Below, one piece after another: positions 1-64,000 of a stretch of 64,000 nucleotides of DNA. The notes beneath the pieces were generated by a model that was given only the letters and a program-made list of their open reading frames with translations, made no database searches and was not told the DNA's origin. Made by a program: the position numbers and the translations under genes. Source of the stretch: Cerasicoccus sp. TK19100 (GTDB lineage: Bacteria; Verrucomicrobiota; Verrucomicrobiia; Opitutales; Cerasicoccaceae); contig NZ_JAPWDU010000001.1 in the NCBI RefSeq assembly GCF_027257155.1, positions 248,001 through 312,000 on the forward strand, given 5' to 3'. Every line of letters starts with the position of its first letter. Position 1 is the stretch's first letter.

Positions 1-84
1 AGACTCTTGAGGCGCTGCCAATAGCAGTTGGTTAGCCCCTGAAGCAAGAGCGACAAGTAAGGTTATCAAAAGTTTAAACTTCAT
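1..84 (-). CDS. N-terminal start of a secreted protein (runs off the window)
   Basis: Reading the minus strand from an ATG at 84 gives 28 open codons to the window edge. They form a signal peptide: MKFK, then a hydrophobic stretch LLITLLVALASG, then a small-residue region ending LLLAAPQES. The start overlaps the end of the preceding Verru_Chthon gene by 11 bp, which is the spacing of translationally coupled genes, so it is probably the next gene of the same operon. The mature protein lies outside the window, so no function can be given. Confidence 0.7.
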   Translation of the reverse strand, partial: MKFKLLITLLVALASGANQLLLAAPQES

Positions 85-3000
85 CGGGTGAGAGCCAGCG
101 AATAGCCATGATTTGGAAACGTCGTCCGTAGTTCTGATTTTCCACTCCGGCATCAGACGGTAATACAGTTGGGCGGACAGAGTCATCGACATATTCCGGG
201 ATACGCTGCACGACAGCCTCGCACCAGGCGCGCCCCTCAATTTCATTGGTAAAAGGGTTTCTTACATCACCGTAGGTCCGGATTATAAAAGTATCGGATC
301 GTGCTGAGAGGGCAGGGGCCAGCGATTCCAGAATGTCTGCTTGTGTCAGCCACCCAGGTGCACCCTGATAGCGTCCAATCCCGGAGCCTGTTCCCGTCGG
401 CATCAGGGAATGGTCGACGTATATTTTAGCATTCTTATAAGGACTGAGTGGCGCCGCTTCGCGCAAAGGTTCATTGATGTCGGTTTGGTCAATTGCGCGT
501 TGCAAGGCTCCAGATATACTCAAATCGCTAATTGGATCCCCGAAGTCAGCCGCAGGGGTAAGGACGCGATTTACAAACTGCCCGAGTGATAGAAATGGGC
601 CACGTGCTTTTACTTGGGCCACAATGTTTGTAGCCAATGCATCGATTTGGTCGTCCGTTAAAGCGCGATAACCATCGTAGGTATTGTCTTTGCTGGCTAC
701 AGACTCACTCAAAACAGCCTGAGCTAGACCTGATTGCCTGATAGATCGAGCGAAGGGAGTCCAATCTGGATTCGGTGTTTCTGTCGGATTAGCGGCCAGA
801 CCACGCAATCCCGATAAAACTGCTTTCCAAGCTTCAACAGAGGTGGAATTGACATTGAAGCTGCCTTCGTTTTTCAAAAAAGCAGCGGGGGCGCGTCCAT
901 TTTCTCCAGGTAGTAAAGCACTGGGGTCTTGGATAAGGACTGAGGCGTCACTGGCTCGAAGCTCTCCCAGCGTGGGTGTGTCCATTACCCAGGTAAGGCG
1001 CTGATTTGCTGATAATGGTGCTGGACGAGAATCACTACCGCTTGCCGGACGTATGCCAGAGAAATAGAAAGAGTCCCATAAAGCAGCATTCAGCAAGTAG
1101 CTAATGTCGTAATACTGAATTAAATCGGTTTTGGGCAAATCCGGAACATAGCCGGGGTAGCGCATGCTGTCTCCCGGCTCGCTGTCACGATTATAGTAGC
1201 TGAATCTCTGGGCGCTCCAATTTTCATCAGGCTCCGTGCTGCTGTCTTCCCGCGGAACCATAAATGAATACCAGGAGTTGCCAACGGCATTACCTGTTTG
1301 CAGGCCCGTCGATAATGTTTCGTCATCCGCTGTAAGGTCTACATGTTGGAGCTGGCCAATGGAGAGGAAGGCAATTTCTTCAGGGGATTGTGCAGCAGGT
1401 TGATCCCGTAGAATAAGCTGCCCTGAAGGAGCAATACGAGTTGAGCCTTCTCCACCGATTTCTTCTTGTCCCCATGCTGCCTGAAGGGGATTAGAAGGAT
1501 CAAAGTCGGTACTAAAGGCTGTCTCTGAGGTTAAATAGCGGTCTTGTCCTGTCACTGTAGATTCCCTTGAAGACTTGTACCTTTCGCTCGATGTGCCGTC
1601 ATAATAACGTGGAGAGCTGGTCACGACTCCGGTGAGGTTTAGGCCGCCATACTGGGTGATTGTTGGTTTTGTCGAAAATGAACTTTGACCAAAATCCCGG
1701 TAGTAATGCACACCACTGATAGGCTCAGGAACTTGAGCGAAAATGTCTTTATAATACGTATATCTAGGCACTCCCGTGCTTCCTACATCATCAGTATTGC
1801 TGTTGCCGGCGGTAAACTGGGATAAGGGTGATTCCGGATTGTTGGGGAGCGTGAGAGTGAAATCTATCGTTGCACCGTAGGCGCCGCGCTGAGATGTTAT
1901 ATTCAGACTACCTCTATAAAAACCACCTGCTTCATAGCTCCACAGGTTTGGATCGTTTACATAATATGAATCGCAGTTTTCGGTATAATAAGTTGGAAAG
2001 GAGTCAGTCATTTCTTCTAGCGGAATCACCTTCATCGTAATCGATTTACCGTTTTCGATGATAGTTTCACTAGGTAATGTTGAGCCTTCTGCGATACGAT
2101 AGGCTTTGGCTTCGCCTGGGGCAAGTTTGAGCTGATTTGGGGGTATTTGAAAATAAACCCGATCGAGCAATCCAGGATGAGAGGCATCGGGATCAATAGG
2201 AGCATTTGCTCCATAAGGCGCTCGAAACTTAAGTATGGGATAGTAGGCATGAAAAAAATGGCTGCTCTTGTAGGGACCCTGCAAATCTGCCTCGTCCTCC
2301 AAGGCAGGTGAGTGCTTACTACGCGTGCCTTGTTTGCGCTTAAATACACTGCTAATGTCGCGTATTTCCTCACCGTTAGCATCATAACCTTGAATGGGAG
2401 AAATATAGTTCAATATGAGGCCGAGTTCTTCTCCCCAAAAGCTGTTGTCATAACGAAAAGGATGATGGGCTATCCGCACGTTGAGCCCATTTGAGGCGAC
2501 CAAGGGACGGCTATAGGGGTTACCAATAACGATGGTAAATGTAGTGGCAATTTTTGGTCCCTGCTCCACGGCAAACATGAGTCGTGTATCAAGTATGACC
2601 GGTGTGATGGCTGATTGAACAACGACAGGATCTGCATCGACATCGACCGCAGGGCGAACCTCCAGAGTAGTGGGCTCATTATACGCGGTTTGGTAGAATG
2701 ACTTGACTTGATCCCATTTGGGTCCAAGCCGGGGGCTTAGATTTAAGCTGGTGTATCCAAGGCCCCCTTGGCTGGGCTCTTCTGAAAACAGCGAAGGTTT
2801 AGCCGCATAGCGACTGCCGGAAAACTCGGAGGTGGGTATTTCGCCATCAGGCAGGATATTGCGGCCGTCTAGAAAGGTATCTCCCGATTGGTCATCAAGA
2901 TGGAAGCTGAGGTCACGACGCAGTCCGCCGAATTGAGTATCGGCCAAGACAGTGCTCGAATAGGGCGTATAGTCATGGAAGTGGCTCAGTATGCTCGTGG

Positions 3001-4000
3001 TTTCGACATTGGGCATTGCCAAATACAATGACTCCAGGGAGTGCGTTCGACCAATTGCCAAATAGGCTTCATCGGTTTCCGTGGCAGTGGCAATTGGGTA
3101 GTTGCTATCGCCGATTCCAGTCATACGCTCAATACCGTTGCGCTGGCTGGCAAGTAAACGATAGCGACTTTCACGGCTTTCTTTGGTGTTTTCTGCATCG
3201 GGGGTAACCTGTCCGATATAGGGGTCGGTAAGATTGAAGCGGGCTTTAACTCCCTCATCTCCCACCCACCAGGCATAACGGTTCGTGCTTGCTGTTACAT
3301 CGTCTTGGCTGAACTCGACCAGTGGAGCTACGACGTAGCCGCTGACATCGTCTCCCACGCTTCCAGGCCCGACCAGCAGCTTCGCAGGCGCAGTGCCTAA
3401 TTGCAGGTCGGCTTCTGCCCTCACAGAGCTATCTAGGGCGCCTCCTTCCACTTTGCTGACAGCAAGTGCGGGTGTATAGGTCTGGGGAATTGCACCTGAG
3501 GGAGATAGTATTCGGCCATTGGGGTTAACATCTATCTGGGCGCTATTTTCATTGCCGCTTACCAGCCAGCCCAGGAGGACCGATTCTGTCTGCTCTGTGA
3601 AGATCGAGATAGGCTCCTTTTTATGGCCCCATGCCCCCGTCCAGTAGCGAGTCCCATCGTTAACGTAGCCCAGTCCATTGTCCGCTGCATTCGCCTCCGT
3701 CAAAGCGGTTGCTTCTTCTCCTAGGCTTGCTGTGGCGGTTGTGCGTTGATCGGGGCCGGCCTTTTGTTGAAGCTGCCCGAGCGCAACATTCAGCGCAAAA
3801 AGGGCATTTTGGCGGGCCTGCTTTTCTTTTAAACTGACACTTGCTGTTTGGATTTCTACCTGAACCAGCATCGCCAGGGTAACAACCAGCATAAAGATGA
3901 ATGCCATTAGGGTAATCGATACTATCAATGCGAAGCCTCCCTTTCGTTTCGAATAGAAGGGCAATGCAACTTTTGAAAATCTCTCCAAGCGTCTTCTCAT
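74..4000 (-). CDS. Verru_Chthon cassette protein A (prepilin-like, large surface protein)
   Basis: A 1308-residue protein with a basic leader, then KGGFALIVSITLMAF and a continuous hydrophobic helix to about residue 47. This is the pattern of a type IV prepilin/pseudopilin N-terminus, with likely processing at the G-F junction. Directly after it comes ALNVALGQLQQKAGPDQR, which matches the conserved start of the Verru_Chthon cassette A family (TIGR02600). That family is known only from Verrucomicrobia and relatives and has no proven function; export through a type II or type IV pilus machine is inferred from the N-terminus. The rest is a beta-rich, low-Cys extracellular-looking region. The usual cassette partners B, C and D are not seen here; only the start of one further secreted gene follows at 84. 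An operator-like palindrome lies 87-98 bp upstream of the start, linking it to the glycan genes on the right. Confidence 0.85.
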   Translation of the reverse strand: MRRRLERFSKVALPFYSKRKGGFALIVSITLMAFIFMLVVTLAMLVQVEIQTASVSLKEKQARQNALFALNVALGQLQQKAGPDQRTTATASLGEEATALTEANAADNGLGYVNDGTRYWTGAWGHKKEPISIFTEQTESVLLGWLVSGNENSAQIDVNPNGRILSPSGAIPQTYTPALAVSKVEGGALDSSVRAEADLQLGTAPAKLLVGPGSVGDDVSGYVVAPLVEFSQDDVTASTNRYAWWVGDEGVKARFNLTDPYIGQVTPDAENTKESRESRYRLLASQRNGIERMTGIGDSNYPIATATETDEAYLAIGRTHSLESLYLAMPNVETTSILSHFHDYTPYSSTVLADTQFGGLRRDLSFHLDDQSGDTFLDGRNILPDGEIPTSEFSGSRYAAKPSLFSEEPSQGGLGYTSLNLSPRLGPKWDQVKSFYQTAYNEPTTLEVRPAVDVDADPVVVQSAITPVILDTRLMFAVEQGPKIATTFTIVIGNPYSRPLVASNGLNVRIAHHPFRYDNSFWGEELGLILNYISPIQGYDANGEEIRDISSVFKRKQGTRSKHSPALEDEADLQGPYKSSHFFHAYYPILKFRAPYGANAPIDPDASHPGLLDRVYFQIPPNQLKLAPGEAKAYRIAEGSTLPSETIIENGKSITMKVIPLEEMTDSFPTYYTENCDSYYVNDPNLWSYEAGGFYRGSLNITSQRGAYGATIDFTLTLPNNPESPLSQFTAGNSNTDDVGSTGVPRYTYYKDIFAQVPEPISGVHYYRDFGQSSFSTKPTITQYGGLNLTGVVTSSPRYYDGTSSERYKSSRESTVTGQDRYLTSETAFSTDFDPSNPLQAAWGQEEIGGEGSTRIAPSGQLILRDQPAAQSPEEIAFLSIGQLQHVDLTADDETLSTGLQTGNAVGNSWYSFMVPREDSSTEPDENWSAQRFSYYNRDSEPGDSMRYPGYVPDLPKTDLIQYYDISYLLNAALWDSFYFSGIRPASGSDSRPAPLSANQRLTWVMDTPTLGELRASDASVLIQDPSALLPGENGRAPAAFLKNEGSFNVNSTSVEAWKAVLSGLRGLAANPTETPNPDWTPFARSIRQSGLAQAVLSESVASKDNTYDGYRALTDDQIDALATNIVAQVKARGPFLSLGQFVNRVLTPAADFGDPISDLSISGALQRAIDQTDINEPLREAAPLSPYKNAKIYVDHSLMPTGTGSGIGRYQGAPGWLTQADILESLAPALSARSDTFIIRTYGDVRNPFTNEIEGRAWCEAVVQRIPEYVDDSVRPTVLPSDAGVENQNYGRRFQIMAIRWLSPDEV

Positions 4001-4086
4001 TTCAGGGGTATCAACAACTCTATTATCGGCGGGGTATGCTTATGATGAACATCCCTACTACAGCTTATTTAGCAAGAAGGCTGCTG

Positions 4087-4098
4087 CTTTATATAAAG
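4087..4098. promoter_or_regulatory. Palindrome CTTTATATAAAG, operator candidate 1
   Basis: A perfect 12-bp palindrome with the same flanks (G before, T after) as four other copies at 12026, 15364, 19480 and 23969. It is 87-98 bp upstream of the Verru_Chthon gene, which is transcribed leftwards. Nine bases further right lies CTTTAATCGATTTCTC (4108-4123), also found near the copy at 12026. The intergenic gap 4001-4136 holds nothing else recognisable. Confidence 0.6.
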
Positions 4099-4136
4099 TT
4101 GAGGCAGCTTTAATCGATTTCTCTGTTGTTAAACCA

Positions 4137-5801
4137 TTACTTCGAAATCTGAGCCAAGTCAGCCTCAAACTTTGGTGTATTCGTGACTAGCTGCACAGAA
4201 AATAAACCATAAGAAACGCTATCGCAGACTACTTCCACCTTATGCTCTTTCGGTGTTATCTGGATGCCACCTTCCCATAGACTGGAAATCTGACTAACAT
4301 CCATCTCGAGACTGACACGAGTTGTTCTTTCGGCAGGGTTAATGACGACCATAATCGTCTCGTTTTCAGCCTTCCGCAAATAGATGAAAGGATAGAGGTT
4401 TTTCTCACCGTAGAGGACGATAAAGTCGGCTTCAGAGCCTAGAGCTGGGTGCTCACGACGCAGTTTTGCGAGCGCCCTGGTATGATTCAATAGTGAGTCT
4501 GTAGTTTTCTCCTGCTCAGCCACACTTGGTCTAGATGATGAGGCGTCCAGTGGCAGATAGAACAACTCTTCAGGGGCCGAAGAAAAGCCTGCCTTTTTAG
4601 TTCCGTCCCATTGCATGGGTGTTCGTGAACCTACCCGGCCAAATCCACCTTCCTTGGATGTTAAACCGGAGATATACCGCATACCGATTTCATCCCCGTA
4701 ATAAAGATAGGGGATGCCTGGCATGGTCCAGAGGAAGGCATAAATGACTTTAAGCTCCTCGATGGTGCGATGACAGCTTATACGGGTTAGGTCGTGGTTA
4801 CCCGTGGGGAGTGATATATAGCCGAAGTCACGCGTCTCCGTAAAGTGCTCAATGTAATGGGTGAGAAAGCGGGTTATATCACCTTTGCCTTCACGGTCAA
4901 AGAAGCTATGTCCATAGCGTGTCCCCGGGGTTAAAAAACAATCACGCTTCTTTTCGTCGCGGAAGAGTGAGTTGTAAGCCTCCGTATTGAAGTGAATCAT
5001 GAAATCCAGGTGAAAGCCTGCTTGCAGCGCATGCTTGGGAAAGGACCACTCGGCAATGAGCACGCAGTCTGGATACTCCTGGTCGAACATAGCCCGGACA
5101 TCCTGCCAAAATGCTATCGTTCCCTTCATTTCCGGGTCCGACTTGACCAGTGACGATGCCATGTCTACCCTAAAGCCATCTGCGCCTGCATCCATCCAAA
5201 AGCGCATGATATTTTTCATTTCTTCGCGGAGGGCCAGGACATCGGGATGATTGGTGGGAAGCTGCCAGGGCTTATCTGGGTCAGGCTCCTGAAAGCCATA
5301 ATTAAGGGCTGGCTGAAAATGAAAATAATTAGGCATGTAAGCCGCATTTCGATCGCTGTAGCCGCGCACCAAAGGTGCGCCATTATGGCTTTCAGTCCAG
5401 ACGCTGTCGGTCCAGATATACCAGTTAGAATATGCGTTCTGCTGGGGGCTGGCGGATGCCTGAAACCACGGATGCTGGACGGACGTGTGGCCAGCGACGA
5501 GGTCGAGTGTGACCTTCATCCCGCGCTTATGGGCCTCTTCAAAAAGGCGTAGCATATCATCATTGGTTCCGTAGCGCGGATCCACTTTGCGGAAATCGCT
5601 GACATCATAACCCGCGTCGCCAAATGGCGAGACGAAGCAGGGGTTTAGCCAGATTGCATTGCAGCCGAGTGATTGTATGTAATCGAGCTTTTGGATAACA
5701 CCTGGGAGATCTCCAATCCCATCACCATTGGTATCCAGAAAACTTTGCGGATAAATTTCGTAGAAAATAGCGTCTTTTAGCCATTCGGGTCCCTTTTTCA
5801 T
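4137..5801 (-). CDS. GH13 alpha-glucosidase/alpha-amylase family enzyme
   Basis: A 554-residue TIM-barrel glycoside hydrolase acting on alpha-glucosidic bonds. Residues 24-34 (NGDGIGDLPGV) form the calcium-site motif of the oligo-1,6-glucosidase/trehalose-synthase branch. The four conserved GH13 regions are visible: D100 to H105 (DLVAGHTS), the nucleophile D213 in GFRVDMASS, the acid/base E251 in LIAEWSFP, and H336-D337 in GNHDLTR. The C-terminal 90 residues form the usual beta-sandwich. There is no signal peptide, so it is cytoplasmic and probably cleaves imported oligosaccharides. It is the last gene after the Bat cluster, 54 bp downstream of the BatB-BatC gene, and no separate promoter is obvious. 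The exact substrate (isomaltose, maltose, sucrose or trehalose) cannot be set from sequence. Confidence 0.9.
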   Translation of the reverse strand: MKKGPEWLKDAIFYEIYPQSFLDTNGDGIGDLPGVIQKLDYIQSLGCNAIWLNPCFVSPFGDAGYDVSDFRKVDPRYGTNDDMLRLFEEAHKRGMKVTLDLVAGHTSVQHPWFQASASPQQNAYSNWYIWTDSVWTESHNGAPLVRGYSDRNAAYMPNYFHFQPALNYGFQEPDPDKPWQLPTNHPDVLALREEMKNIMRFWMDAGADGFRVDMASSLVKSDPEMKGTIAFWQDVRAMFDQEYPDCVLIAEWSFPKHALQAGFHLDFMIHFNTEAYNSLFRDEKKRDCFLTPGTRYGHSFFDREGKGDITRFLTHYIEHFTETRDFGYISLPTGNHDLTRISCHRTIEELKVIYAFLWTMPGIPYLYYGDEIGMRYISGLTSKEGGFGRVGSRTPMQWDGTKKAGFSSAPEELFYLPLDASSSRPSVAEQEKTTDSLLNHTRALAKLRREHPALGSEADFIVLYGEKNLYPFIYLRKAENETIMVVINPAERTTRVSLEMDVSQISSLWEGGIQITPKEHKVEVVCDSVSYGLFSVQLVTNTPKFEADLAQISK

Positions 5802-5855
5802 ATGTAACTGAGTTGGAGTTTAAATATAGTTATTAAAGTTCTTCGGAATATGCTC

Positions 5856-8558
5856 CTACCAATCGCGGCCATCGTCCGTGGCAGTTCGGGAAGATCCATT
5901 AGCGCCGTATTTTTTGCGAAGACTCGCGAAAGAGCCCATCTCCGGCGGGGGTGGTGCGCCTGCTTCGGAGCTAGGCTTTGGACTATTATTACCTGATGCA
6001 TCAGGCGATTTCTCCGCTGAGGCTAGCTGCTCAGATAATCGCTTGTTTAGCTCTTCACGTAATGAAAGAAGCTGTTCCTCCGCTTTCGATTTTAATGCTT
6101 CGGATTGCTCTTCTTCATAACCTAAGGCTTCTGCGTTAGCGAATCCGCTGCTGGCTTTTTCCAAGTGGGTGATCGCTTCTTTAATCTGCTGGTCGGCCAA
6201 AGTTTCAGGATTAGCGGCCGTATCTTGAGCCTCACCCTCGGAATCCATGGCGTTGCTGGTGATTTGTTCAGCTTGAGCAAGCTCTTTAGTCGCCAAGTCG
6301 TGGAAACTTTCTCCCAGTTGAGGCTCAAGCTCAGCTAGCTGTTCGTTTGCGTGTTCGTTTTCCGGATTCACGCTGAGGGCCTTTTGATAGTTTTCGAGTG
6401 CTGTCTGTAATAGCACGGTTGCCATGGTTTCATTTTCCATACGCGCATATTCATCCGCTGCCCGGTCTCCACGATTGATGGCATCTTGCTCCATCTGCTG
6501 CAGAATCTCTTCGCGTAAGGGCTCGATTTCGGAATTCTCGGCTGTGAGAGATTCAGCGCGATCCAGCACTGGAAGTAATCGGTTAAGGTTATCGAAATCG
6601 CTTTTTTTCTCCAGAGTGCTCTCTACGGAATCGACCAGTCTCTCAGCTAACTTCTTCTTCGCCTCCAGCAATTGTTGCGCGAGCAGTTCATCTTCCGGCA
6701 GCAGGGCAAGGGCTTTTTCAAGCATCTCAATGGCCTTGGTTTGTTCGAAGTCTGCTTTGTTGCTATTCTTTTCCTTCCATAATGTTTCTGCGCGATTCTC
6801 CAGCTCCTGGGCCGATTCGATGAGATTCTTCGCATACTCCGTCGCAATTTTTTGCTTTAAAGAAATCGCTTCCTTGTTGTCCGGATCGCGCAGGAGCAGA
6901 GGGTTTATGGCTTGGAGAGCGAGACCGAAGCGAAAGTTTTGCTGAGTCCTGTCATTGGAGGCTAAACCGTAGCCAAGTTGCTCTCGTGCAGAGGAGATGG
7001 CGACGCTTTCAAAGCGCTTGTAGGTCTCCGTCCGGTTGTGCTCGACCTCCTTTTTCAGACTGCTATCGACTAACCTGTCATAAGTGCTCAGTGCTTCATC
7101 CAGCGCGGGAACCGCCCGATAGCCTTCGTTTTGCTCAGCCATCCGCACTTGGGCGTTACCGAGTTGAAAGCGCGCTTTTTCACGTATAGATTTATCGGGG
7201 CAGGCATAAAGGCGCGTGAACTGAAACGTCGCCTTATTGTAGTCTTTTTCTCGATAGGCAAGGACACCCAGATTATAAATCGCTTCCCAGTCTTGAGGGT
7301 TGGCCTCCAGCCTCTCCTGCATCTCTGCCTCGAGTGGAGAAGGTTGGTTTTCATTCACGGCGATTTCTTCGCCTCGTGCCACTGACACACAGATGACTGC
7401 CATCAGAATGAGCAGGAGAGGATTGCCCAAACTTTGGAGTCGATTACGTAATGGAGAGGGGCGTTTAGAATTTTGCATAGGGGCGCCATCTTCGTTAGAG
7501 GTTGTGTCCTGCGGAAGCATCACTGGCAGCGCATTCACAGGCTGTAAGGAATAGGCCTTTCTTGGTCGCAGGTAGGGCTCTGTTAGCAATAACAAAAGCC
7601 CTAAACCAAGGGGGATGGAAAACCACTCGTTGTACTCATCGGCAATGATTTGACGGGAGTTGAGCGCCAGCGGCCTTAGCTCTTCTCGATACAATGCCAC
7701 GAGTGCATTGTCGGAATCATCCAAATGAGTATAGATGCCGCCTCCTTCCTGCGCCAGAGATTTGAGCATGGTTGCGTCCAATCGCGAGTAGACGATGCGT
7801 TTCATTTGATCGCGTTTTACTGGGCCGCCGACCTTTCCAGTGCTGTCGAGCATACGGACTTCACCTCCCTGCGCTGATCCGACGCCTACCGTGTAGGTTC
7901 TAAGCCCTTGCTCTTGATATGCTTTTTTCGCAGCGGAGATGCCATCTTCCTGCAACTGCTCCCCATCGGATATTATGATGAGTATGGGTGCCTCGACCTC
8001 TCTCTTAGAAAAGGACTCGGCGGCCAGCTCGATGGCTCGTTTGAAATTGGTGCCGCCTTGACTGACCGAGCGCGTCGTGGCTTTTCGGACCATTTTTTCA
8101 AAGATGGCTAAATCATGAGTTGGCGGGATTTGCACAAAGGCATCTCCGGCGAAGAGGATAAGGCCAACACGATCGCCCGCCAGCTCCTCACGCCAGGCGA
8201 GTAGCTTCTCCTTGGCCTGAGCCAGGCGATAGGGCTCCGCATCCTGCACCAACATACTTTGCGAGACATCCAGCGCAACATAAGCCTCGATGCCTAGCGA
8301 GGAGCCTTCCGCTTGCTTGGGCCCGGTTAAGGGGCGAGCCAGGGCAATGCAGAGAAGGGCCAGGCCCAGGCTCACCAGCAATGCCGAATAGACGCGGAAG
8401 CGCTCCATGCTCCACGGCAGGGCAGCTTGCTGCTCGCGGTGAGTCAAAAATGCCGCCATGCGTTTGCGCCGCGTTTTGCGACTCAGGGCATACAACCCGC
8501 CCCCGATTAGCAGGATAACCGGTATTGCCCAGAGCAAGTTTGGATGCAGAAATATCAT
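5856..8558 (-). CDS. BatB-BatC fusion: VWA-domain membrane protein with TPR tail
   Basis: About 900 residues. I place the start at the ATG at 8558, which overlaps the stop of batA as ATGA and begins directly with a membrane anchor (MIFLHPNLLW); an upstream in-frame start would add 25 unlikely residues inside batA. Order of parts: helix 5-25, helix about 58-76, a VWA domain with intact MIDAS (D97-x-S99-x-S101, later ISDGEQ), a membrane helix near residue 320, a second hydrophobic segment near 400, then about 480 residues of helical TPR-like repeats ending in a charged, Pro/Ser-rich tail. BatB (VWA) and BatC (TPR) are separate genes in the Bacteroidetes and spirochaete Bat loci; here they are one polypeptide. 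The known role of Bat proteins, as partners of MoxR in envelope stress or metal-dependent assembly, is poorly defined. Confidence 0.85.
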   Translation of the reverse strand: MIFLHPNLLWAIPVILLIGGGLYALSRKTRRKRMAAFLTHREQQAALPWSMERFRVYSALLVSLGLALLCIALARPLTGPKQAEGSSLGIEAYVALDVSQSMLVQDAEPYRLAQAKEKLLAWREELAGDRVGLILFAGDAFVQIPPTHDLAIFEKMVRKATTRSVSQGGTNFKRAIELAAESFSKREVEAPILIIISDGEQLQEDGISAAKKAYQEQGLRTYTVGVGSAQGGEVRMLDSTGKVGGPVKRDQMKRIVYSRLDATMLKSLAQEGGGIYTHLDDSDNALVALYREELRPLALNSRQIIADEYNEWFSIPLGLGLLLLLTEPYLRPRKAYSLQPVNALPVMLPQDTTSNEDGAPMQNSKRPSPLRNRLQSLGNPLLLILMAVICVSVARGEEIAVNENQPSPLEAEMQERLEANPQDWEAIYNLGVLAYREKDYNKATFQFTRLYACPDKSIREKARFQLGNAQVRMAEQNEGYRAVPALDEALSTYDRLVDSSLKKEVEHNRTETYKRFESVAISSAREQLGYGLASNDRTQQNFRFGLALQAINPLLLRDPDNKEAISLKQKIATEYAKNLIESAQELENRAETLWKEKNSNKADFEQTKAIEMLEKALALLPEDELLAQQLLEAKKKLAERLVDSVESTLEKKSDFDNLNRLLPVLDRAESLTAENSEIEPLREEILQQMEQDAINRGDRAADEYARMENETMATVLLQTALENYQKALSVNPENEHANEQLAELEPQLGESFHDLATKELAQAEQITSNAMDSEGEAQDTAANPETLADQQIKEAITHLEKASSGFANAEALGYEEEQSEALKSKAEEQLLSLREELNKRLSEQLASAEKSPDASGNNSPKPSSEAGAPPPPEMGSFASLRKKYGANGSSRTATDDGRDW

Positions 8559-9514
8559 GGGAGTCGGAGTAACAGGGTGTTGGCTAGACCGAATTCCACC
8601 AGCCCCACCAACAGGGCCAAGGTGGTGAGCCAAGGGAATAGCTGTGTGTGCAAGCGGTATTGCTTTTGCTCGATGCGGCTCTTCTCCATTTGGTCTATCT
8701 GACGGTAAATCCCCATAAGGGCAGAGCTGTCCGAGGCGGTGAAATGCTGCCCGCCCGTTTCATATGCGACCTGCTTCATCAGGCTTTCTTCGTTCTTCAT
8801 TTTCAGCAGTTCACTCGTGCTGATGATACTCAGTGTGTGCACGCGTATGCCTTTTTTTCTGGCGAACTGTGCTGCTTCCAGGGGCGAGCGACCGGCGTTG
8901 TTGCCACCATCGGAGACGACGATCATGACGCGTGATTGCTCTGCGCTGTCCTTGAGGAGCTCGATGCCGCCAAACATACCTTCCCCAATGGCAGTGCCGC
9001 CTTGCGGGGTCGATTCCTGGAGCATTTCGGGAAGCCAGCCAGCGTCCAGGGTTAATGGACTGAGCAAAAACACTTTGCCGGCGAAGGCGATCATGCCCGT
9101 GCGGTCGTCGGGCCTTCCTTCGACGAATTCTCCCACTGCTTTGGTTAAGGCCTCCAGGCGAGTCACCTTTTTGCCCTCAAGCAAGAAGTCTTTATATTTC
9201 ATTGAAGGAGATATGTCGCAAACAAGTGCCACATCGATACCGTATTTCTGCTGCTTTTCCGAACTATGCTCAGTGCGTGGCTGGGCGAGGGCAACGATGA
9301 CAAGCACGGCGGCGAGCCAGCGGAATAGCATCAGGAGTTTACCCGGTCCGAACTTAGGCTTTTGTGCTGCGGCTGCCAGAAGGGCAGTGGACGAGTATTT
9401 GAGGGAGGTTCTGCGTCCCCTGCCACCTAATCTCCAGGCGAGAATGGGAAGAAGTAATAACAGCGATAATGCCCAAGGCTGCCCAAAGCTAAAACTGGAT
9501 AACCACTCGCTCAT
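8555..9514 (-). CDS. batA: BatA-like VWA-domain membrane protein
   Basis: A 319-residue protein: membrane helix 12-27, a cytoplasmic link, a second helix about 61-77, a periplasm-facing VWA domain with a complete MIDAS (CDISPSM, D100, S102, S104; later VVSDGG), and a C-terminal helix near 295-315. This is the standard BatA layout. It overlaps the gene before it and the gene after it by 4 bp each, so the Bat genes are one tightly coupled operon read leftwards from the MoxR gene. VWA domains bind protein partners through a divalent metal; the partner here is unknown. Confidence 0.85.
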   Translation of the reverse strand: MSEWLSSFSFGQPWALSLLLLLPILAWRLGGRGRRTSLKYSSTALLAAAAQKPKFGPGKLLMLFRWLAAVLVIVALAQPRTEHSSEKQQKYGIDVALVCDISPSMKYKDFLLEGKKVTRLEALTKAVGEFVEGRPDDRTGMIAFAGKVFLLSPLTLDAGWLPEMLQESTPQGGTAIGEGMFGGIELLKDSAEQSRVMIVVSDGGNNAGRSPLEAAQFARKKGIRVHTLSIISTSELLKMKNEESLMKQVAYETGGQHFTASDSSALMGIYRQIDQMEKSRIEQKQYRLHTQLFPWLTTLALLVGLVEFGLANTLLLRLP

Positions 9515-10059
9515 GCCTGGCCTCCCGCGGTAGAGAGATTATCAGCTTTTGCTCCGGTGCGCTGGAACTCATAAACAAAGGTATAAGCCTGTTCGTGCAG
9601 TTCCAGCTTGCGCTCTTCAGCCAGGTCGTGCCGGGCAAATTTGGCGAGGTCACAGGTGAAAAGAAAATGCTGTAGACTCTCGCGTAGTGCTTCATTTAAA
9701 CGGTCATCATAAACCATTTCGGCCATGAACTCCTCGGTCGACTGGTGTGCCGCGGGTATGGCGAAACGTTCCTCGATGAACACGCGTAAAATTTCTGAAA
9801 CGCTCAGGGAAAATGCGTTTGAGGACATGGCCTGATAGCTCTCTTTTAATTCGGCTAGTCGCTTCATGGCGTCAATCGCAGGATTAACAGGCTTCTTCAT
9901 CGTGGTGGGCCCAGGCATCGCATGGCGTTTGTGTAAATGCCAGTAGACCAACCCTGCTATGAAGATTATGGTTAAGCCGATGCCCGCGGCCCACCAGTTG
10001 GGGCCGTTACTCGTGCTGCTTTCCAGTAAGCTGGTATCTTCTATTAAATCTATCGGCAT
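9511..10059 (-). CDS. DUF4381-type membrane protein of the Bat operon
   Basis: A 182-residue protein with an N-terminal acidic stretch, one membrane helix (about 24-41), then a helical cytoplasmic domain containing the family-like segments AIDAMKRLAELK and SEILRVFIEERF. DUF4381 proteins are regularly found between DUF58 and BatA genes and are thought to replace part of BatD. It overlaps batA by 4 bp and follows the DUF58 gene by 5 bp. Function beyond membership of the MoxR/Bat module is not known. Confidence 0.75.
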   Translation of the reverse strand: MPIDLIEDTSLLESSTSNGPNWWAAGIGLTIIFIAGLVYWHLHKRHAMPGPTTMKKPVNPAIDAMKRLAELKESYQAMSSNAFSLSVSEILRVFIEERFAIPAAHQSTEEFMAEMVYDDRLNEALRESLQHFLFTCDLAKFARHDLAEERKLELHEQAYTFVYEFQRTGAKADNLSTAGGQA

Positions 10060-10064
10060 GGTTG

Positions 10065-10940
10065 TTAACGCTTGGCCAGGCGGCGGTCGAAAAAGCTGCG
10101 CAGCGTAACGTGATAATGCGTGCCAGCCTCAATCTCTAGATAGTCTGTTTGTGCGCGTTGCAGGCGTCGCTTTTGCGTCTCGAGCTTTTCCTCGATACTC
10201 CTTGTGAATCTTTTCCGGACCTTTGGGTCGTTGGTATTGATTTCCACAATTTGTCCGCTTTCGGAGTCTTCCAACTGGACCCAGCCGACGCGGGGAAGCA
10301 CGCGCTCGCTGGCATCATAGGTCACGATAGCAATGGTATCATGGCGGATACCGCACATCTTCAGTGAGCTCTCGTAGCTGTCGTCCAGAAAGTCAGAAAT
10401 AACAAAGACTACGCCTTTGCGGGTAAAAACCGTATTCACGTAATCTAGGCCTGCCTTAAGAGCCGTTTTCTTACTATTAGGCTCAAAGAAGAGAATCTCT
10501 CGGATAAGCCGAAAAACGTGCATACGCCCCTTACCTGGTGGGATGAATAGCTCGACTTCGTCTGTGCAAAGGACCAGAGCGATTCGGTCATTATTCTTCA
10601 GTGCGCTAAAAGCCAGCACGGAGGCAATTTCCGCTGCCAGTTCGCGCTTTGACTGTGGGCCAGACCCAAACTGACCTGAGGCACTGATATCCAGCACCAG
10701 CACCAGTGACAACTCCCGCTCTTCGCGGTAGCGGCGAACATGGGGAATGCCCGTGCGCGCCGTAACATTCCAATCAATGGCGCGCACCTCATCCCCGGCC
10801 TGGTATTCGCGGACTTCTTCAAAGTCGATGCCTCGCCCCTTAAACATGGAGTGGTAAGAGCCAGCCAGCATCTCCTCGGCCAGCTTGTTTGTTCTCAACT
10901 CAATCTGGCGGATACGTGTGAGGTATTCACGAGGGATCAT
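10065..10940 (-). CDS. DUF58 domain protein (MoxR partner)
   Basis: A 291-residue soluble protein. It has the family motif GRGIDFEEVREYQAGDEVRA at about residues 35-54, followed by IDWNVTARTG, then a VWA-like fold in which the MIDAS-like motif is DISAS. DUF58 proteins are nearly always encoded beside MoxR ATPases and are probably their direct partners. It overlaps the MoxR gene by 4 bp, and 5 bp separate it from the DUF4381 gene. It has no signal peptide or membrane helix, so it acts in the cytoplasm. Confidence 0.9.
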   Translation of the reverse strand: MIPREYLTRIRQIELRTNKLAEEMLAGSYHSMFKGRGIDFEEVREYQAGDEVRAIDWNVTARTGIPHVRRYREERELSLVLVLDISASGQFGSGPQSKRELAAEIASVLAFSALKNNDRIALVLCTDEVELFIPPGKGRMHVFRLIREILFFEPNSKKTALKAGLDYVNTVFTRKGVVFVISDFLDDSYESSLKMCGIRHDTIAIVTYDASERVLPRVGWVQLEDSESGQIVEINTNDPKVRKRFTRSIEEKLETQKRRLQRAQTDYLEIEAGTHYHVTLRSFFDRRLAKR

Positions 10941-11944
10941 GGCACCGGCACCTTATTCAGAATCCACTCTACGATTTGAGTTGCGGTTATGCCTTCTGCA
11001 TCTGCTTCGTAGGTGCGAAGAATGCGGTGGCCCAGCACATCAAAGGCAATGCTGCGAACATCCAGAGGGGTGACATGGGCACGGCCTTCAATGAAGGCAT
11101 GTGCACGCGAGGCCAAGGTAAGATTGATGGTTGCGCGAGGAGATGCGCCATAGCGAATCAGTCCGGTGAGTTTGGGATCAATCTTTTCCGGACGACGAGT
11201 TGCGGTAACCAGTTCGACGATGTAGCGCTTAATATTGTCATCGATGTAAATCTGGTCGGTAAGCTCCCTTAGCTGGACCAATGTCTCCATCGTCATGACG
11301 GGCTTCACTGCGACCTTCGGCTTAGAGCTAGCCATCATTTCCAGAATGCGTAGCTCTTCATCATTGGAGCCGTAATCCACCTCTACCTTCATCATGAAGC
11401 GGTCCACCTGTGCCTCAGGCAGCGGATAGGTGCCTTCCTGTTCTACCGGGTTTTGTGTCGCCAAAACGAGGAACGGCTCTGGCAGGCGGAAGCTTTCTTC
11501 ACCAAGAGTTACTTGATGTTCCTGCATGGCCTCCAGCAGTGCGCTCTGGACTTTCGCAGGGGCGCGGTTGATTTCGTCCGCCAGGAGGAGGTTGGCGAAA
11601 ACAGGGCCCTTTTTGGTGAAGTATTTATGCTCCTGTGGATTGTAGATGAGCGTTCCTACAATGTCGGAAGGTAACAAGTCCGGTGTGAACTGTATGCGGC
11701 TAAAGCTGGCCTGCAGGCAGCCTGCGAGCGCCTTGATCGTCGTTGTTTTTGCCAAGCCGGGAACACCTTCCAGGAGAACGTGGCCATTGCTAAGCAGGCC
11801 GATGAGAAGCCGGCGTATGAGGTACTCCTGACCTACTACCATGCCTTTCATTTCCTGTAAAATAGCAGGAATCCATTGAGACGCTTCTGCGATGCATTCT
11901 TCTAGATTGTCAGACTCTAGGGTATTACTTTGAGCATTTTCCAT
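10937..11944 (-). CDS. MoxR-family AAA+ ATPase
   Basis: A 335-residue AAA+ protein. Walker A is GVPGLAKTT (about 60-68), Walker B is LLADEINRAP (about 120-129), and the sensor region reads LATQNPVEQEGTYPLPEAQ, a hallmark of MoxR proteins. These ATPases act as chaperones that remodel or activate VWA partners; here the partners would be the DUF58 and Bat proteins encoded downstream in the same operon. It is the first gene of the operon, with the intergenic palindrome 82-93 bp upstream, shared with the divergent GH2 gene. No metal-cofactor enzyme typical of methanol-dehydrogenase MoxR systems is nearby, so the client is unknown. Confidence 0.93.
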   Translation of the reverse strand: MENAQSNTLESDNLEECIAEASQWIPAILQEMKGMVVGQEYLIRRLLIGLLSNGHVLLEGVPGLAKTTTIKALAGCLQASFSRIQFTPDLLPSDIVGTLIYNPQEHKYFTKKGPVFANLLLADEINRAPAKVQSALLEAMQEHQVTLGEESFRLPEPFLVLATQNPVEQEGTYPLPEAQVDRFMMKVEVDYGSNDEELRILEMMASSKPKVAVKPVMTMETLVQLRELTDQIYIDDNIKRYIVELVTATRRPEKIDPKLTGLIRYGASPRATINLTLASRAHAFIEGRAHVTPLDVRSIAFDVLGHRILRTYEADAEGITATQIVEWILNKVPVP

Positions 11945-12025
11945 TAGGTAACTGAATTAAGCTAAACGTTTTAATAGGGTTTATGTTGATGTCAGAAGTG
12001 CTGGGAAGAGACAAGGGGCAGGGAG

Positions 12026-12037
12026 CTTTATATAAAG
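12026..12037. promoter_or_regulatory. Palindrome CTTTATATAAAG, operator candidate 2
   Basis: The same core and flanks (AG before, T after) as the other copies. It lies in the 151-bp divergent region, 82-93 bp from the MoxR start and 59-70 bp from the GH2 start, so it could control either direction. A TTGAAG box follows at about 12042 on the GH2 side, which would put the palindrome just upstream of a -35 element. Confidence 0.65.
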
Positions 12038-12075
12038 TCAGCTTGAAGTGGAAAAGATTTGCGACCCAAGCTCTT

Positions 12076-15242
<3,167 letters not shown>

Positions 15243-15363
15243 CGGATAGAGGTCATGGGCTCATTGTTTATTCTGATATCAGTATTTTTATCTGAAGATC
15301 AGTAAAATCATTTCACAAATATTCGTTTGAAAGCATAGTGCAGGAGTAAGAATAGTCTTTTCG

Positions 15364-15375
15364 CTTTACATAAAG
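15364..15375. promoter_or_regulatory. Palindrome CTTTACATAAAG, operator candidate 3
   Basis: A copy with one change (C at the seventh consensus position) 55-66 bp upstream of the LacI-type gene. Its place in front of a regulator gene is what one expects for autoregulation. The rest of the gap 15243-15429 is AT-rich with no other clear signal apart from a small CTGATATCAG palindrome at about 15273, which may help end GH2 transcription. Confidence 0.65.
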
Positions 15376-15429
15376 TATGCTGTGATTAGCTTATTCTATC
15401 CGGTGATCTAAACTTTAGCTGCGGGGAAG

Positions 15430-16476
15430 ATGAAAAAAAACATAAGCTTGGGAGACATCGCACGCGAAGCTGGCGTGACCCGCTCGGCTGTGAGTTACGC
15501 TTTGCGTAATTCTCCGGGTGTCAGTGAGGCCACACGTAAACGGATACTCGATATTAGCGAGCGCCTCGGTTATCAGCCGGATGCCCGTATGGCGTCTTGG
15601 ATGGCCAGTGTTAGAAACACCAAGAATAAAGGCTTACTGCCTATCGCCTGGCTGAATACGGAATACAATACGCCGAGCTGGCGTAAGCTTAATTATCTTT
15701 CCCCGTTTTACAAAGGCGCAGAGGAACGAGCCGATGTTATGGGCTATCGATTGGAGGAGATTTGGACCCATGCTCCAGGCATGAACGTTAAGAACATTTC
15801 ACGCATTCTCTATCAGCGCGGTATTACGGGTGTAATCGTAACGTATCCCGCGGGCCGTTTTAACTTGGACTGGAACCTGTTTGCCGGGGTTGCGATTGGA
15901 GGGGGATTACTTTCACCGCGCCTTCATCGTGTTATGGCCGACCATTATCAAAATCTTCTAATCGCTTTGAAGATGCTTAAGCGACATGGATATAGGCGTG
16001 TGGGTATTTGTCTGGAAGAAGATGTGGATAAGTTTACTGCTCATGCTATTCGAGCTGCCGCTAATTATTTTTATACGACGAGTACCAAGGCGCACCGTGT
16101 TCCACCTCTATTCTACGTTCACAAGACTGACGAAGAGTGGCAAATCGCTAAGGAGGATATCGTCAAATGGATCAGAAAATTTAAACCAGAGGCAATCATT
16201 TGCCATAATTTTCGTATGCCAGAAGTGATCGCTGAAGCCGGTTTGCGCTTGCCCCAAGATGTAGGCTTGGTGCATCTGGCAACCGACGATGACGTGGAAG
16301 GATGGGCAGGTATTTCATCCAATAAGCGGGTTATTGGCGCTACAGCAATAGACTTGCTGGTCGGTATGATGCTTAATCGTCAGTTTGGTGTCCCGAAACA
16401 TGCCGTCGATACCAGTATCATTGGCGAATGGCATGAAGGTAATACTCTGTTACTGCCCAATCCCGCCAAATCCTAA
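15430..16476 (+). CDS. LacI-family transcriptional regulator
   Basis: A 348-residue protein. Residues 5-50 form the LacI helix-turn-helix (SLGDIAREAGVTRSAVSYAL, then RNSPGVSEATRKRI) followed by the hinge-helix region LGYQPDARMASWMASVR. The remainder is the periplasmic-binding-protein fold that senses a sugar effector. The MASWM hinge is one I associate with LacI proteins of Verrucomicrobia. It sits between the GH2 and GH16 genes and has a copy of the AGCTTTAYATAAAGT palindrome 55 bp upstream, so it is the obvious candidate to bind the five copies. The effector is unknown and the palindrome lacks the usual central CG of LacI operators, so this pairing is an inference. Confidence 0.9.
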   Translation: MKKNISLGDIAREAGVTRSAVSYALRNSPGVSEATRKRILDISERLGYQPDARMASWMASVRNTKNKGLLPIAWLNTEYNTPSWRKLNYLSPFYKGAEERADVMGYRLEEIWTHAPGMNVKNISRILYQRGITGVIVTYPAGRFNLDWNLFAGVAIGGGLLSPRLHRVMADHYQNLLIALKMLKRHGYRRVGICLEEDVDKFTAHAIRAAANYFYTTSTKAHRVPPLFYVHKTDEEWQIAKEDIVKWIRKFKPEAIICHNFRMPEVIAEAGLRLPQDVGLVHLATDDDVEGWAGISSNKRVIGATAIDLLVGMMLNRQFGVPKHAVDTSIIGEWHEGNTLLLPNPAKS

Positions 16477-16514
16477 TCGATTAAATTGGCTTTAGTTTTG
16501 ATCTGCCTCACGGG

Positions 16515-16537
16515 ACGGGAATATTGCCGATTCCCGT
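16515..16537. terminator. Hairpin between convergent LacI and GH16 genes
   Basis: ACGGGAAT (16515-16522) and ATTCCCGT (16530-16537) form a perfect 8-bp stem with a 7-base loop, two bases from the GH16 stop. No T-run follows on either strand, so it may be a weak two-way terminator or an mRNA end-protecting stem. Confidence 0.5.
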
Positions 16538-16539
16538 AG

Positions 16540-18459
16540 TTACTTGCTTTCAATAATTTGAATACCCGAAACTCCAGACCAGTTGCCTTTGAGCTTGTCC
16601 TTCCATTCGAGTGAAAAAGAGCGGGCTGTATTTCCTTTAAAGATAACAGTGTTCTCCTTTTCAACAGCATTCAAGGATTCAGCGTTTGAGGTGGTGTATT
16701 TACCCTTCGTCCAACTGACACGATAGAAATATGTGCCAATGCGGTCTACTTCTCCATCATCATGCGCGGTAATGCTTACAGAACCTGATCCGGTATTTAC
16801 ACCTGCATTGAAGTAAACATACACATTGTATTTCTCGTAGGGAACATCAGTGATTTTAAGCACCCCCTTGCCACGGAGGACTGCGGATTGAAGTGCGAGA
16901 TCTCCTTTTTCAAATCCCCATTTTTCCGCTTTCTCCAACGTCCCCTCACTCGTTTTCCAGTAAGCTTTTGTATTAGGCAAGATGTCACCTTTTTCATTCT
17001 TCAATCCAGTGGATTCACCGCTTGAGCCTGTCAGGTTATTCCAATTTTGCTGGGAGACTCCGTTGGCACCTGCGATCCCTTTTTCTGAAAGCTTGGTGGA
17101 GTCTTCCCCGTCTATGGAAAAATTCAATCCTATACCCGATGTTTGAAGAGTAGGCGACGGGTCGAAATTTGGTTGATAACCTTTTTCCACGGGTTCCTTG
17201 GCATACACCCGCACATAGTCTACCCACATATCCGTACCTTCGTTGTAACGAGAAAGGTCTATTGGCCAGCGGCTGATACCGCTGATTGCATAGTTAATTA
17301 AAAAGTAATGTGGGAAGTCCCTTGATACATTATTCGTAGGGTGGCGAAAAACTTCGATATTATCAAAATAGTAAACGGTGTCTTCAAGACCAACGTAGAC
17401 TGCATAAGTGTGAAAGGTGGTCGACCAGTAAGATTTCCCGCCCAGATTCATAATGTCCGGTCGTATGTGATGCTTCTTCTTCGGTTTGCCATTTTCATCC
17501 GTCTGCTTCCAGGCATGACTGACAATGGAATAGGAGGGATGATTCGGATTCCCTTTACCCAAGCCACCATAGCCTTCGATGATATCCAATTCATCCTGCT
17601 CTTTATTCAGACCGGGAGCCAATGTCCAAAATGCCGGCCAGGTGCCAATGGCGGATTGTGCGGTAAAACGGCATTCGAAGTAGCAAGGTGCTTTCGCCCA
17701 AATACCTTCAAAGTTTTTATTCACTGAAGCGATGATGCCTGTTCTGCCTTTGGGAGACTTGGCATCTTTGCGCGCTGCAATGCGCAGCCATGTGTCTCGC
17801 TGTTCAAATGGCTGGCCGTCAGCCATGGGGGAGGTAAACTTCCAGCCGCTGAAGTCCCCACCACCGGGCTTGTGCGCATGATAGGTGGTTCCTATGCCGT
17901 CACTGGATATGGATGGTTTTTCGTTGAAATCATCTTCAAAAACTAATTGTAGACCTTGGGCTGCCGGGGGGACTTGCTCGGGAATTCCTTGGTTCCACTT
18001 CACCCCATTGGTATTGAATAGCTGTAATTCAAAAATATCTTTCTTCCCGGAGTCATTACGCGCATAGATGCGTACGTTCATCGGCCCATAGGGGAAGTTA
18101 TCGGCATTAAATTGGAATGTACCATTTCCTGACGCATCTAGCTCGATGCCATCAGGGGTCAAGTTGGCGTCTTTACCCCAAGGCTCTTCTGATTGCATTT
18201 CAGGCTGCTGCCAGCAATAAGCCGATGCCGAAGTCATGCCTTTGGCTTGGAACTTAACTGTTACAATACCTGATACATCAGAGCGTAATTCAGGTTCGGA
18301 CACGCGAATGGCTTGCACCCAGTTTTCCGCACCTTCTTCTACATTTCCATAATTGAATTCTTGGTAGCCGTCTACCATTGCGGGTTTATCATTAGCTTGG
18401 GCAAATGATATTATAGGTAGGGCAATCAAAGCCGTTAATATGAGGTTATTTTTCATCAT
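16540..18459 (-). CDS. Secreted GH16 glycoside hydrolase with C-terminal accessory domain
   Basis: A 639-residue protein with a signal peptide (MMKNNLILTALIALPIISFA, cut near residue 20-22). Residues about 23-150 are a beta-sandwich, the GH16 jelly roll runs about 170-430, and a 200-residue C-terminal domain (starting GLNFSIDGEDS) is of a kind attached to surface enzymes. The catalytic motif is E290-L-D292-I-I-E295, the beta-bulge EXDXXE form shared by laminarinases, agarases and carrageenases; the subfamily cannot be set by eye. It should cut a beta-linked polysaccharide outside the cytoplasm and feed the symporter and intracellular glycosidases around it. It reads leftwards; a degenerate form of the operator (11 of 15 bases) is at 18520-18534, about 61 bp upstream. 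Confidence 0.88.
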   Translation of the reverse strand: MMKNNLILTALIALPIISFAQANDKPAMVDGYQEFNYGNVEEGAENWVQAIRVSEPELRSDVSGIVTVKFQAKGMTSASAYCWQQPEMQSEEPWGKDANLTPDGIELDASGNGTFQFNADNFPYGPMNVRIYARNDSGKKDIFELQLFNTNGVKWNQGIPEQVPPAAQGLQLVFEDDFNEKPSISSDGIGTTYHAHKPGGGDFSGWKFTSPMADGQPFEQRDTWLRIAARKDAKSPKGRTGIIASVNKNFEGIWAKAPCYFECRFTAQSAIGTWPAFWTLAPGLNKEQDELDIIEGYGGLGKGNPNHPSYSIVSHAWKQTDENGKPKKKHHIRPDIMNLGGKSYWSTTFHTYAVYVGLEDTVYYFDNIEVFRHPTNNVSRDFPHYFLINYAISGISRWPIDLSRYNEGTDMWVDYVRVYAKEPVEKGYQPNFDPSPTLQTSGIGLNFSIDGEDSTKLSEKGIAGANGVSQQNWNNLTGSSGESTGLKNEKGDILPNTKAYWKTSEGTLEKAEKWGFEKGDLALQSAVLRGKGVLKITDVPYEKYNVYVYFNAGVNTGSGSVSITAHDDGEVDRIGTYFYRVSWTKGKYTTSNAESLNAVEKENTVIFKGNTARSFSLEWKDKLKGNWSGVSGIQIIESK

Positions 18460-18598
18460 TTCGAAAGGGTATTGGATGTAGTAGTAGCATCCAATTAATA
18501 AAGCTTTTTACGAGTAGGTAGCTTTAAATTACGATTCCTACTTTCATGAAATGCTTATAAGCTATAGGGCTTCGTATTCTGGAAACCCCCATTCACAA

Positions 18599-18624
18599 CC
18601 AAATCCAGCTTCAGCTGGATTTGG
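18599..18624. terminator. Strong hairpin downstream of the PEP-CTERM gene
   Basis: CCAAATCCAGC, loop TTCA, GCTGGATTTGG: a perfect 11-bp stem with a tetraloop. It lies 34 bases after the stop of the leftward PEP-CTERM gene. A T-run is missing on both strands, so it is terminator-like rather than a textbook intrinsic terminator. The rest of 18460-18657 shows only the degenerate operator noted for the GH16 gene. Confidence 0.6.
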
Positions 18625-18657
18625 CTGCAAATTAAACGACTGTAGATGGTTATCGTG

Positions 18658-19404
18658 CTATGAACGGCACGCTTTCTTGCGACGTAAGAAGACTAAGCCG
18701 ATTACGGCCAATCCTAATAGCGAAGTATAATAAGCGGGCTCTGGCACGGTAACCGGTGTGGCTTCGATATTTATATTGTCAAAGCGGTTGATTTGTACTG
18801 AATTATTGGTGCCGTTGTCATACACACGCACTTGAAAGGCGATTGAAGAAATGGAGTCGAAGGCGGAATCGCTGACATCCACGACAATATTTTGATAGTA
18901 AGGGCTCGACTGGTTTGCGGGTATGCTCACAGTCCCGTTGTTTAGGCCAGTATCCGTATTGCTTAGTGAAAGAACTGGGTTTCCTGAGCCAAAACCACCT
19001 ACGCTCGACTGAATTACCAGATTGGTAGTGAATCCTACTGTGCCTGTAGTGGCTCCAAAATTCAGAGTGAAGCTATCTAAATCTAATACCTCGCCCGCAT
19101 TGGCAGCCGAGAAGGTAAACTGGAAATAGTAGGAGTTGTCTAAAGCCGACTCCAATGTATCGCCGGTTGTAGTCCCGCCTCTAAGAAAGGCGTTATTTGA
19201 GCTGCTTGAGAATCCTATCTGACTGGTATCTCCGCCATTAAAAGAAAGGAAATTTGCTGCAGATACTGAGCTGGCATCGACGCCGGTTACGGTGGGTGCA
19301 GGGCTACCGCTGATGAATGGATAGCTTATAGTAGCCTGTGAGAATACTATGGAGGGTGTGCCAATCAAGGCACCCAAGACTAAGGCGATTTGTGTTTTAT
19401 TCAT
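18658..19404 (-). CDS. PEP-CTERM sorted secreted protein
   Basis: A 248-residue protein: signal peptide (about 1-22, ALVLGALIGTPSIVFSQA), a Ser/Thr/Gly/Asn-rich beta-sandwich body, and a C-terminal sorting signal made of VPEPA, a membrane helix (YTSLLGLAVIGLVFL) and the basic end RRKK. Such tails are recognised by exosortase-type enzymes that anchor or process exported proteins; no exosortase gene is in this window. The body has no catalytic motif that I recognise and may bind a polysaccharide or form part of the surface matrix. An operator-like palindrome lies 76-87 bp upstream and a TATAGT-like -10 element can be read between them. Confidence 0.88.
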   Translation of the reverse strand: MNKTQIALVLGALIGTPSIVFSQATISYPFISGSPAPTVTGVDASSVSAANFLSFNGGDTSQIGFSSSSNNAFLRGGTTTGDTLESALDNSYYFQFTFSAANAGEVLDLDSFTLNFGATTGTVGFTTNLVIQSSVGGFGSGNPVLSLSNTDTGLNNGTVSIPANQSSPYYQNIVVDVSDSAFDSISSIAFQVRVYDNGTNNSVQINRFDNINIEATPVTVPEPAYYTSLLGLAVIGLVFLRRKKACRS

Positions 19405-19479
19405 ATTTTGAGGAGTATGGGGTGGTTTTAAAATATATTTAGACTATATCAGGTAACTTGATTTTTAAGTGGAAGTGAG

Positions 19480-19491
19480 CTTTACATAAAG
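19480..19491. promoter_or_regulatory. Palindrome CTTTACATAAAG, operator candidate 4
   Basis: An identical core to the copy in front of the LacI-type gene, with AG before and T after. It is 76-87 bp upstream of the leftward PEP-CTERM gene and 39 bases past the end of the oxidoreductase gene at 19530. Confidence 0.65.
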
Positions 19492-19529
19492 TTGATTTTT
19501 TCCCGTTGAAGAGCATTTTGCCTAATCTA

Positions 19530-21911
19530 TCAGGAGTAGCATCGCACTTCATAAACTGCTGCAGAGGGATCGCCATTGGTTGATTGAACGACAATCTTAA
19601 GTTTATTGGTATTTACTGGTGTGTCCAGCTTATGTGACCTGTGCCGCTGATAATTGCCCTCTACTTCGACAATTGTCTCCCAACTATCATCGATTAGGGC
19701 CAATATCGTATAGTCTTTGGCGCATTGTGGGTCACGGTAAAGAGTGGGGGTCATGTGGTATTCCCTGAGCAAGTGGCCGGAAAAAGTCAGTATGATCGTC
19801 GAAATCGTCTGTGGCGCATCCCAGGCAAGCTCAATGTATTGCGGCAATGTTTCCTCTGGAGATGAGCGCCAAAGGTGCGTGGCATCATAAGGCCGTGATC
19901 TGCCACTAAGCACATTTTTAGCTTCGTAGCACCGTTGCGCTGGGCTAAGGCGAAATGCCATGGAAATCCCACAGCCATGCCGCCGAAGTTTTTTCTCGCT
20001 CATGGCGATTGCGGCCGTTTGGCCTGATTCTACAGCGGGGCTGGCATGCCAGGCAACTTCGGGGTTTTTCGTTAAAGTCAGCCTTATGAAGCCCTCTTTC
20101 AATTTTCCATTTTCTTTGGAAAGGTTGACCGTTATCGGCACCCATTGATTTTCACCGCTCGAAACTTTAATATTACCTTCACTAAGAATGTGGCCAGTGT
20201 CTGCCCGGTAATCCCATATAGAGTCTACTCCTTCAACTTTGTAGGTAATTTGCTGCTCTGATGCGGATTTATTGGATAAAAGGACTTCAATGGTGTTTAG
20301 TTCTTCAGAGCCCACTGCAATCCAGTGCGCCCGGTTTTGAATCAACTCATCAACGAGCTTGGCATTGGGGCTACCTTTGAGTCCATTACTTACATAAAAA
20401 GAATCAGGGCCTACGCCGCAATTGACTGCTTCGCTGCTGGCACTGGCCTGTGCCGCACGTGCCAAATCCAATGGGTCCGCATTGGTTATATTTGGCAGAT
20501 AGCATCCGTCTCGCAACAAATCCTGCTGCACAAGCTCGATGCGTTTATCAGCTATTACTCCCAGCGAGGCATTCTCACGGATGGCTCGTGCAGCGGCGGT
20601 GCCACAGGCCTGGCCCATGAGCGCTGTCGTTCCCATCACGCGGACCGTTCCCAGGGCGGCATGGCTGGCTGAGACGTTTCGGCCAGCCATCATCAGATTA
20701 TCCACGTCTTTTGATATACAAATATTGAGAGGAATACTGTAGGGCCCAACGTAACTCTTGGCCATGTATTCAGAGTCGGCATACTCGCTTGCGCTTGCTT
20801 CTTCACTGGTGGCGGCCAATAATCCACCCGGCGTATGCAAATCAATAAACCAGCCTCCGTAGGCGATCTCGTCCTTAAAGACAGTATTACTCTGGATCTC
20901 GTTTTCGGTTAAGAAATAGCGTCCAATGACTCGTCGGCTTTCCCGCTTTCCAGGGACTTGCCCGATCCAGTCCAGCGCGAAATTCTGAGCGATATCCTTG
21001 AGTTTGGGGTCGTGATTTTTTATCCAATCCCAGATGCCCAGGCAATGACGAGTCAGCTCATGGCGAATGTCTTCGGCTTCGTAGATTGTATGCCAGGGCA
21101 CCCCGATTTCAATCCACCAGTAGCCGCAATTAATTTGATAGGGGATGCGTCCCTGCTCATAAAAATAAGCCGGATCTTCATGTTTAACGGCCCATGTCGG
21201 CGGCTGATAGGGGACTGGTCTCCCCATGTCTTTGGCTTTAAACATGATGGAATTCCCCATCGTGTCTTTGGAGGCCTTTAAAGGAGCATGTATCTCGCCA
21301 AACTCACTTTTCGACTCCGTGCCCATGCGCCATTCGCATCCGGCCTGGTCTGCCACCAGTGCATCACCAGTGCAATCGATGAATACTTTTCCTTTAATAT
21401 AAAGCTCTACCTCGGCATTGGCCACATAAGCCACCACTGAGTCAATTTCTCGGCTGGAATTGCAGGCCTTGCGGAGTGTGTAACCTAAATCCTCTTCGTT
21501 GCTATTATGATTCTTCGCAAGGTCCGAACCACGTGAGCCATCTGCCATGATGACGTCTTTCACCGTGGTATTAAGATAGCAGGTCAGGTTTTCCGTTTCC
21601 ACAGCCATGTCATAAAGCACCAAGTCCCACACGCTATTCGTCCAACCGTTTTCCATGATTTCCTCGTGGTTGCGGGCTCTCTCTTCGATAATAGCCTCCG
21701 ACAAGATGCCAGATTCGCGGGCATAAGCATGGAACTGTGCCGCCCCATGGGTGGTGACGCGCACTTCGGATGAGCTATTACCGCCAAATACCGGACGGTC
21801 TTGGATAAGGCAAGTGGAGCTCCCATGCCGGGCGGCTGCAATCGCGGCGGAAAAGCCTGCTAGGCCACCTCCGCAAACGACTACATCATAGCTTTTGCTG
21901 TCCTTTTTCAT
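19530..21911 (-). CDS. FAD-dependent oxidoreductase with C-terminal beta domain
   Basis: A 793-residue protein. Residues 9-38 form the FAD-binding Rossmann start (DVVVCGGGLAGFSAAIAAARHG), followed by VFGGNSSSEVR, a signature of the FAD_oxidored family (PF12831) common in Verrucomicrobia and Planctomycetes. The flavin domain runs to about 480; the last 300 residues look like one or two beta-sandwich domains. There is no signal peptide, although members of this family in glycan loci are often of unknown substrate. It follows the second FAD oxidoreductase by 37 bp on the same strand, so the two form an operon. Oxidation of a sugar or sugar-derived hydroxyl is a guess from context only. Confidence 0.85.
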   Translation of the reverse strand: MKKDSKSYDVVVCGGGLAGFSAAIAAARHGSSTCLIQDRPVFGGNSSSEVRVTTHGAAQFHAYARESGILSEAIIEERARNHEEIMENGWTNSVWDLVLYDMAVETENLTCYLNTTVKDVIMADGSRGSDLAKNHNSNEEDLGYTLRKACNSSREIDSVVAYVANAEVELYIKGKVFIDCTGDALVADQAGCEWRMGTESKSEFGEIHAPLKASKDTMGNSIMFKAKDMGRPVPYQPPTWAVKHEDPAYFYEQGRIPYQINCGYWWIEIGVPWHTIYEAEDIRHELTRHCLGIWDWIKNHDPKLKDIAQNFALDWIGQVPGKRESRRVIGRYFLTENEIQSNTVFKDEIAYGGWFIDLHTPGGLLAATSEEASASEYADSEYMAKSYVGPYSIPLNICISKDVDNLMMAGRNVSASHAALGTVRVMGTTALMGQACGTAAARAIRENASLGVIADKRIELVQQDLLRDGCYLPNITNADPLDLARAAQASASSEAVNCGVGPDSFYVSNGLKGSPNAKLVDELIQNRAHWIAVGSEELNTIEVLLSNKSASEQQITYKVEGVDSIWDYRADTGHILSEGNIKVSSGENQWVPITVNLSKENGKLKEGFIRLTLTKNPEVAWHASPAVESGQTAAIAMSEKKLRRHGCGISMAFRLSPAQRCYEAKNVLSGRSRPYDATHLWRSSPEETLPQYIELAWDAPQTISTIILTFSGHLLREYHMTPTLYRDPQCAKDYTILALIDDSWETIVEVEGNYQRHRSHKLDTPVNTNKLKIVVQSTNGDPSAAVYEVRCYS

Positions 21912-21948
21912 TAAGAAAATCTCTTACGTTTGTCAGCTGAATTTCCGA

Positions 21949-23850
21949 CTACCAGAGCAGGGCGGGGTCCTGAACATCATGATCCGCGTCTTGGTAGTCA
22001 GGCCATTTGCGTTCGATGGCGGCTTCAGGCCAGCCGATGCGGTCCATCAAGCACAGCATTTGATGCATGAGGTCCACTTTGCGGGAACCATGGTTGATCG
22101 TGTTGATATCGCGTAATACCGTTAGGTCTTTGCCTGCCTTCTTAACGGACTCGAGCACTTTGAGCATCATGGGTCGGTGGCGGCAGCAACTTTGGGGAAG
22201 ATCGACACGCAAATGATGTGGATTTCCGGGCCAGATGCCAGTGAGAGCCAGTAGTTGCGCTGCCTCGAATGCAGGATGGTTTGTTGGTAAATCTTCATAC
22301 CAGTATAGGGGTATTCCGACTTCCAGTAATCGCCTCTGAAACGCAAAAAGCTGTTTGCCCTTCAGGTGGGGATGGGAAGGCTTTTCCTCTAGACAGTAAG
22401 CCGCCAGCTCACCAGCAGCTTCACCGATAGCCCATTCTGTATTGTGCAGGCGGTAGGCTCCGTTGGAGATCTGAGTCACGCCTATGCCTTTATTGGCCAC
22501 GGCAAAATTTTTAAGGTCAGGGCTGACCAGAGCCCCCAGGGGAATCTGATAGGGGCGGGTCATTTGCACCAGGCCACCGCCCCCAGCAGACCGATTGTGA
22601 ATATCAATCATGTAAGCTCCAATGCCCACTGAATTGGGGAATTGGCGGGCACGGGCGGTCTGATTAAACTCCGTGGAGAGGTCATCCTCTACCACGACCT
22701 CGCAGGCTCGCAGTCGCCGGCCTTCTCGCACATAGGGAGCCTGTGCAATGCCGTCGGGTGTGCCTGTGGCTTCCGGCATGGGACGAATCTCCGGATAACC
22801 AAAACCGCCATCGTCGCGGGGCGCTTCAGTCTGGAGCCAGTACAGATACGCCAGACTGAGTTTGCGTGCCTGCTCCAGGTGTTTATGGCCTTCTGGATTA
22901 TCTACGAAACCGCCCTCGCGATAATCGTTGCTGGAAACATTGATGACGGCTCGACTGGTGGCCAAAGCCGGATCATCAAAATTTTTATCATCGACCAAGC
23001 AACGATAATACCAAAAAGGAACGATGCGCTGTCCGGTAACCTTACTGAACTGCAGTTCGAAAAAGGTGCCTGGTTCTGCTTCGCGAGCGCCTAGATTGCC
23101 ATAACCAAAAGGCTGTGTGTCGCGGAGCAATTCATAATCCTGAGGCTTATCGATCGTGAAATTACCTCCGGGGACAAACTCCACTGCGATACAATAGGTG
23201 AATGATTGAATTGCATTCTTATTGGCCTTCTCTGGTGCGTGTTTTTCGCCGAAAGTCTCCTTGGCTTCCTCGCCCAAACCATAATCCAGGTCAAGTAACG
23301 GATAGGTGTCACCCGTTTCTGTGCCATCTAGGAAAAAGTCACCTTTGAGTCTAACTATACGCGCTGGCTCATCCAGGCTTTCGCAATCAATGGATATGAC
23401 TCGGTCTTGATCTCGCTCGGCGGTAACGGGTTTAAATCTCGGAAGGATCGTCAGCAGGCCCTTTTCAAGGCCCGGCGCGAGCATGTCCATGATTACCTTC
23501 AGGGCGACATGAGATTCTGCCGTGACGGGTGTGCAGGCCGCATTTCCAGCGCAGAGGTGAAGCTGAGATTCACCCAGGGGAGAAAGCTTGAAATTTTCTC
23601 GATAATAGTTGCGCAACCGCTCGCGAAAGTTCGCATAGCGGGCATTCATCTGCGTTTCGCCAACGGGATCGTAGAATTCATCCATGACGCAGAGGGCTTG
23701 GCTAGTCGCCTGCCCGCCGATCCAATGGAATTCATCGGTCATGACAACGCGAAGACCGCGTTCTAATAAAGCTAGGGCAGACGCGACGGCACCAAAACCG
23801 CCACCGACAATAACAACGTCGGCCATGTATTCGTTTTCAGGGACTTGCAT
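21949..23850 (-). CDS. FAD-dependent oxidoreductase (PF12831 type)
   Basis: A 633-residue protein. The FAD site is VVIVGGGFGAVASALAL (about 12-28), followed by WIGGQATSQALCVMDEF. Near the end is a region that closes the FAD site. It is a paralogue-level relative of the next gene in the operon (19530-21911) but lacks that protein's C-terminal beta domain. It begins the leftward operon, 222 bp from the divergent symporter gene, with the operator-like palindrome at 119-130 bp upstream. Family members have been linked to oxidation of polyols and unusual sugars, but substrate is not predictable here. Confidence 0.85.
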   Translation of the reverse strand: MQVPENEYMADVVIVGGGFGAVASALALLERGLRVVMTDEFHWIGGQATSQALCVMDEFYDPVGETQMNARYANFRERLRNYYRENFKLSPLGESQLHLCAGNAACTPVTAESHVALKVIMDMLAPGLEKGLLTILPRFKPVTAERDQDRVISIDCESLDEPARIVRLKGDFFLDGTETGDTYPLLDLDYGLGEEAKETFGEKHAPEKANKNAIQSFTYCIAVEFVPGGNFTIDKPQDYELLRDTQPFGYGNLGAREAEPGTFFELQFSKVTGQRIVPFWYYRCLVDDKNFDDPALATSRAVINVSSNDYREGGFVDNPEGHKHLEQARKLSLAYLYWLQTEAPRDDGGFGYPEIRPMPEATGTPDGIAQAPYVREGRRLRACEVVVEDDLSTEFNQTARARQFPNSVGIGAYMIDIHNRSAGGGGLVQMTRPYQIPLGALVSPDLKNFAVANKGIGVTQISNGAYRLHNTEWAIGEAAGELAAYCLEEKPSHPHLKGKQLFAFQRRLLEVGIPLYWYEDLPTNHPAFEAAQLLALTGIWPGNPHHLRVDLPQSCCRHRPMMLKVLESVKKAGKDLTVLRDINTINHGSRKVDLMHQMLCLMDRIGWPEAAIERKWPDYQDADHDVQDPALLW

Positions 23851-23968
23851 AGGGATTATCGCAACAGAACCCGGATTTAGGCAACGACTTGCTTAATCCT
23901 GAGGTGTTTAAGCTGAATTTATCGGTGTCAATCTAGCTATCTTAACTGAGGCTTCAATATTCTGGTAG

Positions 23969-23980
23969 CTTTATATAAAG
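23969..23980. promoter_or_regulatory. Palindrome CTTTATATAAAG, operator candidate 5
   Basis: Same core and flanks (AG before, T after) as the copies at 4087 and 12026. It lies in the divergent region, 93-104 bp from the symporter start and 119-130 bp from the oxidoreductase start. TTGAAG follows 12 bases later on the symporter side, as it does in the copy at 12026. Confidence 0.65.
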
Positions 23981-24072
23981 TAACCCAGTGATTGAAGCAA
24001 GCGGTTAGAATTCGGATAAGACTAAACGCTGCGTGACACATACTTCGCTACGCAGCTTTATCCCCTAGCTTC

Positions 24073-25887
24073 ATGGTCTTATTTGATTCTTTTATTCTTG
24101 TTTCGGTGCTTGCGATCATTCTGGTGGCAGGCTCACTTTTTTCCAAGCGAGCGAGTAAGGACTCATCCTCTTTCATGCTCAGTGGACGAAACCTGCCTTG
24201 GTGGCTATCTGGCATGTCGCTTTCTGCCAATGATTTCAATGCGGATACGCCGATTCATAACTCACGCCGGGCAAGAGAGCTTGGTATTGAGGGAACGTGG
24301 CTATACTGGAAAATACCTTTCGGGCAATGTCTGGCCGCTATCTTCACGAAATGGGCGCGCCGTAGCGGTATTCAAACTCCGGTGGAGCTAATGCAGGCCC
24401 GCTATGGTGGTAAGATCGGTAAATTCATGAGAATTTGGAAGGTCTTCTATTCCACTTTTTTTCAAGGGAGTTTTGGATTGGCAGTAGGATTACTCGCATT
24501 CCAAAAGCTGGCGCGAGTATTAGTGGACTACCCTGACACCGCTCAATTTGTTGGCATCAATTGGAATCTGGATGTGCTCATCATGGTCGGGGCCGTCCTT
24601 GTGGCCCTGTCTTACTCTGTCACTTCCGGTTTGTGGGGGGTTGTGACTACGGATTTTATTGAATTCTTGGTGGCATTGAGTTGCACTTGGATTCTTACCT
24701 TTATCGTCCTCAATCACATTGGCGGCGGCGAGATACTTTATGAGCGTCTCACTGAAACCGTTGCCAGCACAGACAGTGGATTACTGGATTGGACTCCAAC
24801 ACTGACACTGGCATTGGTAATCTTTTTGTTTATTCAGCCGCTCGGCATCGCAGGAGAAGGTTGTACGAATCTTCGCATCCTGGCTACACGTGATGAGCGC
24901 CACGGGATGCTCGCCCAGCTCTGGCAACCCTTTAGCAATCTGACTCTTCGGAGCTGGCCCTGGTGGATTGCCGGGATGGCTTCGATCTATCTGGTAACCG
25001 ATGTCGCTGACCCAGAGTTAGCCTATCCGGAAATGATTCAAAGGTTTATGCCTGTTGGATTGAAAGGCTTAATGGTGGCAGGCTTTGTTTGCGCCTTTAT
25101 TTCTACCATTGATACTATTTTGCACACTTCCTCCTCCGTGTTTCTAAATGACTTCTATCGAGCGTATGTTAAGCCGGAAGCGAGCGAGAAACATTATGTT
25201 TTGGTGATGCGTATCGCCATTCTGATCTTTGCCGCTCTGGGGATCTTTCTGGCTACTCAAATGCAAAGTGTGCTGGGAGTTATCTTCTTCACATGGAAGG
25301 TCGGCGGTGCTATGGCAATTATGGCGGGTCTTCGCTGGATATGGCACCGGGTTAATGCCTGGTCCGAACTTTTTGTCATTATCTGCTCGCTACCAATCAC
25401 CTTACTCATCGAGTTCGACAATCAGATTTTTCAGTGGTTGGGCTTTTCTCAAAGTCCGACAGACATGCTTGAGGCCTGGTTTGGGCTCTCTGCCGGGGCA
25501 AATGCGATGGAGGGTAGATGGGCCGTAGAATACATACTGGGCTTAGTCATCATCATGTCGATCGCCGTTCTATTAATGTATGTTGCGCCGAAAGACGATC
25601 CTCAGCATGTGGCCGAGTTTTACAAGAAGGCAAGGCCTTTAGGTTGGTGGAAACCGATCCAGAAAATCGCTGGTGTAGGCCCGGTGGATTCTTGGCGTGT
25701 CGATGGAGGTATATACTTATCTTCCTCGTTCGGTATCCTGCTTTCTACCTTGGGTGTTGGCATGGTCTTTTTTCATCAATGGCTGTATGCCGGTCTGCTT
25801 TTGGGGGCGGCAGCTATATTATTCGTAATTATGTTTAAGCTGATACCTCTCAGCGTTCATACAGAACTTGATGCTCCCTCCAAATAA
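24073..25887 (+). CDS. Sodium/solute symporter (SSS family)
   Basis: A 604-residue integral membrane protein with about 13-14 hydrophobic helices, beginning with helix 4-22 (FILVSVLAIILVAGSLF) and containing the family's early motif SGRNLPWWLSGMSLSANDFNADTP. SSS proteins couple uptake of sugars, organic acids or amino acids to sodium. Its position between divergent FAD oxidoreductases and two glycosidase genes suggests uptake of the mono- or oligosaccharide released by the secreted enzymes. It is followed 9 bp later by the large glycosidase gene, so they are probably cotranscribed. No TonB-dependent receptor is present in the window, consistent with SSS-based sugar uptake in this phylum. Confidence 0.92.
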   Translation: MVLFDSFILVSVLAIILVAGSLFSKRASKDSSSFMLSGRNLPWWLSGMSLSANDFNADTPIHNSRRARELGIEGTWLYWKIPFGQCLAAIFTKWARRSGIQTPVELMQARYGGKIGKFMRIWKVFYSTFFQGSFGLAVGLLAFQKLARVLVDYPDTAQFVGINWNLDVLIMVGAVLVALSYSVTSGLWGVVTTDFIEFLVALSCTWILTFIVLNHIGGGEILYERLTETVASTDSGLLDWTPTLTLALVIFLFIQPLGIAGEGCTNLRILATRDERHGMLAQLWQPFSNLTLRSWPWWIAGMASIYLVTDVADPELAYPEMIQRFMPVGLKGLMVAGFVCAFISTIDTILHTSSSVFLNDFYRAYVKPEASEKHYVLVMRIAILIFAALGIFLATQMQSVLGVIFFTWKVGGAMAIMAGLRWIWHRVNAWSELFVIICSLPITLLIEFDNQIFQWLGFSQSPTDMLEAWFGLSAGANAMEGRWAVEYILGLVIIMSIAVLLMYVAPKDDPQHVAEFYKKARPLGWWKPIQKIAGVGPVDSWRVDGGIYLSSSFGILLSTLGVGMVFFHQWLYAGLLLGAAAILFVIMFKLIPLSVHTELDAPSK

Positions 25888-25896
25888 TTTTTGGCG

Positions 25897-28800
25897 ATGA
25901 AAATATACATGCCGCACGCTTACGCGTTTCTGTTCGCGCTCTGCTCAATTATTAGGGCTTACGCAAGTAGTGAAGAATGGATACATTTCGAGGACTTCGA
26001 GGCAACGCAGAATATGGCGACTACACTGGAGAGTGTTGGAACGGTGAAAATTGCGCCAGATCGGGATGACACGGGACATGTTCTGGAATTGTCGAAAGAT
26101 GAGAGTAACTTGCGAGAACCTGCCTCCGCCACGCTTCCAGCGTTTCCTGTCCAGCCCGGTAGCTTGGAGATTAGTTTTTCCGCTCAAAGCGATCTGACCT
26201 CGTGGGATAACTCCTACAACGGCATCCTTTATCTACAGTTTCTCACTGATACGGATGACCCTCTATCGACTTCCGAAGTGGGTGCATGGTTTAAAAACAA
26301 CCCCTGGGAGCGAAATGAGCGAGAATTGGAAGTGCCTGAGGGAGCGGTGAAAGCACGCTTTATCGCAAAAATTAATAAGGAGACGCCGGGCTACTTTCGC
26401 TTGGACGACTTGGGCGTTAAATGGAAGGCCACCGAGAGACCGGCCGATGGTTTGCGGCGCATGATGTTCACCATGGAGCAGTTGGGTCACTTGCTCTATC
26501 CTGAAGATGCCCGGATCGCTGAAGTCGAAGTGTGGTCTGGCAAAGAACTGCCCAAGGAATTGACCAATATTGGATTTACCGTACGTGACTATTGGGGGGG
26601 CGAGCAGAATGTGCCAATCATCAATAGGCTTGAGCCCGATGGAATGATAGAAGAGGAAGGAATGTTCAAATACAAGACGCTGGTGGATTTATCGGATGTT
26701 TCCCTCGAAATCGGTCGCTACTACGAATTGCACGGGGAAATTCTTCGCGACGGCGCCGAGCCTTTCACCAACTATACGAGTTTTGCTATTCTGCCGGAGG
26801 CTGCCGCCAATTCCTATAAGCCTGAAGATATCCCCTTTACCAGCCGAACCTGGGACCAGCGGATGGTGGAAAGTCCACCACTGACGAAGCGGCTGGGTGT
26901 TCGCATTTGTAATGTAAGGGTAACTTTTGATCCAAGTAAAGAGGAGTTGAAAGCCTACTTGCTTAATGAGGTTCATGACCTCGATATGGCCTCAATACCC
27001 GGTCCCTCGCCTGCATGGTATGTCGAGCAGCGACAGCCAGGTTGGGAGAAGTTACTGGCAAATGACGGATTGCTCATTCGTGAAAAGGTTCAGGCGTTTT
27101 TTCAGGAGTACGGACACTTGCAGCCCATGGTATTTGTTCTTGGTAATGAACCTCATAATAAAGGTGAAGCTGTCGCACAAGATGTAGAAGCATACCGCAT
27201 CGTCTATGAAGAGATAAAAAGGCATAACCCGGATATTACTGTGGTGGGCACATCCATTGGCACGAATGAAGAGTATTTCAAAGCAGGCTTTGGAAAATGG
27301 TGCGATGCCTATGATTTTCATTCCTACGAGAGCCCTGAAAATGTGCGTAAAATACTGGAGGTTTCCTATCCGGCGATGTTCGAAAAATATGGTCACTCGA
27401 AGCCGATCTGGTCAACGGAGCTAGGTATGAATAGTCAGGGGATGGCGCGTAGCGTTGTGGCCGGTTTGCTCTATAAAAACTTTGCCAACTTCTTTGCCGG
27501 GGGTGGGGCAAATGCATCCTGGTTTGGGCTTTTCTATCCGGACCCGGAGGGCAAAAACCACGACACCTTCGCCTGGGCTCATAATATTTTCGATTGTCGC
27601 TATAACAAATATGCGCCCAAGCTGGATGCGATAGCATACTATAATGCCGTTAATGGAATTGCGGTTAAAGAGTTTATTGAAGATCGAAAGTATGATCGGG
27701 ATGAGCAATTGTTTCTCTTCCGCGACATGGAAGGGGCTTCATTGATCATTGCCTATTGCAATACCGGCGAACGCGATGTCCGCATTCCCTTGCCAGGGGC
27801 CAAGGATGCAGAAGTAATCCGCATCGATGGAACCCGAGATTCTCTTTCGTCCAATCAGAACGGGATTAGCCTAACCTTGAATGAGAGTCCAGTGCTGGTG
27901 TTTTATCAGGATGGGCCAGACAAATTGCCTGAGCATTTAGACATCGCCTCCGTTACGTTTGGCCAGATACCAGAGAGGATTGCTATTGATGGCACGAACA
28001 CATTCGAAGTTTTGTTAAATGGGGCGAAGGCAGACACAGTGTCGCTCCAATTGCCTCCATTTTGGGAAGTCATCGATCGCAAGGCGGATGCAGAACGCAT
28101 TCTCTATCGCGTTAAAGCCTACGAAGAGAGTACTGCGAAAGAAGCACGTATTGATTTGGTGATGAAGGATGCGAACGCCGCTCATCCTGGCGTATTGTTG
28201 TCCCGACTTATTCAACTGGAGAAGAGGCTATCACTGGAGCTCGAACCAATCCCTGCCGTTGATAAGCGTGGTCCGGCGATACGGTTGAAAATTACTAACA
28301 ATAGCTCCAAGGAGCAAGTTATCGATTGGAATCTAAAAATTACAGGTGAGCAGACTCTGAAGAGCGGCGAATATACCCCAATTAAGGCGAGCCTGGTGTG
28401 CATTGCAGATACTGATTCAGGCACAATTCAAGTACCAGCAAGAGAGGTCGCTATTGTTGAGGTTGCGCTAGAGGGCGTACAGCCGTTGACCGTCTATCAG
28501 GTGAAAGCGAGTGTACAAGGTAGAGATGGGCAGTCCGCTTTTGAGACGAGACCGATGGCTGGATTTGTGCCCGTTTATAAGACTGGTAATCCTGTCACGA
28601 TCGATGGGGCATTGGATGAATCCGCCTGGGAGCACGCGTCAGTTGAAGTGTTGGATCAATCTGACCAGTATTGCAGCTTAGTGCGGGAGGGGCGTGAATC
28701 CAATGCTTGGCAGGGACCACAAGATTTATCTGCAAAGATACGCTACTTGTGGGATGAGGATTTCCTGTATGTGTCTGTTCAAGTCACTGACGATATCGCT

Positions 28801-29217
28801 GGCCCTCTGAATTTTGCCGATAGCAATTTGTGGCGTATGGATGGCTTGCAATTCTTGGTCGACCCGGCACGTGGTCAACTAGAGAAGCCTGGCAAATATG
28901 AATACAGCATCAGTCGAGGCGCTAAGGGCGTTCAAGCCTGGTGTACGCTTTCTGCATCGTCGGATGTCCCGACTGGTCCCGTGTCCAGTATCCGCGCGGG
29001 AGTCCAGAGGGACCAAGATCAGTCCATGACAACTTATGAAATTGCGATACCTTGGCCCAGACTCGCGCCTTTTGAACCAAAGGCATACCGAGACCTTGGC
29101 TTAACGTTGATCATTAATGAGGATGATGGTAACGGCAGGGATGCCTTTATGACCTGGTTCGGTAATGCTCATAATAAGAACATAGACACTGTGGGGGACT
29201 TGGTTCTGCTGCCTTGA
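25897..29217 (+). CDS. Secreted multidomain clan GH-A glycosidase with CBM9-like domain
   Basis: I start it at the ATG at 25897; a TTG six bases upstream is less likely. The 1107-residue protein has a signal peptide (hydrophobic AYAFLFALCSIIRAYAS). Residues about 25-150 look like a carbohydrate-binding jelly roll. The catalytic TIM barrel spans about 290-560 with a likely acid/base E418 (VLGNEPHN) and nucleophile E508 (IWSTELGM), as in clan GH-A families such as GH39/GH5. Two or three beta-sandwich linker domains follow, and about 891-1107 is a CBM9-like module (TIDGALDESAWEHA, then LWDEDFLYVSVQVTDD). It should act outside the cytoplasm on a polysaccharide. I cannot assign a CAZy family with certainty; this may be an unclassified clan-A group. 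Confidence 0.75.
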   Translation: MKIYMPHAYAFLFALCSIIRAYASSEEWIHFEDFEATQNMATTLESVGTVKIAPDRDDTGHVLELSKDESNLREPASATLPAFPVQPGSLEISFSAQSDLTSWDNSYNGILYLQFLTDTDDPLSTSEVGAWFKNNPWERNERELEVPEGAVKARFIAKINKETPGYFRLDDLGVKWKATERPADGLRRMMFTMEQLGHLLYPEDARIAEVEVWSGKELPKELTNIGFTVRDYWGGEQNVPIINRLEPDGMIEEEGMFKYKTLVDLSDVSLEIGRYYELHGEILRDGAEPFTNYTSFAILPEAAANSYKPEDIPFTSRTWDQRMVESPPLTKRLGVRICNVRVTFDPSKEELKAYLLNEVHDLDMASIPGPSPAWYVEQRQPGWEKLLANDGLLIREKVQAFFQEYGHLQPMVFVLGNEPHNKGEAVAQDVEAYRIVYEEIKRHNPDITVVGTSIGTNEEYFKAGFGKWCDAYDFHSYESPENVRKILEVSYPAMFEKYGHSKPIWSTELGMNSQGMARSVVAGLLYKNFANFFAGGGANASWFGLFYPDPEGKNHDTFAWAHNIFDCRYNKYAPKLDAIAYYNAVNGIAVKEFIEDRKYDRDEQLFLFRDMEGASLIIAYCNTGERDVRIPLPGAKDAEVIRIDGTRDSLSSNQNGISLTLNESPVLVFYQDGPDKLPEHLDIASVTFGQIPERIAIDGTNTFEVLLNGAKADTVSLQLPPFWEVIDRKADAERILYRVKAYEESTAKEARIDLVMKDANAAHPGVLLSRLIQLEKRLSLELEPIPAVDKRGPAIRLKITNNSSKEQVIDWNLKITGEQTLKSGEYTPIKASLVCIADTDSGTIQVPAREVAIVEVALEGVQPLTVYQVKASVQGRDGQSAFETRPMAGFVPVYKTGNPVTIDGALDESAWEHASVEVLDQSDQYCSLVREGRESNAWQGPQDLSAKIRYLWDEDFLYVSVQVTDDIAGPLNFADSNLWRMDGLQFLVDPARGQLEKPGKYEYSISRGAKGVQAWCTLSASSDVPTGPVSSIRAGVQRDQDQSMTTYEIAIPWPRLAPFEPKAYRDLGLTLIINEDDGNGRDAFMTWFGNAHNKNIDTVGDLVLLP

Positions 29218-29262
29218 TGCCGACTCTACTTCTTCGTTCTCAAACTATTCACATTTAAGTCA

Positions 29263-30633
29263 ATGCCCATGAAACATTCCCTTGTTCCTAATTCTTGGCG
29301 AGCCTGGCTGACCTCTCCTGGTCCTTCTGCGCATCGGCTTACCGAGTTGTCTCCCATACCAATGCTCGAGCGTAACGGGTTTCAGCGCGAATCTGTATAC
29401 TTGGATATAAATCAATCTTTTCAGGAAATTATTGGTTTCGGAGGAGCGATGACAGAAGCAGCAGCCGACACTTTGGCCAGACTTGCTGTTGAAAAGCAGG
29501 ATTCTGTCCTGCGTGAATATTTTGATTCCGAAGTAGGGCATGGCTATTCGTTTTGCCGTGTCTCTATCAATAGCTGCGACTTCGCACTAAGTAACTACGC
29601 TTGCGCGGATTCTCCTGGTGACACCGAGCTGCTAAGTTTTAACATCGATCATGACAAGCAGCAGATTCTACCTTTTCTACGTCGTGCCTATGAGCTTTCA
29701 GGCGGTATGCTCAAAGTGCTTGCCTCGCCGTGGAGTCCACCGGCTTGGATGAAGACTAATGGAAAGATGAATCAGGGAGGGAAGCTCAAACCAGAGTTTA
29801 GAGAAGCTTGGGCGCTTCACTACGTGCGCTTTGTTCAGGCATATGCAGCGGCTGGAGTGCCCATTTGGGGCGTTACCGTTCAAAACGAACCTGATGCAAC
29901 CCAAACCTGGGACTCATGTGTTTATTCTGCTGAGGAGGAGCGGGACTTTGTTCGCGATTACCTGGGGCCTGCGTTCGAAACCGCTGGTCTTGAGGTGAAG
30001 ATAATCATTTGGGATCATAACCGCGATCAACTTGTCCATCGGGCGGGGGTAGTCTATTCTGATCCCGCAGCGAGTCGACACGTTTGGGGAACGGGATTCC
30101 ATTGGTATGGACAAAACAAATTTGATAACGTGCGCCTGCACCATGACGCTTGGCCGGACAAGCATTTGATCTTCACTGAAGGTTGTCAGGAGTGTGGCAC
30201 TCATCATGGTTCTTGGGATCTGGGAGAACGTTACGCTCGCTCAATCATTGCAGATATCAATAACTGGACTGAAGCTTGGATTGATTGGAACCTCCTGCTC
30301 AACGAATACGGAGGACCGAACCATGTGAGCAATTTCTGTAGTGCGCCATTGATTGCCGATAGAGCTACTGGCGTTGTACACCATGAGTCATCTTGGTATT
30401 ATCTAGGTCATTTTTCACGTTTCATTCGGCCTGGAGCCAAGCGTATTTTGAGCGCCACAACAAGGGATGATCTTCACGCACTGGCAGCAAGAAATCCCGA
30501 TGACTCAATTGCCGTCGTCCTGATGAATCCAGAGCGCATCCAAAGAACCATTTCAATCGAAACAGCGGATACAACGGCCACCATTGATATACCAGCACGC
30601 TCCATTCTAACCTGCTTGTGGCGACCTGCCTGA
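29263..30633 (+). CDS. GH30 glycoside hydrolase (glucosylceramidase-like)
   Basis: A 456-residue protein with the GH30 pattern: FQEIIGFGGAMTEAAA (about 53-68), SPWSPPAWMKTNG, acid/base E209 in TVQNEPDATQ and nucleophile E306 in IFTEGCQE, then a C-terminal beta-sandwich. GH30 enzymes of this type cleave beta-glucosides, beta-1,6-glucans or related bonds. No signal peptide is seen, so unlike the preceding enzyme it is cytoplasmic, and would finish degradation after import. It is 45 bp downstream of the large glycosidase and is probably in the same operon as the symporter. Subfamily is not certain. Confidence 0.9.
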   Translation: MPMKHSLVPNSWRAWLTSPGPSAHRLTELSPIPMLERNGFQRESVYLDINQSFQEIIGFGGAMTEAAADTLARLAVEKQDSVLREYFDSEVGHGYSFCRVSINSCDFALSNYACADSPGDTELLSFNIDHDKQQILPFLRRAYELSGGMLKVLASPWSPPAWMKTNGKMNQGGKLKPEFREAWALHYVRFVQAYAAAGVPIWGVTVQNEPDATQTWDSCVYSAEEERDFVRDYLGPAFETAGLEVKIIIWDHNRDQLVHRAGVVYSDPAASRHVWGTGFHWYGQNKFDNVRLHHDAWPDKHLIFTEGCQECGTHHGSWDLGERYARSIIADINNWTEAWIDWNLLLNEYGGPNHVSNFCSAPLIADRATGVVHHESSWYYLGHFSRFIRPGAKRILSATTRDDLHALAARNPDDSIAVVLMNPERIQRTISIETADTTATIDIPARSILTCLWRPA

Positions 30634-30747
30634 CTTGTTGAGTTTACCTTCAAGCATTAGCCGCTCCTGTAGGGCCAAGCGACTATGTGTTTGAATTACG
30701 AATGAATTTAATGTAATTGATTAGTTCAGTGATACCCTTAAATCCCG

Positions 30748-31782
30748 ATGCCAAAGAAACGAAAAGTTGTAAACTTACCCCTGGTTGAAATCATTCTAGC
30801 CAGTTTAATCATTCATATAGTTGGTCTGCTCATCTTAGGTGGAATTACTATTTATAATAAAATTGACGTGTCCGAACCAGAGCTAGAGGCACCGCCGATT
30901 TTGGAGTCCGTGACACCCCCAAAGCAAATTCCTGTACAGCTTGCAGACACGAAACCACCAGCGCCTTCAACCAAAGTTTTAGCGGTGAATCCGCAGTTGA
31001 TGCCGCTTATGGAAATGGATTTTGATATGCCCGTGATTGAGCAGCGCTCCAGTGTCGCAGGGCGTGGTTTTGGTTCTGGAGCAGGTTTAGGTGGCGGTGT
31101 TGATCTTTCTAAACTGGCATTGGGCTTTAGTGGTATACAGGACAAAAGCGAAAGTGTCTGTTTCATCGTGGACTACTCACTCTCGATGAAGGATAAGATT
31201 AAAGGGAGCGAAGTGACGCGCTTTGAGCTGCTAAAAGAGCAGCTAGTTTCAAGTCTTTCCAGTATCGATGACCAAATGATGGTAAGTCTGATCTTCTTTT
31301 CTGGTCCGGCTTGGATTGCAGGACAGAATGAGAAAGCTGTGCGTGGTCAGTACAGCAACATTTCCAACGATTGGCACAGTCATCGTCCCAAGGACTTTGA
31401 CTCATTGGCTAAACCGGAGTGGCGTCGCTTGGGCGGCGGTTATCGAAGCGAGCTCATAGACATTGTTCAAAACGAGAAAATGTCTGGCGGCACTGTTTGG
31501 CAGAATCCTCTGCGGTTGGCGCGTACGCTAAAGCCGGCGCCTGAAGTCATTTACTTCCTTACGGATGGCGCCACTAGCGAAGAGGATGTGGAAGAGACCT
31601 TGAAGCTCGTTGATGAGTGGAAAAAGGAAAACCGCGATTTACGTATCCATACCATTGCCTTGGGTGAACCAAAAGCAGCGAGCGCCATGAGGCGTATTGC
31701 AGGGCGCACCGGCGGCAAGTTTCGCCTGATCGAAACTTTGGATGACATTAAAAGAGTCGATAACAAACATGGTGACAGCTAA
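30748..31782 (+). CDS. Membrane-anchored VWA-domain protein with Pro-rich stalk
   Basis: A 344-residue protein with a short basic cytoplasmic end, one membrane helix (about 12-36), a Pro/Glu-rich stalk (about 40-80), a Gly-rich hinge (GRGFGSGAGLGGG, about 108-120) and a VWA domain whose MIDAS is DYSLS, with FLTDGA later. The N-terminal part resembles TonB-like or AgmX/GltJ-like stalks found beside ExbB/ExbD motors in this phylum, but no motor genes are here. It is 114 bp after the GH30 gene and may have its own promoter. Function unknown; a partner-binding envelope protein is likely. The preceding gap 30634-30747 shows no clear motif. Confidence 0.75.
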   Translation: MPKKRKVVNLPLVEIILASLIIHIVGLLILGGITIYNKIDVSEPELEAPPILESVTPPKQIPVQLADTKPPAPSTKVLAVNPQLMPLMEMDFDMPVIEQRSSVAGRGFGSGAGLGGGVDLSKLALGFSGIQDKSESVCFIVDYSLSMKDKIKGSEVTRFELLKEQLVSSLSSIDDQMMVSLIFFSGPAWIAGQNEKAVRGQYSNISNDWHSHRPKDFDSLAKPEWRRLGGGYRSELIDIVQNEKMSGGTVWQNPLRLARTLKPAPEVIYFLTDGATSEEDVEETLKLVDEWKKENRDLRIHTIALGEPKAASAMRRIAGRTGGKFRLIETLDDIKRVDNKHGDS

Positions 31783-31797
31783 AATTTAATTTAGGGG

Positions 31798-32440
31798 CTG
31801 GCAAAGCTAAGGACAGAGGAGGAAGTATCGTCAATGACAGTCCGGTCAATAACGCTACTGCGCATTGTCTTTTCAACATGCTCTATGTCTTAGGCGCGGA
31901 GATGGATTCTACGGCCCAACCATTAGGCATCGTTGCAGAATCCTACCGCGCAAATGATATCGAAAATTTCGATACTGCCCGTTGCCGAATGCGCGTTGGA
32001 GTTGACGTTCAAGTTCACTTCTACACCACACACGCAAGCCGACGTCGTCTGGTCCGGTATTCTGCTACGAATTTGAACATGGCCGTATTGATTATCTCTT
32101 GGGCAAGAGTATTATCGGACATACGCACGATGGTCAGACCATTGACTATGGAGCCCCAATGAGTCCCCACTAAAGAAATGACGATTGTGCGCTCAAAGAT
32201 CTCTCGTTCATTTGCAGTAGGATCATTGCTCAGCTGAATCCGCCCAAATGCATGCGCTTTACGTTGAAGCATTCCAAAGTTGAACAGTTATACCATTTCC
32301 TGAAGAGTGCGTGGTAAAAGAACTAGACTCAAACTTGGCCCCATCATTGTAGTGGACAAGCTAGATGAGCAAATACAGTTAGCACACGACTCTCATCCGT
32401 GCTATCGGAGCTTCTTCCTTGGATGGCAGAATGGCATCGA
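31798..32440 (+). pseudogene. Decayed Gfo/Idh/MocA oxidoreductase (3' part)
   Basis: No full open frame exists, but three successive frames give a collinear match to the C-terminal half of Gfo/Idh/MocA dehydrogenases. In the first, SIVNDSPVNNATAHCLFNML leads on through YVLGAEMDS, ENFDTARCRMRV and VHFYTTHA. After a frameshift near 32040 comes CYEFEHGRIDYLLGKSIIG, then HTHDGQTIDYGAP. After stops come VIPFPEE and, in the third frame, GPIIVVDKLDEQIQLAHDS. The N-terminal NAD-binding half is missing. The remnant ends just before the left attachment site at 32526, so it lies outside the inserted element. It fits the glycan locus, since such enzymes oxidise sugars. The rest of the gap to 32525 shows only further decayed frames. 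Confidence 0.75.
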
Positions 32441-32525
32441 TTCAGGAATAACCCGTGTCGATTCTGTAAACTCGACCCCCAGCATGCAGTAGGGGAGCAA
32501 GTTCTACGCTAAGCTCGCATTTAAA

Positions 32526-32550
32526 TGGTCGGGCTGCAGGGATTCGAACC
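32526..32550. other. attL: duplicate of the tRNA-Pro 3' end
   Basis: Twenty-five bases identical to 42179-42203, covering CCA, the acceptor 3' strand and most of the T arm. The match stops on both sides. Between this site and the repressor gene (32551-32672) is an AT-rich stretch with repeated TTTAGCA and TTCGCGAA-like words that may be integrase arm sites; no gene is seen there. Confidence 0.85.
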
Positions 32551-32672
32551 TTCTTTATGGCGGTTTTACAAGGGGCTGATATACTGCAAGTTATGGAATA
32601 TTAGCGATTTGCGAATCTGCCAAAATTCGCGAAAATCGGTGAAATTTAGCAAGGGTAGGCGGAGTTTAGCAC

Positions 32673-33239
32673 TTATTTATCACTCGTGAAGTTGCCACTT
32701 TGGTTCCAGTAGACTGATTTTAAGAGAGTTTCGGTCATGGACCCTTGTTTGGTCCCATCATTCGGAAAGCCCTCGCTGAAAAGTGTGTTTAGATAACTAA
32801 GAAAATTATCACCGCCTAGTAGCTCGATAAGATTATACTCCGTTGCAATACTTGATAGCGAATGTAGCACTGCGGCATACACTGCGAGACCTTGATTTGA
32901 TTCGAAGCCCGCTTTGGTGATTTGTGTAGCAAGTGCTGAAACATTCTCATGCAAGGTTTTTAGGCTGTTGCTGTCTTTGCTGCTTTCCTCGATCCAAAGT
33001 TTATAACTTTCTTCAGAGTAAGGCCGGCCTCTCCAATCCTTTTCTAATAGTTTGATCTTACCTTTTTCAGACTGAACCCAAACGCCTAGATTTGCCTGGA
33101 TGGCAAATGCCAAGCGTGGAGATAGGTCGAGACGGCCGCCCTCTATATGACGAATGGTCATTATGGATACACCTAGCTTGTCGGCTAAGTCGACCTGGGT
33201 TAGCCCGCATGCATTTCGAATGTTTTTGAGCACTTTCAC
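32673..33239 (-). CDS. Xre/cI-like repressor of the element
   Basis: A 188-residue protein starting at a GTG. Residues 4-50 form a helix-turn-helix of the Xre type (LTQVDLADKLGVSIMTIRHI). The rest is helical, without a recognisable Ser-Lys autoprotease (LexA-like) pair, so induction may work through an antirepressor rather than RecA. It is divergent from the excisionase-like gene with two operator-like sites between them, the layout of a lysogeny switch. It reads leftwards towards attL and is the only leftward gene at that end. Confidence 0.85.
   Translation of the reverse strand: MKVLKNIRNACGLTQVDLADKLGVSIMTIRHIEGGRLDLSPRLAFAIQANLGVWVQSEKGKIKLLEKDWRGRPYSEESYKLWIEESSKDSNSLKTLHENVSALATQITKAGFESNQGLAVYAAVLHSLSSIATEYNLIELLGGDNFLSYLNTLFSEGFPNDGTKQGSMTETLLKSVYWNQSGNFTSDK
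32675..32687. repeat. 13-bp repeat ATTTATCACTCGT, left copy
   Basis: Same 13 bases as 42143-42155, so one copy lies near each end of the element in the same orientation (125 bp inside attL, 24 bp inside attR). Here it covers the last codons and stop of the repressor gene. It may be an integrase arm-type site; chance or recombination is possible. Confidence 0.4.
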
Positions 33240-33241
33240 TA

Positions 33242-33307
33242 GGTTTCAGTTCATGACGGTTATTTTTACTTTGACAAGCGCATATTTAACCGTCAGTTCA
33301 TGACGGT
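33242..33307. promoter_or_regulatory. Two operator sites in the repressor/excisionase switch region
   Basis: Site 33289-33307 is a perfect 7-bp inverted repeat, ACCGTCA-GTTCA-TGACGGT. Site 33242-33260 keeps the spacer and right arm (GTTCA-TGACGGT) with a degenerate left arm. Centres are 47 bp apart and a TTGACA box (33271-33276) lies between them. This fits binding by the adjacent Xre protein to control both directions. Confidence 0.7.
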
Positions 33308-33310
33308 ATT

Positions 33311-33508
33311 ATGGTTAAGCTCATTTCCGCAAAGCAGTTATCCGAAAGTGAAATATTCCCAGATGATCCGCGGCCATCGCCTGCAATGATCTCTGACATG
33401 GCCCGGCGCCGCCTAATTCCATCTGTAAAGTTGGGTCGTTACCGTTACTTCGACCCTCAAGAAGTCGAACAGCATATCAAAAGTAAGCTTACTGTCCGCG
33501 CTCGATGA
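33311..33508 (+). CDS. Excisionase/AlpA-like DNA-binding protein
   Basis: A 65-residue protein with a winged-helix MerR/HTH_17 pattern: SPAMISDMARRRLIPSVKLG, then RYRYFDPQEVEQHI. This is how small excisionases and AlpA regulators recognise DNA through a short helix-turn-helix plus wing. It is the first gene of the rightward operon, 4 bp from the operator at 33289-33307, and its stop overlaps the next start (ATGA). It probably directs excision or switches on the operon. Confidence 0.75.
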   Translation: MVKLISAKQLSESEIFPDDPRPSPAMISDMARRRLIPSVKLGRYRYFDPQEVEQHIKSKLTVRAR

Positions 33509-33732
33509 CCGATCCCCATCAAGAACTATTGGATGCGGCGCAGAAGCTGGGTGCTACCTTAGGCAAGCTGACACAGGCAACCCTCATCCACCTTGCAATG
33601 CCGTCGACCGAATCACGGCAGGAAGTCGTTATTCAGCAGGCTGACTTTCTCACCAGCTTCAAGGCCTACAACCAATCGGTTGAAACTCTCCAGGATGCAG
33701 AGGCCTCGATTAGCAAAAAGGAGCTAAATTAG
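33505..33732 (+). CDS. Small helical protein of the element (75 aa)
   Basis: A 75-residue, probably all-helical protein with Gln and Leu rich heptads (LLDAAQKLGATLGKL). It overlaps the excisionase-like gene by 4 bp and abuts the next gene (stop and next ATG adjacent), so it is real and translationally coupled. I do not recognise a family. Confidence 0.65.
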   Translation: MTDPHQELLDAAQKLGATLGKLTQATLIHLAMPSTESRQEVVIQQADFLTSFKAYNQSVETLQDAEASISKKELN

Positions 33733-33996
33733 ATGTCAGGGAAATATCAGAAAATCGCTGATCTTGGTAATGAGGTTATTCAGTTATCTGCCAAGATCCA
33801 ATCGGCAACCCGTGCTTTTGTCTTCGATCCATCAGAGGACACCGGGCAAGAGCTGAATCAGGTTCTAGCTGAATATGGGGAGCGGCTTGAGCAGTTTGAA
33901 AGTCAGTATGACCAGGCTCTGACAGTTAAAGTTGCTGAGACCCTGAAAGAGCAGGGGGAGTCAAGGGAAACCATTCGCAAAGCCTTTCGAGTATAG
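33733..33996 (+). CDS. Small helical protein of the element (87 aa)
   Basis: An 87-residue, acidic, helical protein (DLGNEVIQLSAKIQSATRAF, later LNQVLAEYGERLEQFE). Its ATG follows the previous stop directly. It resembles the previous small protein in length and helix pattern, so the two may be distant duplicates. No family recognised. Confidence 0.65.
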   Translation: MSGKYQKIADLGNEVIQLSAKIQSATRAFVFDPSEDTGQELNQVLAEYGERLEQFESQYDQALTVKVAETLKEQGESRETIRKAFRV

Positions 33997-34026
33997 AACA
34001 AATAACCCGTATCACAAACAAACAAA

Positions 34027-34494
34027 ATGAATATCGAAGAAAAACTGAAAGAGGCACTGACCGAGAATAACCGCTTGAGGGCAGCTATTGCCGCAGATCG
34101 AGTGAGTAATGGAGATACTCCCAAGCCTGCACGAAGCTTCAAAACTCTTACTGAAGCACAGGCGGAAATCACCTTGCTTCAAGAAGCGCTCTCTGAAGAG
34201 AAGATGGCCACTGAGAAGCTTAAGGCGATTTCATTTGCCTTGGGTATTTCTGAAGAAGCCGATATCAAGGCTATGAGTGCTGAAGAGGTTAAGGGATACC
34301 TTTCAAAAGCAATCGAGTCCAAGGCCAGTTCCCAAGCTCAGCAAATCTGTGCGCAGCAGGGGATTGACTATGAGCTACCCACCCACGCCAGTGAAAAGCC
34401 GACAAACTCTCAAGCAGAGCAACCGAAGGCATCTAACCCACGTGACCGCGCCGCCGCAGAGTTCACGAAACAAGTTAAAGCGATTCACCAATGA
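34027..34494 (+). CDS. Coiled-coil protein, weakly scaffold-like (155 aa)
   Basis: A 155-residue protein: an N-terminal coiled coil (about 1-25), a second helix pair (about 45-70), a disordered Ser/Gln/Pro region, and a basic helical tail (NPRDRAAAEFTKQVKAIHQ). Phage scaffolding and capsid-assembly proteins have this arrangement of coiled coils followed by a short basic C-terminal capsid-binding helix, and the RAAAEF-like end is reminiscent of theirs. That is a weak, pattern-level likeness only. It overlaps the next gene by 4 bp. Confidence 0.55.
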   Translation: MNIEEKLKEALTENNRLRAAIAADRVSNGDTPKPARSFKTLTEAQAEITLLQEALSEEKMATEKLKAISFALGISEEADIKAMSAEEVKGYLSKAIESKASSQAQQICAQQGIDYELPTHASEKPTNSQAEQPKASNPRDRAAAEFTKQVKAIHQ

Positions 34495-34946
34495 ACCCGA
34501 TAGCAAAATTATTCGATCCGAATAACCTCGCCGATGTGAAGGCTGCGAAGAAAAAACTTCAGAAGGCTGAGGAAGAAGCGCAGCAGGCGGAGCGTGCTGC
34601 GCAGGCACTTGAGCAAGAGTATGATGCATTAAGCTCTAGAGTCTCCGAGCTCGAAAAGGTGCATAACATTCTAGTTGATAACAAAGCTGAACTACAAAAG
34701 CGGCTGAATAGCATTCAAACCCTTAAAGGCTGTGCTTGGCGGAATGAATCGAATGCAACTCTTGGGTTTCATGTGCATAATGAAATCCTTGCTCAACGTT
34801 GCGGCATTATCGAGAGCATTTATACCAGAGCAGCAGCTTTACGAGATGCGCTTGAAGATGCTGACCATTACATTGCAGAGTCTGAGACTGAGCTATCAGA
34901 CGCAAAAACCGAATTAAAGGAATTTCTTAGCAGGCATAAAAAGTGA
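34491..34946 (+). CDS. Long coiled-coil protein of the element (151 aa)
   Basis: A 151-residue protein with two long coiled-coil stretches, about 14-70 (KKKLQKAEEEAQQAERAA onward) and about 105-150, separated by a region with two possible turn motifs. It begins in an ATGA overlap with the previous gene and is the last gene of the operon before the hairpin at 34984. Function unknown; a structural or tether role is possible. Confidence 0.6.
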   Translation: MNPIAKLFDPNNLADVKAAKKKLQKAEEEAQQAERAAQALEQEYDALSSRVSELEKVHNILVDNKAELQKRLNSIQTLKGCAWRNESNATLGFHVHNEILAQRCGIIESIYTRAAALRDALEDADHYIAESETELSDAKTELKEFLSRHKK

Positions 34947-34983
34947 TTGTTCGATGGCATGTTGAGATTGATCGAGACACATA

Positions 34984-35015
34984 GGGCCCGCTTTCCGCCA
35001 ATCGGAGGCGGGCCC
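34984..35015. terminator. GC-rich hairpin after the small-gene operon
   Basis: GGGCCCGC (34984-34991) pairs with GCGGGCCC (35008-35015); inside, TCCG pairs with CGGA around a CCAAT loop. Only TTCT follows, so termination may be partial. It separates the early-type small genes from the tape-measure gene 35 bp downstream. Confidence 0.6.
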
Positions 35016-35049
35016 TTCTACATGAAGCACACACAAAACTTTTCAGATT

Positions 35050-37602
35050 ATGGCAACAAGCAGAGTAGATATTTTAATGAAAATGCGGGCTGATCTTAAA
35101 GAGATCAAACAACTGCAAAGAGAGGTCACTAATACCAATCAGCAATTCAAGTCCCTTAGCTCTGTTCTGCGTAGTGGCCTGGGCTTTGCTGGCTTGGTTG
35201 GAGGGATTGGCCTTACTACGGCCGGTATTACCAGCCTGATTCGAAGCTCAATTCAGCTCGGATCGAATCTTGATGACACAAGCAAGAAACTTGGTGTTTC
35301 AACCGATTTCCTACAGGGCTTCTCATTTGCCGCCCGGGAAACAGGTACCAGCACCAGAGCCGCAGAAATGGGCCTACAGCGCTTTATTCGGCGTCTGGCT
35401 GAAGCATCCACAGGCAAGGGTGAATTGCTGCCGATCTTGGAGCAATACAACATCCAGGTTCGCAACACTGATGGAGTCACCAGAAACGCAATTGACGTGC
35501 TCGGTGATCTTGCGGAAGTCATCAAATTTGCTGAGACGCCAGCAGAGCGATTGCGAATTGCTTTCAAGGCCTTTGATTCTGAGGGCGCCGGTCTGGTGAA
35601 TGTCCTACGCGATGGCAAAGAAGGTTTCGACCGCTGGATTGAATCCGCAAAGGAAGCAGGGCAGGTAATGGACCAAGAAACGATTAAGCGGCTTGCAGAG
35701 GCAGAGAATGCCTTGGAGCGCTATCAAACTGACCTGACTATCATTGCGGGCAAGATCGTTGCATCCCTTCAACTTTCCGGCGAGCAGATGGGAGAGGCAT
35801 ACTCTCTGATTACAGATGGCAGCTTTGAGCAAGGCTGGATTCGCTTAAACCAAGCACTGGGACAGCTACCACAGGACTTCGGAGGCGTTCAAACGGCAAC
35901 TGACGCAGCGACAGACGCAATGGCTGCACTCAACACAGAGACGCTCGTCACGATTGAGACGGCTGAGGAGGCCGCCAAGAAGCTCAAAGAGCTTGAGCGA
36001 GCTCAGGAGGGCCTTGCTAAGGCTCGTGAAGAGCTGAGCCAGATTCGCCGTTATGGTATGGAATCCCCCGGCCAGAGAGTCGACCGCCTACGCCGCTCTG
36101 CAATCATCGACACACTGAATGCTGATGTCCGCCGAAATTCCGGAAATGAAACTGAAGCCATCCGATTTGAAACCGAAGCAGCAGAAAAGCGGGCAGAGGC
36201 ATTGAAGCTCGAACATCAGCTACTTGAGCAAAAGGAGCAGCTCACCGGAGAGTTTCGAAATGCCCAACTTGAAGAGCTTTCGACCGCACAGCAAATTCAG
36301 GTTGTCGAAAAGGAGTTGGTTGAAAATCAGCGCCAGGCCAAGTTGGCTATGGGGCTTGAGTCTGGCCAGCAGCTCGAACGTCTACTGTCTCTCGGCAAGC
36401 AACGTTTGGCGCTTGAGGGTAAATTGAAAGTCCTCAAGGAAGATGAGACTCGCGCAACGGACTCCCGAGTTCAGGCAGAAATTGACGTCACCCGTGAGCA
36501 GATTGAGCAGGTTCGCCAGCAAAAGGAATTGGCAGCGATCCGCGGCGACAATGGCACAATTGAAACCCTCATTGGCCAGGAGCAGAATCTCATTGATGAG
36601 CTGATTGGCAAGTATGGGGCTTTGCGTGACAGCATCGTTGAAACGGATCCTGCCGGGGCAGCAGCGCTGACAACCCGCATCGAGGGCTTGAAGGTCGAAC
36701 GATATCGGGCAGGAGCCTCAAGCAACACTGGCGGGGTTACATTCGCTCAATCAGCTCAAGAGCAGTATTCCCGCTATCAGAACGAATACGGCGATTATGG
36801 AGTTAGCGCAATCGGCGGCGCCCGGGCGGCACTGCAGAACTATGTCGCAGATGTTGGCCAGCTTGGGCAGGTATTCAACCGCACGACTTCACAAATTGCC
36901 ACAGGCATGGAAGGGTCGATTCAGCCCGCGCTCGATGGCCTGATTAATGGAACGCTGACTTGGGAAGATGCGCTAAGCCTGGTTGGTAGCTCGATGGTCA
37001 CAACCCTTGTGCAGGCCTTCACAACGATGGTCACTCAAATGGTTGTGCAGTATATCGCTAATCAGATCCTCATGGCGACAAGCGCAAGTGCCACTCAAAC
37101 GGCGCTAGCAACTCAGATGGCAGCTTTGGGGGCTGCAGTGAATGCCTCATGGGCCCCGGCTGCAACCTCTGCCAGTATCGCAACCTATGGAAGTGCTGCA
37201 GGTATTGGGTCTGCTGCATATCTCGCTTCGCTGGCCTCGACCGTAGCAGCAGCAAGCGCAGTGCAAGGAGCCGGCGCCATAGACATTGGCGGATTCTTTG
37301 GCGGCTTCCGTGAGCGTGGCGGGCCGGTAGAAGCTGGCGTGCCCTACATCGTAGGTGAAAAGCGCCCTGAAGTCTTTGTTCCAAATGTGCCAGGCAACAT
37401 CGTTCCTTCACTGAGTGAGTTTGTTACTGACTACAGTGGTGGTGGCAGTGGCACCTCGACCAATGGAAAGCCAAGTGAAACGAACATTGCTCTGATTGGC
37501 ATGGAGTCAGAAATGCGCCGTTTCATGGAATCTGCTAAGGGGCAACGAATTGTTTTGGATGCGATGAACCGCAACCGCACACGCATGGGCGTATTTGGCT
37601 AA
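35050..37602 (+). CDS. Phage tail tape-measure protein
   Basis: An 850-residue protein. Residues 1-40 are a coiled coil, 45-75 a Gly/Ala-rich hydrophobic segment (GFAGLVGGIGLTTAGIT), then the family segment LGSNLDDTSKKLGVSTDFLQ, long coiled coils (about 300-540), an Ala-rich hydrophobic region (about 640-740) and the conserved end GGPVEAGVPYIVGEKRPEVF. All are hallmarks of tape-measure proteins of long-tailed phages, which set tail length and leave the tail during DNA injection. By the usual rule of about 0.15 nm per residue the tail would be near 125 nm. It appears complete, yet no tail tube, chaperone, tail tip or capsid genes are present in the element. It lies between two hairpins and may be an independent transcription unit. 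Confidence 0.9.
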   Translation: MATSRVDILMKMRADLKEIKQLQREVTNTNQQFKSLSSVLRSGLGFAGLVGGIGLTTAGITSLIRSSIQLGSNLDDTSKKLGVSTDFLQGFSFAARETGTSTRAAEMGLQRFIRRLAEASTGKGELLPILEQYNIQVRNTDGVTRNAIDVLGDLAEVIKFAETPAERLRIAFKAFDSEGAGLVNVLRDGKEGFDRWIESAKEAGQVMDQETIKRLAEAENALERYQTDLTIIAGKIVASLQLSGEQMGEAYSLITDGSFEQGWIRLNQALGQLPQDFGGVQTATDAATDAMAALNTETLVTIETAEEAAKKLKELERAQEGLAKAREELSQIRRYGMESPGQRVDRLRRSAIIDTLNADVRRNSGNETEAIRFETEAAEKRAEALKLEHQLLEQKEQLTGEFRNAQLEELSTAQQIQVVEKELVENQRQAKLAMGLESGQQLERLLSLGKQRLALEGKLKVLKEDETRATDSRVQAEIDVTREQIEQVRQQKELAAIRGDNGTIETLIGQEQNLIDELIGKYGALRDSIVETDPAGAAALTTRIEGLKVERYRAGASSNTGGVTFAQSAQEQYSRYQNEYGDYGVSAIGGARAALQNYVADVGQLGQVFNRTTSQIATGMEGSIQPALDGLINGTLTWEDALSLVGSSMVTTLVQAFTTMVTQMVVQYIANQILMATSASATQTALATQMAALGAAVNASWAPAATSASIATYGSAAGIGSAAYLASLASTVAAASAVQGAGAIDIGGFFGGFRERGGPVEAGVPYIVGEKRPEVFVPNVPGNIVPSLSEFVTDYSGGGSGTSTNGKPSETNIALIGMESEMRRFMESAKGQRIVLDAMNRNRTRMGVFG

Positions 37603-37606
37603 TAAT

Positions 37607-37639
37607 GAAGGCTGCCCGTCGCCAACGTTAGCAGCCTTC
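37607..37639. terminator. Hairpin after the tape-measure gene
   Basis: GAAGGCTGC (37607-37615) and GCAGCCTTC (37631-37639) form a perfect 9-bp stem four bases past the tape-measure stop. No T-run follows. It also argues that the next gene starts at the ATG at 37658 rather than at a TTG at 37595. Confidence 0.5.
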
Positions 37640-37657
37640 AAAGTATCTCAATCGATA

Positions 37658-38248
37658 ATGGATGATGTGTTAAAAGAGCAGATCGGGTCAAGGGGCAACT
37701 ATACCATGACGCCCAATGATTTGATCTCGAACCCAAAGCTAAGCCCCAAGTCTAAAGTGGTTTGGCAGTATATGGCGTCTAAACCTGCCAACTGGCAATT
37801 TAGTGCACAGCGCATATCGAAGGCCATAGGCATAGGTCGTAAGGCTGTCTTGGGTGCCATTGCTGAGCTTAAAGAGTATGGCTGGCTTGACTCCCAAAGA
37901 TGCGGCGACGGCAGAGTAAATTATGTGCTTCAATACCCCCAATCCCAAAAAGGGACTGTGGATGTCCAAAACGCCACGGTGCCAAAAAGCCACGGTGCCA
38001 AAACGGGACCGCTAAGTAATATAGATGTAGAAGTAAAAAAGAATCAGAATAAGAGCGCCTTCGGCGCTTGGCGGCAAAGAGAAGCGAGGGTAGATTATAA
38101 GACTGTAGATATAGTGGATGTAGCAGAGCCTGAAGACTGGAGAGCAATAGCCAAGAAGCTTTACCCGAATGAGAAGGCTATAGACAAATACAGTAACTGG
38201 AATGACACCCCATACTGGCTTAAAGAAGAAATCATAGGTGCAGCCTAA
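37658..38248 (+). CDS. Winged-helix (HTH_36-like) replication-type protein
   Basis: About 196 residues. Residues 16-75 hold a winged helix of the kind found in phage and plasmid replication initiators: MTPNDLISNPKLSPKSKVVW, then FSAQRISKAIGIGRKAVLGA and AELKEYGWL. A basic low-complexity linker follows and a C-terminal segment EDWRAIAKKLYPNEKAID. I choose the ATG at 37658 because the sequence before it contains the hairpin. It may open the replication origin of the element; the strongly folded site 0.6 kb downstream is a candidate. A purely regulatory role cannot be excluded. Confidence 0.65.
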   Translation: MDDVLKEQIGSRGNYTMTPNDLISNPKLSPKSKVVWQYMASKPANWQFSAQRISKAIGIGRKAVLGAIAELKEYGWLDSQRCGDGRVNYVLQYPQSQKGTVDVQNATVPKSHGAKTGPLSNIDVEVKKNQNKSAFGAWRQREARVDYKTVDIVDVAEPEDWRAIAKKLYPNEKAIDKYSNWNDTPYWLKEEIIGAA

Positions 38249-38343
38249 AAAGGAATCTATTAGGCTTACAGCAGCTACGCAGGTTCCTCGAAAGAGCGTT
38301 ATTTTCTCACGACACTTAATTTTTCAAAAAACCACACAAAGCA

Positions 38344-38793
38344 ATGAAGACAGCAGATAGCATGAATCAAGCAGTGGCCCTAAGCCAGGGACTGTTCACG
38401 AAGTTAGACCTTCAGGAGTTGAAAGAATCCGGTTGTCCTGGATTCCGTTCAAACCGGGTTTACCTGCAAGAGGTAGTCGATGACGTTTTTCTTACGAATC
38501 GATCATCAGCCATTCGAAACAAGCTGAAAGATCGACTTCAGCTTATCAGTGTTGATGCCTTAATGTATGAAAAGCTGCAGTGCCTTTGTGAGGGTGTCTC
38601 AGGCTTTCAGAAGGCCGCTAGAATTGAGCAAGAGCTTGAGCGCCGCTCAGGGACGCCAGAGCCTTCCGAAGACGCCCAGACGCTTTTTGCTGAGATCGAC
38701 CAACAAGCAAAGGCGCTGGCTGCGCAGATCGAAAAGCTAGACCAGTTGCTTCAACAGGTCTACAAGGTAACAGAGGGAGAGGTTTCATTGTAG
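38344..38793 (+). CDS. Possible small-terminase (Nu1)-like DNA-binding protein
   Basis: A 149-residue protein. The segment LQELKESGCPGFRSNRVYLQ (about 23-42) has the G-C-P-x-F-R-x-x-R-V-Y pattern of winged-helix domains in Nu1-like phage terminase small subunits and excisionases. The C-terminal half is a long helix with heptads (about 110-145), as oligomerisation helices of small terminases have. Satellites such as SaPIs use their own small terminase to redirect packaging, which would fit here, but this likeness is at motif level only. A structured non-coding site follows directly. The gap 38249-38343 before it may hold its promoter. Confidence 0.5.
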   Translation: MKTADSMNQAVALSQGLFTKLDLQELKESGCPGFRSNRVYLQEVVDDVFLTNRSSAIRNKLKDRLQLISVDALMYEKLQCLCEGVSGFQKAARIEQELERRSGTPEPSEDAQTLFAEIDQQAKALAAQIEKLDQLLQQVYKVTEGEVSL

Positions 38794-38848
38794 CAGTAAG
38801 CTTATTCCTGTTGACTTTGATCACGTACTGAGTGAATGATTTTTACAT

Positions 38849-38991
38849 GGCCGTGATAAGCCTACCAGAATCGAATGAACGAGACACTGAACTTGACCCC
38901 GCGTCAGACGGGGGAGGGCCTACTCGTTCGGGCCCAATTATCACCCCCCGTCGGCGGGGTCTCTCCATGTCAGTAGAGGCCGTGATAAGCC
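38849..38991. other. Structured non-coding site: nested hairpin between 14-bp direct repeats
   Basis: GGCCGTGATAAGCC occurs at 38849-38862 and 38978-38991. Between them, 38895-38914 pairs with 38945-38961: GACCCCGC with GCGGGGTC, a small bulge, then GACGGGGG with CCCCCGTC. Inside the loop GGGCC (38916-38920) pairs with GGCCC (38931-38935). There is no convincing gene in 38794-39018. Such a flanked, long hairpin fits a replication origin, a packaging (cos/pac) site or a structured RNA; nothing in the sequence decides among them. Confidence 0.6.
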
Positions 38992-39018
38992 AAGGCTGGC
39001 AGCAACAGAAAGAACGAA

Positions 39019-39531
39019 ATGAATGTTACCGCCGACAAAGTCCGCCCAGGTAGAAAGACGAAATTAATGTCCCTGTCATCTGGAGGGATGACGTGGGTTC
39101 GAGTTAAGCCCCCGATAACACCAAACACAGAGGAAATGCTGATTATTGCTAAAGGGCTAAAGCGTGAGCTTTTGGCGATTATTGAGCCAGCTTTTGATGT
39201 TATGCCAGGATTGTGCCTTCGGGCGCTTAAAAATCTTTTACGGGATCCACAGGCCCTACAGGAGGCCAGTCAAAGGCGCTTTGATTTAACTTTGGCTGAT
39301 ATTTTGGCAAATGGCTGGGGCTATGGTGGAGAGATTTCAGATGAGGATACTGAGGAAAGTATTGGTATGCATCATCAATCAAGATGCTACAATGCAATGC
39401 AGGATGCTTTGCCTCTGCTCTTGCTGATAGATAAGTTGCCTTTTGAGGTCATCGAAGCCGAAGCAGCAATCACATGGAATGAGAATCACCCTATGATGGA
39501 GCCAAAGAAAATTTGGCAATCGGAAGTCTAG
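39019..39531 (+). CDS. Hypothetical protein of the element (170 aa)
   Basis: A 170-residue soluble protein, mixed helical, with a basic N-terminus and an acidic middle (GGEISDEDTEESIGMHHQ). It has no signal peptide or membrane helix and I do not recognise a family. It starts 28 bp after the structured site, has AGAAAGAACG as a possible ribosome-binding region, and is followed by a textbook terminator, so it is probably expressed. Confidence 0.6.
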   Translation: MNVTADKVRPGRKTKLMSLSSGGMTWVRVKPPITPNTEEMLIIAKGLKRELLAIIEPAFDVMPGLCLRALKNLLRDPQALQEASQRRFDLTLADILANGWGYGGEISDEDTEESIGMHHQSRCYNAMQDALPLLLLIDKLPFEVIEAEAAITWNENHPMMEPKKIWQSEV

Positions 39532-39555
39532 GAAGCTCTTCTAAATGGATTCTCG

Positions 39556-39576
39556 AGCCCGGTTCGCCGGGCTTTT
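39556..39576 (+). terminator. Intrinsic terminator of the rightward genes
   Basis: AGCCCGG, loop TTCG, CCGGGCT followed by TTTT: a 7-bp GC-rich stem with a UUCG-type tetraloop and a T-run, 25 bases past the stop of the 170-residue gene. It also overlaps the end of the leftward membrane-protein gene. Confidence 0.85.
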
Positions 39577-40117
39577 ATATTACAAGAACGAAGAGGGCAA
39601 TTGCTGCAATCAGCAGGTGGAGGAATGTTAAATAAACCTGAATGCAAAATACATTGATCATTCCCTTCTCTGACAAAAAGGGGTCGGATAATCCCTTTAG
39701 GTAGTTCTTCTTCATCGTAGACTTTAGCGGTCCCCAAAATGGAGAAATCAACTCTTCCCCTAGCTCTTGTGGGGATATGCTAATGTTATTAAGGGAAATT
39801 TGACCTTGTTGAGATTGAAGGCCTGCCTGGATCGATTCAAGGCTTCGAACCCTTGCGCCTATCGAAAGACAGGAAATGTGAGCTCCGAAGCCAAACATCA
39901 ATGAGAATACCAGCAGCGAAATTGACCATTTAAGCGAAGCAGTTCCTGCGAGCTCAATGATTGCAGGCGTATTTGAAAGGATGATTGCTATCATCGCTGC
40001 AACGCCAGATAGAGTCCACTTCGTATAGCCCTCGATGCTGGTGTTGTTTTTTGCGATAGTTATCCAAAAGAAGGATAGTAGCTGGCCCTCGTGGCTGTTC
40101 TTCTGGATGTTTGCCAT
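39575..40117 (-). CDS. Three-helix membrane protein, accessory gene (180 aa)
   Basis: A 180-residue protein with membrane helices at about 33-53, 62-84 and 155-178 and a soluble loop of about 70 residues between the second and third. It lies 12 bp after the soluble-protein gene on the same strand, so the two look like a cotranscribed pair at the accessory end of the element. Such cargo pairs in phages and satellites often serve in phage exclusion or abortive infection, but nothing in the sequence proves that. No family recognised. Confidence 0.6.
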   Translation of the reverse strand: MANIQKNSHEGQLLSFFWITIAKNNTSIEGYTKWTLSGVAAMIAIILSNTPAIIELAGTASLKWSISLLVFSLMFGFGAHISCLSIGARVRSLESIQAGLQSQQGQISLNNISISPQELGEELISPFWGPLKSTMKKNYLKGLSDPFLSEKGMINVFCIQVYLTFLHLLIAAIALFVLVI

Positions 40118-40129
40118 ACTTGAAATTGT

Positions 40130-40513
40130 TTATATATCGCAAAATTGAGAATCGACCGTGCTGGGAAGGTTGGAGAGGACGCTTATGTAGAAATCGTTCA
40201 GAATGTAGTTGTAGGTTTTATCGTCCAGTCGATCAACTGTCTCAGACTTGGGGACGATATTTACAACTTTCATTTTATTGATCGATTGGAGTCCTTTGGT
40301 TTGTTGCATGAAAAAAAGTGTGCTCATTGGTCTTTTGTCACCATCTTCGCATGTATAAACAAAGTATGGTTCCGTGATTGTGGAATCAGCGTTCACCCTG
40401 TCTTCTGCCTCATGATCGCGGTCCCAGCCATTATGCAGAAAGTTATCCATCATTTGGATCACTGTATCTATTGGGAGTTTGGAGGTGAGAACAATGCTTC
40501 GCTTAGTAGACAT
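40130..40513 (-). CDS. Soluble hypothetical protein, partner of the membrane protein (127 aa)
   Basis: A 127-residue protein of alternating strands and helices (RSIVLTSKLPIDTVIQMMDN onward), beginning about 38 bp from the end of the integrase gene. No known motif, signal peptide or membrane helix. It is cotranscribed with the membrane protein downstream. Its base composition is lower in GC than the tape-measure gene beside it, as cargo genes often are. Confidence 0.55.
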   Translation of the reverse strand: MSTKRSIVLTSKLPIDTVIQMMDNFLHNGWDRDHEAEDRVNADSTITEPYFVYTCEDGDKRPMSTLFFMQQTKGLQSINKMKVVNIVPKSETVDRLDDKTYNYILNDFYISVLSNLPSTVDSQFCDI

Positions 40514-40551
40514 ACCTTGTGTCTGATATAAACAGCTAGGGAAGTCCAGTA

Positions 40552-41736
40552 CTAAGCGGAAATGGAAATGATCTTATTTCCTTTAGTTGGTAGTATATTC
40601 CAAAACTCCGCGGCTTCCTCTTCGGTTTTAACGTCTAGGTAGTGATCGCGGATCACGTCCGTTGAGTTGCCTGCCTGAAGACTCACCCGGCCAACGTCGC
40701 CTGTTTTGGCCAGGAGCATTGAGCAGAAGGTATGGCGCATGATGTCTTTGCCCAGCTCAAAGCGCTTGGCCAGGTGCTGACGCATACGCCGGCAGTTGCC
40801 CGGTAGGATAGGGTAGTGCTTTGGCGGAAATCGCTCTAGCCAGGCTTTCAGGTTTGGCTGAATGTCCACCATGCGCTTTTCATCGACCTTCGACACTGAG
40901 GCCGGAACATGGATGCGACCGCCTTCCATCGAAATATGCTCAGGCTGTAGCTTGGTGATTTCGCCGTGGTTGTAGTCGGGCCGGATCCCCGCAAAGAGGC
41001 AGAGGGCTATGTGAGGCACCATTACGCCGTCTTTGTAGCTCTGGACGTATTCCATGAGCTTGGCGGCTTCGGAGGCCGTCAACGTCGAGGCCTCGCCCTT
41101 GTTGCGGTTGACCTCGCGCTTGCCGTAATGCTTGAGCTTGTCGGTGGGGTTGGCGCCCGCCCATTTCTCATCAATGAAATACTGCCAGAGCTTCCGCAGA
41201 TAGGAGCGGCGATTGTTCCACGTCTTGAGCGCCGAATCCCGGCCGATGTAGTCGCCAAGGTCTAGATCGGTAATATCGCCAATGTTCTTGTCGGTGAAAT
41301 GGGCTTTGAGGCGATTCAGTTCAACCTCTGTGTTGCGGTAGTGGATAGCCGACAGCGTGCCGCGGTTCTTTTCCTCGAATCTGACAAGCAGGTAGGCGTC
41401 TACGGCTTCGCTCAGAGGCTTGTGGACAAGATCATGGTGGTTGTGCTCCAGAAAGAAGGATACGGCCTCTGTGAGGCTTTTGCCGGTCCCGTCCAAGAGT
41501 TGATAGGCGGCGTATGCTTCCTTGTGCTGATCCTCATTCAGCTTTGATGGCACCGTGTGCAGCTTTACTTCGCTGTTCTGGCGCCTGAGCTCGTATGTCG
41601 ATCGCTCGGCGTAGGCTTCATCCTTGGACTGGAATTTCTTCCGGACTTGGCGCCCGTCAATAGTGCCTGAAAGCAAATAGCCTTTGTTCCCAGATGGGTA
41701 TTTGAAAGTCTTTACCTTGAATGGCTTGGAGTTCAC
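40552..41736 (-). CDS. int: Tyrosine recombinase (integrase) of the element
   Basis: A 394-residue integrase. The N-terminal region carries an arm-binding and a SAM-like core-binding domain (about 85-200); the catalytic domain shows R252 (FAGIRPD), K283 in the beta-hairpin, K330-x-x-R334 (KDIMRHTFCSML, with Lys in place of the common His), Asn357 where His/Trp is usual (AGNST), and the nucleophile Y366 (RDHYLDV). It should recombine the 25-bp tRNA-Pro site for integration and excision. It overlaps the DUF2513 gene by 4 bp, so both are made from one transcript starting near the tRNA. Confidence 0.92.
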   Translation of the reverse strand: MNSKPFKVKTFKYPSGNKGYLLSGTIDGRQVRKKFQSKDEAYAERSTYELRRQNSEVKLHTVPSKLNEDQHKEAYAAYQLLDGTGKSLTEAVSFFLEHNHHDLVHKPLSEAVDAYLLVRFEEKNRGTLSAIHYRNTEVELNRLKAHFTDKNIGDITDLDLGDYIGRDSALKTWNNRRSYLRKLWQYFIDEKWAGANPTDKLKHYGKREVNRNKGEASTLTASEAAKLMEYVQSYKDGVMVPHIALCLFAGIRPDYNHGEITKLQPEHISMEGGRIHVPASVSKVDEKRMVDIQPNLKAWLERFPPKHYPILPGNCRRMRQHLAKRFELGKDIMRHTFCSMLLAKTGDVGRVSLQAGNSTDVIRDHYLDVKTEEEAAEFWNILPTKGNKIISISA

Positions 41737-42122
41737 AGGTCGAATCCCAGTTTCTCTTTGGCCTGTTGTTTGATGTAGGCTGTAGCTAAGTCCTTGATGA
41801 TCTCAATAGACCAACCTCCAATTTGAGAGGCCCCGCTTTTGGTCTTCTCCCAGATGCCTTTGTCTCGGATGCTGTCTAAGAGGTCATGCCCAGCCCAAGT
41901 CATTCTTTCGCAATTCGCAATAAGAGTGGTATCTTCGAGTTCATCCACTGGCCCAATGGCATAACCTGCTTCGATCAAAAGAGCCATATGGTAATATTGT
42001 TCTTCCTCAGTCCAGTTGCTGAGATGCTCAACATCACTTAAGATGGACTCAATTGGCTCGTTATCCCGGTCATGTTCCAGGCATAGGAGGATAGACCGAA
42101 TCAGATCCCAATCACGTTTCAT
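41733..42122 (-). CDS. DUF2513 domain protein
   Basis: A 129-residue protein starting MKRDWDLIRSILLCLEHD and containing YHMALLIEAGYAIG and LTWAGHDLLDSIRD-like segments (here MTWAGHDLLDSIRD), the standard DUF2513 pattern. These are small winged-helix-like proteins found in phages and mobile elements; function is unknown. It is the first gene of the leftward integrase operon, 57 bp from the tRNA end. It might regulate integrase or act as a recombination directionality factor. Confidence 0.85.
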   Translation of the reverse strand: MKRDWDLIRSILLCLEHDRDNEPIESILSDVEHLSNWTEEEQYYHMALLIEAGYAIGPVDELEDTTLIANCERMTWAGHDLLDSIRDKGIWEKTKSGASQIGGWSIEIIKDLATAYIKQQAKEKLGFDL

Positions 42123-42142
42123 AGATGCCAGAATGATAAGTC

Positions 42143-42155
42143 ATTTATCACTCGT
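42143..42155. repeat. 13-bp repeat ATTTATCACTCGT, right copy
   Basis: Identical to 32675-32687. It overlaps a GATAA-GTCAT-TTATC inverted repeat (about 42135-42149) upstream of the DUF2513/integrase genes, so it could be an integrase arm site or an operator of the integrase promoter. Confidence 0.4.
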
Positions 42156-42178
42156 CAACCGCTATCCCGCATGGATAT

Positions 42179-42203
42179 TGGTCGGGCTGCAGGGATTCGA
42201 ACC
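42179..42203. other. attR: 3' end of tRNA-Pro
   Basis: Right copy of the 25-bp direct repeat; it contains the encoded CCA end, acceptor strand and T-arm of the tRNA. Because the duplicated segment restores the gene, the tRNA remains intact after integration. Confidence 0.85.
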
Positions 42204-42255
42204 CTGGACCTCGTCGTCCCGAACGACGCGCGCTACCAGACTGCGCTACAGCCCG
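42179..42255 (-). tRNA. tRNA-Pro (anticodon CGG)
   Basis: On the minus strand the sequence folds as a full cloverleaf: acceptor CGGGCTG paired with CAGCCCG, D-arm GCGCAGTCTGGTAGCGC, anticodon stem CGTCG/CGACG with loop TTCGGGA (anticodon CGG, reading CCG), T-arm CAGGG-TTCGAAT-CCCTG, discriminator A and an encoded CCA. It is the integration site of the element on its left. Confidence 0.97.
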
Positions 42256-42260
42256 TAATT

Positions 42261-42280
42261 GGGAAAACGATGCTTTTCCC
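42261..42280. promoter_or_regulatory. Inverted repeat upstream of tRNA-Pro
   Basis: GGGAAAA, six bases, TTTTCCC: a perfect 7-bp inverted repeat five bases from the 5' end of the tRNA. It may belong to the tRNA promoter or be a terminator for the other strand. Confidence 0.35.
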
Positions 42281-42374
42281 GAAATATGAAGCTACTGGCA
42301 AGAAGAAATTTAGTTTTTTGAAGGCCGAGGATGGCTCGACACTTCGCGACAAGCTTGGCAAGTTACTCGCATGA
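42270..42374 (+). CDS. Possible 34-residue protein upstream of the beta-helix gene
   Basis: An ATG at 42270 opens a 34-codon frame rich in Lys (EATGKKKFSFLKAEDG, ending LRDKLGKLLA) whose stop overlaps the next start as ATGA. The coupling and natural-looking composition suggest translation, but it runs opposite to the tRNA-Pro promoter and has no known relative that I recognise. It could also be the tail of an older gene. Confidence 0.35.
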   Translation: MLFPKYEATGKKKFSFLKAEDGSTLRDKLGKLLA

Positions 42375-43057
42375 TTGCCTCTGATGTTATTACCCTGCCT
42401 GAAACTCTGGAACACTTCGCTAAGTGGTTTTCGCCGGACGACGCGCCGTGGGCGTGGATTCCGCGTATTGAGGAAGCACTGAGCAAGTTTAGCTGGCTCC
42501 TGGCGCAGGGGCACAGTGCCATACCCGCAGGCATGCACATCAAGGGGAAGGTGTATATTCATCCGACCGTCAAACTGCCACCGACTGCGGTCATTGAAGG
42601 GCCGACTTGGATTGGGCCCGGCACGGAAATTCGCCCCAATGCCTACATCCGCGGCAAGGTCATTATTGGCGCGAACTGCGTGATCGGCAACTCGTGCGAA
42701 CTGAAAAATTGCCTGGTGCTGGATGGCGCGCAGGTGCCGCATTTTAATTATGTGGGTGATTCGGTTTTGGGGCAGGGCGCACACTTGGGTGCGGGGGTGA
42801 TCTTGGCGAATCTCCGCCTTGACCAAGCCAGCGTTCCAGTTCGTTTGCCCAGTGGTACGGTGGATAGCGGTTTGCGCAAGTTTGGTGCGATATTTGGCGA
42901 CCACGCGGAGGCGGGGTGTAATGCCGTCATCCAACCGGGGACTATCTTGGGGCGCAAGGCGATTGTCATGCCGAGCATGTCTTTTGGTGGCTACTTGCCG
43001 GATGGAAAAATGGTCTATGCTAAAACCGAGACGCGAATTATCGACCGGCGCTTCTGA
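42371..43057 (+). CDS. Left-handed beta-helix acyl/nucleotidyl-transferase-like protein
   Basis: A 228-residue protein. From about residue 55 it shows repeated hexapeptides (IHPTVKL, VIEGPTW, IGPGTEI, YIRGKVI, IGANCVI, GNSCEL), the left-handed parallel beta-helix of the GlmU C-terminal type. VGDSVLGQGAHLGAGVILAN resembles the acetyl-CoA-binding part of GlmU-like and GlgC-like proteins. It lacks the N-terminal pyrophosphorylase domain, so it may act as an acetyltransferase in sugar-nucleotide synthesis or as a partner of a separate nucleotidyltransferase. The preceding 100 residues of a canonical GlmU are not here. Confidence 0.8.
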   Translation: MIASDVITLPETLEHFAKWFSPDDAPWAWIPRIEEALSKFSWLLAQGHSAIPAGMHIKGKVYIHPTVKLPPTAVIEGPTWIGPGTEIRPNAYIRGKVIIGANCVIGNSCELKNCLVLDGAQVPHFNYVGDSVLGQGAHLGAGVILANLRLDQASVPVRLPSGTVDSGLRKFGAIFGDHAEAGCNAVIQPGTILGRKAIVMPSMSFGGYLPDGKMVYAKTETRIIDRRF

Positions 43058-43089
43058 GTAATTCAATATTTTGAATTTGTTTATCGGGC

Positions 43090-43107
43090 ACTACGGCTTG
43101 ACGTAGT
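43090..43107. terminator. Small hairpin between beta-helix and sulfatase genes
   Basis: ACTACG, GCTTGA, CGTAGT followed by TTC: a 6-bp perfect stem 33 bases after the stop. A weak terminator at most. Confidence 0.3.
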
Positions 43108-43133
43108 TTCTGAGATTGTTCTGAATTAGTCAG

Positions 43134-44660
43134 ATGTCCGCCCCCAATATTCTCTTCATCACGAGTGACCAGCAGCACTGGAACACGATCGGGAAAAACT
43201 TTCCCGAGGTTAAAACACCGAACCTGGATCGGTTAGCGAACGAAGGAACGCTATTTACGCGCGCCTATTGCCCGAACCCGACGTGCACGCCTACGCGCGC
43301 GTCTCTAATTACGGGTCAGTATGCCAGCCAGCATGGTGCTTGGGCGCTGGGGACAAAGCTGCCCGAAGACAAGACCACCATTGGCGAACTGCTGCAAGGG
43401 CAGGGCTACGACTCTGCTTTGATTGGCAAGGCGCATTTTCAACCGCTGTTGAGCACGGAAGAATATCCCTCGCTGGAATCCTATCCACTGCTGCGCGATT
43501 TGGATTTTTGGCGCGGTTTCAACGGGCCGTTCTATGGGTTCAACCATGTGGAGCTGGCGCGTAATCACGCGGACGAGACTCACGTTGGCCAACACTACGC
43601 GGTCTGGATGGAGGACAAGGGCCTGAAGGATTGGGCGCAGCATTTCCAAAGTAAATGGGGTGAGTTTAATTTCGTTGAGCCACCAACTTCCAGCCAGGAG
43701 CACGTGTGGTCGATCCCAGAGGAGTATCATTACGATGCCTGGATCGCCGAGCGTTCCATTGCGCGCATGGAGAAGTGTCGCGAGGAAGGAAAGCCGTTCT
43801 TCACCTGGGCAAGTTTCTTCGATCCGCATCCGCCATATCTTGTGCCGGAGCCATGGGCATCCATGTATGACCCGAAGGACGTGACCGTGCCGCAGGCGCA
43901 ACCCGGCGAGCACGATGATAGCCCGCCCTACATCCAGCTAACCCAAACGGAGAATCCCGATTTCGGCTATCCGCCCGGGGAGGATTTTGCCAACCACGGC
44001 ATGGGCAGCCACTTGCAGGATAAGGAGTCGCTTGCCAAGGATATCGCCGTTTACTACGGTATGGTCAGCATGATGGACCACTACATTGGCAAGCTGCTGG
44101 ACTACCTCGACGAGACCGGTCAGCGTGAGAACACCCTGATTGTTTTCACCACCGACCACGGGCATTTCTATGGTCACCACGGGCTCAATGCCAAGGGGCC
44201 GTTCCATTACGAAGACGAGATTCGTGTGCCGATGATTGCGCGGTGGCCCGGTAAAATTCCGGCCGGCGTCGAAAGCTCTGCATTGCAAAGCTTGGTCGAT
44301 ATCCCCGTCTCCTTTCTCAAGGCAACGGGGACGCGGGTGCCCAATGATTGGCAAGGCGTGGACCAGCTGCCGGTCTGGCAGGGCGAGCAGGAGAGCGCAC
44401 GCGACCACTGCATCGTAGAATTCCGCCAGCAGCCGACGTGTATTCACCTGAAGACCTACGTCAACGAACGCTACAAGATCACGGTTTACTACAACCAGAG
44501 CTACGGCGAAATCTACGACTTGCAGGAGGACCCGGGCGAAATCAAAAATCTGTGGGACGTTCCCGAGGCCGCCTCGCTCAAGATGGAGCTGCTGCAAAAG
44601 CTGATCCATGCTGAGCTGGGCAAGGAGCCGATGTGGATGCCTCGCATTGCTGGTGCCTGA
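43134..44660 (+). CDS. Type I sulfatase (formylglycine-type), cytoplasmic
   Basis: A 508-residue alkaline-phosphatase-superfamily hydrolase. The sulfatase signature is C51-T-P-T-R (NPTCTPTRASLITG), whose Cys must become formylglycine; the metal site includes D12 (ITSDQQ) and the later TTDHGHFYGHHG. The protein starts directly with the core fold and has no signal peptide, unlike most polysaccharide sulfatases, so it works in the cytoplasm on a small sulfated substrate, for example an imported sulfated sugar. No maturation enzyme (FGE or anSME) is in the window. It is followed 3 bp later by the exonuclease gene, so they are cotranscribed. Confidence 0.92.
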   Translation: MSAPNILFITSDQQHWNTIGKNFPEVKTPNLDRLANEGTLFTRAYCPNPTCTPTRASLITGQYASQHGAWALGTKLPEDKTTIGELLQGQGYDSALIGKAHFQPLLSTEEYPSLESYPLLRDLDFWRGFNGPFYGFNHVELARNHADETHVGQHYAVWMEDKGLKDWAQHFQSKWGEFNFVEPPTSSQEHVWSIPEEYHYDAWIAERSIARMEKCREEGKPFFTWASFFDPHPPYLVPEPWASMYDPKDVTVPQAQPGEHDDSPPYIQLTQTENPDFGYPPGEDFANHGMGSHLQDKESLAKDIAVYYGMVSMMDHYIGKLLDYLDETGQRENTLIVFTTDHGHFYGHHGLNAKGPFHYEDEIRVPMIARWPGKIPAGVESSALQSLVDIPVSFLKATGTRVPNDWQGVDQLPVWQGEQESARDHCIVEFRQQPTCIHLKTYVNERYKITVYYNQSYGEIYDLQEDPGEIKNLWDVPEAASLKMELLQKLIHAELGKEPMWMPRIAGA

Positions 44661-44663
44661 TTT

Positions 44664-45332
44664 ATGGGGCACTGGGCCGACATCCCGATTTACGTGATCG
44701 ACTTCGAGGGCGCTGGGAAAACCGGCGTCATCGAATATGGGGTGGTCGAGCTATTGCATGGCGAAATTAAGTCGACCCATACCCGGCTTTGCGCGCCGCT
44801 GGATGCCATCAGCCAGCAGGACACGCGGCTGCATGGCATTGCGCAAAAAGATGTGACCGGCTGCGCGCCGTTTGCCGATGAGTGGCAGCGCTTCACGGAG
44901 TGGCGCGGACAGGGGGCGTTTGCGGCGCACCATGCCAGCGTCGAGCAGGGGCTGCTCAAGCAGCAGTGGAGTTACCCGCCCGCATCGACTGACTATCTGA
45001 ACAGCGGCAAAGTTGCCGACTGGGGGCCGTGGATTGATACCCGCCGCCTGTACGAGGCCCTTTATCCTGGGCTGGAGAGCTATAAGCTCGGCGATCTGAT
45101 CGAACGCTTTGCATTGCAAAGTAAGTTGGTGGAACTGGGCGATGCTCACTGCCCGGATGCCCGCCGCAAGGCCCACTGTGCGCTTTACGATGCGTTGGCC
45201 TCGGCTCTGCTTTTGCTCCGCATTGGCGCGGAGCCAGGCTTTGAAGCGATGACGATGAAGTGGCTGCTCGAGCACAGCCTTTCAACTGAGCAAAAAAAAC
45301 AGGCCGCCCGGCAGGGCGACCTGTTTGAGTAA
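44664..45332 (+). CDS. DnaQ-like 3'-5' exonuclease
   Basis: A 222-residue protein of the DEDDh exonuclease fold: motif I DFEGAG (about 13-18), motif II HHASVEQ (about 92-98) and motif III HCALYDALA (about 173-181, with the catalytic His and Asp). It removes nucleotides from 3' ends of DNA or RNA and may serve in proofreading, repair or RNA turnover. It starts 3 bp after the sulfatase stop, and its end is 17 bp from the convergent gyrA stop. Confidence 0.85.
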   Translation: MGHWADIPIYVIDFEGAGKTGVIEYGVVELLHGEIKSTHTRLCAPLDAISQQDTRLHGIAQKDVTGCAPFADEWQRFTEWRGQGAFAAHHASVEQGLLKQQWSYPPASTDYLNSGKVADWGPWIDTRRLYEALYPGLESYKLGDLIERFALQSKLVELGDAHCPDARRKAHCALYDALASALLLLRIGAEPGFEAMTMKWLLEHSLSTEQKKQAARQGDLFE

Positions 45333-45349
45333 TTCGTTACGCGGGGGGA

Positions 45350-47809
45350 TTATTCCTCGCCGCCTTCTTCGCTGTCGCCGTCTTCGGTTTTATCTTCGAC
45401 TTCGACGACCTTGCACAGGCCAACGAGCTTGTCTCCCTCGGCGAGGTTGATCAGGCGAACGCCCTGCGTGGTGCGGCCGATGACGCGGACATCCTTCACG
45501 GGGCTGCGAACGGCCTGGCCGCCCACGGTGAACATCATGATCTCGTCATTTTCATGCACGCTAAGTGCGCCGGCGACCTTGGATGCGGTTTTGAGCGCGA
45601 TGATGCCCGAGCCGCCGCGGCTTTGCGTGCGGTATTCCGAGTATTCGGTGCGTTTGCCGATGCCGTTTTCGCCCGCGATCAGGAGAGTGGCATTCTCGTC
45701 GACCACTTCGATGGCCTTCACGGCGTCGTCGGCCTTCTTCAGGGTGACGCCCTTGACGCCGCGGGTAGCGCGGCCCTGGTCGCGGAGGTCGGTCTCCTGG
45801 AAGCGGATGGACATGCCTTCGCGGGTGACGATGACCAGTTCGTTCTCGCCATTGGTCAGCTTGCTGCCGATCAGTTCGTCGTCGTCGTCGATCTTGATGC
45901 CGATCGTGCCGCCCTTGCGGTAGTTTTGGTATTCCGCGAGGTTGGTCTTTTTGACAATGCCCTTCTTGGTGCACATGACGAGGTGGTTCGATTCGTCGAA
46001 CTCCTTAATGCAGATCATCGAGGCGATGCGTTCGTCTTTCTGCATTTGCAGAACGTTGACGATCGAGCGGCCCTTGGACGTGCGGGTGCCTTCGGGAATC
46101 TCGTAAACCTTCTCCACATACACGCGGCCATTATTCATGAAGAACATGATGTAGTCGTGCGTCGATGCGGTGAAGAGATGCTCCACAAAGTCGTCGTCGT
46201 GCTGGCCGCTACCTATGACCCCCTTACCGCCACGCTTCTGCGAACGGTAGCTGCTAACGGGCGTGCGTTTGATGAAGCCCTGGTGGGAAATCGTGATGAT
46301 GCAGCCTTCGTTGGCGATGACGTCTTCCATGCGGAACTCGCCTTCGGCCGCCAAGAGCTGAGTGCGGCGTGGGCTCTCAAACTTCGTAACGAGTTCGTTT
46401 AGCTCGTCCTTGATGACGCCGAGAAGGATGGATTCGTTGTCGAGAATCGAGCGGTAGTATTCGATTTTCTGCATGATCTCGCGGTATTCCTCTTCGATCT
46501 TATCGCGCTCCATACCGGTGAGCTGGTAGAGGCGCAGGTCGAGGATCGCGTTGGTCTGGCGCTCGGAGAGGGGATACTTCTCCATGAGTCGCTCACGGGC
46601 TTCGTCGCGGTTTTTGGAAGCGCGGATAATCTTAACGATGTCGTCGAGATTGAGCAGTGCGATCTTGTAACCTTCGAGAATGTGCGCGCGGTCTTCGGCC
46701 TTGCGGAGTAGATACTGCGTGCGGCGGTAGATGACGTCGCGTCGGTGCTCGATGTAGCACTCGAGCATTTCCTTGATGTTCATCTGCTTCGGGCGACGTT
46801 GGTCCAGCGCGAGCAGGATGACGCCGAATGACGACTCAAATGGCGTGTGCTTGGCGATCTTGTTGATCACCACGCGGCCCGGTTCGCCACGCTTGAGCTC
46901 GATGACGATGCGAGTGTTTTCGTCGGACTCGTCGCGCAGGTCGCTGACTTCGTCGAGCACCTTGTCGTGGACGAGGTCGGCGATTTTGGTAACGAGGTTC
47001 GCGCGGTTGACGTTGTAAGGAATCTCCGTGATGACGATCTGTTCCTTGCCGTTCTTGAGCTCTTCGGTGTGCGCAGTGCCCTTGACGCGGACAATGCCTC
47101 GGCCCGTGCGCATGTATTGCTCAATGCCGTTGCGTCCGGCAATGGCACCACCGGTCGGGAAGTCAGGGCCGGGGAGCACCTTCATCACCTCGTCGACGTC
47201 ACAGTTCGGATTGTCGATGATGAGGTTGATCGCGGCACCCAGCTCGGAAAGATTGTGCGGCGGGATATTGGTTGTCATGCCGACCGCGATGCCGGTGGAG
47301 CCGTTCATCAGCAGGTTGGGCAAACCACAGGGGACAACGGAAGGCTCAGTCGTTTCTTCGTTGTAGTTCGGGACGAAGTCGACGGTCTCCTTGTCGATGT
47401 CGCGCATCAGCTCTTCGGCGATGGCGGCCAGGCGGCTTTCGGTGTAACGATAAGCAGCGGGTGGGTCACCGTCGATCGAGCCGAAGTTACCCTGCGGGTC
47501 GATCAGCGGGTAACGCATCACCCAGTGTTGGCCCATGCGGACGAGGGCGTCGTAAACGGATTGGTCACCGTGCGGGTGGTATTTACCCAGCACTTCACCA
47601 ACGACGGCGGCGCACTTTTTATGGGCTCGGTTATGCGCGAGACCAATCTGGTTCATCGCGTAGAGGATGCGGCGCTGAACGGGCTTCAGGCCGTCGCGGG
47701 CGTCTGGCAGCGCGCGGGAGACAATGACGGACATCGAGTAGTCGATGTAGGCCGTCTCCATGATCTCAGTGATCGAGCGGGCTTCGAGGCGTTCTTTATC
47801 AGTATACAT
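45350..47809 (-). CDS. gyrA: DNA gyrase subunit A
   Basis: An 819-residue GyrA. The catalytic tyrosine is Y122 (AAYRYTE). The quinolone-determining region is [10 protein letters not shown] at about 78-87, where the residue equal to E. coli Ser83 is Gln and Asp87 is kept. The C-terminal beta-pinwheel begins near residue 500 and carries a GyrA-box-like SQKRGGKG. An acidic tail ([15 protein letters not shown]) ends the protein. With GyrB it introduces negative supercoils using ATP. It lies 102 bp downstream of gyrB on the same strand, separated by a palindromic repeat. Confidence 0.98.
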
Positions 47810-47822
47810 GGGATTTGGAAAA

Positions 47823-47911
47823 ATTATGAATTATGAATTCAGAAGTATGAATACCGAACTACGTATGGCTTGCCGCCATTTCATAATTCATAACTCATAC
47901 TTCATAATTAA
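47823..47911. repeat. Imperfect inverted repeat of TATGAA-type units between gyrB and gyrA
   Basis: 47824-47853 (repeats of ATTATGAATTATGA, later GTATGAAT) is roughly the reverse complement of 47879-47911 (TTCATAATTCATAACTCATA). It fills the whole gyrB-gyrA gap. Such AT-rich ATTATGAA/TTCATAAT elements recur between genes in several bacterial genomes. Confidence 0.55.
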
Positions 47912-50431
<2,520 letters not shown>

Positions 50432-50478
50432 TTAGTAAGAACTTTTCGGGGTAACGCCAACTAAAAAAACGGCTATTT

Positions 50479-50528
50479 CCGCCACTAAATGTAGTTTTTT
50501 GACGCTTTGAGCGCACTACATCTAGCGG
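50479..50528. repeat. Hairpin in the gyrB upstream region
   Basis: CCGCCACTAAATGTAGT (50479-50495) pairs imperfectly with ACTACATCTAGCGG (50515-50528); the ATGTAGT/ACTACAT arms are perfect. It lies 60-110 bp upstream of gyrB and could act on its leader or promoter. The remainder of the 398-bp gap 50420-50817 holds this hairpin, AT-rich sequence and the element at 50691. Confidence 0.4.
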
Positions 50529-50690
50529 TTTCAGTCCGGAAATGGCGACTTATTCACAATGCTGGGCAGTGGGTTTGCATTTCTATTAAAAAAAGTCTCC
50601 CAACAGCGCTTGTTTATAAGTCCTTCACGCAGCGTTTTTTCCGAATGTTTAGCGCGTCAAAAACGGTGTTCTGCGTGTCGTTTTTCGAGC

Positions 50691-50800
50691 TGGAGGGCGG
50701 TGCTTCGTCACCGCCGCTAGCATCCTGCTGGGCCGATAGATTTGCCAATTGGGCAAATGCTGACTCCAGCGCGGCGGCGGTGACGAAGCACCGCCCTCCA
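50691..50800. repeat. Palindromic element A: 27-bp perfect inverted repeat
   Basis: The arms 50691-50717 (TGGAGGGCGGTGCTTCG then TCACCGCCGC) and 50774-50800 are perfect reverse complements. A second palindrome, TTTGCC-AATTG-GGCAAA (50741-50757), sits in the loop. The element ends 17 bp before the MscS stop. There is no transposase; it looks like a REP- or MITE-type extragenic element. Confidence 0.8.
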
Positions 50801-50817
50801 TGGTGCGTCACGGCCAA

Positions 50818-51645
50818 TTAGGATTTCTTCATCGTGACATCCAACTGCGGGAACGGGATGTCGGCGCAGCCCTTGACGGCGGCGTAAACGGCGCGGTTCA
50901 CCTGAAAGCGGGTGGCGTGGTAGGTCTTGGTCGGGACCCAGCAGCGGTAGCCGATATTGACAGACGAATCCGCAAACTCATCGATGCCGGCCTGGGGCGG
51001 CGTCTCGGTGCTGACGTCAGGAATGCTCTTCATGGCCTCTACGACCGCCGCAATGGCCTTATCGGGGTCGCTGTCATAGGAGATACCGATCACGCCCTCC
51101 ACGATACGATTCTCGCGGGAATTCACGAAGATCTCGCCCATGATCTGTTTGTTGGGGATCGTGATGACCTCGCCGTCCTCGTTCTCGAGCTGGGTGTAGG
51201 CGAGGCTGATGTCCTTGACCTGGCCAAATTGCCCCTGAACGGTCAGGGTGTTACCGACCACGAACGGGCGCGTCAGGATGATCATCAGCCCGGCACCGTA
51301 GTTGGAGATTGGCGCCTGGAAAGCCAAGGAGGCGCCGAACGCACCAGCGCCGATCATCGCGACCAGCGGGGCTATGTTGTAAAATTTGGCGAAGGCGAAC
51401 AGGAACGCCATCGTGAGGATGAGCAGCTTCACCAAGCCGGCGACAAACTTGGCCAGCGTGATGTCGGTACCGCGCTTTTCAAAGCGTTTCATCAGGAATG
51501 CGTGCAGCCATTTGGACACGTAAAACCCGATGACTAAGACGATGACTGCCGAGGCAATCTTGGCGCCGTTTTCAAGCAGAAAGGCGACGATCAATTCGGT
51601 GGTTTTGCTGAGCTGTTCGATTTCGCTGTCGAGTGGTGTAGCCAT
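50818..51645 (-). CDS. Mechanosensitive channel of the MscS family
   Basis: A 275-residue protein with membrane helices at about 20-46, 66-90 and the pore helix with the GAGAFGASLAFQAPISNYGA sequence (about 97-116), then the beta and alpha-beta cytoplasmic domains (PFVVGNTLTVQGQFGQV, IPNKQIMGEIFVN). This matches E. coli MscS in length and order. The channel opens on hypo-osmotic shock. It is divergent from the Rrf2-type gene with a perfect inverted repeat in the 43-52-bp gap. Confidence 0.93.
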   Translation of the reverse strand: MATPLDSEIEQLSKTTELIVAFLLENGAKIASAVIVLVIGFYVSKWLHAFLMKRFEKRGTDITLAKFVAGLVKLLILTMAFLFAFAKFYNIAPLVAMIGAGAFGASLAFQAPISNYGAGLMIILTRPFVVGNTLTVQGQFGQVKDISLAYTQLENEDGEVITIPNKQIMGEIFVNSRENRIVEGVIGISYDSDPDKAIAAVVEAMKSIPDVSTETPPQAGIDEFADSSVNIGYRCWVPTKTYHATRFQVNRAVYAAVKGCADIPFPQLDVTMKKS

Positions 51646-51660
51646 AGTGAGCGCTTTTCG

Positions 51661-51695
51661 TTGCCAAAGTTAGGTAACTCACTCAACTTTGGCAA
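51661..51695. promoter_or_regulatory. Perfect 11-bp inverted repeat between MscS and Rrf2 genes
   Basis: TTGCCAAAGTT (51661-51671) and AACTTTGGCAA (51685-51695), 13 bases apart. It lies 16 bp from the MscS start and overlaps a TTG at 51689, so it probably lies before the true Rrf2-type start at 51698. An operator for autoregulation by the Rrf2-type protein is the simplest reading. Confidence 0.65.
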
Positions 51696-51697
51696 CG

Positions 51698-52111
51698 TTG
51701 AAGCTATCATTAAAAGTCGAATATGCCCTGCGCGTCCTTGCTCAGCTTGGCCGCTATCACGGAAGCCCGAAGCTGGCTCACATCGAGGACCTCGCTGAAG
51801 CCGAGGAAGTGCCCTCGAATTACCTGGTGCAAATCTTAAACGAGCTGCGCAATGGCGGCGTGATCAATAGCCGCCGTGGCAAGCAGGGGGGCTATGCACT
51901 GGCCAAAGAGCCGGAAGCGATCTCGCTGTTTGACGTGATGATGGTCATCGACCCGGGCTTGTTCTCCAACTCGCCGTCACGGGCCGGTCAATCCGGCCCC
52001 CTCGTGGCGGAGTCGCTGAACAAGATCGGTGCCGCCTTCGAAGCGCGCGCCAAGGAAATCACCATCCGCGACCTCATGCCCCGCGACGCCGGGCCGATGT
52101 ATTATATTTAG
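51698..52111 (+). CDS. Rrf2-family transcriptional regulator (no cysteines)
   Basis: About 137 residues with the Rrf2 winged helix: KLSLKVEYALRVLAQLGRYH (start), helix-turn-helix about 28-60 (LAEAEEVPSNYLVQILNELR) and wing SRRGKQGGYALAKEP. I choose a TTG at 51698, giving MKLSLKVEYAL as in the family; a TTG at 51689 would lie inside the inverted repeat. No Cys is present, so unlike IscR or NsrR it holds no Fe-S cluster and must sense something else or bind constitutively. It faces the MscS gene and is followed by a 310-bp repeat-rich gap. Confidence 0.85.
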   Translation: MKLSLKVEYALRVLAQLGRYHGSPKLAHIEDLAEAEEVPSNYLVQILNELRNGGVINSRRGKQGGYALAKEPEAISLFDVMMVIDPGLFSNSPSRAGQSGPLVAESLNKIGAAFEARAKEITIRDLMPRDAGPMYYI

Positions 52112-52202
52112 GCGACGCTTTCTGTTCGGCAAGATGTGGAGCCTGACCTGCCATGAGCTTGTCGATGGGGGTCCCTCGCAGGCATGTTTCATCTCGTTGG
52201 TA

Positions 52203-52348
52203 AAGGTAGCGCGGAGCGTCCCCGCTCCGCAAGAATTGAGGTGAACGTTCGAAGGTTCCTATCAAGGTTTGGTTGCGCCCATGTCCTCAAGCGAACTCAT
52301 GTTGCTGATTGGCGCTGCTTGCGGAGCGGGGACGCTCCGCGCTACCTT
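52203..52348. repeat. Palindromic element B: 31-bp perfect inverted repeat
   Basis: Arms 52203-52233 (AAGGTAGCGCGGAGCG then TCCCCGCTCCGCAAG) and 52318-52348 are perfect reverse complements, with 84 bases between. It sits in the 311-bp gap between the Rrf2 gene and the cupin gene, which holds no gene. The left arm lies about 90 bp after the Rrf2 stop. Confidence 0.8.
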
Positions 52349-52406
52349 GCTCAGAGGCAATGCTGTGCCCGTAGGGATAACGTGCGCTACCTTGCTCAGA
52401 GGCAAT
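52339..52406. repeat. 23-bp direct repeat overlapping the element B right arm
   Basis: GCGCTACCTTGCTCAGAGGC followed by AAT occurs at 52339-52361 and 52384-52406. A diverged copy is GCGCTACCTTAGTCAGA at 54711-54727, so element B has partial copies in two gaps. Confidence 0.7.
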
Positions 52407-52422
52407 CGTTACGCGTCGTCCG

Positions 52423-52926
52423 CTACTCCACCACCTTCATGTGGTAATCGCCGGCAATGGCGATGGCGGACTGGATCATCGCGTCGGTGACGGGGGGAGG
52501 CGTCGGGTTGGCGTCGGTGATCTCCTCGCCAATGCGCATCAGGAATTGCTCGAAGCCGGCGGGGACCAGGAATACGAGCGCCTTGACCACGTCATCGCTT
52601 TCATTTGCCCAGGCATGCGTCACGCCTTTGGGGACGGCCACGTAGCTGCCCGGTCCGGCGACGATGTGCTCATTGCCCACGCTGACGGTCAACTGCCCCT
52701 CGACCACGTAAAACATTTCGTCTTCGGCCAGGTGCTGATGGGGTGGGGTGCCCGAGCCGGGGTTGACGTTCATTTCGAGCAGCGCATGCGCACCGTTGGT
52801 TTCCGCGCCGGTTGACTTAAAAGAGTATCGGTCGCCCCATACCCAGAAATCACGTCCGAGCCCGGACGGCAGAATGATTGGTTGCATAGAGTGTGTATTG
52901 TGCGCTGCCATCCCAGCAATTTTCAC
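52423..52926 (-). CDS. Cupin-domain protein
   Basis: About 154-167 residues. The cupin metal motifs are visible: HQHLAEDEMFYVVEGQ (first motif, His/Glu ligands) and GVTHAWAN (second-motif His). One cupin domain and a short helical tail. The start is uncertain: GTG at 52926, or ATG at 52911 or 52887 (MQPIILPSG), the last being closest to the domain start. Small cupins of this kind are often metal-dependent isomerases, dioxygenases or binding proteins; no substrate can be named. It reads leftwards and lies between two repeat-rich gaps. Confidence 0.85.
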   Translation of the reverse strand: MKIAGMAAHNTHSMQPIILPSGLGRDFWVWGDRYSFKSTGAETNGAHALLEMNVNPGSGTPPHQHLAEDEMFYVVEGQLTVSVGNEHIVAGPGSYVAVPKGVTHAWANESDDVVKALVFLVPAGFEQFLMRIGEEITDANPTPPPVTDAMIQSAIAIAGDYHMKVVE

Positions 52927-53009
52927 CGCAATGACAACGCCGATTCACTGGGGGAAATTCCCATGGCTGCTTGGCACTAGGCGCTTGTGGATCGAACGTC
53001 CGGCATCAG

Positions 53010-53198
53010 CCCAATGCGTCCGGCAAGATTGAACTGGCGCTTACCCAAGGCCCAAACAACGACAAAGACACCGGCTTCATCTACCTCGGAGCAATGACCC
53101 TCACCGCCGTCCCGGAACCCGGAACCTGGGTCTTGTTTGCCGGCGCGATTGCGCTGGCCTCGTCGTATGGCATAGGGGGGTTGAATGGTGCGATTTAG
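53010..53198 (+). pseudogene. Remnant of a PEP-CTERM protein
   Basis: About 60 codons read SGKIELALTQGPNNDKDTG, FIYLGAMTLTAVPEPGTWVL and FAGAIALASSYG. The VPEP motif and following helix are the C-terminal sorting signal of PEP-CTERM proteins. The N-terminal part and signal peptide are missing, and the expected basic end is replaced by GIGGLNGAI, so the gene has decayed. No promoter is seen; the gap 52927-53194 holds only this. Confidence 0.75.
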
Positions 53199-54010
53199 TT
53201 CGCCCTGTCGAACTGTAAGATGAGTCCATCTTCTGTTGCAATCACCTTCATTTTGCAGCCTGCAGCTTGAGCAATATGTTCGAAAGCATCGTAGGGAGGT
53301 ACGTTTTTCTCGGTATACCCTGAAACTGTCTGACTGCCGCAGTCGTTTAGATAGCTAAACTCAATATTTAACAACCCAATCATTTTTTCCAAGTCTTCGC
53401 GCTCGGTAGTATACTCGAACATGACTTTGTAAGTCCACTCGACTGCTTCTTTTAATGACATATCCGGTAGTTTTACATCAGGGAAATTGTAGACTGCACC
53501 ATCATCGCCCAACAGTCGTTTTAAAAACCAGATTCGATTATCTCGAACCTTTCGATCTACTATAATTCCTGAGTCGACCCGTAATAGCATATCTCGCGCG
53601 TAAATACTCGAATATCCCATATGAACATAGTTCAATAACTCGCCTTCGGGTATCGATAGGAGGCCGGAATACCATTCAGCGAAAACAGGTTCGTCCCCTT
53701 GTTCTGGCCATATCTCAGTTAACGGCATGACTTTGTCTTGGTCAAAATTTTGAATTTTTTCCAAGTATAGCTTGTTGTTCGTTATCTTCCAGGTCGCAAT
53801 ATATCCACGCCAGCAAGCGCTGCATTCACCCTCTTGAAAATACTCCAGAAAATCGGTTCTTTCACCGGTCCATTCGAACCATTGATTGAGAGGGTTTGTC
53901 CTGATGCCTCTCTCTTCTCCATTAAGGATCAGAATATCGGGGACTTGACCTGTCCCGAAGACGTTTTGGCAGTGTAGAAGGACGGTAATTATTACGGCGC
54001 AAAATTTCAT
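53195..54010 (-). CDS. Secreted hypothetical protein with STN-like end
   Basis: A 271-residue protein with a signal peptide (MKFCAVIITVLLHCQNVFGT, cut near residue 19-20). It has several Cys (for example ECSACW and LNDCGS), which suggests disulfides outside the cytoplasm. The last 45 residues (YDAFEHIAQAAGCKMKVIAT onward) resemble a short secretin/TonB N-terminal (STN) fold. I recognise no enzyme motif. GC is clearly lower than in the neighbours, so it may be a recent arrival beside the decayed PEP-CTERM gene. Confidence 0.6.
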   Translation of the reverse strand: MKFCAVIITVLLHCQNVFGTGQVPDILILNGEERGIRTNPLNQWFEWTGERTDFLEYFQEGECSACWRGYIATWKITNNKLYLEKIQNFDQDKVMPLTEIWPEQGDEPVFAEWYSGLLSIPEGELLNYVHMGYSSIYARDMLLRVDSGIIVDRKVRDNRIWFLKRLLGDDGAVYNFPDVKLPDMSLKEAVEWTYKVMFEYTTEREDLEKMIGLLNIEFSYLNDCGSQTVSGYTEKNVPPYDAFEHIAQAAGCKMKVIATEDGLILQFDRAN

Positions 54011-54315
54011 GTTATCAGGCCAACGGTATAATTGAACGCATCGAAGGACTATGGCCGGATGGGTTGGGGTGACTCATGTGACGAGTTTGGTCCCTAAGCT
54101 ATATCTGGTCAAGGAATCATGTTGATTAATCGTATTGAATACTAATTCAGTGGATTGTGCCTTATCGAGAACCTGCTGATGCCTTGTTTCCGGTAGATAC
54201 GCCATTGGCGGTTTTCGCACAAACATCCACTTGGTCCTGCCCCAACCATACCCTTGTTTCTGCCGCAAACAACCACTTGTTCGTGACCAAACCCTTACCA
54301 CGTACGTGCCGAAGC

Positions 54316-54403
54316 GTCGGCGATGCTCCGGAGAAGTGTCGGCGACGCTTCGTGCTACAGTCGGCGACGCTTGGTCGCGCAGTCGGCGATACTTAAGCGC
54401 CTC
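54316..54403. repeat. Four tandem 22-bp units (GTCGGCGAYGCTT type)
   Basis: Units start at 54316, 54338, 54360 and 54382, each beginning GTCGGCGA with a variable 14-base remainder. The period is exactly 22 bp. They lie in the 818-bp gap 54011-54828, which has no supported gene and also holds element C, a partial element B copy and a terminator. Confidence 0.65.
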
Positions 54404-54504
54404 GGGGATCGTCTGGCGCGCCGACTTTTACGTCCGTAATACTGTCAGAAAACCGGCGTGGAGGCCACAACAAAACGGATATTTTTCATGCTGAAGGCGC
54501 GCAT

Positions 54505-54584
54505 TTCCGTAGCACAGGCGTCCCGCCTGTGTCCCGATTTCCAACTGTCTGAAACCACACAGGCGGGACGCCTGTGCTACGGAA
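54505..54584. repeat. Palindromic element C: 28-bp perfect inverted repeat
   Basis: Arms 54505-54532 (TTCCGTAGCACAGGCG then TCCCGCCTGTGT) and 54557-54584 are perfect reverse complements with a 24-base loop. The arm sequence (CACAGGCGTCCCGCCTGTG) is itself nearly palindromic. Element type similar to A and B but not homologous to them. Confidence 0.8.
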
Positions 54585-54688
54585 CGCGGCCACTCCAGCG
54601 CGGTGGTTTGGCTGGCCTCCCTTGAGCGAAGTCGAATGGAGACTCGGCCTACTATTTGGGCAGCTTGATTCAAATTCCGTCAGCATGG

Positions 54689-54731
54689 GGTGCGGCGCGG
54701 GGACGCGCCTGCGCTACCTTAGTCAGATAGA
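54689..54731. repeat. Diverged partial copy of element B
   Basis: GGTGCGGCGCGGGGACGCG followed by CCTGCGCTACCTTAGTCAGA lines up with the right arm and tail of element B (52318-52361), with several substitutions and one extra base. The left arm is absent. Confidence 0.55.
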
Positions 54732-54769
54732 GTCGCGCCTAATGAATGCGATGCTTGTTACATGCTTAC

Positions 54770-54799
54770 AAAAAAACGGCCGAACACATCGTCCGGCCG
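54770..54799 (-). terminator. Intrinsic terminator of the CysJ-type gene
   Basis: On the minus strand CGGCCG, an 11-base loop, CGGCCG, then seven T. It lies about 30 bases past the leftward gene's stop at 54829. Confidence 0.9.
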
Positions 54800-54828
54800 C
54801 TCTTTAATTTTTAATTTTCTCTTTAATC

Positions 54829-56628
54829 TCAGTAAACGTCCCGCTGGTAACGCTTGTCCTTTTGGAGCTGCTTGACGGTTGCTTCCGCGGCGTCGCGGGA
54901 GAGACCACCGTGCTGCTCGTGGATCGTGATCAGGGCTTCGTTGACGTCGTGCGCCATGCGGGAGGCGTCGCCGCAGACGTAGAAATGTGCGCCGTCCTGG
55001 AGCCAGGCGTAGATGTCTTTGCCCTGCTCGATCATGCGCTGTTGCACGTAGATCTTCTCGGGCTGGTCGCGGGAGAAGGCGGTGCTAAGCTTGGTCAGGA
55101 TGCCGTCCTTGAGGTAGTCCTGCCATTCGAGCTGGTAGAGGAAATCGTAGGAGAAGCGCTGGTCGCCGAAGAAGAGCCAGTTCTTGCCCTTAGCGCCGTC
55201 GGCAGCGCGGTCTTCCACGAAGGAGCGGAACGGCGCGATGCCGGTGCCGGGACCCACCATGATGATCGGCGTGTCGCTGCTGCCGGGGAGCTTGAAGTTC
55301 TTGTTGTGGTGGGTGTATACCGGAAGGGTTTCGCCCACGGCCACGCGGTCGGCCAGGTAAGTCGAGGCAACGCCCTTGCGCGCGCGGCCATAAGCGTCGT
55401 AGCGGACGGCGGCCACGGTCAGGTGGACCTCGTCCGGGTGCGCCTTCATGCTGGAGGCGATGGAGTAAAGACGCGGCGGCATCTTACGCAGCAGGCCGAC
55501 AAAGTCCTTCGCCGGCAGGCCGATTGGGTAATCCGCAAGCAGGTCGCAGATTTGGCGGCCCCAGAGGTAATTCTGCAGCTTTTCCTTGTCGCCAAGGAGA
55601 GCGGTGAGCTCGTCGCTCTTGGCCAGGTCGTTGTATTTCTTAACGATGTTCTTCGTGAGCCCGGTGATGTCGTAATACTGGGTAAGGACTTCGTTAAGCG
55701 GGCCTTCGCTGCCGTCGGGCGCTGGGACGGTGTCATCTGCCTTGAACTTGCCGGACTGGATGACGTGGTCAACATCGTCAGCGCAGTTGGTCGGGATGAC
55801 GGCCAGGGCGTCGCCAGCTTCGTAGCTGAGACCACTGCCGGCGAGTGACAGCTCGAGGTGGATGGTTTCCTTGATCGAGCCGCGACCGTTGAGCAGCACG
55901 CGTTCCTTGAGCTCGGACGGGAAGGGGTTCTTCTTGCCGTATTCGATGGCCGGAGCGGTGGGCGCGAGGGAGGCACTGGCACTATTGCCTGCGGGAGCCG
56001 CGGCAGGTGCGGCGAGTTCGCTCAGGTCGTGCAGCGCGCCGTCTAGCCACTTCTGGAACGGGCCCTCGTAGTCGAGGTCGCAATCGGTGCGTGGGTGGAA
56101 GCGCTTGGCCCCGAGCTTTTCGAGGCGCTCGTCAAAGTCTTTACCGGTCTGGCAGAACTTCTCGTAGGCGGTGTCACCGAGCGAGAGCACGGAGAAACGT
56201 GCGCCTTCGAGCTTGGGAGCCTTGTCGCCCATGACGAACTCGTAGAACGGCACGGCGCGGTCGGGCGGCTCACCGTCGCCCCAGGTGCTGCAGATGACGA
56301 GGAGGTTCTTTTCCTTGGCAAAATCAGCCGTCTTGTAGTCGCCCATGTCGACGGTCTTCGGCTTGAAGCCTTTGGCGGCGGCAGCCTTTTTGGCGCGGCT
56401 GGCGAGCTCCTCGGCGTTGCCGCTCTCAGTGCCGTAAAGGATGGTCAGCGGGATGCTGGCTGGCGCGGTGTTGGCGGCAGGCGCAGCGGCGGGAGCGCCG
56501 GAAGCGGATTGGGCGCCCGCCAGGAAGCCGCTCAACCACGTGGTCTGCTGATCGCTAAGGGTCGGCAGAATCTGATTGAGCGAGCTGCGTTGCGGTTCGC
56601 TGAAGGGTGCGTGTTGCGGGATTTTCAT
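54829..56628 (-). CDS. cysJ: Diflavin reductase, sulfite reductase flavoprotein (CysJ) type
   Basis: A 599-residue protein. After an N-terminal leader rich in Ala, the flavodoxin domain begins near residue 60 (LTILYGTESGNAEELA) with TWGDGEPPDRA and LSLGDTAYEKFCQTG; a linker rich in Ala/Pro follows; the FAD domain includes RLYSIASS-like RLYSIASSMKAHPDEV; the NADPH domain has VGPGTGIAPFRSF and YVCGDASRMAHDV, and the end is RYQRDVY, typical of CysJ. It passes electrons from NADPH via FAD and FMN to sulfite reductase or another partner. No cysI is beside it. The terminator at 54770 marks the operon end. Confidence 0.92.
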   Translation of the reverse strand: MKIPQHAPFSEPQRSSLNQILPTLSDQQTTWLSGFLAGAQSASGAPAAAPAANTAPASIPLTILYGTESGNAEELASRAKKAAAAKGFKPKTVDMGDYKTADFAKEKNLLVICSTWGDGEPPDRAVPFYEFVMGDKAPKLEGARFSVLSLGDTAYEKFCQTGKDFDERLEKLGAKRFHPRTDCDLDYEGPFQKWLDGALHDLSELAAPAAAPAGNSASASLAPTAPAIEYGKKNPFPSELKERVLLNGRGSIKETIHLELSLAGSGLSYEAGDALAVIPTNCADDVDHVIQSGKFKADDTVPAPDGSEGPLNEVLTQYYDITGLTKNIVKKYNDLAKSDELTALLGDKEKLQNYLWGRQICDLLADYPIGLPAKDFVGLLRKMPPRLYSIASSMKAHPDEVHLTVAAVRYDAYGRARKGVASTYLADRVAVGETLPVYTHHNKNFKLPGSSDTPIIMVGPGTGIAPFRSFVEDRAADGAKGKNWLFFGDQRFSYDFLYQLEWQDYLKDGILTKLSTAFSRDQPEKIYVQQRMIEQGKDIYAWLQDGAHFYVCGDASRMAHDVNEALITIHEQHGGLSRDAAEATVKQLQKDKRYQRDVY

Positions 56629-56722
56629 TTTCGCGAAAACAGCCTAGTAATGACCCTCGCAGGGGTGAGTTCAAGTCTTACTTCACCAGAATTAGCGACG
56701 CTGATCGAGGCCGTGAGCGCTG

Positions 56723-57427
56723 CTAACGGATGTCCGAGGGCTGTTGCGGCTCCAAGAGACGCAGTGACTTCAGCTGAAACTTCTTGCCGCTGTAGATGCG
56801 CAGCATGCGGGGCAGGGTGCGGCGGTCACACCACCACATGAACCAGAAACCGGCAATGGTCACTGCCAGCGGTAGCAGGATCATGAATTGCTCGGTCTTG
56901 GCGGCGTGCTTGCTTGCGGCGATGGCGATCTGAACGATTGTCCAGATAATCCCACCAATGCCCGCCAGCAGGCCGACGATTTTCCCCGTAACGTAGCCGC
57001 CGCGCTTGAGTTGCCAGAATTTCACCTGATCATCGGGAAGTCGGTGGATCGTGGTGTATTCGATTTCGGCGGTGCGCTTGCGCTGGCCAAAGAGGCCGAT
57101 CAGCAAGCCCAGTGGCCCGAGAAACATCAAGGCCAGCGCCTCGCCGCCGGTGGGCTGGTTGGTGTGCTTCAGCTTCCAGGTGGCGTGGGCGTATTGGCCG
57201 TGGGGCTCAGTGGCGGCTTCGATTTCGGAGACCTGCACCGCGGTGTCGGCAAAGATATTGAGCGCCCAAATTTGGTTCTTTTGATACTTCTTCTCCAGGT
57301 GGGGCATCAGCTTGCCGCGGGTCAGCAGCTCGGCGCGCTCGGCAAACTGCTCCTCCTCCCGCAGGGCGGCTTCGTCGATCACCTGTTGCGGTAGGTCGGG
57401 CTGTGCGTATTGGTTGGGCGCATTCAT
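56723..57427 (-). CDS. Membrane protein of unknown function
   Basis: A 234-residue protein: a cytoplasmic N-terminal half with charged helices (about 17-50), then a membrane segment around 97-112 (ALALMFLGPLGLLIGLF), two more near 148-172 (GKIVGLLAGIGGIIWTIVQI) and 182-202 (FMILLPLAVTIAGFWFMWW), and a basic tail. No known family is recognised. It is upstream of CysJ in the same direction, 94 bp away, and 25 bp after the thioesterase gene. Confidence 0.65.
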   Translation of the reverse strand: MNAPNQYAQPDLPQQVIDEAALREEEQFAERAELLTRGKLMPHLEKKYQKNQIWALNIFADTAVQVSEIEAATEPHGQYAHATWKLKHTNQPTGGEALALMFLGPLGLLIGLFGQRKRTAEIEYTTIHRLPDDQVKFWQLKRGGYVTGKIVGLLAGIGGIIWTIVQIAIAASKHAAKTEQFMILLPLAVTIAGFWFMWWCDRRTLPRMLRIYSGKKFQLKSLRLLEPQQPSDIR

Positions 57428-57452
57428 TCTGGCAATGCAAAGTTGCGATAAA

Positions 57453-57878
57453 CTATCCGTTTTCCAGCACGGGATAGCAAGCCCGGACTATCTCGGGAAT
57501 TGCGATGGGGCGGCCGGTGTCTTCGTCAATGTAAACCCAGTCGGTCTCGCCCCGGGCGATGAGCGCACCGTCGGCCACGCGGTGAAATTGATAACGCCGC
57601 CGTGAACGCACCTTGGTCGCGTCGAAGATCCAGGTGCGGGCAGTGATGACGTCGTCCAGGTAAGCGGGCTTGAGATACTCAATGTGGTGCGCCCGGGCGA
57701 CCCAAGTGCCGCCGGCTTGCTCCATCGCCGCGTAGCCGCCGCAGGCGCGGGAGTGCGCAATGGCGACGTCCTGCATCCACTGCACATAGACGACGTTATT
57801 AACGTGGTTCTGCCGGTCGATCATGTCGGCCGTCACCGGGAAAGTGTGCGAGAACGCGCCTTGTGCGTCAATGGGCAT
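57453..57878 (-). CDS. Acyl-CoA thioesterase, YbgC/FadM (4HBT) type
   Basis: A 141-residue hotdog-fold protein. The family core MIDRQNHVNNVVYVQWMQ (about 19-36), with the conserved Asp/His of D-x-x-x-H-V-N-N, and the strands YLKPAYLDD and RYQFHR match YbgC/FadM thioesterases, which hydrolyse short or long acyl-CoAs. There is no signal peptide. It is 276 bp from the porin gene, separated by a long inverted repeat. Confidence 0.88.
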   Translation of the reverse strand: MPIDAQGAFSHTFPVTADMIDRQNHVNNVVYVQWMQDVAIAHSRACGGYAAMEQAGGTWVARAHHIEYLKPAYLDDVITARTWIFDATKVRSRRRYQFHRVADGALIARGETDWVYIDEDTGRPIAIPEIVRACYPVLENG

Positions 57879-57917
57879 GTGGAAATTGAAGCGATGGGTT
57901 GAGCGCCAGCAATATGA

Positions 57918-58137
57918 TTTTTTAAACCACGAAGGACACGAAGAGCACGAAGCTGATATGGCGCGATTTTAACAGGAAGATCGGGAAGAACGGGAAGCAA
58001 ATTGATAACCGGATGATTCACGCGCAGGAACAAATGATGTTTTAGAAAAATCACTTGGGGTCTTTGGGTCTTAGCGTGAGTTTAAAATTGTTGCCTCTAG
58101 GTCCTTCGTGCTCTTCGTGTCCTTCGTGGTTAAAAAA
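57918..58137. repeat. Palindromic element D: long inverted repeat with CACGAAGGACACGAAG motif
   Basis: Left arm 57918-57952 (TTTTTTAAACCACGAAGG then ACACGAAGAGCACGAAG) and right arm 58104-58137 pair with one single-base difference. The unit ACCACGAAGGACACGAAGAG recurs widely in Verrucomicrobia and Planctomycetes genomes. The 276-bp gap 57879-58154 holds nothing else recognisable. Confidence 0.8.
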
Positions 58138-58154
58138 CTGCGTCCTAACTTGCC

Positions 58155-59372
58155 TTAAAACTTAATCACTAGCTCGCCGGCGATCTGGTTTTCGCCGTCT
58201 TGGAAGTTGGCGAATTGGTATTGATATTGATACTGCACCTTGATCAGCGCGTGGCGGTTGAACTTGTAGCCAAGGGCGGCTTCGGCGCGGAGGACGTCGT
58301 AGTCCCAGCGTTGTTTGCCTGCGGGGGTGTCGATCTTGTTGTAAAACTGCATGCCGTAGCGCAGGGCACCGTAGAGCTGGGGCGTGATCTTGTATTTGCC
58401 CTCGACGTAGTAGCTGTAGATCTGCGCGGGGTCGCTGACGTTGGGCACGTCAAACTCGGAGAACAGCGCCTCGGCCCAGACTTGCCACGGGCCACTGGCC
58501 CAGGTGGCGTCGAGGCCAACGGTTACCTGGTCGTAGTCGCCCACGTGGGTGCCGACGGGCAGGGTGGCCTGCGTGCTGTCTTTTAAATACGCGCCAAACG
58601 CGCCGGACAGGCCAACGTTCCACTCGGCAACGGGCGTCCAGCCAAGGCGGCCGGTGAAGGTCGGGTCGCTCCAGTCGTAGTCGTCCCAAACCGGCGGGCG
58701 TGAGGAGAGGGCTCGGTTGGTGCCGGACACGGCGAGATCGAAGTCGCGCCAGCTCGCAAAGCCCGCTGCGCCCTGCGTGTAAACCGGCCCCCAGATGATG
58801 GGAATCCACGTGTGGCCGTTGATGTTGGCGTTGCGGCGGTTGGCAAAGGCGGTCGCGTTGGGCGGGGCGACGTTGTCGGTGACGCTGGTCGCCTGATCGT
58901 AGGCCAGTGGCGGGGAGATAAAGGGGTTGTCCCACGCGCTTTGCCGCGGCACGTAGTTGCCAAAAATCGTCGCAAACCGACCGACGCGCACATCGAAATG
59001 CCCGGGCGCGATGGCCGCGTCGATAAACAGCTCGTCGATGCGGACAGAGTTATTGGAGTAACCCGGGTCGATGCCGTCGTCCCAGCGAAACTTGATCGAG
59101 CCGGACAGGCGTTCGCCGAGCCAGGCATCAGCCTCCAGCGTTAACCGCGGGCTGAAGAGCGTGTGGTCCGTCGGTGGATTGGGGAACACGAAGCCAACCG
59201 GTTCCTGATTAAAATAGTAGCCCGAAATTTCCACCGAGCCACCACCTTGAATAGCAAACACGCCGTCCTCTGTTTCGTAGAAGAGGTTGTTGCTCAGGTA
59301 GTCCAGCGGCTCGAAAAGGTTGGTCGCCGAGAGGCTGGCGCAGGCGAGGAGAAGTGGCGTGTAGCGAAGCAT
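58155..59372 (-). CDS. Outer-membrane beta-barrel (porin-like) protein
   Basis: A 405-residue protein with a signal peptide (MLRYTPLLLACASLSA), alternating amphipathic strands with many aromatic residues (GRLGWTPVAEWNVGLSGAFG and others) and a C-terminal phenylalanine (ELVIKF), the signal for barrel insertion. The sequence is a general porin-like barrel rather than a recognised specific family. It is the last gene of a three-gene cluster after the cyclase and the cupredoxin-like protein (3 bp gaps), which suggests that they work together at the outer membrane. Confidence 0.82.
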   Translation of the reverse strand: MLRYTPLLLACASLSATNLFEPLDYLSNNLFYETEDGVFAIQGGGSVEISGYYFNQEPVGFVFPNPPTDHTLFSPRLTLEADAWLGERLSGSIKFRWDDGIDPGYSNNSVRIDELFIDAAIAPGHFDVRVGRFATIFGNYVPRQSAWDNPFISPPLAYDQATSVTDNVAPPNATAFANRRNANINGHTWIPIIWGPVYTQGAAGFASWRDFDLAVSGTNRALSSRPPVWDDYDWSDPTFTGRLGWTPVAEWNVGLSGAFGAYLKDSTQATLPVGTHVGDYDQVTVGLDATWASGPWQVWAEALFSEFDVPNVSDPAQIYSYYVEGKYKITPQLYGALRYGMQFYNKIDTPAGKQRWDYDVLRAEAALGYKFNRHALIKVQYQYQYQFANFQDGENQIAGELVIKF

Positions 59373-59375
59373 TGG

Positions 59376-61151
59376 TTATTCCACAGAGATGACTTTGAAA
59401 ACGGGCACCGGGTCCTTAAAGCCTTTGAGCTGGACGCTGTCAATGCGTTCGACGACGGCGGTCGGGGGGAGGCGGTTGCGGATGGCTTCGTCGATGATGA
59501 CTTCGCCCGGGCCAGCCTTGGAGCACAGGCGTGCGGCGAGGTTTACGCGGTCGCCCAGCACCGTGTAGTTGCGGCGGGTGTCCGAGCCCATGCGCCCGGC
59601 GATGACCTCGCCCGCGCCAATGCCGACGCCGATGTTAATCACGCGGTCTCCGGCTGCATTAAGCTGCGCGCGGACGGCGCACATGGCCAGGCCGCAGCGC
59701 ACGGCGTTGACCCAGTCGTCGCCGTAGGCATGGGGCGCGCCGAAGAGCACCATGATCTCGTCGCCCACGTATTTATCGACGACGCCCTGATGCTCGGAAG
59801 CGAGGTCGGACATGACGCCCATGTGGCCGTTGACCAGCTCCACGACGTCACGCGGGTCCATGCCATCGGTCAGCGGCGTGAAGCCGCGGATGTCGCAAAA
59901 CAGTGTCGCCACTTCGCGGGCTTCGCCGCCGAGCTCAATCTTGCCCGCGAGCATTTCGTCGGCCACGGCGGGATCGGTGACCATGTTGAGCACCTGGTGA
60001 ATTTTCTCCTTCTGCGCGAGCTCGTCTGCGGCGCTTTTGATCGCCGTGGAAAGTTGGCCCAGTTCGTCTTTGCCGGGCGGCGGGTTGACGTCGAACTCAC
60101 CGTGCCCGATCTGCCGCATGACGCCGACTAATTTTTCAATACGACTCGCGAAGCTTTGCGATACAAAGTAACTGAGCGCCAGCCCGAATAAAAGCGCCGC
60201 GCCGAGGAACCACACTGCAAGCTGACGAATGCGCTCGACCAGCGCCTCCAGCCCAGCGAGCGAATAGAGCTGCACGCGCCAGGCCCCGGGCATGCCCACG
60301 GTGGATTCGAGCTGGTAGGTGAAGACCAGGTAATTGACCCTGTCGAGGCGATACTCCGGCAGCGCGCCGCCGTGGTGGTTGGCGATGATGCGCGCGATGT
60401 CGGGATCGGCGCTGTCGGGGATCGACTGCGAGAAAAGATGCCCATCGGCGAAGATGCCGCTCTCGATGGTCTCGCTTTCGGTGTCGAGCATGTCGCTGCC
60501 GAGGTATTGCCCCAGTGCGATCCAGCCAACGAAGTTGTGGTCGCTGATCTCGCCGCCGAGGTAAACGGGCGCGACGAGCACCTCGTAAAGGCTGGGCTCA
60601 TCGGGTGTGGGGAAACTCACGTAGCCGAGGCTGAAATAGTGGTCGAGGTCGGCGTCTGCTGGGGGCATCACCAGACAAGTCTCCAAGAGGCGGGCAACTT
60701 GCACTTCGCTCACGCCAGCGACTTGACCGGCGTTGTTCTCGGTGGGGATTTGCATATTCCCCTCGGCATCGAAGAGGCGGAAAAAGGCGTCACCCATGCC
60801 ACCGGTTTCCGAGCGTAGGGAGGACTCCAGTTCCACGCTGAAGTCGAGATACGCGCGGTCGGCAGCACCGGACATCAGCGCGGCTTGCGGGCGCACGGCA
60901 TACTGCGAGGCGGTGATGATGTTTTGCTCCAACTTGCCGCGGCGCAGGTTGAATTGCTTTTCAAAGGACTTGATCTGGTCGTCGAAGCGGTCCTCAACAA
61001 ACTCGCGGTAGGCGGCGTTGAAGCGCGCCTGGACAAGCATCAGCAGGCCGAGCGTCACTACGGCCACGATGCTGAGGATGGCGATCGTTAGCCGGAAGCT
61101 GAAGCGGTGCCAAAGCGGTGGGCGGGAGAAGGTGGCGTCGGCGTCCGGCAT
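59376..61151 (-). CDS. Membrane adenylate/guanylate cyclase with HAMP domain
   Basis: A 591-residue protein. Membrane helix about 18-40, a periplasmic sensor of about 260 residues, a second helix near 305-325, a HAMP linker (FASRIEKLVGVMRQIGHGEF), a coiled link and a class III nucleotide cyclase domain from about 395. The catalytic metal residues are in FCDIRGFTPL and YVGDEIMVLFG; the transition-state and base-binding regions (GRMGSDTRRNYTVLGDRVNLAARL) are complete. It makes cAMP or cGMP in response to a periplasmic signal. Its coexpression with a copper-type protein and a porin suggests that the signal is linked to them. Confidence 0.92.
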   Translation of the reverse strand: MPDADATFSRPPLWHRFSFRLTIAILSIVAVVTLGLLMLVQARFNAAYREFVEDRFDDQIKSFEKQFNLRRGKLEQNIITASQYAVRPQAALMSGAADRAYLDFSVELESSLRSETGGMGDAFFRLFDAEGNMQIPTENNAGQVAGVSEVQVARLLETCLVMPPADADLDHYFSLGYVSFPTPDEPSLYEVLVAPVYLGGEISDHNFVGWIALGQYLGSDMLDTESETIESGIFADGHLFSQSIPDSADPDIARIIANHHGGALPEYRLDRVNYLVFTYQLESTVGMPGAWRVQLYSLAGLEALVERIRQLAVWFLGAALLFGLALSYFVSQSFASRIEKLVGVMRQIGHGEFDVNPPPGKDELGQLSTAIKSAADELAQKEKIHQVLNMVTDPAVADEMLAGKIELGGEAREVATLFCDIRGFTPLTDGMDPRDVVELVNGHMGVMSDLASEHQGVVDKYVGDEIMVLFGAPHAYGDDWVNAVRCGLAMCAVRAQLNAAGDRVINIGVGIGAGEVIAGRMGSDTRRNYTVLGDRVNLAARLCSKAGPGEVIIDEAIRNRLPPTAVVERIDSVQLKGFKDPVPVFKVISVE

Positions 61152-61154
61152 ACG

Positions 61155-61805
61155 TTACTCGCCCGGCGCGGCGGGTTGCACGGTCAGCGTTTCCTGGTCG
61201 GCGGGGACGGAGATTTGCTGGTGGCTGGTCTTGCCCGGGCCATACCAGACGACCAACTCGTATTCGCCAGCGGGGACGTTTTCCAGTGCGAAAGTGCCGT
61301 CGGTGCCCGCTGTGGTGAAGACTGGCGTGTCGAGCACGAGAATCGTTGAACGCATGTGACGGTGAATCTCGCAGAAAACAGCGATCTCGCCCGGCTCCTC
61401 GAAGACGACGGTGCCCGGCTCTTCGCCTTTGCGATAGCGGCCGAGGTCGAAGCTTTTTTCGGGCGAATAGGAAAAGACATTGTGGAACGTTTCGTCCTCA
61501 TTGGGGAAGACGACCATCGCGCCCTTGGTGACGGGCATCACGCTGACCTCAAACTGTAGGCCACGCTGAATCAGCTCGGAGGTCTTCGGCACGTTGTCCC
61601 ACATTGCCTGCGGAAAATCGCCCAGCAGGTAGACGACGGCCATCGACTCGGGCGGGGCGGCTGGTTGCTCGGCGGCACCGCGCTGGTAGCGGTTGGAGGA
61701 GCGCTTGGCGCTGGGCAGCTCGTCCACGTCGATCTCGCCGTTGATGGTGGCGGCGTGGACGGAGATTGCGCAAAGGCAGGCGAGTGGGAGCAGCAGTTTT
61801 TTCAT
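61155..61805 (-). CDS. Secreted cupredoxin-like protein
   Basis: A 216-residue protein with a signal peptide (MKKLLLPLACLCAISVHA). The middle part holds a plastocyanin-like copper site: His in DETFHNVFSYS, then VFCEIHRHMRSTILVL with the Cys, His and Met ligands in the right order. The last 50 residues resemble a carboxypeptidase regulatory-like beta sandwich (GTFALENVPAGEYELVVWYG). Such proteins are annotated as methylamine-utilisation-type proteins. It is the first gene of the cluster with the cyclase and the porin and may carry electrons or copper. Confidence 0.82.
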   Translation of the reverse strand: MKKLLLPLACLCAISVHAATINGEIDVDELPSAKRSSNRYQRGAAEQPAAPPESMAVVYLLGDFPQAMWDNVPKTSELIQRGLQFEVSVMPVTKGAMVVFPNEDETFHNVFSYSPEKSFDLGRYRKGEEPGTVVFEEPGEIAVFCEIHRHMRSTILVLDTPVFTTAGTDGTFALENVPAGEYELVVWYGPGKTSHQQISVPADQETLTVQPAAPGE

Positions 61806-61847
61806 GGCATGGTTCGTCGACGAGTGGCGGCAAACCTGACGCGTTTC

Positions 61848-62759
61848 CTACTCGCGGATGACGGTTTGTGGTCCGCGGGGCACGATCTGCGTCGGGTTGA
61901 TGTCGTCGTGAGTCACGTAGTAATGGCGCTTTATATGATCGAAATTCACCGTCTCGGCAATACCTGGTTCGCGGTAAAGCCGCTCCATGTAGGCTTGGAG
62001 ATTCGGGTAGTCGATGATGCGGCGGATGTTGCACTTGAAATGCCCGTGGTAGACGGCGTCAAATCGGATCAGCGTACAAAATAGCCGCCAGTCCGTTTCC
62101 ACAATGCGCTCGCCAAAGAGGAACGGACCGCCCTGGGCAAGGCGGTCTTCGAGCTTATCGAGTGCATCAAACAGGGCGATGACAGCCTCGTCGTAGGCGG
62201 GTTGCTTGTCGGCGAAGCCCGCGCGGTAAACACCGTTGTTGACATTTTCGTAAATCATTTCGCTGAGCGCGTCTTGCTCGTCGCGAATGGACTCCGGGAA
62301 GAGGTCGACGGGGTGCTTGGCCAGCGGGCGAAAGGCGTCAGCCCACATGCGGCAGATGTCGTCCTCGGAGTTGTTAACGATGCGGCGGGTCTGCTTATCC
62401 CACAGCACGGGCACCGTTACGCGGCCCTTGAAGTCGGGGTTAGAGAGTCGGTAGGCCTCGGATAAAAACTGAAAGCCCTCGGCCTCATCCGGCCCATGGC
62501 CGTCGCCCTCGCGAAAGGCCCAACCGGTGTCATCGGTGCGAATCGGGTCTGCGACGCTGATGCCTACGGCGTGCTCCAGCCCCATCAGCCGCAGCGTGAT
62601 CCAGCTACGGTGCGCCCAGGGGCAAGCCTTGCAAATGTAGAGTTGATAACGGCCGGCCTCGGGTGGAAATTCGCCGCCAGGCTTTACCCATTGGCGGAAC
62701 TCGTCTTCCTGTCGTTCGAATGAGCCGTCTTCGGAGGTTTCTTCGGAAAATTGCGCCAT
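61848..62759 (-). CDS. yqjG: Glutathionyl-hydroquinone reductase (YqjG/ECM4 family)
   Basis: A 303-residue protein of the xi-class glutathione transferases. The thioredoxin-fold active site is CKACPWAHR with catalytic C46 (CPWA); the remainder is the all-helical domain (ERIVETDWRLFCTLIRFD, HFKCNIRRIIDYPNL). These enzymes remove glutathione from glutathionyl-hydroquinones. It is divergent from the DUF481 gene. No glutathione synthesis gene is in the window. Confidence 0.95.
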   Translation of the reverse strand: MAQFSEETSEDGSFERQEDEFRQWVKPGGEFPPEAGRYQLYICKACPWAHRSWITLRLMGLEHAVGISVADPIRTDDTGWAFREGDGHGPDEAEGFQFLSEAYRLSNPDFKGRVTVPVLWDKQTRRIVNNSEDDICRMWADAFRPLAKHPVDLFPESIRDEQDALSEMIYENVNNGVYRAGFADKQPAYDEAVIALFDALDKLEDRLAQGGPFLFGERIVETDWRLFCTLIRFDAVYHGHFKCNIRRIIDYPNLQAYMERLYREPGIAETVNFDHIKRHYYVTHDDINPTQIVPRGPQTVIRE

Positions 62760-62876
62760 GGCTCAAGCCTGTGCAGGAGCGGGATTTCTGCAACCGGGAA
62801 ATGGACTTTAACGCGAAGAGGGAATCGACGTTTGACACACCCGCTAGAGACGTTTCGATCTGCCATCGTGGGACGG

Positions 62877-63968
62877 ATGATTCAGAATATTTTGCGTGGC
62901 GGAGCTGTTTTGGTGGCTCCGGTATTGCTCGCGCCTTTTGTATTGGCCGAGGATAAAAGCGAGAACTGGATGCCGCCGGGTGCTAAGGACGACACGAAGT
63001 TTGACTGGATCGAGCTGACTTCCGGGGAATGGCTCAAGGGCGAGTTTTCCCACATGTACGATGACTCGGTCGAGTTCGACAGCGACATTCTGGGCGATCT
63101 CGACATCGATTGGAGCGACATTAAGCAAATTCGCTTCCGGCAGCCCATGGGAGTCCGTTTGGATAACCGCACGGTCCACCGGGGGAAAGTCGTTATGGTC
63201 GACGGTGTCATCACCTTCGAAGATACCGGTGAAACCGCGCCACGAAAAGAAGTGGTGTCGATCACGCCAGTTTATAAAAATGAATGGGACCGCTGGGAAC
63301 TGGAGGGCAAGCTCGGGCTTGACTTCCAAACCGGCAATACGGACGAGACCCGCTACACGGCGAATTTTGAGGCCGTCCGCCGCACCGTCAGCACGCGCTG
63401 GAAGTCTGACTATCTCGGAAACTACACAAAGACCGATGGTTCCGAGTCGGCCAACAATCATCGGGCAAGCACGGAGTTTGACTACTTTTTTGATGAGCGC
63501 CTGTTTATCCGGGTGATCAACGTGGAGTTCTACCGCGATAAATTTCAGAACTTGGATGTGCAGCTAACGGCCGGTGCCGGTATTGGTTACAAGGTGATCG
63601 ACAGCAAGGACTTCGATTGGGAAGTTCAGGCAGGTCCGGCCTACCAGTATAATCAGTATTCACAGGTGCAGCCCGGGGAGAGTCGCACTGCGCAAAGCCC
63701 GGCCGCAATCTTCTCGACCACGCTGGATTGGGACATTACGGATGATCTGGAGTACAAGCTCAGCTACCAGGGGATCCTGACCAATGCAGAATCAGGGCTG
63801 TTTACGCAGCACGTTGTCACTTCACTGGAGTATGAGCTGACCTCGATTTTCGACGTATTCGTCATGTTGCAAATGGACCGCGTGCAGAATCCCAAGCAGC
63901 TCAGCGACGGTTCGACGCCTGAGAAGAGCGACGTCACGCTTTCCTTCGGCTTGGGCGTGGATATTTAA
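62877..63968 (+). CDS. DUF481-family outer-membrane protein
   Basis: A 363-residue protein. I start it at the ATG at 62877 (MIQNILRGGAVLVAPVLLAP), which gives a proper signal peptide; an earlier in-frame start would add 42 unlikely residues and overlap the reductase gene. Residues about 30-130 are a small beta domain with repeated strands (LTSGEWLKGEFSHMYDDSVE); then come the DUF481 barrel strands (KLGLDFQTGNTDETRYTANF and others) of about 230 residues, with the expected aromatic girdle. DUF481 proteins are salt-induced outer-membrane proteins of unknown function. A terminator follows. Confidence 0.87.
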   Translation: MIQNILRGGAVLVAPVLLAPFVLAEDKSENWMPPGAKDDTKFDWIELTSGEWLKGEFSHMYDDSVEFDSDILGDLDIDWSDIKQIRFRQPMGVRLDNRTVHRGKVVMVDGVITFEDTGETAPRKEVVSITPVYKNEWDRWELEGKLGLDFQTGNTDETRYTANFEAVRRTVSTRWKSDYLGNYTKTDGSESANNHRASTEFDYFFDERLFIRVINVEFYRDKFQNLDVQLTAGAGIGYKVIDSKDFDWEVQAGPAYQYNQYSQVQPGESRTAQSPAAIFSTTLDWDITDDLEYKLSYQGILTNAESGLFTQHVVTSLEYELTSIFDVFVMLQMDRVQNPKQLSDGSTPEKSDVTLSFGLGVDI

Positions 63969-63969
63969 A

Positions 63970-64000
63970 AAGCCGTGCTTCCACATGGAAAGCACGGCTT
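63970..64000 (+). terminator. Terminator hairpin after the DUF481 gene
   Basis: AAGCCGTGCTT and AAGCACGGCTT form a long stem around a CC-ACAT-GG tip with one extra A. The T-run, if present, lies outside the window. Confidence 0.7.

What the first reader, a model, noticed from the sequence alone, without database searches (positions are those of the whole stretch)
32526..42203. Minimal tRNA-Pro element that carries a tape-measure gene but no other virion genes
A 25-bp att duplication, an integrase, a repressor/excisionase switch and a full-length tape-measure protein (850 residues) define an inserted element of about 9.65 kb. No capsid, portal, large terminase, tail tube, baseplate or lysis gene could be found in it. 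Known satellites (P4, PICIs, PLEs, cfPICIs) remodel or supply heads and packaging; one that brings its own tape measure, which would set the length or identity of a helper's tail, would be a new strategy. The alternative is a decayed prophage, but the intact operons, terminators and switch argue against random decay.
Basis: partly seen in the sequence, partly recalled or inferred. Interest (0 to 1): 0.82.

Follow-up and report, generated by a model that had tools for sequence, protein, structure and literature searches.

The report
Tiny phage satellite carrying a tail ruler
A 9.65-kb mobile element in a Verrucomicrobia genome (a Cerasicoccus relative) carries an intact gene for the protein that sets and fills a phage tail, but none of the large head or packaging genes; it is probably a phage satellite that puts its own ruler protein into a helper phage's tails, a strategy shown in 2026 for one cholera-bacterium satellite family and here seen in unrelated elements of a distant phylum.

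Summary
A perfect 25-bp duplication of the tRNA-Pro 3' end (32526-32550, 42179-42203) bounds a gene-dense 9.65-kb element with integrase, repressor/operator/Xis switch, RepO/DnaD-like gene and an intact 850-aa tape-measure protein (TMP). No other gene except the integrase exceeds 217 aa, so portal, large terminase and a normal-size capsid gene are absent; a small tail tube or tail chaperone cannot be excluded. Three congeners have the same tRNA-Pro locus without an adjacent integrase.

Decay is unlikely. TMP lies in the regulated early run of genes, and two other genomes of the order hold analogous elements (9.8 kb at tRNA-Lys, 13.3 kb at tRNA-Thr) with TMP as the only recognised virion gene. 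Those two are homologous to each other (integrase 33%, Xis 51%). Two compact Mu-like elements, one in this same genome, also carry a TMP.

Best explanation: a satellite that builds chimeric tails with its own TMP. This is inferred; no helper or transfer was shown. The strategy is not new: V. cholerae PLEs do it (Nature 2026, PMC12987554). New are the phylum, the TMP-only minimalism and the apparent recurrence. New variant of a known kind; interest 0.55.

The parts
32526..32550 (.). att repeat, distal copy
   Evidence: 25-bp perfect repeat of the tRNA-Pro 3' end
32675..32690 (+). candidate integrase arm-type site (direct repeat, copy 1)
   Evidence: 16 bp, 94% identical to 42143-42158; 12-bp core found only at these two places in the window, 0.22 expected by chance; function inferred
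32673..33239 (-). HTH repressor, 188 aa
   Evidence: HTH_3 6e-9; PHROG transcriptional repressor
33247..33307 (.). regulatory switch with two identical 14-bp operators CAGTTCATGACGGT (33247-33260, 33294-33307)
   Evidence: the second copy lies in a palindrome ACCGTCAGTTCATGACGGT
33311..33508 (+). Xis/AlpA-like HTH protein, 65 aa
   Evidence: HTH_17 6e-4; 32% to a protein beside a related integrase in G054
33505..33996 (+). two small ORFs (75 and 87 aa), unknown
   Evidence: no family at E<0.01
34027..34494 (+). 155-aa ORF, unknown
   Evidence: no family
34491..34946 (+). 151-aa coiled-coil protein; candidate tail chaperone or scaffold, untested
   Evidence: coiled-coil matches only
34983..35016 (+). 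strong RNA hairpin just before TMP; terminator or regulatory
   Evidence: dG -26.3 kcal/mol, z -4.8
35050..37602 (+). tape-measure protein, 850 aa, intact
   Evidence: PHROG TMP families down to 2.6e-23; 47% to C. arenae prophage TMP; RcGTA TMP model 1.8e-4
37595..38248 (+). RepO/DnaD-like replication initiator or helicase loader, up to 217 aa
   Evidence: PHROG DnaD-like helicase loader 5e-12, HTH_36 4e-6
38344..38793 (+). 149-aa ORFan
   Evidence: no match in 373 genomes or 50,697 phage records; fold uninformative, pLDDT 48
39019..39531 (+). 170-aa ORFan
   Evidence: no match in 373 genomes or 50,697 phage records
39555..39574 (+). intrinsic terminator at the end of the plus-strand run
   Evidence: 8-bp stem, dG -14.7
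39575..40117 (-). 180-aa probable membrane protein, cargo candidate
   Evidence: hydrophobic segments seen in the translation; no family
40130..40513 (-). 127-aa protein, cargo candidate
   Evidence: no family; weak tblastn similarity (27%, E 0.001-0.003) to IMG/VR contig L033
40552..41736 (-). tyrosine integrase, 394 aa
   Evidence: PHROG integrase 4e-25; closest relatives about 40%
41733..42122 (-). DUF2513 protein, 129 aa
   Evidence: Pfam 2e-23; PHROG 585 2.5e-27
42143..42158 (+). candidate arm-type site (copy 2)
42179..42203 (.). att repeat inside tRNA-Pro
42179..42255 (-). tRNA-Pro(CGG), integration target

Best explanation
An integrated phage satellite. Shown: integration at tRNA-Pro with att duplication, an integrase, a repressor/operator/Xis switch, a replication gene and an intact TMP in the same plus-strand run. 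Inferred: infection or induction of a siphophage helper lifts repression; the element excises and replicates; the helper supplies head, packaging, tail tube, tip and lysis proteins; the satellite's TMP replaces the helper's in tails that carry satellite DNA. The satellite thereby makes chimeric particles and may weaken the helper, evade tail-directed defences, or change the inner-membrane DNA-entry step. Because its TMP equals its phage relative's in length, the role is more likely identity or compatibility than tail length.
For: att, tRNA and integrase; the same tRNA-Pro locus without an adjacent integrase in three congeners; all genes intact, 91% coding; TMP lies in a plus-strand run (33311-39531) that starts at the switch, includes RepO and ends in a terminator; TMP full length with third-position-biased divergence from the phage TMP (differences 41/34/65% by codon position); analogous elements G117 (L035, tRNA-Lys, 9.8 kb) and G071 (L044, tRNA-Thr, 13.3 kb), each with TMP as the only recognised virion gene, homologous to each other in integrase, Xis and a 128/134-aa HTH gene, so TMP was kept through deep divergence; G071 also carries a prophage with portal- and terminase-like genes and its own TMP (L094). 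Precedent: deleting tmp from PLEs cuts transduction by 96-99.9% (PMC12987554).
Against: No helper is known: the own genome has a single TerL, in a Mu-like head-only fragment. No packaging or capsid-remodelling gene could be recognised, nor a tail chaperone, which PLEs do carry. No near-identical copy of this element was found, so recent mobility is unproven. Expression and transfer cannot be tested here. The sister elements were found by searching with TMP, so their number is not a frequency.
Confidence: 0.6

Rival explanations
1. Remnant of a siphophage prophage whose virion genes were deleted apart from TMP; TMP is a passenger.
For: The TMP is clearly of phage origin and its closest relative sits in a prophage with tail genes around it (L034). 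The same genome holds a head-only Mu-like fragment, so prophage decay does occur here. TMP is the largest tail gene and so the likeliest to survive a random deletion.
Against: No pseudogene; tight packing; TMP stands between early and replication genes, not next to deletion scars or other tail genes; the L035/L044 pair kept the same minimal set across different families and different tRNAs.
Confidence: 0.25
2. An anti-phage island: the TMP is a decoy or dominant-negative subunit that poisons tail assembly of infecting phages, as Tai and Rta do by other means.
For: Tail assembly is a known target of satellite- and prophage-borne defences (PMC11364771; PMC12987554).
Against: Rta is a small dedicated inhibitor of 80 aa, whereas here a full-length, conserved TMP is kept. 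A decoy would not need both an intact N-terminal domain and an intact C-terminus, nor a place among the replication genes. No PADLOC family matches except coiled-coil hits to the 151-aa protein.
Confidence: 0.1
3. The element encodes more of a tail in its small ORFs (tube, chaperone) and is a tail-supplying satellite or tailocin-like particle.
For: Standard profiles miss the position-inferred tail tube and chaperone of a related prophage, so ORFs of 149-170 aa could hide them.
Against: No tail tip or hub-sized gene, no fibre and no lysis gene; no ORF other than TMP and integrase above 217 aa.
Confidence: 0.05

Closest known systems
PLE satellites of Vibrio cholerae (ICP1 satellites; PMC12987554)
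   Same: Small integrated satellite with its own TMP, shown there to enter satellite virions and make chimeric tails
   Different: PLEs also carry a tail chaperone, some a baseplate hub, and a capsid-remodelling protein; their helper ICP1 has a contractile tail and their TMP has 20% identity to the helper's. Here the TMP is of siphophage type, no chaperone or hub was recognised, and the host is in another phylum
PICIs and capsid-forming PICIs
   Same: About 10 kb, integrase, divergent regulator/Xis switch and replication gene; some cfPICIs have putative tmp genes (Extended Data Fig. 10 legend of PMC12987554)
   Different: No capsid, portal or terminase genes as in cfPICIs; no recognisable TerS or capsid-remodelling gene as in classical PICIs
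PICMIs (PMC10803314)
   Same: Minimal marine satellite without capsid-remodelling genes
   Different: The abstract mentions no TMP, and the hosts are Vibrionaceae; only the abstract was read
Siphophage prophage of Cerasicoccus arenae KCTC 12870 (L034, L082)
   Same: TMP 47% identical, 857 v 850 aa
   Different: Carries portal- and terminase-sized genes and a full-looking tail region (portal and TerL inferred from size and position), while the element has none

Membership tests
Phage satellite (broad) | Integrated element with its own integrase and att site but without a full virion gene set | tested here: met
Phage satellite (broad) | Helper-dependent induction and transfer | not testable with these tools
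   needs culture
TMP-encoding satellite (PLE-like strategy) | Full-length TMP gene in the element | tested here: met
TMP-encoding satellite (PLE-like strategy) | Tail chaperone (TAC) next to tmp | tested here: inconclusive
   no hit, but the profiles also miss the chaperone candidate of a related prophage
TMP-encoding satellite (PLE-like strategy) | Satellite TMP incorporated into satellite virions | not testable with these tools
   needs particles
PLE (as a lineage) | Homology to other PLE genes | not tested
   no PLE sequence was compared directly; tblastn of TMP against phage records matched tail-protein genes of other phages over 18-20% of its length in the listed rows
cfPICI | Own capsid, portal and terminase genes | tested here: not met
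   no ORF of suitable size
P4-like / classical PICI | Recognisable capsid-size redirector or TerS | tested here: inconclusive
   none recognised; 149-aa ORFan fold failed, pLDDT 48
Decayed prophage | Broken genes or fragments of a late operon | tested here: not met
   no broken gene, 91% coding; TMP inside the run with RepO

The most novel reading that the evidence does not exclude
In this order of Verrucomicrobiota, TMP has been taken up repeatedly as the only (or nearly only) virion gene by unrelated small mobile elements: two integrase types (this element; the L035/L044 family) and one Mu-like transposable type (own genome C2; G021). If so, swapping the tail ruler alone is sufficient and advantageous for a satellite, and 'tail-identity satellites' are a general class.
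Probability: 0.4. Interest if true: 0.78.

Novelty: new variant of a known kind. Interest (0 to 1): 0.55.

Why it matters
Well-studied satellites were known to manipulate heads and packaging; PLEs showed in 2026 that a satellite can also replace the tape measure. If elements in a distant phylum do so with TMP as the sole recognisable virion gene, tail manipulation is a widespread satellite strategy, and the minimal part needed is TMP itself. That gives a clean system for asking what a satellite gains by replacing it: tail length, DNA entry, exclusion of the helper, or escape from tail-directed immunity.

Tried and rejected
Searching viral contigs with the integrase, the L053 TMP and the L044 277-aa gene gave no useful relatives. 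The closest integrase relatives of this element and those of the L035/L044 type sit in elements without a detected TMP. TMP relatives in about 100 viral and genome contigs mostly lie in ordinary phage tail modules; L196, L195, L140 and L046 looked odd at first but did not show a clean att-bounded TMP-only element. A TerS role for the 149-aa ORF was considered but not supported (no homologue, pLDDT 48). The TMP N-domain hits to calmodulin in PDB are weak and judged spurious. Counting TMP-only elements as a frequency was rejected because they were found by searching with TMP.

Full report
What is there. A perfect 25-bp repeat (32526-32550 and 42179-42203) duplicates the CCA-ending 3' end of tRNA-Pro(CGG). 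The integrase sits at the tRNA end on the minus strand with a DUF2513 gene. At the other end a repressor faces an Xis-like gene across a switch with two identical 14-bp operators. From the switch a plus-strand run (33311-39531) carries small genes, TMP, a RepO/DnaD-like gene and two ORFans, and ends at a terminator. Three congeners have tRNA-Pro beside the same downstream gene with no integrase next to the tRNA 3' end within about 1.3 kb, consistent with an empty site; one of them (G104) has small transposase-like ORFs there.

TMP and absence of other virion genes. The 850-aa protein matches many PHROG TMP families over its N-terminal and C-terminal parts and is 47% identical to the 857-aa TMP of the C. 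arenae prophage over nearly its whole length. No other gene matches a virion family in Pfam, PHROGs, NCBIfam or PADLOC. Since only TMP and the integrase exceed 217 aa, portal, large terminase and a normal capsid gene are excluded by size. A control limits the claim: the position-inferred tail tube and chaperone of the C. arenae prophage also score nothing in PHROGs, so a small tail gene could be hidden in the 149-170-aa ORFs.

Intact or decayed? Coding density is 91% and nothing is broken. TMP codons differ from the phage TMP by 41, 34 and 65% at positions 1, 2 and 3, which shows constraint on the protein over the whole divergence, though not specifically within the element. TMP lies between early and replication genes, not in a late-operon remnant. 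A stable hairpin directly before TMP leaves open that TMP is regulated apart from the genes upstream.

Relatives. Most relatives of the TMP lie in ordinary phages and prophages. Two do not. In G117 (MAG JAUIHT01, Verrucomicrobiia) a 9.82-kb element with a 57-bp att repeat at tRNA-Lys, and in G071 a 13.35-kb element with a 47-bp att repeat at tRNA-Thr, hold integrase, Xis, a replication gene, small genes and a TMP (631 and 510 aa), with no other recognised virion gene (the G071 TMP also matches Pfam PhageMin_Tail). One further G071 gene (277 aa) matches a PHROG of unknown function. The two elements are homologous: integrase 33%, Xis 51%, a 128/134-aa HTH protein 36%, in similar order. They belong to different families (f1 and f22), so TMP has persisted through long divergence. 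They are not close relatives of the window's element: integrase and TMP are the only detectable links, so the arrangement may have arisen independently. G071 also has a prophage with portal- and terminase-like genes and its own TMP (L094), a possible helper; the two TMPs are about 23% identical, close to the 20% reported between PLE and ICP1 TMPs.

A second surprise is in the window's own genome: a compact Mu-like element on C2 (MuB with AAA/TniB domains, Mu transposase C-terminal domain, HTH genes, a coiled-coil protein, a 734-aa TMP, repressor) without a convincing head gene, and a homologue in G021 that adds a Mu portal-protease fusion.

How it probably works. The best reading is a satellite whose TMP replaces the helper's in chimeric tails. 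The precedent is direct: PLE TMP is found in PLE virions, helper TMP is excluded, and tmp deletions cut transduction by 96-99.9% (PMC12987554). [quoted passage not shown] For the window's element, excision, helper use and incorporation are inferences. The near-equal length to the phage relative argues that the swap is about identity rather than length.

Novelty. The strategy is known since March 2026; a satellite of this composition, in this phylum, with no other recognised virion gene, was not found in the literature searched (only open-licence papers are held). The sister elements were found by TMP searches, so recurrence is suggestive, not quantified.

Noticed in passing
L053 2699-14325 (own genome, G000:C2 about 238.7-250.3 kb): Compact Mu-like transposable element with a 734-aa TMP and no convincing head gene; homologue in G021:C87 (L223/L222, about 12 kb) with MuA 39%, MuB 41%, TMP 26% and an added Mu portal-protease fusion.
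   Followed up: partly
L209 14501-19967 (own genome, G000:C3 about 826.5-832 kb): Mu-like head-only module: TerL, Mu portal, I-type protease, cement protein and major head protein, with no tail or transposase genes seen; it holds the only TerL found in the genome.
   Followed up: partly
window 34983-35016: Very stable hairpin (dG -26.3, z -4.8) between the coiled-coil gene and TMP; terminator, processing site or regulatory element.
   Followed up: no
window 34491-34946; L035 7704-8312; L044 12510-13109; L053 9446-10312: Each of these TMP elements has a 150-290-aa coiled-coil-like protein near TMP (for L035 and L044 judged from the sequence only); candidate scaffold or tail chaperone.
   Followed up: no
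L053 18951-19997: Gene that looks like a Zot-type (filamentous phage) ATPase near the Mu-like element; called from the sequence only.
   Followed up: no
L044 7453-8286: 277-aa gene after TMP in the G071 element matches PHROG 24956 (unknown function, 5e-26); may be a further virion gene.
   Followed up: partly
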